A stretch of DNA of 41,368 nt from Ochromonas danica (taxonomy: Eukaryota > Sar > Chrysophyceae > Chromulinales > Chromulinaceae). Shown here piece after piece: positions 1-41,368 of this stretch. The notes under the pieces are model-generated. The model was not told the DNA's origin, did not search any database, and was given only the letters and a program-made list of their open reading frames with translations. The position numbers and the translations under genes are program-made. Where the stretch lies: positions 1 to 41,368 of the forward strand of contig VKHL01000208.1 in NCBI GenBank assembly GCA_015146655.1, given 5' to 3'. Position 1 is the first letter of the stretch, and each line of letters opens with the position of its first letter.

Positions 1-2
1 AG

Positions 3-179
3 AAGACTCGCCACAGTGCTGATGAGGATTTATCGGGTCATGTTGAGGAAAGGAACGGAGTGGAGATCTTTATACAACACTGTAATCCCAATGTACTCTG
101 GTGTCCGAATTGTTTCAGTTTGGAAGCAAGGGCTACAGGAGACAGCAGATTGAAATCTTCAACTCTACTACGTAGATAA
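3..179 (+). other. 3' part of dispersed unknown gene family, copy A (runs off window start)
   Basis: An open frame enters at base 3 and stops at 177-179 (59 codons). Its first ~45 codons match, at high DNA identity, the minus-strand gene at 14606-15003: both read KTRHSA.EDLSGHVEERNG, then EIFIQH and a WCPNC motif followed by SLEAR. After SLEAR the two copies diverge: this one ends quickly, the other continues into a coiled coil. The family is therefore present at least twice in 41 kb, with the protein frame conserved. The function is unknown. The single CxxC suggests a metal-binding loop, but there is no second half-site. It could be the tail of a mobile-element gene or of an expanded host family. 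Where the gene begins lies outside the window. Confidence 0.55.
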
Positions 180-282
180 TTACACTATTATAGAGGTATT
201 TTATGGTTACTGCTCTCCTCAGACGAATCCAACAAGGCTTCTTCGATTGGATAATTAAGCATTTCTAACAATTTCGTCATAT

Positions 283-426
283 TTACAAGCTACTTCGATT
301 TGGCCTCGCCATCGCCACACAACGAACTAACAAAGCTTAATTACCGGATCAGCGCAAACCGGTTATTGAGCTTTGTTAGTTCGTTGTGCACGGCCGATGG
401 CGAGGTCAAATCGATGTAGCATGTAA
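283..426. repeat. Foldback (imperfect inverted-repeat) element of about 144 bp
   Basis: Two arms of about 56 bp, at 283-338 and 369-426, are reverse complements with a few mismatches. The left arm reads GCTACTTCGATTT..CCTCGCC and then CACAACGAACTAACAAAGCT; the right arm reads AGCTTTGTTAGTTCGTTGTG and then the reverse of the rest. The ~30-bp loop itself holds a short ACCGG/CCGGT pair. I see no convincing target-site duplication and no coding capacity. It may be a small MITE-like element or a structured transcript. The 337 bp from here to the STI1 start hold no gene and should be 5' flank and leader. Confidence 0.7.
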
Positions 427-618
427 CTTTATAACATCTCACAACTTTATAACGCGTCTCGAATATTGGGCCACAAAGTTCTCAGTATTTTCGATCGAGT
501 AAGCTTAGTGGCGACAGTGCCAAGGGCGTCGATAGCTCAGGATTTCGATTTCCTTCTAATTCACTGTAGACTACAGTGTAAAAGTAAAAATACCCACGTA
601 GTCTTGTTAAGTTAAAGG

Positions 619-628
619 CCATAGAATG
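619..628 (+). promoter_or_regulatory. CCATAGAATG motif upstream of STI1
   Basis: CCATAGAATG lies 136 nt before the STI1 start and is one base away from the CCATGGAATG motifs beside the acetyltransferase and OST4/lectin starts. I infer it may be a shared core-promoter element; there is no functional evidence. Confidence 0.3.
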
Positions 629-763
629 ATGTGAAGTTAAAGGTGGGGGTGATCTAGAAGGACAGCTTGAGCAGCGAAGAAGTCGAGCAGAGCAGAATTA
701 GTCCTCTAACCATCCCTTCTCCTCCTCCTCCTTCTCTTCCATCTTCTTTCTCTCACCACTATC

Positions 764-2455
764 ATGTCTTCTGCTGCTTCTTTCAAGGAAGCAGGCAATA
801 ACTTCTTAAAGAACAAGCAGTTCGATGAGGCTATCAAAGCCTACACGGAAGCCATTAACTTAGACCCCACTGACCACGTCTTCTTTTCCAACCGCTCTGC
901 TGCCTATTTGAGCAAAGGAGATGCTCAGAATGCTCTTAATGATGGTCAGAGATGTGTCACTTTGTCCCCTAACTGGCCTAAGGGCTATTCTCGCAAAGGC
1001 GCGGCCTTACATGCGCTGAGGAGATACGATGAAGCAATTGAAACTTATCAGGCAGGATTGCAGGTGGCTCCTTCTGATGACGGACTCAAGAGCGGTTTAG
1101 CTGAGGTGCAGAAGGTCAAAGATTCCGCCTCCTCTTCTTCCTCGGCCTCCTCCAACCCCATGGGTGGACTCTTCAGTCCTCAAATGCTTGCCAAGCTGGC
1201 AGGTCATCCTAAGTTTGGACCCAAGCTGGCTGATAAGAACTTCATGACGAAGTTAAGTCTTGCCCAGCAAAACCCGCAATTGCTGATGTCTGATCCAGAG
1301 CTGATGGAAGTGCTGCAGGTCATCCTCGGCATCGCCCAGCAAGATGAGCCCTTCGCTCCTGCTCCTCCTTCCTCCTCGTCCTCTTCCAGTTATAATGAGG
1401 CACCCAAGAAGGAAGAGCCTCGGCATGAACCTGAACCTGATCTTAATGATGAAGAGAGAGAAGCGAAGCGTGTGCGCGATGCCTCCATTGCGGCCAAAGA
1501 CAAGGGCAACGCCCTCTACAAGGGCAAGCAGTTCGCTGAAGCCATTGCAGCCTATGATGAAGCCTACACCATTGATCCTACCAACCTGATGGTGCTGAAC
1601 AACAAAGCAGCCGTCTTCATTGAAAGCAACGAGATCGATGCCGCGCTGGCTCTGTGCCAAGAGATCCTGGACAAGGCTTCCTCTGTCAAACTCTCTTTCG
1701 AAGACCGAGCTAAGGTCTACCAACGTATTGCTGGTGCTCATCTCAAGCGCGATGATATTCCAGCTGCTATCAGTGCTTACGGCAAGTCTCAGATGGAGAA
1801 TTACGACAAGGCTGTTGACCGCAAGATTAAGAACTTGGAACTGGAGCGCAAGAAGAGAGAGGTGGCAAGTTATATCAACCCTGAGTTGGCTGCTGAAGCG
1901 AAGGAACGCGGTAATGTTGCTTTCCGCGAGGGTGATTTCCCAACAGCGATCCGTGAATACGAGGATGCTTGCAAGCGCGACCCCAAGAATGCCGCCTATT
2001 TCAACAACTTGGCTGCTGCCTACACCAAGATGGGGCTTTTCAATGACGCTAAGAGAGCGGTGGAAAAGTCTCTCGACCTCGATCGCAACTATGTCAAGGC
2101 TTGGGCGAAGAAGGGTGATATTGAGTTCTTTATGAAGGAGTACCACAAGGCCTTGGACAGCTACAAAGCAGGTCTTCAGGTCGAGCCTGATAACTCTCTC
2201 TGCAAGCAAGGGTTGCAGAAGACTATGGTTAAGATTCAAGAAGCGAATATGGCGGGTGATATTGATAAGGAGAGAGCTGACCATGCCATGGCTGATCCTG
2301 AGATTCAGGCGATCCTCATGGACCCAACCATTCGCCAGGTATTGACTGATTTCCAAGAAAACCCCAAGTTTGCTCAACAAGCACTAGCCAATGATGCTGA
2401 GATCCGTCGGAAGATTGAGAAATTGATCGCAGCTGGAGTGTTGCAAGCGAGATAA
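764..2455 (+). CDS. STI1: STI1/HOP Hsp70-Hsp90 co-chaperone
   Basis: The 563-residue protein has the complete STI1 architecture in one exon. TPR1 covers about residues 4-115 and contains KEAGNNFLKNKQFDEAI. DP1 covers about 140-195 (KLAGHPKFGPKLAD, ending in a DPELMEVLQ-type helix). TPR2A spans about 240-355 (KDKGNALYKGKQF), TPR2B about 378-490 (KERGNVAFREGDF), and DP2 about 505-560 (MADPEIQAILMDP, then EIRRKIEKLIAAGVL). Serine-, proline- and acid-rich linkers separate TPR1/DP1 from TPR2. In the family, TPR1 binds the Hsp70 EEVD tail and TPR2A the Hsp90 MEEVD tail, passing clients between them in the cytosol. The length fits yeast Sti1 (589) and human HOP (543). The start is the first ATG after a pyrimidine-rich leader. 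I saw no clear heat-shock element upstream. Confidence 0.97.
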   Translation: MSSAASFKEAGNNFLKNKQFDEAIKAYTEAINLDPTDHVFFSNRSAAYLSKGDAQNALNDGQRCVTLSPNWPKGYSRKGAALHALRRYDEAIETYQAGLQVAPSDDGLKSGLAEVQKVKDSASSSSSASSNPMGGLFSPQMLAKLAGHPKFGPKLADKNFMTKLSLAQQNPQLLMSDPELMEVLQVILGIAQQDEPFAPAPPSSSSSSSYNEAPKKEEPRHEPEPDLNDEEREAKRVRDASIAAKDKGNALYKGKQFAEAIAAYDEAYTIDPTNLMVLNNKAAVFIESNEIDAALALCQEILDKASSVKLSFEDRAKVYQRIAGAHLKRDDIPAAISAYGKSQMENYDKAVDRKIKNLELERKKREVASYINPELAAEAKERGNVAFREGDFPTAIREYEDACKRDPKNAAYFNNLAAAYTKMGLFNDAKRAVEKSLDLDRNYVKAWAKKGDIEFFMKEYHKALDSYKAGLQVEPDNSLCKQGLQKTMVKIQEANMAGDIDKERADHAMADPEIQAILMDPTIRQVLTDFQENPKFAQQALANDAEIRRKIEKLIAAGVLQAR

Positions 2456-2996
2456 AGGGCTGTTCACATAAGATATGGTGGGGTGGATTATTCCAGCATC
2501 GTTGGGGAGGTTGTTCATCAAAGAAGAAGAAGAAGAAGAAGAATGCTTGCGGTAGCTAGTGAAATGTAGTTGAAAGTTATAAGAAGTAAAGTGTCTATCA
2601 TTCATGTGACCTCATTCTCTTTCTATTAGCATAGTTCTCTAAGGTTAGGGTTAGATATTTATTATTGTTGATGGTGCAGTATTATAGTCAGTTCTTACTT
2701 GTGTTAAAGAGCTCCTCACACAGTTTTGGACAAAATCTGATGAAACTTCAAAGCGCTGCACAACTGCCACACGATTTTGTTGATTTGGTTTTATTGTTTA
2801 CAATGCGATCGAGTGTGGAGTGATCACGCCAAACTCTTTCGGGACTTTTCATAGGCCATTCGCTTGTAAATGGGCTAATTGCGGCACTACAGCTACAGAT
2901 TCTTAACATTTCCTTGACATCTTCCTCTCAGGGCCAGCTCTGCATTTCCATACCGTCCAAATGAATCTGCCTGCGTACTTTACAACTTGAGAGTAT
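2456..2996. other. Intergenic between convergent STI1 and acetyltransferase genes
   Basis: No gene is seen in this 541-bp stretch. It holds the two 3' ends, a GAA-type microsatellite (2521-2543) just after the STI1 stop, and otherwise unique AT-rich sequence. Confidence 0.6.
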
Positions 2997-4175
2997 TCAC
3001 ACGTTCTCTATCTTTCCCTTGAGTTCAGCGAGATAGTCTCTGCAGAAGATATCGTAGACGTCCTTCCACGGAGTGTCCAAAGGCGCGGCAACGATGGAAT
3101 GAATTTGTCGGCAAAGACTGACACTTTCCGCGGGATCAACATTGCCTACGATCTTAGCAGGAACGCCATTTAAAATGGAATAAGCAGGAACCGACTTGGT
3201 CAAAACCGAGTCTGCCAAGATTTGGCAGTCCGAAGCTATAGCGATGTTGCCCAAGACAGTCGCGCCGGCCTTGAGACTGACTCGATCGCCCACCTTCGGA
3301 TGTCGATCTCCATGCTGCTTCCCTGTACCACCTAGTGTAACTCCTTGTTCTAAAGAGCAATCCCGTCCCACGGATGCTGTCTCTCCGATGACTAAATGTG
3401 ATCCTGACGCAAAATAACATCCTCTGCCAATGTGAGCAGCTGGATGAAGATCAGAGCCAAAGCTCCTCGAGATGAGCGATTGAAAGAACCTGGCTAGTCC
3501 ATCCCTCTGATTGTACCACAAGGTGTTTGCTATCCGATAAGCTGCCAAGGCGTGGAAGCCCTTGCTGAAGAGAAAGACGTCGACGATGTTGGGATAGGCG
3601 CTGTCACGCAAGGCAGTGGCCAAGAGGTCCCACGCCCATGCCTGAGCAATGCTTTCGTTCTTCTTCACCACGTTGAGAAAGGTGTTCTTGATTTGTGTGG
3701 CAGGGAGTAGAGGTCCCTCCAGCTGGATGGCGAGGTAGTTGCAGAGCGCCTCCTCGAAGGACTTCTGAGCCAGAATGGCGTTAGAGATCAGCACTGAAGC
3801 CTGCAAGTCTTCACGAGCAACTATTTCAGCCTCTTTGCGAATGGTTGCCCACAATGGCGAGGCTGTGTCCGCCTCAGCTGCTCCATCACAGACAACCGCA
3901 GGGATGGACAGGTCCGCCACTGGAGACTGAGAGAGAGCAGAGAAGTCTCCGTGAGAAACCATCCTCACACATCTGCTCACAGGAGTCAGAGAAGTGGTAT
4001 AGATGAAGAAAGACCCTAAAATAATAGCTAGATAGCACAAAGTTCTCATCACTTCACTTGGAAAATGCAAAAACCACAGCAGAAGAACGACAGCCATCAA
4101 GTCTGTTCCATGGAATAGTACGGTGATCCATGGAATGATGACATTCCCAACAACTAGTTGGCGCTTCTCTCTCAC
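2997..4175 (-). CDS. Serine acetyltransferase-like protein with N-terminal membrane segments and altered catalytic motif
   Basis: The 392-residue protein ends in a CysE-type domain: a SATase_N-like helical region (about 106-210, with RDSAYP and KGFHALAAYRIANTLW) and a left-handed hexapeptide beta-helix (about 240-345, with DLHPAAHIGRG, VTLGGTGK, GDRHPK and NGVPAKIVG). The family acetylates L-serine with acetyl-CoA, the first step of cysteine synthesis. The E. coli Asp92 and His193 equivalents are present (D191, H292). The Asp157-His158 pair of the LDHATG motif is replaced by Ala-Ser (FASGSH, 255-260), so normal catalysis is doubtful. Residues 8-60 form about two hydrophobic segments, unusual for this cytosolic or organellar family. 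The start may instead be Met27 (codon at 4097), because two CCATGGAAT motifs lie between 4106 and 4136. It is head to head with dynamin. Confidence 0.85.
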   Translation of the reverse strand: MREKRQLVVGNVIIPWITVLFHGTDLMAVVLLLWFLHFPSEVMRTLCYLAIILGSFFIYTTSLTPVSRCVRMVSHGDFSALSQSPVADLSIPAVVCDGAAEADTASPLWATIRKEAEIVAREDLQASVLISNAILAQKSFEEALCNYLAIQLEGPLLPATQIKNTFLNVVKKNESIAQAWAWDLLATALRDSAYPNIVDVFLFSKGFHALAAYRIANTLWYNQRDGLARFFQSLISRSFGSDLHPAAHIGRGCYFASGSHLVIGETASVGRDCSLEQGVTLGGTGKQHGDRHPKVGDRVSLKAGATVLGNIAIASDCQILADSVLTKSVPAYSILNGVPAKIVGNVDPAESVSLCRQIHSIVAAPLDTPWKDVYDIFCRDYLAELKGKIENV

Positions 4176-4240
4176 ATCAAACCTCTCCCAATCACATCCC
4201 CTTCCACTTCCTCCGCCTCCATAGAGCGCTTATCTAGGCT
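4098..4240. promoter_or_regulatory. Divergent promoter of acetyltransferase (-) and dynamin (+)
   Basis: Only 65 bp separate the two outermost ATGs (4175 minus, 4241 plus), so the genes share a promoter. Two near-palindromes, TTCCATGGAAT (4106-4116) and ATCCATGGAAT (4126-4136), lie 20 bp apart. They look like the pair in the OST4/lectin promoter. This suggests that the acetyltransferase transcript starts nearby and that translation begins at codon 27 of the longest frame. A pyrimidine-rich stretch (4185-4222) precedes the dynamin ATG. Confidence 0.5.
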
Positions 4241-6844
4241 ATGGAACAATTAATTCCTGTAGTGAATAAACTCCAAGATGTCTTCGCGGCGATCGGGCAG
4301 GATACGATCGATCTGCCTCAGATTGTTGTCGTGGGCTCCCAATCCGCGGGCAAGTCTTCCGTCCTCGAGAATATTGTGGGCAGGTAGAATTTCCTTCTTG
4401 TCTCTCTTGCTCTCCTTGTCTCTCCCTCTCGCTTCCTCTCCCTCCCTCTCACTCCATGCCTCTCTCTCTTCTCTTCTCTGGTCTATCAGAGACTTCCTGC
4501 CAAGAGGATTTGGTATCGTCACTCGTCGTCCTCTTGTCTTACAGTTGCACTGTATCAATCCAGAAGAGGTCCCTCCTGAAGACCGTGTCAAGTAAACCAT
4601 CGCCACGTCTTTCGCAATGCCTTCACTTTGTCTTATACTATGCCATGCCATACTGTGCCATGCTACGCTATGCTATGCTGTCTGTGTCTATTAGAGGAGA
4701 AGAGTGGGGAGAATTCCTACACCTGCCTGGTGTCAGGTTCTTTAACTTCAATGATATACGAGATGAGATCGTGAAGGAAACTGACCGCGTCACTGGTCGA
4801 AACAAAGGTGTTTCCAAAGAGACGATCAACTTGCGCGTCTATTCTCCTTTCGTCCTCAATCTCACGTTGGTGGACTTGCCAGGCATCACTAAAGTTCCTA
4901 CTGGTGACCAACCAATGGACATAGAGGAGCAAATTCGCTCGATGTGCTTGCAATACATCGGCAACCCCAATGCGATCATCTTGGCCGTGACGGCAGCCAA
5001 TCAAGACTTGGCCAACAGCGATGGTCTCAAGATGGCTCGCTCGGTCGATCCTCTAGGAGAACGCACTATTGGTGTACTGACGAAAGTGGACATCATGGAC
5101 CATGGCACTGATTGCTGTGACATCTTGGACAACCAGGTCATCCCTCAGAAACACGGATACGTGGCGGTGATGAATCGCTCACAGAAAGATATCCAAGAGA
5201 ATCTGCCTATCCGAAAAGGATTGGCTAAAGAAGCTGCTTTCTTCCAATCTCATCCCAAGTATCGCCAATTTATTAACAAATGCGGTACCCGAAATCTAGC
5301 ACGCATTTTGAATCAGATCCTCATGGTTCATATTCGAGAATGCTTGCCCGAAATAAGGACTCGAATTACCCGCATGTTGATTAGTATCAATAGCAACCTC
5401 AACTCGCTGGGCTTCTCTCTTGATGAACAATCCAACACAGTGAAAGGGTCTATTCTGTTGAAGATTATCTCTCAGTTCTGTCAGAATATTCAATGCAAAG
5501 TTGATGGAAAAGGTTCGAAAGAACTTGTTTCAGAGATGTCTGAGTTGTATGGAGGGGCTAGAATATCCTACATCTTCAATGAGACCTTTGGCAAGAAATT
5601 GCGAGCTTTGGATCCTTTTGAAGGACTTGACGATGAAGACATTCGCACGGCCATTGCCAATTGTAATGGCACACGGCCGTCCCTCTTTGTGCCTGAGATT
5701 GCATTCGACCTCTTAGTGAGGAGGCAGATCGCTCGTTTAGAACAGCCAGGCATGCAATGCTTGGATTTGATTTTCCAAGAAATGCAGCGCACCATCACGC
5801 AGTCTGAGTGCATGGAGGTCGAACGCTTCCCCGAACTGAGAGATCGCATTATTGCGGAGATCTACAAGTTACTGCAATCCTCTCTTTCTCCTGCCCAGAA
5901 GATGATTTCATCTCTAATTCAGATCGAGTTGGCCTACATCAACACTTCCCATCCAGACTTCGTGGGCGGGAAAGCTGCCGTGGCGACAGCTCAACAAACT
6001 GAGAAGGCGCGACTGCAACTGCTTCAGCAACAACAGCAGCAACTGCAGCAACAGCAGCAACAACAACAGCAACAATTGTCTTCTGCGGGTGGCAAAGCTT
6101 TGGATGGTTCGGTCACATCGCAATCGGGTGGTGTTGGCAACGGTCAAGCGGAACAGAAGGGATTCATGGGTATGTTCAAAGCTCCCAACACTATCCCGCC
6201 CCCACCTGTTCATTCCTTGAATTTGAACACGGCTAATTCGAAACAATTCCATGACCCAAATGCCAATTCTCCTGGAATCATTGTTGACGAGAGAGGAGTT
6301 CGTCTGCCTCTAGTGCCCGATCGCATGCGCTGCTCGTCCAATCCCAGTGATCGCGAAAGAATGGAAATGGAGATTATCAAGACGCTTATCCGCTCTTATT
6401 TCGATATCGTGAAGGTTATCGCTATTCCTTTCTTTTGTTTCAATCTTTGTGCTCATTTACTCTTTGATGTAGAAAAACTTCACGGATCTTGTTCCCAAGA
6501 CAATCATGCGCTTTCTCATCCAGGAATTTATGGAAAACCTACAAAATCACCTGGTGTCATCACTGTATCGGTGAGTGCTTGTTGACCAATCTCTGTGTAA
6601 AGCATCTCTCTCCCTTCTAACCGAGTGAACAACATATTGCAGAGAAGACGTCATGAATGAGCTCATGAGAGAGACGGAAGATGTCATGTCGAAACGCAAA
6701 GCATTGAAAGAGATGCAAGAGCTGCTCAATCGAGCTAATGAAATTGTAAACGAAGTGAGTGCAACCTTCTGACCCTGCCCTATGCCTGGTGTTACCTAAT
6801 CGAACATATGCTGCCAGGTGCGGGAATTTCAACCTTCGACTTGA
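4241..6844 (+). CDS. Dynamin-related GTPase (DRP1/Dnm1/Vps1 class)
   Basis: Six exons (4241-4383, 4490-4591, 4695-6414, 6473-6570, 6643-6754, 6818-6844) join in frame through GT-AG introns to give 733 residues. The protein starts [15 protein letters not shown], then has the P-loop GSQSAGKSS, switch I TRRPL, DLPG and TKVD, followed by the dynamin middle domain. A variable region holds a polyglutamine tract (6025-6078) and a proline-rich patch. The GTPase effector domain covers exons 3-6 ([20 protein letters not shown]... EIVNEVREFQ). There is no PH domain and no proline-rich C-terminus, so it is a fission-type dynamin for mitochondria, peroxisomes or vacuole/endosome traffic. The two N-terminal introns split the sequence just after the P-loop helix and at EDRVK/GEEWGEF. 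Its 3' end is convergent with the ER lectin gene. Confidence 0.95.
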
Positions 6845-7072
6845 AGGGTGGATACGATGTATGCAATGAGAAGAATAGAATGATCACGTCGAATCAATGG
6901 AATGGTGATGATGATATCATAAAGAAGCTTAATTGTTACCACTACATGTAGCCTGCAAGACTTGCACAGCTTCACAGAATGCTAGAATAACCACCCATAA
7001 CATCAACAGCACACATGTTACCTTTAGCATAATCTGATTCACAGGGAAGACTGTACGACGCCACCTTTCTCT

Positions 7073-9319
7073 TCACTCTTCCTCATGAGAATCGAAAAGA
7101 CCCTCTGGCTCTGTGGAGGAGGTGCCATCTCCCTCCTCAATGCTTGTCGATGCAGCCAAATCACCATCCTCATTAACTTCTCCCTTCTTGTCGACCACAA
7201 CTTCCTTGGAAGCGTCTCTCTCAATCGCCGACGGATCCGTCCTTTGCTCTTCGAGCTCTTCATCTGATGGCAAAGATTCAGTCGAATCGTCGGGATGAAT
7301 GGGTTCAGAAGGCACTTCTCCATTGTTTTGCAACACATCTGAATCTTGCTGCTCTTGCTTCACGTCCGGGTCGGGATGGAATAGCGAGTCTGCAATAGCA
7401 TGAACCAACTCTTCGATCTCTGTCTGCGATGACTCTTCCATGAACTCCTCGGTCTGCACTTCATTGAGAATAGGGTTGTCTTGGATCGAACTTTCTCCTT
7501 GAGGAAATGCCGAATCAGAAGAGGATTCCCCATCATGACTAATCTCTTCTTTCTGCTCTTTCTCTTCTTCGCCTTCCAGTTGGTCGAAGAGAGTGAAGGC
7601 CAATGTCGTCACTTTCTCCTTTTCAGGCAAAAAGCCGGGCAATTGGCAAGCCACTTTGAGCTCCACTTTTATCCGATACGCGCAAGTTCGCTCTTCGATC
7701 ACTTGCAAGATCTGATTTCTGAGCATACCAGACACAAAGCTTGTCATAGAAGTAAACGACGATATCAAAGCAAGAAGGTGTCTTACTGAGTTCCACAGAA
7801 GATGTCCAAAGTGGTCGATCTGTTGACATTGTCCAGATCGCAAGGTGTTCCATTCGTAAAAGGCAGAGAAAGATAGATAGGATCACGGTTCTTGTTCAGC
7901 AAAAGTGGAGAGAGTAGTCCAGTGTGGTTCAGCAGGTATTGCTCGCGGTCAGACGTCCATGTCGGCGCCATGCGAAGCTTCGAAGCCGCGCTGGAATGAC
8001 TTTGCAGGGCAGTCTCATTCTTGTAGATAGAGAGTGGTGGTTGGCCCAGAAAGAACTGACTGGCTAGAACTTGTTTCTGAACAACATTTCCATCTGTGCC
8101 TGCGACTTGTTCGATGTTAAAGCGCACTTGTCGAATGCCTTTCGAGAAGCAGACCTCGTATGACCACCAATCCTCTGTGTGAACAAGACAAGTATTCTCA
8201 AGCAGTCGCATCAGATCAACCATGTGAAAGCCCCTCGAATCAACTTTCATTTCAAGCGAAGCAGGATCACGTCCTCGGAGAGCATGTTTCCCGCCGCTAC
8301 CTGATGAGAAAGTATTGTGTTTGGCCTCTGCTTCAAGCAAAGGCGTCTGTGGGCAAAGCAAAGGGGAACACACCACAGCCAGATAGTGGCAGAGCTGAGG
8401 CTCTTCCACGACAGTCAAAGAAGCTTTGGGAATATGCTGATCGTTCTTGTCTTGTCGAAAATACATTTCAGAGGGAAGAGAGTTGGGCACTTGCAGTCCA
8501 TCGCAGCATTGGATGTGTACCTCCACAGAGCGCTCGTGACCATTCTCATCGCATCGCTGTCCACCTTTGAAGTGATCAACCACCTGCCAACAAGCCACAA
8601 TAACAACAACAATAACGATTCTTGGCAAGTACGTGCGCACTGTGGAAATGAAGGACCATAGCCTGGAGAATGACCATAACGCCCCCATCGTGAAGGTTCG
8701 TGGCGAACTTGCTTGCTTCACTTGGTGTTGATTTTCAACGTCTTCTGTTTTATTGTTGTTATTATTGTTATTAATTCGGCGACTTGATGAACTTATTGCC
8801 TCCACCCTGCTCGATGTGGAATTGGCTGAATTCCTTCCTACAAGAGCAGCAGACGGTCAGTGTCTTCCACGCGAATAGACAAGAGAGGGCTTACTTGTGA
8901 CACCATTCATAGTTCCAGTAGTCTGCTGGCAAGATCGCACACCATCCTTCTAGCGCCTTATTCAACGCCACGGGATCTGTCAGCTCCGTCTGCAGCAGAG
9001 CAGGCAAGTCAGTGGACGGAGTCACCGCGGCCGCCTTAAAAGTGATGCCTTCGAGGTTCTTCAAGAAGACCTCCTCGTTGGGAGCTTGGCGGATAAAGTC
9101 CAGAGAAGACTCTCCCAGGATGTCGAAGGTCATCTTCGAGCGAATCACTTCCAAGATCTCGTTCGTCTCCTCGTAGACGTCTCTGCCATTCCAAGGGTAG
9201 ACATCGAAGGGAACGGGAGTGATGAAAGCATAGGAGAGAAGGTGGGCAGTAATTAGAGTCAGCAGCAGAGAGGATTGGGAAGGCATTGATTTCCGAATGA
9301 TGAAGTCTCTCTCAGCCAT
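7073..9319 (-). CDS. ERLEC1: ER lectin with two MRH domains (ERLEC1/XTP3-B type)
   Basis: Exon 1 (9319-8895) encodes a signal peptide (SLLLTLITAHLLSYAF) and the start of the first MRH domain (DYWNYEWCHK). A 57-nt intron (8894-8838) leads to KEFSQFHIEQ. MRH1 continues as GGQRCDENGHERSVEV...LCHYLAVVCSPLLC. MRH2 runs from WWSYEVCFSKGIRQ through NGTPCDLDNVNRSTTLDIFCG, and a 68-nt intron (7786-7719) leads to NQILQVIEERTCAYRIKV. The Q, R, E and Y used by MRH domains to bind mannose are all present in MRH2. Between HIEQ and MRH1's second half another intron must remove an in-frame stop (about 8808-8585). Its ends are uncertain, and it may or may not take out the hydrophobic stretch RIVIVVVIVACW. The tail is very acidic. 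Proteins of this family recognise trimmed N-glycans on misfolded glycoproteins and hand them to the HRD1 ligase for ERAD. Confidence 0.85.
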
Positions 9320-9406
9320 TCCATGGAATTAGTACTGACCTCGTCGTTCCATGGAATGCTAGGGGTTGTGTGCAGGAGGGGCTGTGGAAGAAAACGAAAA
9401 GGAAAG
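9320..9406. promoter_or_regulatory. 87-bp divergent promoter of ER lectin (-) and OST4 (+)
   Basis: The two start codons face away from each other with 87 bp between them. Two palindromes, ATTCCATGGAAT (9318-9329, touching the lectin start) and TTCCATGGAA (9347-9356), lie 28 bp apart. A similar pair is found at 4106-4136. Both genes act on N-glycoproteins in the ER, so shared control makes sense. The right arm of the duplication has lost about 30 bp of this promoter, including one palindrome. Confidence 0.6.
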
Positions 9407-9520
9407 ATGGATTTGGACGAAAGCTTGATGAATTTTGTCAACGCCTTGGGCGTTATTACTTTTATTTCTATCGTTGCTTACCATGTCATCACAGCGACTC
9501 CCAAAGACGCGGAGTTCTAA
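9407..9520 (+). CDS. OST4: OST4, small subunit of oligosaccharyltransferase
   Basis: A 37-codon frame starting MDLDESLMNFVNALGV and ending YHVITATPKDAEF matches the OST4 family in length (human 37, yeast 36 residues) and layout: short acidic lumenal N-terminus, one transmembrane helix (about residues 9-28, NALGVITFISIVAYHV), and a short polar tail with PK. Shared positions with human OST4 include the F.N.LGV and YH motifs. OST4 stabilises the STT3-containing complex that transfers the dolichol-linked glycan to nascent proteins. I chose the ATG at 9407, not the upstream in-frame one at 9323, because family members begin right at this point. The gene is intronless, divergent from the ER lectin and convergent with the MMAA-like gene. 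A 12-codon remnant lies in the right arm. Confidence 0.85.
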   Translation: MDLDESLMNFVNALGVITFISIVAYHVITATPKDAEF

Positions 9521-9715
9521 AAGAGAAGGACGAGGAGGAATGCAATTGAGGTCTGCGGCTGTACCAGTGCCTGTAGGGGCAGGGTCTGTGGACTGTGATG
9601 AGAAGAAGTCTATAGCGAATAGGAAAGGCAGATAGGAGTGTTATGGTAGTGAGACGGGATTTGATCAGCCGGTGTCAAAATAATTACTAATTGAGTTGAT
9701 TAATCGCCATGAGCC

Positions 9716-10720
9716 TCAAGCCTTCACGGATAATACTAACTTGTCTAACATAGCTAAGGCAGCTGTTCGAGGAGCGTGTCTCCCATCATCAAGCTCTCGG
9801 AGCACCTGATCCATGTGCTCGGCCAGCCCGGGCAGTTCCGCGCAGCGCGCCGCCAAACCTCTGCGGAACTGACCCAAAGCCCAGAACCTGCGCTGGTCAA
9901 TGCGCTTCTGCGTTATCAATCCTTCCTTATTCAGAGTCTTCTGAAAATTAGCGATAGTTTCGTTGACTTTGTCCAGCTGGTAGCCGGTCTGTGCGGACAT
10001 CATCATCACTGGAGTCTCCCACACCGGGTACTTCCTCCGCACAAACTGCATGGCACCTGAGTAATCCGCCTTGGTATGTTTAGCAGCAGCCAATAGATTT
10101 CCATCCGCTTTGTTGATCAGGATCAGATCGGCAGCTTCCATGATTCCCTTTTTGGAAGCCTGCAAGGAGTCCCCGCCGCCGGGAGGTACTATAAGAATGA
10201 GCATGTCCACCGCCGCGTCAATGTCAACTTCTGACTGACCTAGCCCGACAGACTCCACAATGACCGTGTCGAAGCCGGCGGCCTCGCACAGTGTGATGAC
10301 ATCGGAAGTGTGCTCCGCTATGCCCCCCAACACCCCCCTGGTGGGAGAGGCGCGGATGTAAGCATCCATGGATCGAGACAGCTCGCCCATTCTTGTCTTA
10401 TCACCTAAAATGCTCCCTCCACTTATGTGAGAGGAAGGGTCCACAGGGATGACTGCCACGCGGTGATTCTCCTGCACATAGCCCATGCCCAGTCGCTCGA
10501 TGAAGGTGGACTTGCCCGCACCAGGAGGTCCAGCAATGCCAATACGAATTCCACCAGATCTCGCAGGCTGAACTCGATGCTTGGTGATGTATTCCAAGAG
10601 ATGCGAAGCCTGCTCACCGTGTCCGCGATGGGTAGACTCCACGAGAGTGATAGCACGAGCAAGGCAGTCTCTCCTTTTCTGCAGAAGGCCTTCACCCAGT
10701 GCTCTTGTGCTAGCCAACAT
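9716..10720 (-). CDS. MMAA: MMAA/MeaB (ArgK)-type P-loop GTPase
   Basis: The 334-residue protein aligns over its whole length with bacterial ArgK/MeaB and mitochondrial MMAA. It has the P-loop GPPGAGKS (64-71), DPSSHISGGSILGDKTRM (94-111), ESVGLGQSE (156-164) and NKAD (203-206). C-terminal helices end the family's GTPase and dimerisation unit. In the known family this G protein guards methylmalonyl-CoA mutase: it gates adenosylcobalamin loading and rescues the inactive cofactor, which implies B12-dependent propionate metabolism in mitochondria. The frame begins at the family's conserved part, with no obvious mitochondrial presequence. About 20 bp upstream a repeat fragment (10745-10888) begins, so a targeting exon may lie further upstream or have been lost. 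Confidence 0.93.
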   Translation of the reverse strand: MLASTRALGEGLLQKRRDCLARAITLVESTHRGHGEQASHLLEYITKHRVQPARSGGIRIGIAGPPGAGKSTFIERLGMGYVQENHRVAVIPVDPSSHISGGSILGDKTRMGELSRSMDAYIRASPTRGVLGGIAEHTSDVITLCEAAGFDTVIVESVGLGQSEVDIDAAVDMLILIVPPGGGDSLQASKKGIMEAADLILINKADGNLLAAAKHTKADYSGAMQFVRRKYPVWETPVMMMSAQTGYQLDKVNETIANFQKTLNKEGLITQKRIDQRRFWALGQFRRGLAARCAELPGLAEHMDQVLRELDDGRHAPRTAALAMLDKLVLSVKA

Positions 10721-10744
10721 AGTCGCTGATGAGGACTGGCCTGT

Positions 10745-10888
10745 GTAAAGACTTCTTTTCTGGTGAGCTTTTCCCAGAGCTGGAGAACATCAACCCGGAG
10801 AGTGCAGAGCTGAATGATCCCCGCGCAGCACAATAATACCACCTCCTTGAATGCCACCTCCCCCGCACCATAATAATAACCGTAGACA
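10745..10888 (-). repeat. 5'-end fragment of the dispersed unknown gene family, copy C
   Basis: This stretch matches 15470-15588: both contain GAGAACATCAACC, CCCCGCGCAGCACAATAATA and the terminus CCGCACCATAATAATAACC, after which the two loci differ completely. On the minus strand it contains the family's ATG (ATTATGGTGCGG) and first codons, but its frame differs from copy B. It is directly upstream of the MMAA-like gene and may now supply part of its leader. Confidence 0.65.
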
Positions 10889-10968
10889 ATCTGCAGCGAG
10901 TGAATGAGAATGGAATGCCACGCACCTGCTGTGGACTCGCCCCACTCAGAGCTCACCCCTGGTACAAA

Positions 10969-11074
10969 ATTTTCGTTTTCGGTTTTCGGAGTTGTGATAA
11001 CTCGGAGCTGAATGGCTGTTATAACTCGCTTTTTATGACTTTTCTTCAGGATTTTCGTTTTCGGTTTTCGGAGT
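10969..11074. repeat. Pair of 24-bp direct repeats
   Basis: ATTTTCGTTTTCGGTTTTCG plus GAGT occurs at 10969-10992 and again, identically, at 11051-11074, 82 bp apart. The meaning is unknown. From 10889 to 11485 I see no supported gene; the reading frames there are short and show no known features. Confidence 0.75.
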
Positions 11075-11485
11075 CTGCTGATGACCATCCCGAAAAGACC
11101 GTTTATGCGGGGAAAGGCTCATCATAGCCAATCGGTATAATGAAACAAATAGTTGGCCATTTCTCAAAATCAGTCCTACCGTTCCTAATTATATTCAAGG
11201 GTATGATAAAGAAAGTATTTGTAATATTTCTGGACTGCATTTTAGCAATGGTCCCTGGAATGAAGGGCCTCTCTGAGAGCAACTCAACCAGCCAAAGTTT
11301 CAAAACGCCAAAACTATGGACTTTTGGACTTCAGCACCCCAGAAAGTAGACGAAACCAAAATATCTTCGAAATAAAAATTCCATTTAATAGACTGTTGTT
11401 TGCTATATATTTTGTTGATTAACAGTCAAGCAGTTCTTTAATCATTTGCTATATATTTGTTGTAACTTAAGAAATTTCTGAATCG

Positions 11486-12027
11486 ATGCATTATTTTGGT
11501 CGAATTGCATCTTGGAGCCCTTGGGCCGATTCACTCGTTTCGGTGACCGAACAAGATACCGAGGACATCAGGCAACAAAAAAGCGAATCGTACAGATGTG
11601 GAAAACTAGTGGGATTTCCATGGATCAGGTTTGTAAGGTCCGGGGTTAAAAGAAAGGCACCTTGAGAGGATGGAACAGAAAGAACGGAGAAGTGGAAGAA
11701 ACGACAATCGATCAATTTCATGAAAGAAGCTGCCTTCCTCCTCTCTTCGACAAAGATGGTTTGTCTAACATTCATAAAAAGATGGTTGGTGAAGTTTGTC
11801 GGTGAATATTTCTTCGCAAACGTGAATTCTGTCAGATTTGTGGGGAAGAAGCTATGCCATGAAGCTGCACCATTTTCCTTGTGCTGCCGGCTTTCCAGCT
11901 CCTCCTGTCTTCATCAGCGTTGATTCTATGTTGAAGAAGAACGAGTACGAAGCATGTATGGTGCAAGGTCTTAGCAGAGGGACTACTTTTGAAATGGAAC
12001 AGTTGGGTTGCACAGATGACGAAAATT
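11486..12027 (+). pseudogene. 5' part of an unknown gene cut by the right duplication arm
   Basis: An ATG at 11486 opens a protein-like frame (MHYFGRIASWSPWADS...). A later frame (GTLRGWNRKNGEVEE ... LFDKDGLSNIHKK) can be spliced over a 47-nt GT-AG intron (about 11789-11835) to LWGRSYAMKLHHFPC...FISVDSMLKKNEYEA...MEQLGCTDDEN. There the right arm begins. The frame resumes at 14140 with KDHLNRGGEEAEFW and an acidic C-terminus ending EEEEDEDL. The reading frame also seems broken once before the insertion. I do not recognise the family. The argument for a single gene is phase continuity and matching composition across the insertion; it remains an inference. Confidence 0.45.
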
Positions 12028-12064
12028 CGTTGACAAAATTCATCAAGCTTTCGTCCAAATCCAT
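12028..12064 (-). pseudogene. OST4: OST4 5' remnant (12 codons)
   Basis: On the minus strand the ATG at 12064 opens MDLDESLMNFVN, identical to the OST4 N-terminus, and then runs into unrelated sequence at the duplication junction. The transmembrane helix is absent, so it cannot make OST4. It shows that the duplicated segment came from the OST4/lectin promoter side. Confidence 0.88.
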
Positions 12065-12118
12065 CTTTCCTTTTCGTTTTCTTCCACAGCCCCTCTCTGC
12101 ACAGAACCCTGGCATTCC

Positions 12119-13996
12119 ATGTCGAAGATGACCTTCGACATCCTGGGAGAGTCTTCTCTGGACTTTATCCGCCAAGCTCCCAACGAGGAGGTCTTCTTGA
12201 AGAACCTCGAAGGCATCACTTTTAAGGCGGCCGCGGTGACTCCGTCCACTGACTTGCCTGCTCTGCTGCAGACGGAGCTGACAGATCCCGTGGCGTTGAA
12301 TAAGGCGCTAGAAGGATGGTGTGCGATCTTGCCAGCAGACTACTGGAACTATGAATGGTGTCACAAGTAAGCCCTCTCTTGTCTATTCGCGTGGAAGACA
12401 CTGACCGTCTGCTGCTCTTGTAGGAAGGAATTCAGCCAATTCCACATCGAGCAGGGTGGAGGCAATAAGTTCATCAAGTCGCCGAATTAATAACAATAAT
12501 AACAACAATAAAACAGAAGACGTTGAAAATCAACACCAAGTGAAGCAAGCAAGTTCGCCACGAACCTTCACGATGGGGGCGTTATGGTCATTCTCCAGGC
12601 TATGGTCCTTCATTTCCACAGTGCGCACGTACTTGCCAAGAATCGTTATTGTTGTTGTTATTGTGGCTTGTTGGCAGGTGGTTGATCACTTCAAAGGTGG
12701 ACAGCGATGCGATGAGAATGGTCACGAGCGCTCTGTGGAGGTACACATCCAATGCTGCGATGGACTGCAAGTGCCCAACTCTCTTCCCTCTGAAATGTAT
12801 TTTCGACAAGACAAGAACGATCAGCATATTCCCAAAGCTTCTTTGACTGTCGTGGAAGAGCCTCAGCTCTGCCACTATCTGGCTGTGGTGTGTTCCCCTT
12901 TGCTTTGCCCACAGACGCCTTTGCTTGAAGCAGAGGCCAAACACAATACTTTCTCATCAGGTAGCGGCGGGAAACATGCTCTCCGAGGACGTGATCCTGC
13001 TTCGCTTGAAATGAAAGTTGATTCGAGGGGCTTTCACATGGTTGATCTGATGCGACTGCTTGAGAATACTTGTCTTGTTCACACAGAGGATTGGTGGTCA
13101 TACGAGGTCTGCTTCTCGAAAGGCATTCGACAAGTGCGCTTTAACATCGAACAAGTCGCAGGCACAGATGGAAATGTTGTTCAGAAACAAGTTCTAGCCA
13201 GTCAGTTCTTTCTGGGCCAACCACCACTCTCTATCTACAAGAATGAGACTGCCCTGCAAAGTCATTCCAGCGCGGCTTCGAAGCTTCGCATGGCGCCGAC
13301 ATGGACGTCTGACCGCGAGCAATACCTGCTGAACCACACTGGACTACTCTCTCCACTTTTGCTGAACAAGAACCGTGATCCTATCTATCTTTCTCTGCCT
13401 TTTACGAATGGAACACCTTGCGATCTGGACAATGTCAACAGATCGACCACTTTGGACATCTTCTGTGGAACTCAGTAAGACACCTTCTTGCTTTGATATC
13501 GTCGTTTACTTCTATGACAAGCTTTGTGTCTGGTATGCTCAGAAATCAGATCTTGCAAGTGATCGAAGAGCGAACTTGCGCGTATCGGATAAAAGTGGAG
13601 CTCAAAGTGGCTTGCCAATTGCCCGGCTTTTTGCCTGAAAAGGAGAAAGTGACGACATTGGCCTTCACTCTCTTCGACCAACTGGAAGGCGAAGAAGAGC
13701 AAGAGCAGAAAGAAGAGATTAGTCAGTCAGATGAGTTGCAAAACAATGAAGAAGTGCCTTCTGAACCCATTCATCCCGACGATTCGACTGAATCTTTGCC
13801 ATCAGATGAAGAGCTCGAAGAGCAAAGGACGGATCCGTCGGCGATTGAGAGAGACGCTTCCAAGGAAGTTGTGGTCGACAAGAAGGGAGAAGTTAATGAG
13901 GATGGTGATTTGGCTGCATCGACAAGCATTGAGGAGGGAGATGGCACCTCCTCCACAGAGCCAGAGGGTCTTTTCGATTCTCATGAGGAAGAGTGA
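12119..13996 (+). pseudogene. Truncated second copy of the two-MRH ER lectin (no signal peptide)
   Basis: The copy keeps introns at 12367-12423 and 13475-13542 and the main coding block, which is identical to the left copy over at least 340 codons. A 210-bp deletion removed the original start, the signal peptide and the first 60 codons in all, plus about 30 bp of promoter. The join makes a new in-frame start, ATG TCG AAG ATG (MSKMTFDILGES). A second in-frame deletion removes 64 codons of the acidic linker (EEISQSDELQNN instead of the long form). Without the signal peptide the product could not enter the ER by the usual route. It may be a pseudogene, or a cytosolic lectin-like product if transcribed; the open frames and intact splice sites leave both options. 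Confidence 0.75.
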
Positions 13997-14139
13997 AGAG
14001 AAAGGTGGCGTCGTACAGTCTTCCCTGTGAATCAGATTATGCTAAAGGTAACATGTGTGCTGTTGATGTTATGGGTGGTTATTCTAGCATTCTGCGAAGC
14101 AATGCAAGTCTTGCAGGCTACATGTAGTGGTAACAATTA

Positions 14140-14228
14140 ACAAGGACCATCTAAACCGTGGTGGCGAAGAAGCTGAATTCTGGGGTCGAGAAGAGGTGGC
14201 AGAGGAAGAAGAAGATGAGGATCTATGA
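14140..14228 (+). pseudogene. 3' tail of the gene interrupted by the right arm
   Basis: Directly after the duplication junction the frame KDHLNRGGEEAEFWGREE continues to an acidic end, EEEEDEDL, and a TGA at 14226-14228. If the arm is removed at 12028/14139 the phase matches the frame ending CTDDEN at 12026. The rest of the interval to 14417 holds no gene that I can support. Confidence 0.4.
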
Positions 14229-14417
14229 TTGTTAAATGTAGATTGATAAGCTAGTATGTGACTGCTAACAGAAAACAATATGCTGTGATAAACTTATATT
14301 ACTAAAACTACTGATGGCGACTACACGATGCCGCACGAGGTGACTACAATAACCCTTTTGTCTTAGTCGGAAGAAAAATAATGCACAGAAAGATATATCC
14401 TAGAACAATAATTAAGC

Positions 14418-15583
14418 TTAAGTAAGTAGCTTTCCTACTAACTTATACAACACATCCCTGTTGGGAATATCCGTGTCTTTGCAGCAATCCAGTAGCGCGA
14501 AACGATGTCCGTTGTTCGTCACTGTGCCATCTGGTTGTAATTTTGGATGGGCCGCGGAATTAAAAAGCTCTTTCAGGTTGCGGAGATCTTGAAGTAGCAG
14601 GTCCTTCAGTTTGCCAGCGCTGCTAGGTCTAACGCTATTTGCCGTAAATAGGCATTTTGTTCTGCTGTCTTCTGCTTGCTTCTGGCCTGTAGCATCTCTT
14701 CTCTGGTCTGTAGCATCTCTTCCTCGACAGCTGACAGCCTTGCTTCCAAACTGGAACAATTCGGACACCAGAATACATTGGGATTACGGTGTTGTATAAA
14801 GATCTCCACTCCGTTCCTTTCCTCGACATGACCCGATAAATCCTCGGCACTGTGGCGAGTCTTTTTAGCCACCATCGGAATGGCTTCGCTGATAATTGCG
14901 TGTGAACTTATCGATCTCTTTATGGTGAGGGTGCCGATGTTGTGGTCCTGGGCTGGAAAATGCTTTTCCGGGGTGCGGAAAAGCACAACGGCGGATTCCA
15001 TCCCTGACACTCTGTCTTAGACCTTAACTAAGGTCGAGGGCTAAGGTTTAGAAAACCCTGATTTTCCTAGATAAAACTCTTCTTTGAAGAAGGGAAAACT
15101 CTTCATTATCTGCGAAAATCAGGGTTTCCTAAATTAAGGAAGTTTTTAATTTATGTATTTCCTTAACGCAATTGAGGTATTTCCTCACTAGATTTATGTA
15201 TTTCCTCACTAGATTTATGTATTTGCTCTGTATTTATGTAAATGGTCAGAAAAAACTCGACTTCTGAAAAAGGCTGCGAATCGGCTAAGGTCCTTAGTTA
15301 AGGTCTAAGACAGAGTGCCTGAGGCAGCATCGGCATATGAGAGTCGGCTCATTGTAAGTGAACTTACGATTGTTGCGGGGGGTTCTTGAGCTCGTTGATA
15401 ATTCTTGATGAAGTCCACCCGTACCAGCCTTTCGTATTTCGGGATTTTCGTGACGATAAAACGCGTTTAAGAAGGTGGTTTGTTGGATGAGCTTTTCGGA
15501 GAACATCAACCACGATGGATGGTCCCCGCGCAGCACAATAATACCCCCTCCTTGATACCACTTTCCCCGCACCATAATAATAA
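14418..15583 (-). CDS. Dispersed unknown gene, copy B (zinc-knuckle-like motif and coiled coil), with a MITE in its intron
   Basis: The proposed exon 1 (15575-15368) starts MVRGKWYQGGGIIVLRGDHP. An intron (15367-15004) leads to exon 2 (15003-14606), which starts ESAVVLFRTPEKHF, carries HVEERNGVEIFIQH and NPNVFWCPNC, and ends in a coiled coil (EEEMLQTREEMLQARS). The total is about 201 residues. The exon phases agree (1/1). Another open frame, LKDLLLQDLRNLKELF...RDVLYKLVGKLLT, follows down to 14418 and may belong to the same ancestral product. Parts of this gene recur at 3-179 and 10745-10888, so it is multicopy. I recognise no transposase, polymerase or host family. The 5' boundary of the homology (15588) abuts the kinase-ankyrin gene. 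Confidence 0.45.
15008..15317. mobile_element. 310-bp MITE with 26-bp perfect terminal inverted repeats
   Basis: The ends are CACTCTGTCTTAGACCTTAA.. (15008-15033) and its exact reverse complement (15292-15317). A 5-bp duplication, CCTGA, flanks both sides (15003-15007 and 15318-15322). Inside are a subterminal inverted pair (AACCCTGATTTTC / GAAAATCAGGGTT) and about three tandem copies of a 22-bp unit (TTTATGTATTTCCTCACTAG, 15170-15236). There is no coding capacity. The perfect ends suggest a recent insertion. The superfamily is open: a 5-bp duplication with 5'-CAC ends fits Transib-like elements, but CACTA-type elements also start CACT. Confidence 0.9.
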
Positions 15584-15642
15584 CCGAGCTACAGAAGGAA
15601 ATCGAAATCCTGCTCACTAGAAGAGAAGCAGTTCTCCGAGAA

Positions 15643-18600
15643 ATGGAGAAGACACAGCTTATCAATTCACTGGAGTCTCTAAAACTCTATCCAATTGAAA
15701 GCAGTGTCCTAAACGCAGCCTTGGCTAGTTTGTGGTTCCATCTCAGCCAGAGCGTGCAGCACTTGGTCCAGCGGTACAGCCTAAGCCAGAGCCTGTCGGT
15801 AGAAGAAGCCAAGCGACTGGAACAAGATGCCAGTGAAGCACACGATCTCTTACAACTTGCCAAACGAACGATTGTGAAGTTAACCTCCAAAAGCGACATC
15901 GTCGAGGTGATCACAAAACGAGTGAAGATCATGGAAGATATTCAGGGCATCGAAAGCAAGCTTCAAAGTGGAGGAGGAGAGAAGAGGGAGAAAGTTGTTG
16001 AGAGCGCGACACAGAGGTTTGCTATCCAGCTGGATCTCTTGGCCAGCCTCCGTTTGTTGCTTCATCTGCGAGAGTCAATCCTCTTCGAGGCAGGCGATGG
16101 TCATCACGACCATATTAGCAGCTTAACAGCACTCATCGACTATCTCAACAGTCAGCGAAATAAGCTTCATTTACCATGTCAAATACCTGTGTGGTCATTG
16201 GAGGGATGCTTTGGGCCCGCTAAGTTGGCCATCGACGAAGTCCACAACCACCGCCGATTGCCGCACTTCGAGGACGATGACGACCAAGAGGGTCACGCAG
16301 GACCAGATGAAGAGGCAGAAGCATTGAATAATGGCTTTGGCACGGCTTCTCGAGCAATTTGGCAAGGCAATGCAGTTATGGTCAAGAGAGTTTCCGCGAA
16401 TCATTTCCATGAAGCATGGCTTGGTTTGAGAGAAGCAGTGACCTGTTTGGAAAGCAATTCAAGATATCTTCAGAGCTCACCATACCTTGTCAGTTTGATC
16501 GGCATTTCCTGGGAATCTGACTTCTCTCATTGCTACTTCATCACTCCCTTGGCTTCTCAGCTGTCCCTGTCAGATGCTTTCACTAATCCTGACCTAAAGC
16601 CAGAGACCAGGATAGAACTAAGTCCTGCTCAGAAAGCGTCTATCTTATTGGATGTTTGCAATGGTTTGAATCATCTGCATAGCTTTGGTCTAGTTCACGG
16701 TCGCCTAAAGGACAGCAACATCTTGTTGTTTGATGGATATCGTGCTAAACTCTCTGACTTCGGTGTGGAAACATTTCTCACTGATGTCTCTAGAATGTCC
16801 TCACCTGGTAAGCATGGCTATCGGTGGTTGGCACCTGAGTTTGTGCAGCATATGAATCGTCTTGAGCAAGTAGCAACATTAGCTTCTGGTGGAGATCTGC
16901 CCTCACTGGAGGAGTCTGTAGCGCTTGTACCTTCTCCTGTGTCTCCCGCTGTGGATAGCTATGCTTTTGGAATATTGACTCTAGTGCTATTAACGGAGCA
17001 GCTGCCATTCGCCAACGTTATTTGGGAAGAAGGGGTCAAGACGCAGCTGATGAATGGCTCCACCCCTCACCTTCCTTCAGAGTTCAAGGAGAAGGCGACC
17101 ATGGGTTTCTTACGAGAGAACATCGTAATTCCTTGTGTAGAGACGTTCTCTTCGATACGTCCTCGACTGAAGGAACTTCAGCCCGTTGTCGAAGACGCTT
17201 ATGTTAAAATTGCTAAGCAGGTTGACGAGATGGAATATCACCAACACTGTGAAACAATTGAGAGTGTTGAAAGCGAGCTTGTTGATATCAAAAAGAAGAT
17301 AGCAGACTACCAGCTTTTGATTCAGAAAGGCAAAGAGATCATTGCCAAGAAGGAGATTGAGCGAATCAAAATTGTTGATGCAAAACAACGAAGAGAACGA
17401 GATTTGGAATTAGAGCGTGCAAGAATCAAACTACTCGGATTTCAAGGAGAGTTGGAAGGTCTGGATGTTGATCGAGATGGAGCAGAAGCAGATTTGTGAG
17501 TTTTATTTGTGTTCATGTGTTCTCAAGCCTATTATGCTCCTAGACTAATAACAGCTATTTTGATTAACAGGGAGGAGTTGAAGGCCCTCAGAGATCAAGC
17601 GCAAGATAGGAAAGAGCAGAGCAGAGATCAATTGCTGTCATTGCGTCCACCTCTCACCGATTCTTTTGTGGTATGATTGTACTCATTTACGATTTTTCAC
17701 TTTTGCCAACCAAAGCACTTTGCTTGTCTACAGAATCATCAAGAGATGCTACAGCGATATTTCACTCAGCGGGAGTTGGAAATCTATTCGGACAAGCTTT
17801 CGGCTTATCGATCATCTGCGTATGTGGAAGCAGAGGACTTGGGAGTCGTGCGGTCCTATTCTTGGACACCTTCCGTACTGGCGAAAAGTCCTTTTGCGAA
17901 AACTTATGAGTCGATCTCAGAATTGAGCGAACAACAAACAGATGAGCTGAGGAAGCTAATCAATGCTGGTGGCTCGCCTTATAGCCACCTTGTGGACCAA
18001 TTGGACCTTATCTTCCGTGTGCCAATAAATGCCAAAAGTTTAAAGACAAGTCAGAATATCAATTTCACACCTATTAATCCGATCAGTCTATCGCGACCAG
18101 TTGAGCGCGATCTTCCGGATTTACATGGGGACCGCACTATTTCGATCATGTCTGAAATTAGTCCGGCCATTCGAAGAGATGACGGATATGTTGATTCGGA
18201 CGATGACGATGAAGCTGACGTTATGAGCTTGCGAGGAACTGTTTCGGGAATGAGGCCTTCTCATAGCCGCCCACGTCCTTCCTTTGTTCGCGAGCAGGAT
18301 TTTGTTCATTATTACGATGACCCGCAGAAGAAAGAAACTGTTACAGCTGAAAGCAAAGCGCTAGAAAATGGGAAATGGGAAATCCAATTGACTGAAGTTG
18401 TTTCATCTGCGGACGATGGATTTCCTGATAACGATTTTGACATTGTTCATGTGCAATATCTTGCTGCCAGCAGGGGCAACTGGTCTGAGAGTGTTGGTCT
18501 TCGCAGACATGGTTTAGGGTACTCTGATGAAGCTATTGCAGACTTTTTGGATCGTCGCTACACACCTCTGCATCTTGCTGCTCTTCTCGGTAATATAGCT

Positions 18601-19332
18601 ATTTTCCAGCAGTTGGTCGAAGAAGGAGGGTTAAGTCCTTTTGAAATTGATCATAAAGGCAACACTCCCATGCATTACGCTTGCGATCGAGGCCATCTTG
18701 CTGTCGTTAGATATCTTTGCGAGCATCATCACTACGATATTAATTTTTGCAACAATCAGAACGTGTCCCCCATTCAGCTGGCTCTCAAAGGAGGCTTCCT
18801 CGATATTATTGAGTATTTAATGGAGTTAGCGCCGACTACCTTGTCATGTGACTGGGAAGATAGCAATTTGGGTGCATCTTTGCTTCATTGGGCTTGTCTT
18901 AGCAATAGTATTGAGCTAATAGACTATCTGCTGTTCAAGCAATCCATTCCGATTGAAAAGGTTTGTGAGAAAGATATGTCTACCGCGCTTCTTTGGGCAT
19001 CCTTTGGGGGATCGAACGAAATCGTCGAATACTTAATCGCTCATGCCAATGCTAACCGCTTTGTGAAGAACAGTTTTGGCCAAAGCTGCTTGCATATGGC
19101 TGCGATGTCTGGCAGCCGGAAGAAGGTTGTATATCTTATGGATTGCGTCGGTCTTAAAATTACTGATAAAGATTCCAATCACAAAACACCGTATGAAGTG
19201 GCTGATGGTGAAGCTGCAATATTTCTGAAGGAGCGGAAGAAGAAAGGTTTTGTAACTGGTAGCATAGCAGAGAAAAATAGAAATTCTATGGCCGCCAATG
19301 CTCAATCTGAATCATTTGGGTTTGAACTGTAG
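15643..19332 (+). CDS. Coiled-coil / pseudokinase / ankyrin-repeat protein
   Basis: Three exons (15643-17495, 17571-17670, 17734-19332) join in phase to 1,183 residues. Order: helical region (1-170), protein-kinase-like domain (about 235-510), long coiled coil (about 525-650), linker with an acidic patch (DSDDDDEAD), and ankyrin repeats near the C-terminus (TPLHLAALLGN, NTPMHYACDRGHLAVV, SPIQLALKGGFLDII, ASLLHWACLSN, TALLWASFGGS, SCLHMAAMSGS). The kinase keeps the beta-3 lysine (VMVKR, K248) and DFG (372-374), but the HRD motif reads HGR (352-354), so the catalytic aspartate is missing and a scaffold role is likely. The same frame stays open as coiled coil (ELQKEIEILLTRREAVLREM) upstream of the first ATG back to the repeat boundary near 15585, so the true N-terminus may have been lost or may lie on another exon. 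Confidence 0.85.
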
Positions 19333-19952
19333 TTATAGAGGCAACACGTGGGAATTTTGATATTGAAGTAATAAATAACTTACGGGTTTAAATTGTTGAA
19401 TTTTGTGACTGTTAGGCAGGCCAGAGCGACCACCGCAGAGATTTGAGGCAGAGTGGGCGCTCTTGCAAGGTGTGGCCTGCCGGGTGTGCTCACTGAGAAG
19501 CCAAGAGCGCAAGTGCTGGCTGCGCGGGAATCGTGCGGTGCTTCTCTGCCCGCCACTCCTTGTGTGCGTGTTCCTCCTCCCTCGGACTCACTGCACTGTG
19601 TGTGTCGTGTGTGTTCTGTGACTGGGACTGAGCGCTGAGCGAGCAGCGCTGACTGTGTGAGTGTGTGTGAGTGGGAGATCACTCTGTCTCTGCTCTTCTT
19701 CGCTCTGCTTGTCTCTTAGAGGGGAAGGGAAGAAGCATATTCTGATAGGTCCGACCTGCTCGAAGAAGTGACGATCTCACCTTCCTGGATGATTCAGTGG
19801 GTTAACAATATTCTAGTTTATTAACTATTTTATTGAAAAGAGAATAAATTCTTTGAGAAGAAGAAAGTTGAAGGAAATTTTGTCTTGAACACCAGAAAAT
19901 TCGTATTGACTTGACCTAACAATACTTTGCAGTCAGTTCGCAGTTTTCGAAA
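19333..19952. other. Intergenic/5' flank with a GC-rich, GT-repeat-containing patch
   Basis: No gene is seen. Bases 19420-19690 are clearly more GC-rich than the surroundings and contain GTGTGTGAGTGTGTGTGAGTG (about 19655-19673) and GAGCGCTGAGCGAGCAGCGCT. This is probably promoter/5'UTR of the next gene. Its base composition alone does not show an RNA gene. Confidence 0.5.
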
Positions 19953-22900
19953 ATGGACGAGTTTTCTTTTGATCGAAATAGAAGATTTGAATATAATGGA
20001 CAACCTATATCTAAAGAAGGTAAAGCAATAATTCTTTTTAGCCAAGGCGGATTTGAATGTAATCTGACTTTCTTCATATTTTTTCAGGAGGTGACTCGAA
20101 TCGCTTCTATCGGCCCAATATGCCTGGAATGAATCCTTATTCTGTTCCTCAGGTACCCTATGGTCAACATCAGCCTCTGTGGGAAAGTCCCCACGAATCG
20201 TATGGCGCTGTTAAAGTGCCCACCAACATGTCAAACAGGACTGAAGTCCCTGCTTATTCCGTTGTTTCTCCCCCTCCTCCCCAGTCGTCAATTTCTAACC
20301 AAGACTACTACAGTCCACGCTTTGCTGAGTCGTCACAGATGGCGGGTTATCCGTCGGAATCAGTTGAAGAAGTGCCATATTATATGGGGGGACCCTATGC
20401 CTCCATGCCAGGCATGCCCATGTCTGCTCGTGCAAGCATGGGAGTTAATCCATTGCAAACTCGTTTTATGGCTCCAACAGCGGCACCTCCTAGCATCCAT
20501 ATGCAACAACAATACAATGATCCTTATCGTGCGATGAAAAATCAGTCCAATATGGTTCCTGCGAACTACAATATGGGAGGACCAAATGTCCAAGGAAGAG
20601 CTATTAATAAACAGCTGCTTGATATTCTTCGAGATCGTGTTGTTGATGCCCAACGTCTGGATTTGCTCATTGATACTTATGTAGAAAGAATGGATTGTGT
20701 CAATCTAGCCACTCTTCTTTTTCATACGGGGAAGAAGCGCTTGGTGCTCATTCCTACCTATGTCCGTCGTGTTGCACAACGGCTTTTAGGCGTTAAAGAA
20801 GATCTTCGGGCCCGTGAAGCATCTAATGCCCTCTATGGTTTAAAGTGTCTTTCTTCTGACATCCCCGAAGTTCGTGAACTTGTGCATGCGTTGGCAACGA
20901 AAATTGCTTCTTCGAATTCTGATTTTGTTGCTCAAGCAGTTGGCAATGCTTTGTATGGATGTCAAATGATGACATCTGAGTACGAGGAGGTGAGGTATTT
21001 GTTGTTGATTTTGGCAAGCAAAGTTAGTCGCTGCACGGAATTGTTGGAAGCTCAAAATGTTGGAAATGCTCTCTATGGATTACGTGGCATGAACTCTGAT
21101 CATAAAGAAGTTCGCATCATGATCTCCGCTCTTACTCCTAAAGTAGCTTCTGCTCGCGAGGAATTGAATGGACAAGCTCTGGGAAACAGTCTTTATGGGC
21201 TTCAATGCATGAGTAGTAAAGAGCCTGAAGTGCGATGTCTCTTGCAAGTGTTGGCAGCAAAAGTTGCACGAACTTGGGAAGATTTGAAAGCTCAAGAAGT
21301 TGGTAATGCTTTGTATGGCCTCAAACGGATGAGTACCGATGTGCCAGAAGTCCGATCATTAATTGTTGCGCTAGTGCCCAAAATCGCTCAATCGCCAGAT
21401 GTTCTTGACGCGCAAGCTGTTGGAAACTCCCTTTATGGATTGCAGAACATGAGAAGTGATAGTTCGGAGGTTTTATCTTTGCTATCTGTCCTAGCTGAGA
21501 AGATAGGTGCCTCTTGTGCTGAGCTTGATGGGCAGGCCATGGGCAACAGTTTGTATGGGCTGCAGGGAATGAGCAGTGATTTTCCTGAAGTCCGTGCAGT
21601 TGTTGCTGCTTTGACTGTAAAAATCCAGTCATCTTGTTTGGAGATGAATGCTCAAGAGCTGGGTAATGCACTGTATGGTCTTCATAATATGAACAGCTCT
21701 TACAAGGAAGTGCGTAAAATAGTTGCTGCTTTAGCTCAGAAGATTGCTGCCTCGAAGCATGAGCTAACATCTCAAGAAATCGGAAATGCCATGTTTGGAT
21801 TACAAAATATGAGCTCAGAGCATCTGGAGACTCGCTTGTTATTGCAGCATTTGACTCAGAAGATCGTCCTTTCTCATACAGTTCTTGATCCTCAAGGTGT
21901 CTCTAACAGCCTTTTCGGCTTGCAGAGACTGTCCAGCGAATGTCTTGAAGTTCGCCATCTGGTACATGCTCTAGCATACAAAGTCGAGCACTGTTGGAAA
22001 GTTTTGGGAACTCATCATGTTTCGAATGCCTGTTTTGGTTTGCAAGGATTAAGTAGTGAAGAGAAAGAAGTTCGCATGCTCCTAAAGGCTCTAGTGCCCA
22101 AGATTGTTTCTTGTCGAGAAGAAATGAATGCCAAGCAGCTGAGCTACGCGCTGTTTGGGCTTCACAAGATGTCCAGCAATCATCTGGAAGTTCTAGGATT
22201 AGTTACTGCCTTGGCTGACAAAATCGTGGCCTCAACCGATAGTTGGAACTCGTATTATTTATCGCTAGCTGTGTTTGGTTTGCAAGGAATGAGCTCGTCG
22301 TCTGAAGAGGTGACGTACTTGATCAAGGCTATAAACCAGAAAGCGTCCATGGCTTCACTTGTTGATATGGATGCAGTCAAACTTGGAAACAGCTTTTATG
22401 GTCTTCAGCGTTTTGATACGAACAATGCTGAAGTCTGCAAGTTGTTGATGATTCTGGGGACGTCGTTAATGAACATGATTCAATACAATATGAAAGTTCC
22501 CGCCTCTGCGTGCGCAAATATCATATTTGGATTGAACGGTCTTAGTGTTCATGTAGAACCCGTTAGAGGTGTTCTGGATACAGTTGCTGAATTGATGCGA
22601 GATATAATTGATACGAGCGGTAACCTCGGTTCGCTAAGACATGAACTTGCTGTTGAGACTTATATGGAGTTGCTCACTATGTTTCAAGCCGCTGCAGTTA
22701 GTGTTAATGCCATTCCTGACCTGGATGCCTATCCCGAAACGAAGCTTCGACTGAATGAACAAATACCACGCTTACAGAGTATTATCGAGCAGTACAGCCG
22801 CCTCTATCAGCCTCGTGGTCTAACTTATGCGGAAACTTTGGCTGCTCAAGAAATTAGTAGAATTCTGAATCGTGAACCTTTTGTTATTCGCACAGGTGCT

Positions 22901-24517
22901 TTGATGTACGGCTTTGACAGTTCATTGTTCATTCAGCTCAGCCCAAATCTTGAATTGAAAACTGCCTCCGGTGCTCCTTTTAATCCCGTGCTTGGCTTGG
23001 ATTTGATCGGCTCCAGCTTTTGCTTCCCTGCAAAGGAGCTGTTCCATACACTTCGTTGTCGATACTTGGGAAAGCAGCGTGGACTTACCATGCGTGCCCT
23101 TCCTGCTGACTCATTCCGTGTAGTAGGTCAAGGAGGAATCTGGATGCATCAGAGTGTTTTCGTTCCATTGTTAGCTGAAAATGATGAGGACACGAAAGTA
23201 ATCAACGCGCAGTTGTCCTCTAGAAGTAATTCTTCTGTTTCATATATGTCGTCTCTTAATGGTGGCGATGAAAGTCTTCGTTATCACCTTCCTGCAGCAT
23301 CCGGATCGAACGCTTCTTTGGGTCGTGGTCAAGGTATCGAAACAAATTCTCTGTATTCGCAGTCTTCTGGAACAGTTAACCGCTACGGGATCAGTGAATA
23401 CCTGGATGATGACTTTATTAAGCAGGGCAATGATTATGTCAGCGAACAGCTTGGTTTGAGGTATAATCGTCGTCCTCTGGGACTGCTGGTGGGTTGGTTG
23501 GGAGATTGGCCTCGCATCAGCAACTTACTCCTTGTGCATCTGCTTTCAATGCAACAACAGCCTGTGGTGCAGCAACAGCAGCAGCAACAACAGTCCTTTG
23601 GTCGCTTCGCTGGTGCGTATCCTGGAGCTCCTATCCGCATGAATGGTACGCCTGTTGTAGATGTTCGCAGACAAGTTGCTGATCGTGGAATGATGCCTGT
23701 TGTAGACATGCCGTTGGATTCGAAGTCTTTCTCCATGCGCAGCCAATCTGTTGATTATCTGAACAACTCCTCGGATTCAACTTTCATGGAAACTGCTCAG
23801 CATCTTCGTGTTGGTCGTCGCACCGAAGACGAAAATAGCGATACGTCAGCGGACATTAGTCAAACGAAGACCATCAAGCCCATTTTCGACCATAACCATC
23901 CTGGAATTAACTTGGCGACTGTATCGGAGCACTCCTTGTCGGGTCTCCTTTCGCGTTCTTACAGTCAATTTCCTGCAGAGTCCGGTCATCATGATACGAT
24001 GCGAATGGAAACCACGAAATATGATGCCAGCGGCACCTTTCTTTCTCCTGATTTCAGCCAATCGAACAGCTTCACTGGTAACATGTTGCGCAATAGTCAA
24101 GACTTCCATCAATACTCCAAGAATCAATCGTTCATAAAGCCCGAATCGCTGAAGCAGCGTACCTTGAGTGATGCCAGTCTTCTGGAAGAGAATGCGGTCG
24201 TCGCCGTCACTAACATTGTCGACCTTGGTCCTGACTTGTCTGTCCCCCAAGGGGCCGGCGTTCCTGTGGAACAACAACCTTCTAATATCACCATATTGAA
24301 CACAGCCGATGAAAATAGTTCTCAACATGTGGCTGCTGTGCAAGAGGTGGTATCAACAGAAGCGCATGATGAGGACGATATGGCCCTTCTTCAAGCTCAA
24401 ATGGAAATGGCTAAGTTAGAAGCGAAAATCAAGTCTCTACAAGACAGAAAGTCTCTTAAAGGTCAACGAGGAGCTACAGATACCTTACTTGCGACTACCT
24501 CGTCCGATAGCTATTAG
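19953..24517 (+). CDS. Giant 40-residue 'YGLQ' helical-repeat protein
   Basis: Exon 1 (19953-20019, MDEFSFDRNRRFEYNG...) joins over a 68-nt intron to exon 2 (20088-24517), giving 1,498 residues. Residues about 35-200 are rich in P, Q, Y and M and low in complexity. About 15 tandem repeats of 40 residues follow (about 265-870), with consensus GNALYGLQ-MSS--EVR-L--AL--KI--S---L-AQ-V. They read as paired helices like TPR/PPR/OPR-class repeats. A conserved-looking block comes next (LGLDLIGSSFCFPAKELFHTL, about residue 970) with some resemblance to RAP/endonuclease-fold ends. The tail has polyQ (23570-23592) and a final coiled coil (QAQMEMAKLEAKIKSLQD). No targeting peptide is visible. By analogy with other helical-repeat proteins it may bind RNA; this is an inference and I know of no assigned function. 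Confidence 0.85.
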
Positions 24518-27066
24518 AGCATAGGTTTTTGAACTTCTATCTTATCTATCCCTCAGACTTGGCTCTTCATAGAAGGTATTATTGGTTGTTGGTCGGTTAC
24601 TGGTTGTTTAGTTGTTTAGTTGGCAATTCTCTGTTCATTATGAATTACTTTACATTCAAATAATTCTGTACGTTCAGCTGGAAGGATCGTTTGCTGTAAT
24701 GGGAAGTATATTAATGCTGCCTCCTTTATTGGCGGACGCCCGTACCATCCTCCTCAGATCTTAATAGAGGTTTATTCCTTCATTACCTCTCTGCTTCCAT
24801 CTATATGTGCTACCTTGTACAATATTGATATGCTGGGTTGTTTCTCCCTCCACCTTTTGTTTTTCTGCTGTTTTAACTTCTTTGTTGCCAGTAGTTGACT
24901 TGTAGTGGCAGCTCCAATACATGTCGGTGTTCTTCTGCCTTGTCTGTTGTCTCTTTGATTTTCTAATTCAGTAGAAGTTTTTGGGCAGAAGCTTCTAGTC
25001 GTCAGTTGATGACGACAGTAGTGGTCTGTTGCTGTGTGGTATTATGTGGAAGTTGAAAAGAGAATCTGCACATGATTATTTGAAGATATCTTCCTATTAT
25101 ATATGACCATTTGTTGTTCCATCGGCAGCACCCATTGTTTTGATTTAGATTATTCCGAACAATGGCTGGGAGTCTGCTTTAGAATGTACGGGTAAATGAT
25201 TGCCTTCTTTCATGCTTCCATTCAAGTTCGGAGTAGCTCACTATCTCAACTGAGCATGGTATATCAATGTCAAAACAAAAAGTACAATTAAGAATGGGGA
25301 AGAAAGGTCGTCAGCTCGCAGCTCATAGTAGTCAGTCAGCTCATTCCTTTCTTTGTGGTATAGTAAGGCACAGCCAGTCGATCAAAATCATCTTCTTGTG
25401 TGCACAGCGCGCGCAGGATATCATCAAATGTGGAAGACTTTGTCCCTCTCTATGTGTTGTTTCTGCTTCCTTATTATCGTTATCATCATCATGTACACCA
25501 AATGGTGTAAATGGAGGTGAAGTCTGCTTGGAAAAAAAACAAAGAAAAATTCTTTTTCAAAATATTATCAAAACCCAGAAATAAACTGTGCTGCTTTACG
25601 TAATAATACTATACGATTCCCATGTAACGAGACCTCTCTGTTGTTGTTTCCTGTTAGTGTTTGTCTGTGCTTTCATTCACTGTAGGATGGCTAGCTAGTT
25701 AGGTATATATGACTCTGTAGCTTAGCTTCATCTTCATTGGTAGCTGATTTAGTAGAAGCGCGGTTCAAAGTGTTCTCCTCTTTTTGATTTATTTCTTTGT
25801 TACTTTGTAGTACTCGATGATAGCTCGTTTTGTGGAGCAGCAGAATTCGTTTTAGTACTGAAGGGTGCCTTCCATCTTGTCTTCCTGCTTTATCTTCGAA
25901 GAAGCGGGGAAGAAAAGAAGTCAAAGGAAGTGCAGATCTAGAGTTACCGTGTCCTGCTTGACCTCTTTGTGGTATTAGTCTTCGGATTAGTCGAATTGCG
26001 ACTATCCGTGCAGCTATCCTAATTGATGCTTCTTTGGGAGATTAAGAGTGTTGTTGGTCTGTCTGCAAATTGCTCTGGAGGAAGAGAACTAATTGTTTTT
26101 GGGTGGATAATGATGATTTGGTTTTGATTTGCAATGCAGCAGTCCAACTCTTTCTTTCTCTCTCAATGATCGCAGCGCTTTTTGATTGCCAGCATGAGTA
26201 GTGGCAGACGATGGACTTCGATGACGATAGAAATGGTCGGCATTATTTAAGTTATTCTATTTTATGAGTGGTTGGTTGGTTGTTCTATCAATCAGCATTA
26301 GTTACTTTGAAGTGCTGGAGAAGAAGAATAGCGAAGAGAAGAAGAAGGTGGAAATTATGAACCTTTTGATATGGTGGATCGACTCTTCTCTCTTCCGCCT
26401 GCCTGTAGTGCATCATCTTGCAATATGCATCGTTTCATGAACTCGGTTTTCGATGCTCTTGTGTCAAATGAATCTTAACCCAAATGCAGTGAATTGAGTA
26501 TCCTGATGCTTCTTTACTTCTCTCATGCTGATGCTTTACTTCCCGTTGTATCTTGATGGTCATTTATTGATCATGATGGACCTGGACGGTGAAGAGATTG
26601 TGTAGGCGAGGTCTCGCTAAACTTCTCTTGCGGTGGCACTTGGGCGAATGAGAAGCTGTCTTGCTGTTGCTACATCTATGTCTCTGTCTATTGCATTTCT
26701 GTTCTGTTTTCTTTTTAATTACTTCTTCTTCATTGACAGTTCTCAAGTAATGAAAGTCTCTTTTTTGAGGATTCATTCATTGCTTGCTTGTTTTTCTTTG
26801 GATGGAAATAGAGATTGTGTTGGCTAAGTGGTTAAGAAGAGTCACTCTCTTCTTCTCATTTCTACCGCTCCGTTGCCTTCGCCTTCTCGTTTTCTTCCGC
26901 ACAGGGATAGACAAGCTACCAACTATCTTAAGCATTCCTTGAGTTAATGTTACCCGATCTACCCTTCTCCACCATCGACACACTTCCACTTGAGAGTCAC
27001 CAACAACAACCTCCTCATCATAACTAATTTATCTACAGAGCATCTTCAAACCACTTCAGCCTGTCG
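24518..27066. other. 2.5-kb interval between convergent genes, no gene supported
   Basis: The plus strand is T-rich (TTG, TTC and TCTT runs) from the YGLQ-gene stop to about 26500. Reading frames there are short and of low complexity. It could hold long 3'UTRs or an untranslated RNA. A tRNA A-box-like TGGCTAAGTGG at 26821 has no B box after it. Confidence 0.55.
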
Positions 27067-30000
27067 TCACTTCAGACCAAAGCCTTCGCATTCATGAATT
27101 GCACGGACCAATCGATCCTTGACTTTCTCTCGACTGCTGTAGGCTGGCAGCAGCAGAACGTTGAAGCAAGTATGAGCTGTGGGGAGGTTCTCGGAATCAG
27201 GACCCATGCGTTGAATCTTTAGTCCCAACTTCTTGAGACCTCCCAATGGAGCTTTGTAGGATCCCGTGGCAAACAACAAGAACTTTTGCTTTTCCTCAAA
27301 GGACAATTCATTGATGACGATGTCCCAGAACCATTGGATAGTGGGATGGTTGGCATTCCAATCGCTTTCTCCGACATACTCTGTGCTATCGCGTAGTTCC
27401 AAGAAGTCCAAATGAGGCACTCCAACCATCAACAATTCCAACTCTTGGGCAGTGAGAAGCAAGAGCTGGCCAGGAGCAATGACTTTGGTGAAGCCTCTGT
27501 ACAAGGCACTGAATTGCTCCGCGACGCTATCTACCAGCATCCACTCCACAAGTCTCTTCACATAAAGCTCACGATTCGCTCCCGTGACGGCAATCTGCTC
27601 TCCATTGGGAATGAGTTCCACAGTGCGCTTCATACCAAACTCTTCCCATTCAGCCACGAAGGACCGACAATAGATGTGCTCCACCTCCTCGGCTGGCTCG
27701 TGGGCTAAGAGTTGCTTGAGACCTTCATAAAGCTCGGAATCCAGACTATGTAAATCTTCTAAACCGACTGGCTGTTGAAGAAGTTTCTTGTAGAGGATTT
27801 GTGGTAGATGGACATCGAGCAACACGCCATTGTACAAAGCCAAAGCGAGCATAGAGCCCACCAGCGAGAACTCATCATTGCACCAATTATTCTGCATGTT
27901 AATCCACAGACATCGACCATTGTTACATGGAGTGAACATTCCATAATCCAAATCAAACAACTGCATGGTCAACAGTTGAAAGAACTCCTTGCGCACACCT
28001 CCTTCATCGATACCTTCTTCGTGAATGAAGACAACCTTCAGAGGTTTCTTCAAGTCCAAAGGTGTGGCATGCGCGATATGCAGCAGAGCTTGTTGTAAGA
28101 GATGATCTCGTTCGATTGGTATGATAAAATAAGGGAAGATAATAGGCGATCCTCCCAATAATCCCTGTGCAAATGCTTGATTAGCGGCAGCTTGTTGGTG
28201 GAGAGTGGACTCAGCAAGCAGAATTCGTCTCTTTGCCTCCGCTGAGAGAAGGTAAGGATAATTGCAAAAGAAGAACGTGCGAGGTGACCTCTCACCGTTT
28301 GTCGTGCGGCTTGTATTATCAGAAACACTCTCACTATTTTCGCCTGCAGTAGTTGATGGGCTGGAAGAAGAGTCAGTAGCATGATTTGTTGTGGTTGTTG
28401 TGGTTTGTGTTGTCGAGGATGTCGCGCCTCTGTTGTCTGTGGCAGCTGCTTTCAATCTTTGATTGTGATTTCGCCATTGCAAATAGTCTTTAACCAGCAT
28501 CTGATCTGCGAAAGAGCTGATCGACTCGTTGTAGAAGAGATCGTCTGAGACAAATCGAGTGTTTTGATTGACTTGGAATAGACAACGAAAAGCCTCGCAC
28601 ATCGTCACCACCGGCATCATAGCAATGCCATTCACTGTATTCTGCATCGCAGTGTCGATATGATAGGCCAATTGCAAGTGTAATGCCTTGAGTAAGCGAG
28701 AGGCGAAGATGTGGGGAGGGAAGATAGATTGAATCACTTCCTGCATGAGCGCGTCGTGATGCAGAGACAGCTTGAGCAAGCGAATGAAGACCTCTGAAGA
28801 TATCACGGGATTCCCCATGTAAGGAGATTGTAAGAGAACACAGAAGATCTTCACGGAGGAAGAAGAGAGATTGTCTTGTGCGCTTTCCAATTCTGTCACG
28901 GCTTGCTGCATGGAGGCAAGCAGTCGACACATTGCATGAACCCCCAAGGACATGAAAGAGTCGTAGACATTCTCCACACCTTCTACATCATAGCGCAAGC
29001 TAGCAACCGAAGTTGTTGTAGGCAAGGAAGTCGAGGAGGAGGCAGAGGCTAATCGAAAACTGCCGGCAATCAATGATGGTGAAGCAAAAATCTCACACAC
29101 TGTGTTGAAAACCAATGCTTGTAATCGTTGGTCACTAGGATCCTCTAAACCACGTTGAATGAGATTCAAGAGAGCAGAGCAGTCCATGGGTACAATAGCC
29201 TTGGACACCACAGTGGAGAACTGCTTGCGCAGTAATCCGCCGCCAATCTTTGCAACAGCGGCTTCCTCGCGCTGTGGAATGCCAATGACAAAGCTTTGGT
29301 CTCCTCCAGCAGCAACATACAACACACGAGACACTTGCCACAAACTAGCCAGCTCTGTCACCTCTGTAGGAGTGCGAACCAAAGTAGCAGCACTGGAAGC
29401 ACACACTTGTCCAAATGTGTTGGCACCGAAGCCGTAGACACAAGACAAACCTTCCGCTGTCTCCAGACTTTTCAGACTATACATTCGCACAATTTGACCA
29501 TCAGCCAGAGGCACTTGAGGAGTCGCTGTGAAGCACAAGGCGAGGGTATGATTGAACCCACAAGCTGCCATAACACAGCAATGTGGAACTGGAATCCGTT
29601 CAAATGACTCTACTCGAGGAGACAACAAACCAAGCTGTCCAAATTTATTGGAACCACAGCCCAGTAATATACCGTTCTTGGTCCAGCAGACGGAATGTTG
29701 TGAACCGGTAGAAATGCCAATCACTTGACCTGCTGACGAAGGGATGTCAAGCAAAGCAGGCAACTGCTGATGAAGTTTATCTTCGTTTGAAGATGATTCC
29801 TGCTGAGAGGAAGTAGTGCTTTCAAAGCCTAACTCGCAGTGCTTGTTGCTTCCCCAGCCATAGACTTCTCCTGTAGAAGTTAGTGCCAGAGCATGAGCAG
29901 AGCCTGCAGCTATATCAACGATATTCAAACCTACAAGGCTTTCAACACGTTGTGCTTGTGTGATAATGAGTTGATCGGAATGAATCGTATTGCCCAGGAA

Positions 30001-30912
30001 GGTTGCGCTTCCGCATCCAAACACTTCACCAGAAGACAACAAGAACAACGAGAAGAAATCACCACAAGCCACTTTAGTGATGATCATTGCAGCTTTACGA
30101 CTTGGTGCAATCGTAAAATTGACGACTTTGGGTCCAACATGGATATGCTTCTGTGCGCTATGGCCCAACTGTCCACTCTCATTGCCTCCAAAACTGATGG
30201 CACAGCCTGCCGCAGTCACACAGACTGTGTGGTTCAATCCACAAGATACAGAGATGATCTTGTGATTAGCAATATTCTCCACGACGTGAGGACGCTCATA
30301 GTACTCAACATTAGTGAGGTCGGTGACTTGTCCCTGGTCGTTCTGTCCGCAGGTATAGAGCTCACCAGTCGACGTGACCGCAGCAGTATGATAGACATTC
30401 GAGGCGATAGAAACAATAGTACGATTGGCATGATGGAAGGAGAAGACACCATCTCGAATGTCGTCCTCTGTGCGGTGCAGCAAGCAGCCGAAGTCGCTGC
30501 GGCCCCAACTCAACACTGTGGGGGGATCGAAGGCAGAGGCGGAGGTCTCTGGTGAGAGATCTACATCCATCATCTCTGCGCTAGAGACAACCTCGTCACT
30601 GCTTTCTTTTTCTTGTGTGATGATGGTGGTTGCCTCTTGCCTCTCACAAGGGAGGACAGCAGCAACAGCAACAGTGTCGGCAGTGTCGGCAGTGTCTGCA
30701 GTGTCTGCAGGGTTAGCAGGGTTAGTCTCAGACTCGTCTTCCCAAGTCTCTTCTATACCTTGTGATTCGACAACAGGAGGTGTGGGTGTGGGCACAGCTG
30801 ATGAAGGCAGAGAGTCTCCCGCTTCTGCTATTGTTGTTGTTGTTGTTGTTGTTGAGATTGTTGACTCAATTTCCATTTCTCTTGAGATAGAACAACTGCA
30901 ACTTGCAAACAA
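27067..30912 (-). CDS. RCC1-repeat HECT E3 ubiquitin ligase (HERC3/4-like)
   Basis: The longest frame is 1,281 residues; translation may start at the second methionine (MEIESTIS). A low-complexity T/S/acidic N-terminus includes a 9-bp tandem repeat coding for ADT units. RCC1-type blades follow (about 130-560; e.g. GELYTCGQNDQGQV, SFGGNESGQLGHS, EVYGWGSNKHCELGF, LLGCGSNKFGQLGL), then a helical middle and a HECT domain (about 935-1281). The active-site cysteine lies in PTAHTCFNVLLLPAYSS (C1249), and the ending ECEGFGLK is like the GFGM/L end of HERC4. HECT ligases take ubiquitin from E2 onto this cysteine and pass it to substrates; the RCC1 propeller likely selects the substrate. The domain order matches small HERCs, though the long S/T-rich insert near 830-890 is unusual. 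No intron is needed. Confidence 0.93.
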   Translation of the reverse strand: MFASCSCSISREMEIESTISTTTTTTTIAEAGDSLPSSAVPTPTPPVVESQGIEETWEDESETNPANPADTADTADTADTVAVAAVLPCERQEATTIITQEKESSDEVVSSAEMMDVDLSPETSASAFDPPTVLSWGRSDFGCLLHRTEDDIRDGVFSFHHANRTIVSIASNVYHTAAVTSTGELYTCGQNDQGQVTDLTNVEYYERPHVVENIANHKIISVSCGLNHTVCVTAAGCAISFGGNESGQLGHSAQKHIHVGPKVVNFTIAPSRKAAMIITKVACGDFFSLFLLSSGEVFGCGSATFLGNTIHSDQLIITQAQRVESLVGLNIVDIAAGSAHALALTSTGEVYGWGSNKHCELGFESTTSSQQESSSNEDKLHQQLPALLDIPSSAGQVIGISTGSQHSVCWTKNGILLGCGSNKFGQLGLLSPRVESFERIPVPHCCVMAACGFNHTLALCFTATPQVPLADGQIVRMYSLKSLETAEGLSCVYGFGANTFGQVCASSAATLVRTPTEVTELASLWQVSRVLYVAAGGDQSFVIGIPQREEAAVAKIGGGLLRKQFSTVVSKAIVPMDCSALLNLIQRGLEDPSDQRLQALVFNTVCEIFASPSLIAGSFRLASASSSTSLPTTTSVASLRYDVEGVENVYDSFMSLGVHAMCRLLASMQQAVTELESAQDNLSSSSVKIFCVLLQSPYMGNPVISSEVFIRLLKLSLHHDALMQEVIQSIFPPHIFASRLLKALHLQLAYHIDTAMQNTVNGIAMMPVVTMCEAFRCLFQVNQNTRFVSDDLFYNESISSFADQMLVKDYLQWRNHNQRLKAAATDNRGATSSTTQTTTTTTNHATDSSSSPSTTAGENSESVSDNTSRTTNGERSPRTFFFCNYPYLLSAEAKRRILLAESTLHQQAAANQAFAQGLLGGSPIIFPYFIIPIERDHLLQQALLHIAHATPLDLKKPLKVVFIHEEGIDEGGVRKEFFQLLTMQLFDLDYGMFTPCNNGRCLWINMQNNWCNDEFSLVGSMLALALYNGVLLDVHLPQILYKKLLQQPVGLEDLHSLDSELYEGLKQLLAHEPAEEVEHIYCRSFVAEWEEFGMKRTVELIPNGEQIAVTGANRELYVKRLVEWMLVDSVAEQFSALYRGFTKVIAPGQLLLLTAQELELLMVGVPHLDFLELRDSTEYVGESDWNANHPTIQWFWDIVINELSFEEKQKFLLFATGSYKAPLGGLKKLGLKIQRMGPDSENLPTAHTCFNVLLLPAYSSREKVKDRLVRAIHECEGFGLK

Positions 30913-30971
30913 TGGAATAACAATGATAAGATCCTTTCTTCTTCTCTAGAGAGATGAGGCTCTAACAAAGG

Positions 30972-31007
30972 CTTCTTCTTCTTCTTCTTCTTCTTCTTCT
31001 TCTTCTT
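30972..31007. repeat. CTT/GAA microsatellite upstream of the HECT ligase
   Basis: About 12 CTT units lie 60-95 bp upstream of the ligase start, probably in its 5' leader or promoter (GAA on the sense strand). The rest of 30913-31384 holds no gene. Confidence 0.9.
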
Positions 31008-31384
31008 TCTTGTGGGAACAGATTTTTTCTTCTATTGCTGCAGAACTTTCCATTCCTCTCTCAGCAACAAACCCTTATTTTCAGAGTTAATAGTCGCACT
31101 TCTCGATGCAAATACTTGCCTGTGGGAGATCTCTCTCTACAACTGACATTGAAAATCAAGGTCTTATTTATACTACACTAGACAGTTTTATTTACCTAAC
31201 ACAATCAACTCTAGCTAACAGGAAGGGATAAAATGGTTGCATCTGGTCTAGTGATTGACTATCATCAGTCAAGGTCATCCTGCACGCCAAATCAGTTTCG
31301 CTTCCTGTTTGAAGAATGACCAAATTCTAACGGCTGAAATGAAATGAAAGTAGCCATGAGAGGCTCCATGCGATGGGCATTCTT

Positions 31385-31681
31385 TCAGTCGCCATTGGCC
31401 AGTGCCGGAAGATCGACTGCCTGCGGCTCGGCAGCGGCGATCTCATCCACTGGCGGGGCAGCCTCTAGCTTCGCTCTTCTCGCCTGATTTCGCTTGCTAA
31501 TGAGACGAAAGGTTTTCTTCTGCTCCTCTTCTGTGAGGGTGTGCCAGTTGGCGATTCTTGAAACCGTGCCATCAGAATTGATAATGACGGGCCCTAAGGC
31601 ATCGAGCTGGACCGGCTCAGCTGCTTCCTCCTCACAACTTTCAGATGAAAATGTGGACTTCTCTTCACGCTCACCTTCCAT
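31385..31681 (-). CDS. Small conserved eukaryotic protein with LGPVIINSDGTVSRIANW motif
   Basis: From the methionine at 31681 the protein is 98 residues: an acidic N-terminus (MEGEREEKSTFSSES), the core LGPVIINSDGTVSRIANWHT followed by LTEEEQKKTFRLISKRNQARR, and an Ala/Pro/Glu tail. The core matches the 'xLGPxVxNxDGTxSRIxNWxxMTexExxxTxRxLxkRNQ' small proteins common in fungi, plants and other eukaryotes, for which I know no firm function. I rejected the longer start at 31834 because the added 51 residues look like translated leader and the family starts near here. Confidence 0.75.
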   Translation of the reverse strand: MEGEREEKSTFSSESCEEEAAEPVQLDALGPVIINSDGTVSRIANWHTLTEEEQKKTFRLISKRNQARRAKLEAAPPVDEIAAAEPQAVDLPALANGD

Positions 31682-31946
31682 GTTTGCTTGGAGTGCTGCG
31701 AATGTGATTGGTTGTGTTGTTTGTTTTGCGTATTGTTCACAACCAATTACTATTTCCCACGCAATAGAGAAACGCGTTTCTGAAGGGAAGGTTCTCGAAG
31801 CGCAGCGCTTCTCACAATTTCGTCCACCGCACAAACGACTACCACGACGGCTTAGGTTTAAGCTTGTTTAAAGTATACTATATACAATCTGTTGGTAAAA
31901 GCAGTTCTTCTTGTGTCTTTATGGAAGACGTCAATCAAGCACAGAC

Positions 31947-33389
31947 TCAACCATTGGCATGGGGCGAGATGTTGATAACAGGTCGGGTCAACACTATGGT
32001 ACCCGCCGCGATGAGGTCTCGCTCGACATTGCGCAGCAGAGAGAGGAAGCGCGATGGTTCAATCATGACAGATTCCACGGCATGCAGATGTCTCCAGGAA
32101 CATTTACTTCCTGCCTTGAGATCTTCCGGCTTTTTGTGCCACCGGACGTCATGGGCTGGAACACAATAGTGGTAGTGGCGAATGCCCTGGGCAATGGCGC
32201 TACCATGGTAGTACCCCCCTATACCATAAAAGTAGTCGGGAGACCTGCAATTACACAGCGGGTAGGGAATGATCTCCACCACAGCAGAGCCTGGGTTCAT
32301 GAAGAACATGTTCGTCATGCCTGCTCCATGCACCGAGACAAAGACGTGGACGCCAGCCATGTACTGCACTGTCGAAGAGACATTGAGGTGCTCGAAAGTG
32401 ATATTCTCCACTTTCCATTTCACGTGCTGACTGCGCTGCAAAAGGTGTTGGATGGTCTCCAGGTTGGCAATGGATCGCATGCCAGTGAGAGCCCCCACAG
32501 CTCGCACAGCAAAGCCCATTCTCAATCCTTCATGTGGATTATCAGGATGATCAACAAAGTGAAGAGCAGAGACTGTGGGTGCTTGGAAAGCTCCCCTCAT
32601 GAATGTGCCGAAAGCTCGGAGCACTTCTCCAGCACGGCAGCCCGGATAGCCAAACCATTTCTCTGGGGGAAGAAGCCGCACACATCCACTACCATAGATC
32701 AACTGCTGACTACTGACACACTCTTGGCCAGATGACAAGCCCTTCAAAGAGCGGATTTGTCCTCCCAGAGAAGAGATCCATTGGCTCTTCATAGGATTCA
32801 ATTTGAAATACTCATCCAGCCACAGCGTGAAGGGGCGATGGACGACATACTGCTCTTGACTGGCATTCCATACAATGATCTCACTGTCTAGAAGTGCACA
32901 GAAGAGTCTCAGTAGCGCATGGAGGAAGTGTGAGAAGTTGTGGTTGATGGAGTAGTTGCTCAGGAAGACAACTGCCACATTGTCGTGTTGAGAGCATTTC
33001 TTCTGCTTGGGACCTCTTGGGTTGTGGAAGAAAGTCTTTCCAAAGCTGATGTCATGGAGGAGAAGATAAGGTCGTTGCTGGCAGTGTGAAGGGCCAGTCG
33101 TGGCGAAGAGTCCGAAGAGCACATTCTTCTTGTCGTTGGAGTAGTGCTTCTCTGTCCCCAGCCACCGCACAATCTCATCGCAGGAATAGTTGCGTCGGTC
33201 AGGTACTTGGCGTAAATCCATTTCCCCCACCCCCGCAGTCAGTGAGTTTGATGGCGCGGAGAACTGCCTTGGCGCGGGACTGCCGCTGGCTGACAACTGC
33301 CTGCTTAGAGTGGAATTACTCCCTGCTGATATACGAGAGATAGAAAGAAGCAGCCATAAAGCTATTGCCCACAATAATAACCTAGTCAT
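31947..33389 (-). CDS. GT61 (DUF563)-type glycosyltransferase, Golgi type II membrane protein
   Basis: The 480-residue protein begins with a short cytoplasmic end and one signal-anchor (LLLWAIALWLLLSISRIS), then a serine-rich stem. The C-terminal half has the GT61/DUF563 signature: VFVSVHGAGMTNMFFMNPGSAVVEIIP (about 355-381) with the conserved HGAG. The family holds plant xylosyl- and arabinosyltransferases and EOGT-like O-GlcNAc transferases and acts in the secretory pathway using nucleotide sugars; the donor cannot be told here. One N-glycosylation sequon cluster (NYSINHNFS) lies mid-protein. It is divergent from RPB6 with 208 bp between the starts. Confidence 0.82.
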   Translation of the reverse strand: MTRLLLWAIALWLLLSISRISAGSNSTLSRQLSASGSPAPRQFSAPSNSLTAGVGEMDLRQVPDRRNYSCDEIVRWLGTEKHYSNDKKNVLFGLFATTGPSHCQQRPYLLLHDISFGKTFFHNPRGPKQKKCSQHDNVAVVFLSNYSINHNFSHFLHALLRLFCALLDSEIIVWNASQEQYVVHRPFTLWLDEYFKLNPMKSQWISSLGGQIRSLKGLSSGQECVSSQQLIYGSGCVRLLPPEKWFGYPGCRAGEVLRAFGTFMRGAFQAPTVSALHFVDHPDNPHEGLRMGFAVRAVGALTGMRSIANLETIQHLLQRSQHVKWKVENITFEHLNVSSTVQYMAGVHVFVSVHGAGMTNMFFMNPGSAVVEIIPYPLCNCRSPDYFYGIGGYYHGSAIAQGIRHYHYCVPAHDVRWHKKPEDLKAGSKCSWRHLHAVESVMIEPSRFLSLLRNVERDLIAAGTIVLTRPVINISPHANG

Positions 33390-33536
33390 GGCTAGAATAA
33401 TAAAAGATGATACTAGCTCGAGCTGTCAATTTGAATTCTCCTCATAGTTATTCTGTCAAAGCAATCAAAACTGCCCAGGGGCCAAATCTCTAAAGTTTGG
33501 CAGCCTGGCAGAGGCTAGCCTCCCGGTTCCGGGTGA

Positions 33537-33545
33537 ATGGAATGG
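33537..33545 (+). promoter_or_regulatory. ATGGAATGG motif in the GT61/RPB6 divergent promoter
   Basis: ATGGAATGG lies about 53 bp upstream of the RPB6 start and resembles the CCATGGAATG motif at other starts in this window. It is a candidate core element only. Confidence 0.25.
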
Positions 33546-33597
33546 CGAGGATGAGAAGGTTTTGCCCACGACGAACAATTCTCACAACACTTACAAA

Positions 33598-34123
33598 ATG
33601 GATGACTACGACCAAGACGGACCAGGTGAACTAGAGCATGATGAGGACCAGCTCAACCCTTTCGAAGAGCATGTCCCCATGGATGATGAAGCTCTCGATG
33701 CTGGTCTTCGAGAACAGGTACGATGAACAGTCCATGCGTCTTCATGCCACGCCCTCCCAGGCCTTCGAACTGATGTAAGAAATGCTCTGTTCTCTTGTGT
33801 TTGCCCATCATTGATAGAGTGGTGGAGATAATGGAGAGCGCGTGGAGATTATCTCGCGTGATCAGACCAAGTCCAATGCAACTGGAGAAGCGCGCATCAC
33901 AACAAGATACATGACCAAATACGAACGAGCACGAGTCCTAGGTACACGTGCTCTACAAATTAGTATGAACGCCCCCGTGATGGTGGATATAGGAGGTGAG
34001 ACTGACCCTCTCAAGATAGCGATGAAAGAGCTGCGCGAGCGCAAGATCCCCATGATCATCCGCAGATACCTACCCGACGGCTCCTTCGAGGACTGGAATA
34101 TCGATGAATTGATTATTGAATAA
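33598..34123 (+). CDS. RPB6: RNA polymerase I/II/III common subunit RPB6
   Basis: Two exons (33598-33717 and 33818-34123) separated by a 100-nt GT-AG intron give 141 residues. The N-terminus is acidic and variable ([17 protein letters not shown]). The conserved domain reads [20 protein letters not shown], then [39 protein letters not shown] and ends ELIIE. This is the omega-like assembly subunit shared by all three nuclear RNA polymerases. The length fits the family (127-155 residues). The intron sits at the border between the acidic tail and the folded domain. Confidence 0.97.
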
Positions 34124-34184
34124 ATTCACTCTTGTAACATAAATGGCCTATCTACTAGATACTATTGGTGTAGCTATTCTTCGG

Positions 34185-34690
34185 TCATTCCACAACAAAT
34201 AGCTCGCCAGCAGTTCCTTCGTTATACAATGCAGCCGATGTTTGTGACGATTTTACGAGGTGATCGAGCTTTTTACACAGAGATCTTGCATAGTCAGCAC
34301 CTATCGAGGCTACAAAGCGCATGTTGCTCTCGAGAAGCGACCGAATGTGAAGCATTATTTGTCGAAAGCCAAAAATGGCTATTTCCAAGACATAATCGCC
34401 TTGATAGTCGGAGCCATTACATATGTTTTCCTTCTCGGGCGAACAATCCACCACAGCTTTACAATGAAGTCCTCCTTTCGATGTCTTGGGCTGCTTTGTT
34501 TGCAAGAATTCTAGCTGCTGGGCGTACAGGGACCTGTAAAATTAAAGTCATTGATGGAAAAGACTGCTTTTCTATCACCATGGTTCGCTTCTCAGACACT
34601 TCTTCCAAACGAACCAAACTCACTGCAATCCAAAGATTTGAGAACGGCGCTGGCTATCTTCGAGAATGTTGGATTTGAAAGCAGCTGCAT
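34185..34690 (-). CDS. Possible small two-exon gene, unknown
   Basis: An open frame on the minus strand (34505-34185) reads like a folded protein: KGGLHCKAVVDCSPEKEN, then GDYVLEIAIFGFRQIM, a helix IRSLLESNMRFVASIG and KKLDHLVKSSQTSAAL. A possible first exon from an ATG near 34690 (MQLLSNPTFSKIASAVLKSLDC) can be spliced to it (donor GTGAGT at about 34624, acceptor near 34515), but more than one acceptor fits. No family is recognised. The opposite strand also has an open frame here (34229-34678) with less protein-like composition. Treat the strand as likely, the structure as a guess. Confidence 0.35.
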
Positions 34691-34833
34691 GAATTCGATG
34701 TGTCGTGTTAGCGTGTCGTGCTAACTTAATTGCACAACACAACAGTACTATGCGTACATAATAGACACATATTGTATTATACAATATTATACATTCTACG
34801 TGTTATACATAATAAGGTTAGGTTAGGTCAATC

Positions 34834-36316
34834 TCATAATTCTTGGAGGATCTGCTTCCGCTGCCGCCGTCTCTCTTCACGGTTCATGGCACGCTCTTCC
34901 CGTGGACGAGCAGTGGACAGATGTTTCACCTCCAAATAGGAGTGCTTCTTCCTGGATCTCTTCTCTTCAGCAGGTGTTGACAGTAGGACTGCATCGTCTA
35001 GCTGCCCTGTTGTTGAGAATTTGGCGAGGATGTCATCGCTCGAGGTCGAGAGTGGCACTAAAGGCAATGCTTTGCTGTCGGGGTCAGATTTTGAATCCTT
35101 TGCTACTGCTCTCTCCATTACTATCTTCTGCTCCGCTATGATCACTGCAGGTTCCATCGCTTTATCTTCAGCGCTGACGTCCTTCTCAGCCTTTTCATCT
35201 TTCTCAACTCCTTCCTCTTCGATCTTCTCCAGACGCTTCTGAAACTTCATCCAATCCACAGTCTCAGGGTTTTTCAACTTCAGCTCAGCTTCTCGCTTCT
35301 TGAGAGCCACCTGTCTGTCCCATTCTTCTTTCTCTGCCTGAGACAGCTTGTCGTAGGCTGTCCTGGAAGGATCGTAATCAGCTCGATAGCAGGGACAGAG
35401 ATAATACTTGATCAGCCCCATGTTGCGCTGGATCTTTCGATTCTTCTTGTCTTGCTTTTTCTTCTCTTTCTTTGCCTCTATTCGCTGAATCTTCCTGAGA
35501 TTCTCCTCTTTCATGTCTTGCAAAGATCGTTTCTTCAGTGTCCACCAAACCTCACCCATGGTATGGATCATCATCAATTGCTGCAGACGAAAAGCAGGCT
35601 CGAAGAGTCGAGGGAATGCAGTGTGGATCTTGACGAAGTCCTCGAAGTTGATCTGATCATCTTGAAAGGTTAGTCTCATCCAAGAGCCTTTCACAGCACC
35701 TTTCACAGTTGACCCTGTGCGCACATTGTGCACGACATTGACGAGGTTGTTGAGATCGTCGATGGAAAAGAAGCCTGCCTTGTCCTGATCAAAGCAATAG
35801 AAGCAAACTACACCATAACCATCACACAGAAAGACCATCCATCACACAGCTCACAAGACATCGTAGTCATCATCATCTCTTACATTTGAGAATCTCCACG
35901 GGCTCGAAGAAGCAGTAGGTGGAGACGACCAGCAGGAAGTCCGAGAAGTTGATCTCTCCCTCTGCACACAAGCGACATCTTACCTCAGCAATGAATACGT
36001 CTAAAAGAGATCGAGGTAGAGAGGTTACCGTGTTCTATCTCCAAGAGCTCGAGCAGACAGTCTGTGAACAAGTTGCGCTCCATCTCGAAGGATTTGAAAA
36101 TGTTCGACAGCGGAACAAGACCTGACTGCTCCTTGTCCAGTCTACAGACAATTTCGCACAATATAACTCTCTTACTGCAAGTAGTAGTAAGACAGTTCTC
36201 ACACACCTTTGGAAGATCTTCCAGAAGTCCGAGATGTCCTTTGGAGTGAAGAAGAAGTTCTTGACCACTTTACGAATATTCGCATCTGGTTCAGGAACCA
36301 CTATTTTACCTCCCAT
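34834..36316 (-). CDS. EF-hand protein with myristoylation-type N-terminus and charged coiled-coil tail
   Basis: Four exons (36316-36207, 36141-36029, 35961-35884, 35807-34834) join in phase to 424 residues. The N-terminus MGGKIV fits an N-myristoylation site. The first half is calcineurin-B/recoverin-like: DKEQSGLVPLSN (first loop, poor at position 12), EGEINFSDFLLVV, DQDKAGFFSIDDL (better loop) and DDQINFEDFVKI. A very basic/acidic helical stretch follows (KKEKKKQDKKNRKIQRNMG), a CPCY motif, and a long charged coiled coil to the end. This suggests a calcium-responsive, membrane-associated protein; the partner is unknown. Small introns of 61-76 nt separate the exons. Confidence 0.85.
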
Positions 36317-36490
36317 GCTGGGATCAGAGGATCACACTACACTACTACTGTGTCAACTATCAATATTACAATATTCTCGTGGTCTGTGGAGATTGTTCAA
36401 TCTTGTGCTGCAGTAACTCATGTTAGAAAAGTAGAGAAACGGAAGGTCTGTTGGAAGGGATTCTATTGTCTGCTTGCAGAGCAGCTGACG

Positions 36491-36602
36491 GCCCGCCTCA
36501 TCCAGTGGTTAGGATATCTCGTTGTGGCCGAGGAAAGTTCGCTCTGCGCACTGGTTAGTGTGTGGAGACCCTCATACCTGAGTTCGATTCTCAGGGCGGG
36601 CA
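36491..36602 (+). tRNA. tRNA-His(GTG)-like gene with a long insertion after the anticodon stem
   Basis: The acceptor stem GCCCGCC (36491-36497) pairs fully with GGCGGGC (36595-36601). The D arm is ATCC-AGTGGTTA-GGAT. The anticodon stem TCTCG (36517-36521) pairs with CGAGG (36529-36533) around the loop TTGTGGC, anticodon GTG (36524-36526). The T arm CTGAG-TTCGATT-CTCAG is normal and a TTTTT terminator follows at 36605. The region between the anticodon stem and T arm is 44 nt instead of 4-5 and contains a second D-arm-like hairpin (GCGCAC-TGGTTA-GTGTGT) and a GTGTG/CATAC pair. It does not fit an intron at 37/38. It may be a tRNA with an insertion, a composite of two tRNAs, or a tRNA-derived pseudogene. 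Confidence 0.6.
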
Positions 36603-36745
36603 GCTTTTTGCCTTTTGTTTCTTTCTTCATGTTGTTGTTGACTTTCTTTGTTTTCCGATTGTGTATGGGCTTCGAATTGTCTTCTTTTCTTTATACTTGT
36701 ATTTGGTTATCTAACTAAGTGTTGCATCACCTGATTATCCTAACT

Positions 36746-36851
36746 CGTCATATTAATAGATCATGTTTCTTTGTTTGTTGCTTTTCTGAACTAAATTGCA
36801 ATAAAAGTGTTTTGACTTCGGAGTTTGCAGGTTGTATCTATTAATATGACG
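36746..36851. repeat. 106-bp element with 16-bp perfect inverted repeats
   Basis: CGTCATATTAATAGAT (36746-36761) is the exact reverse complement of ATCTATTAATATGACG (36836-36851). There is no coding capacity and no clear target duplication. It is perhaps a small foldback element. The rest of 36603-37014 shows no gene. Confidence 0.75.
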
Positions 36852-37014
36852 TGAAGCTGCCAGAATGATACTCACCAACTTCACCAAATAGTTGTTTCTT
36901 TCTCCTTCCACGTTTGCAATGCATCTTATAACGACAAGGACCAGCTTATTTGTACATATTATAACATACCATCTATAACGTTCAAGATTGTGAACCTACA
37001 CCTATGAACTATAT

Positions 37015-39325
37015 CTACAGAGCAGATTCTGCGATCTTTGTTCCTAGCAATGAAACCAGCCTTGGCTGCACGCCTTCTCCTCCCAAAATAAGCTTTTTGT
37101 TATGAAAACGAACCAAGCTAGGTCTGTGACCCACACTGATGAAAGTGATATTTGGCGTTTCATCAAGTAGCAGAGTATACATTGCCGCCTCTGCATTTAA
37201 ATCCAACGCACTCGTGGCCTCTATAGAGTCATCATATATCATCAGTTCATTATCTCCTAGATGGTAACGAATCAAGGGTCTTACCGTCAAGAACTACGAC
37301 ACGGGGTCGATTGTAAAGAATTCGCGCGAAAGCTAATCGTTGTTGTTCACCAAGAGAAAGTGTCTTGGACCAATCCTTGCTCACTCGCAAGCCTTTGTGT
37401 TCATCTCCTTCACCCATTCGACCAGCCAGATGACCCAGTTGCACCTTTTGGAGAATATTCAGGAAGAACTCGTCGTCCTCTGCAATATCTCCAATTGGTG
37501 CTGCAGCTTTATCTCCTTCTTCAACAGGTTTCACCTTCTTCTTACGGGAATTGAGCACCTTACTATCGCCATAGAGATTAGAGTCGTCATGCAGTGTTCC
37601 TGCCAATGAATGAATCCTTGGATACATGATCTGTTGACGAAGGTCTCCCAAAAGGTTGTATGGCTTCTGTGGTAAGAAGAACACTTCCTTAGGAGCAGTT
37701 GATAGAATCGTTTGTTGAGATGTTTGGATCACTCCAGTCTGATTGCCCTGGTCATCAGATGAAAGTAGCGTTCTGTCCCAAATCACCTGCCCTCGACCAA
37801 CCTGCCACAAACCAGCAATAGTACGTACAAATGAACTCTTCCCAGCACCAGAAGGGCCAACAATCAACAAGCGGTCTCCTTGCATCACATCAATGTCCAC
37901 ACCTGACAAAGAGGAAGCTGACTGGTGCAAGTTGCCAAGTAAGACTCTTTGTGCATCCGGTGTAAGCACTGTGAGGTTACGGCAAGCCAATAATAACAAT
38001 GGTGACACAGAGCGAAGAGATGGGGTTTGGTCTGACAAAGAAGACTCAGTGACAGCCCCTTCCAACTCACTCGATAAAGACTGCATGGACAGCGAAACTA
38101 AAGGTTTGTCTTCCCCCCAGACATGTCCTGATGACGATCCCATACGATCGAAAAAGCTTGATAAACGAGTCAGCCCTGCAGCGAAGGCTGAGAGAGCTTC
38201 AAACTGGTTAATGATAATCGAGAAATCGCTTAGGATGTGATTGAATGCACCATAGCTCTGACTGATCGCACCCAATTCCACTTTATGCGCGAAGTAAAGA
38301 GGAGCAACAATCAAAGAAGGAATAATTTGTACTAAATATCGATAGCCAGTGGTGAAATACTCCAGGTTTCTCTGTACTTTGATAATTCCAAATTGTGTTT
38401 CCAGTGCTTCCTGGAAAAGCTGCCAAACTGTTTTCTGCTCAATGACAGCATCGCTATCATAGAATGCTATAGCCTCTGCGTTCTCGCGTGTGCGAAACAA
38501 TGCGAATCGAAAATTCGCTTCACGTAACAGCTTTTCGTAATTGAGGCCCACCAGGGATCGACCGAGTTTGCTGGCTATGATCGATCCAATACCCGCATAC
38601 ACTATGACGGCCACAAAGAGACCTGGAAAGATTTGGAATAAAATAGCGGAAAAGGATATTAAGTCCACAATAGAGGTGAAAATGGTGATGAAGAAGTCCA
38701 AACTGGTCTTGGTGAAGTGGCGGATGTCCTCGCTGATGCGTTGATCGGGATTATCCACTTCACGCAAGGTCTCCAAGGCATAATAAGTTCGATTCGAATA
38801 ATATAATTGTAGAGCATTGGCAGTTAATGCCTCTCTCCAATAGAGCGATAGTCTCTCTCTCACGAAGCGATAGTAGACACTGACAGGCACGGCGATGAGA
38901 GTGGCCAGGAAGAAGAGCTCGGTCTTCTGGTAGAACAACCCTTCATCTCGCATATTTAAAGCATTATAGAAGTCTCGGCTAACATAGGAGAAGGCAACCG
39001 AGATGCCTGAGTTGATCAAAGTGAGTGCTGAGAGGGCGAGCAGAGAGTTCCTAGCCGTCTTGTCCTTTTTGAAGAAAGGCACCGCGATGTTCAGAAAAGG
39101 CTTGAGTTGTTTCCATCCTAACGCTAGGTCAGGAATGTTGGTGGTCTGATTGCTTGATTCAGTGGGTTGTGGGATGTTATTTGCATTAGTTGTGCACAGA
39201 GAAGTGGTTGTTGCACGGAGAGGATGCAAAGATGGTCGACCTGGTAAGGCATAACCTAGGCAGGATAAGGCATGCAAGGAAAACAATGAAATCAGTAGGA
39301 AGTTGAGATAGTTGAAGTGCATCAT
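37015..39325 (-). CDS. ABC transporter, fused membrane (SbmA/BacA-like, ABCD-type) and ATPase domains
   Basis: Two exons (39325-37285 and 37220-37015) joined over a 64-nt intron give 748 residues. A hydrophobic leader (NFLLISLFSLHALSCLGYA) is followed by an S/T/R-rich stretch, suggesting signal or organelle targeting. The membrane domain (about 85-400) has the ABC_membrane_2 layout: SRDFYNAL, FYQKTELF, REALTANALQLYY and DNPDQRISEDI. The ATPase has Walker A GPSGAGKSS (about 490), signature LSLGEQQRLA (about 655) and Walker B VVVLDEATSALD, which the intron splits between Asp and Glu, then an SVGHR H-loop. The family is a half-transporter that acts as a dimer; relatives move very-long-chain acyl-CoA, peptides or cobalamin. 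The substrate is unknown. Confidence 0.92.
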
Positions 39326-41368
39326 GAGTCATCCAAGCAAGGCAACTGCTCCATGAAGTAAATCAGAGTCGCCTTTGCTTTGCTCTTCCCTCTTTGCCTT
39401 TCCTCACTGACGCAGACCACTCCCTCGCACCGCAATAATAAACAGATTGGATGGGAAGAAAACATGTTCTTCTCCGGGGCACAGGGGGCACAGGGGGCCT
39501 GGCCACCACAAACAAACCAAGCCAAACCAACCCTTCTGCCATGGCAAAGGAACCTGTTGGATCATCCTTGAAGTGATGAAGTTGTGATAATGGTAAGCTA
39601 ATTGTGTTCCTATGACCATCTTTGTTGTCTATGACTGTGTGAGGAGAGGGCGTAGGGAGGAGTTTTGTATCATTTGTCACTACCTTGCTGATTTCTATGA
39701 TGATCACCATACTAGCATGGTCTACATGCCTGAATGCCCTCTCTTCCTTTTTTCTTGTCTTCCTCCTCTTTCCATTACTCTTCAACTCTAATGCTTAACA
39801 GTCTCTGAAATGTTGAACAGGCACGATGCGCGACAACACAGAAGTACGTACGACCCGAACGGTCTTCATCACTGATTGTCTTAGTTCAGTCAGGGAGATG
39901 ATAAGTGAGTCAGTGATGTTCCCTTAAGAAATGGTGAGTGTATTACATTATTCTCTGTTGTCTTGATGGCATGTTGAGGTATATGAAGTGTTTGGTTCAA
40001 ATGATGATTTGCTTCTAATACGAGTAGTGGTCTGAATCTGATCTTCACGAAGATTAGAGTTGTGGAGACCCGGAAGCTATATCTGATGGCCATCGTTGTT
40101 ATGTTCTCTTTCCCATCATGTCCTCATTACTACTAGATTATTCTATTTATTGCTTTACATATGTCTGACCATTTCTTGCTGTGTTAGGGTTTTCAATACA
40201 TTGCTTGTTCATGGGGAAGGATCAGGGTCGTGTGGCGGTAGCTTTCGATCTGCATTCCCAACGCCTTGCCACTCCTGTGTTGCAAAAGCGCCGCGCGCTG
40301 GTCGTCCGCATTGCGTCGGATTGCCTTTGTAGATTTTGCATCAACCTACAGGTGTTCGGATTCGGGTCAAGATCCCTTTCCTTTGCCAAGAACTGCAAAG
40401 CAGTTGTAAGCCAATGACAACAAAAGAGACATTTGCATGTACCTTAATTAATTCTTTCATCTCAAAGTATTACTGATCACTGTAAGTCTTCACCACTCAT
40501 TCATGGAACAAAAGATGTTCCCTCGACCACCGCGCCGCGGTCAAACCACAGAAGAACGGTCAGCAATGTGAACATGATTGTATGGACTTAGAAATCACGA
40601 TGCATCAATGCTACAAGGAATTGACGGTAGAAGAACTCCATGATACTGCTAGTATGTATGAAATACCATTCACATATTTATGCCGTTGACATGACGATAT
40701 TTCATCATCATATGGCTTTCATGTAATAATGCTCCTTCTATCAAATCTAAGTCTCCAGTTCAATTTACTAGTCATTATATATGTAAATGATCTTGCTTTT
40801 GGATACTTTTGGTCATCATTCGTGGCTAGATTGCAATATTCCATGGGCTTGACAAGTGTCACCATCCAACTTAGTGTCGGAGTTTGAGATGCGGTCGTAT
40901 AATGACCAGCGCGACTTCATTCCACTACTATCTACTATATTTGAATAATTAATAAGTAACTTTCCAATATGAGTGCCATTGTTTGAAATGAAGCAATGCG
41001 GGTGCGAAGTTGATGTCTTTCCCCTGATTGTGGCATCTCAGCACAGGATGAAAAGTGATCGGAAATATTGATACCATTAGATCCGCAAGAGTCGATATAT
41101 GAAAGCTAGGGAGGAGAGAGGAGGGATGGATCGACAGAGAAGGAGAGAAATGATAAAATATAAAATGTATTTTTAGAAGGTGGAGACAGATGCCACGCCA
41201 GCAGCAGCGGGTTTTTTTGCCCTTCCTGCCCATCAACTCATGTCATCTTGTTCCAACTAAAAACACTACTGGTATCTCCCTCAACTAAAACACTACTGCT
41301 ACTGATTGACGCCATAGAAGAGCAACAAGCTGTGTTCAGAAAATTAATTTATCCCATCTACCTCATCC
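39326..41368. other. 2-kb end interval, no gene supported
   Basis: It includes the 5' flank of the ABC transporter. Short frames such as 40181-40417 (+) or 39363-39785 (-) show no known features. A short match to the dispersed family's 5' terminus (GCACCGCAATAATAAAC, about 39428) may be chance. A gene with several tiny exons cannot be excluded. Confidence 0.5.

Follow-up and report, generated by a model that had tools for sequence, protein, structure and literature searches.

We report an inverted segmental duplication in Ochromonas danica in which one arm (B) is read, tentatively, as a single recent copy of the other arm (A), made by break repair or template switching with error-prone joints. 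The window, i.e. the whole stretch analysed, is the complete 41,368-bp contig C208 of an assembly of 31.19 Mb in 337 contigs. An older inverted duplication, the middle of which has been kept identical by gene conversion between the arms, is a serious rival that follows close behind and is a real possibility.

Two inverted arms and the extent of their identity

Self-comparison of the contig by BLAST places arms of 2515 bp (A) and 2113 bp (B) on either side of a 2584-bp spacer, in agreement with the sequence-only reading, which had described inverted arms of 2.1 and 2.5 kb about 2.6 kb apart and two deletions, both of which are found in B:

6929..9443, minus strand: arm A, the source copy, including the lectin gene, the stretch between it and OST4, and 37 bp from the start of OST4 (BLAST, alignment, Pfam, PDB sequence matches)
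12028..14140, plus strand: arm B, the inverted copy derived from A, in which two internal stretches are deleted, OST4 is truncated and the N-terminal stretch of A is lacking (BLAST, alignment)
9140..9349, minus strand: deletion 1, 210 bp of A missing from B, covering the 5' leader, the start codon and the N-terminal hydrophobic stretch; a multiple of three
about 7343..7534, minus strand: deletion 2, an in-frame loss from B of 192 bp present in A, equal to 64 codons of the acidic tail; its limits may shift by one or two bases

Three BLAST blocks connect the arms: one of 1604 bp containing a single mismatch, one of 414 bp containing 5 and one of 95 columns containing 2 mismatches together with 2 one-base gaps. 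This gives 8 mismatches and 2 one-base gaps in total, plus an ambiguous base at deletion 2. The identical core of about 1.9 kb described earlier is borne out in its identity but does not form a single block, since the longest exact runs in the base-by-base alignment are 1578 and 345 bp. Identity had been said to hold even in non-coding frames, and it extends through the inferred introns as well as the coding stretches. A 601-bp core query finds two matches in the 31.19-Mb assembly, A and B themselves, and outside the arms only 6 of 40 flanking bases agree on each side.

The lectin gene, OST4 and the direction of copying

Arm A carries an apparently complete gene running from a start codon at 9319 to a stop at 7073, its exons and introns being read by eye. 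The gene product matches the MRH-type Pfam families PRKCSH (4.3e-9, 37.6 bits against a cut-off of 27) and PRKCSH_1 (7.8e-7) as well as the PDB sequences of OS-9 (3aih, 1.6e-6) and ERLEC1 (0.0012), and judged from these matches the gene is a predicted ER lectin of the OS-9/ERLEC1 type with an MRH domain. It resembles the MRH-domain ER lectins OS-9 and XTP3-B (ERLEC1) in these matches and in an N-terminal hydrophobic stretch seen by eye; B, a putative lectin, differs from them in missing this stretch. Divergent from the lectin gene lies a second gene:

9407..9520, plus strand: OST4 gene, 37 amino acids (Pfam Ost4 2.5e-9, 37.2 bits against a cut-off of 25)

The starts of the lectin gene and OST4 are 87 bp apart in A, and of OST4 only the first 37 bp are present in B. 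As B has a truncated OST4 and lacks the N-terminal stretch while A has the whole lectin gene and an intact OST4, A is the source and B the copy.

In B, deletion 1 brings an upstream ATG into frame with the lectin coding sequence, and exon 1 is open from there. The frame of B is open across both deletions, both being multiples of three, which by our own reckoning happens by chance in about 1 case in 9; an open frame is also what a copy kept for some time would show, in favour of the conversion view. In A, a seven-codon upstream reading frame at 9329-9352 precedes the lectin start, and its ATG is the one serving as the in-frame start in B. We consider it improbable that a new gene arose directly from the repair event in a single step, through the ATG fusion and the in-frame deletion 2; if it did, B could encode a shortened predicted lectin without signal peptide, working outside the ER.

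Changes cluster beside the joints

The differences between the arms fall into the following places of B (alignment and position statistics for all three):

12096..12117, plus strand: clump of changes adjoining deletion 1
13700..13749, plus strand: changes flanking deletion 2 on both sides
14095..14102, plus strand: three changes within 8 bp, at 38-45 bp from the right end of B

The sequence-only reading had proposed looking at the distribution of changes along the aligned arms, and this is uneven: all ten coded events lie within 45 bp of a joint, i.e. a deletion or an arm end, a zone making up 12.9 percent of the arm. The changes at deletion 1 lie about 5-26 bp to its outer side, those at deletion 2 about 25 bp ahead of it and 8-24 bp beyond it, and the remainder near the right arm end. 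The clustering at joints has a p of about 1e-9 for the ten events if these are independent and of about 2e-4 for the four clump centres, and the long run alone has a p of 1e-5 (ten events) or 0.02 (four clumps), with event and clump positions set by hand, two of them off by one base, and the left clump counting four or five changes. Between 46 and 150 bp from a joint no coded change is present; the joint rate would predict 15 there, or 6 if clumps are counted instead. The 2029 bp outside the clumps are identical, limiting divergence there to less than about 0.15 percent (95 percent bound); as this includes the inferred introns, it suggests youth rather than selection.

Substitutions had been placed beside the two deletions and in the outermost 100 bp or so of the arms; the former is confirmed, the latter needs correction, as changes do not fill that zone and the outermost 68 bp of B on the left (12028-12095) and 38 bp on the right (14103-14140) are identical to A. 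The accompanying argument, that a young duplication would scatter its changes evenly, does not follow, because error-prone repair also predicts clumps at joints.

The same pattern can be put in terms of conversion, the tracts of which would stop at both heterologies and near the right arm end so that older differences survive there, and the two long exact runs are indeed bounded by heterologies or a clump. Yet conversion should reach the very ends of the arms least, and it is there that 68 and 38 bp are clean; a group of four or five changes packed into 22 bp next to 68 clean bases is furthermore unlike independent old substitutions. The gene conversion proposed in the sequence-only reading is upheld as a process credible in this genome, given three light-harvesting (LHC) paralogues with an identical tract of about 400 bp (see below), and is not supported in its prediction of diverged edges at the very ends.

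The surroundings of B and a possible patched break

Immediately to the left of B, two further pieces follow each other:

11428..11985, minus strand: fragment of a 2.1-kb transposon family with terminal inverted repeats, ending just before B (sequence matches)
11989..12025, plus strand: 37-bp piece, identical at 36 of 37 bases to C10:145821-145857, ending 2 bases before B

The order at the left joint is therefore transposon fragment, C10-like piece, two bases and B. To the right of B, 14141-14737 has no match among the candidates scored (40 of 57). According to the model we favour, a break in or beside the old transposon fragment would have been patched by copying, first about 37 bp also found on contig C10, then two bases and then 2.1 kb of the neighbouring lectin/OST4 locus in inverted orientation. 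Copying would have skipped 210 and 192 bp before rejoining unrelated DNA, error-prone synthesis at the joints would have left the clumped changes, which in this model arose in B, and the remainder of the arm would be identical because the event is recent. A single repair event of this kind, to which the 37-bp piece presumably also belongs, would account at once for the inverted orientation, the left patchwork, both skips, the clumped changes and the identity of the very ends. Support for it comes from the patchwork, the clean outermost 68 and 38 bp and the stretch without coded changes 46-150 bp from a joint. Counting against the repair copy, inspection by eye reveals no evident microhomology at either the left joint or deletion 1, and a 13-base search of the window finds no templates for the altered stretches of B.

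As B adjoins a transposon fragment, we also considered that a transposon carrying a lectin fragment captured it as a Pack-type element, which we regard as very improbable. The adjoining family has 56-bp inverted ends and at least 63 matches listed in the assembly, but its terminal 20 bases have no match in the window at up to 3 mismatches. The sole MITE inverted-end pair found, at 15008-15317, does not enclose B, so that enclosing inverted ends are found for neither family seen; by eye there is no target-site duplication, and the 601-bp core query of the assembly reveals no third copy.

We further asked whether B interrupts a gene by joining its flanks at four right-hand positions, and in one join one frame is open through both sides. 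The left part of this open join consists of the transposon and the 37-bp piece, and 11910-12026 has no Pfam match; an interrupted gene is not claimed.

Comparison loci in the same genome

The assembly has 47 matches to the LHC family, which mark the organism as a photosynthetic eukaryote. For comparison we aligned 22 loci holding 26 of these 47 matches, resulting in 88 alignments of at least 300 bp. Three LHC paralogues, the array on contig C224 and two genes on contig C23, share an identical tract of about 400 bp inside otherwise diverged genes:

L050 (C224:6500-16400), L054 and L055 (both on C23): LHC loci with the common tract of about 400 bp (alignment)

The C224 and C23 copies align over 1679 columns, of which 205 differ, and have an exact run of 413 bp; the C23 pair is exact over 431 of 666, and a fourth paralogue, on contig C22, shows about 4 percent difference inside the tract. 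An identical tract between densely diverged sides, with the C22 paralogue differing inside it, suggests that conversion is active in this genome, which strengthens the conversion view of A and B. Two of the comparisons, however, have densely diverged sides, unlike A and B; between C224 and one C23 gene the differences are dense on both sides of the tract and continue to the ends.

A closer parallel comes from a pair of LHC genes about 17 kb apart on contig C10 (L052, L053). An exact core of 690 bp within 770 bp is accompanied by differences in 7 of the first 50 columns and 3 of the last 70, and the flanks are unrelated, matching at 13 and 9 of 40 bases. From its alignment this pattern appears much like that of A and B, and for this reason we lowered our confidence in the repair copy and raised that in conversion, to which the C10 pair and the C224 and C23 tracts all lend support.

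Transposon copies give a similar picture: those on contigs C118 and C90 differ at 16 places and have a 1154-bp exact run, and those on C118 and C18 share an exact run of 973 bp, with 5 substitutions over the last 154 bp and, in the other block, 7 over the first 141 bp. The genome thus has repeated instances of long exact cores whose differences lie towards the ends, so the pattern is not special to this locus, which counts against the repair copy and fits conversion or, less well, collapse of copies in the assembly.

An assembly artefact, with one consensus given to the core of two diverged copies or with a chimeric B, is in our view unlikely. Five contig ends lie in or beside repeats, namely both ends of C208 and ends of C44, C188 and C301, though these were chance sightings and not a sample, and long exact runs occur between near-identical transposon copies that lie on separate contigs, as would follow from collapse. 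Nevertheless, a tandem array on C224 (L050 and L051, C224:8233-17379) is laid out with about 3.8 practically identical copies of a 2407-bp unit containing an LHC gene, and the transposon copies with the 1154- and 973-bp exact runs are spanned on three contigs. When repeats 1+2 of the array are compared with 2+3, a one-base indel lies 6 bp from the left end and exact agreement follows for 4806 bases; the final, incomplete unit carries 3 substitutions in the 90 bp at its right end. Laying out this array and spanning these copies needs long-range data, unless they are artefacts too. An inverted LHC pair on contig C166 (L049:1539-3849) has 1070-bp arms that are identical throughout, a 171-bp spacer and flanks with 10 of 40 bases in common, which shows that arm ends are not systematically accompanied by changes. 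Collapse should moreover leave changes 46-150 bp from a joint, and none is seen. As a candidate sign of the type of assembly we looked for overlapping contig ends; those of C208 have partial matches (94 and 96 percent) and no exact partner.

Relation to known mechanisms

FoSTeS and MMBIR are forms of replicative template switching, templated-insertion end joining also makes complex duplications, and Pack-type elements capture genes by transposon. With template switching or templated-insertion end joining, A and B would share the inverted local copy, the patchwork at a joint, the internal skips and the changes clumped at joints. In the sections of a human series bearing on this, templated insertions, small deletions and insertions and single-base variants are described at or near duplication joints (PMC6902434). 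These sections concern human disease loci, and A and B differ from FoSTeS/MMBIR in having no evident microhomology and in that a single event is our interpretation. With ectopic (interlocus) gene conversion, as in duplicated genes and palindrome arms, A and B share the long exact core of nearby inverted copies and the differences at heterologies; they differ from it in that the very arm ends are undiverged. A section of a fly review holds that divergence, often in flanking edges, argues against taking converted copies for young copy-number variants (PMC3924832), and the flanking-edge divergence meant in that section is missing at the very ends of A and B. The duplication is probably a neat but ordinary one of its kind. 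It provides a compact example of clumped changes at duplication joints that do not have to be read as gene conversion, and a single alga offers joint clumps, converted-looking tracts and one pair that is hard to tell apart.

Other repeats in the window

Rfam at gathering thresholds finds no RNA families in the window. A direct repeat of about 72 bp, 90 percent identical, lies on either side of B and the patchwork (10811-10882 and 15516-15586) and is the only match to that stretch among the matches listed. The MITE-like element at 15008-15317 has perfect 26-bp inverted ends and is one of a dispersed family. A second, shorter inverted duplication, 94 percent identical, connects 3-131 at the left end of the contig with 14738-14863, and an imperfect self-complementary stretch of about 144 bp (82 percent) is found at 283-426.
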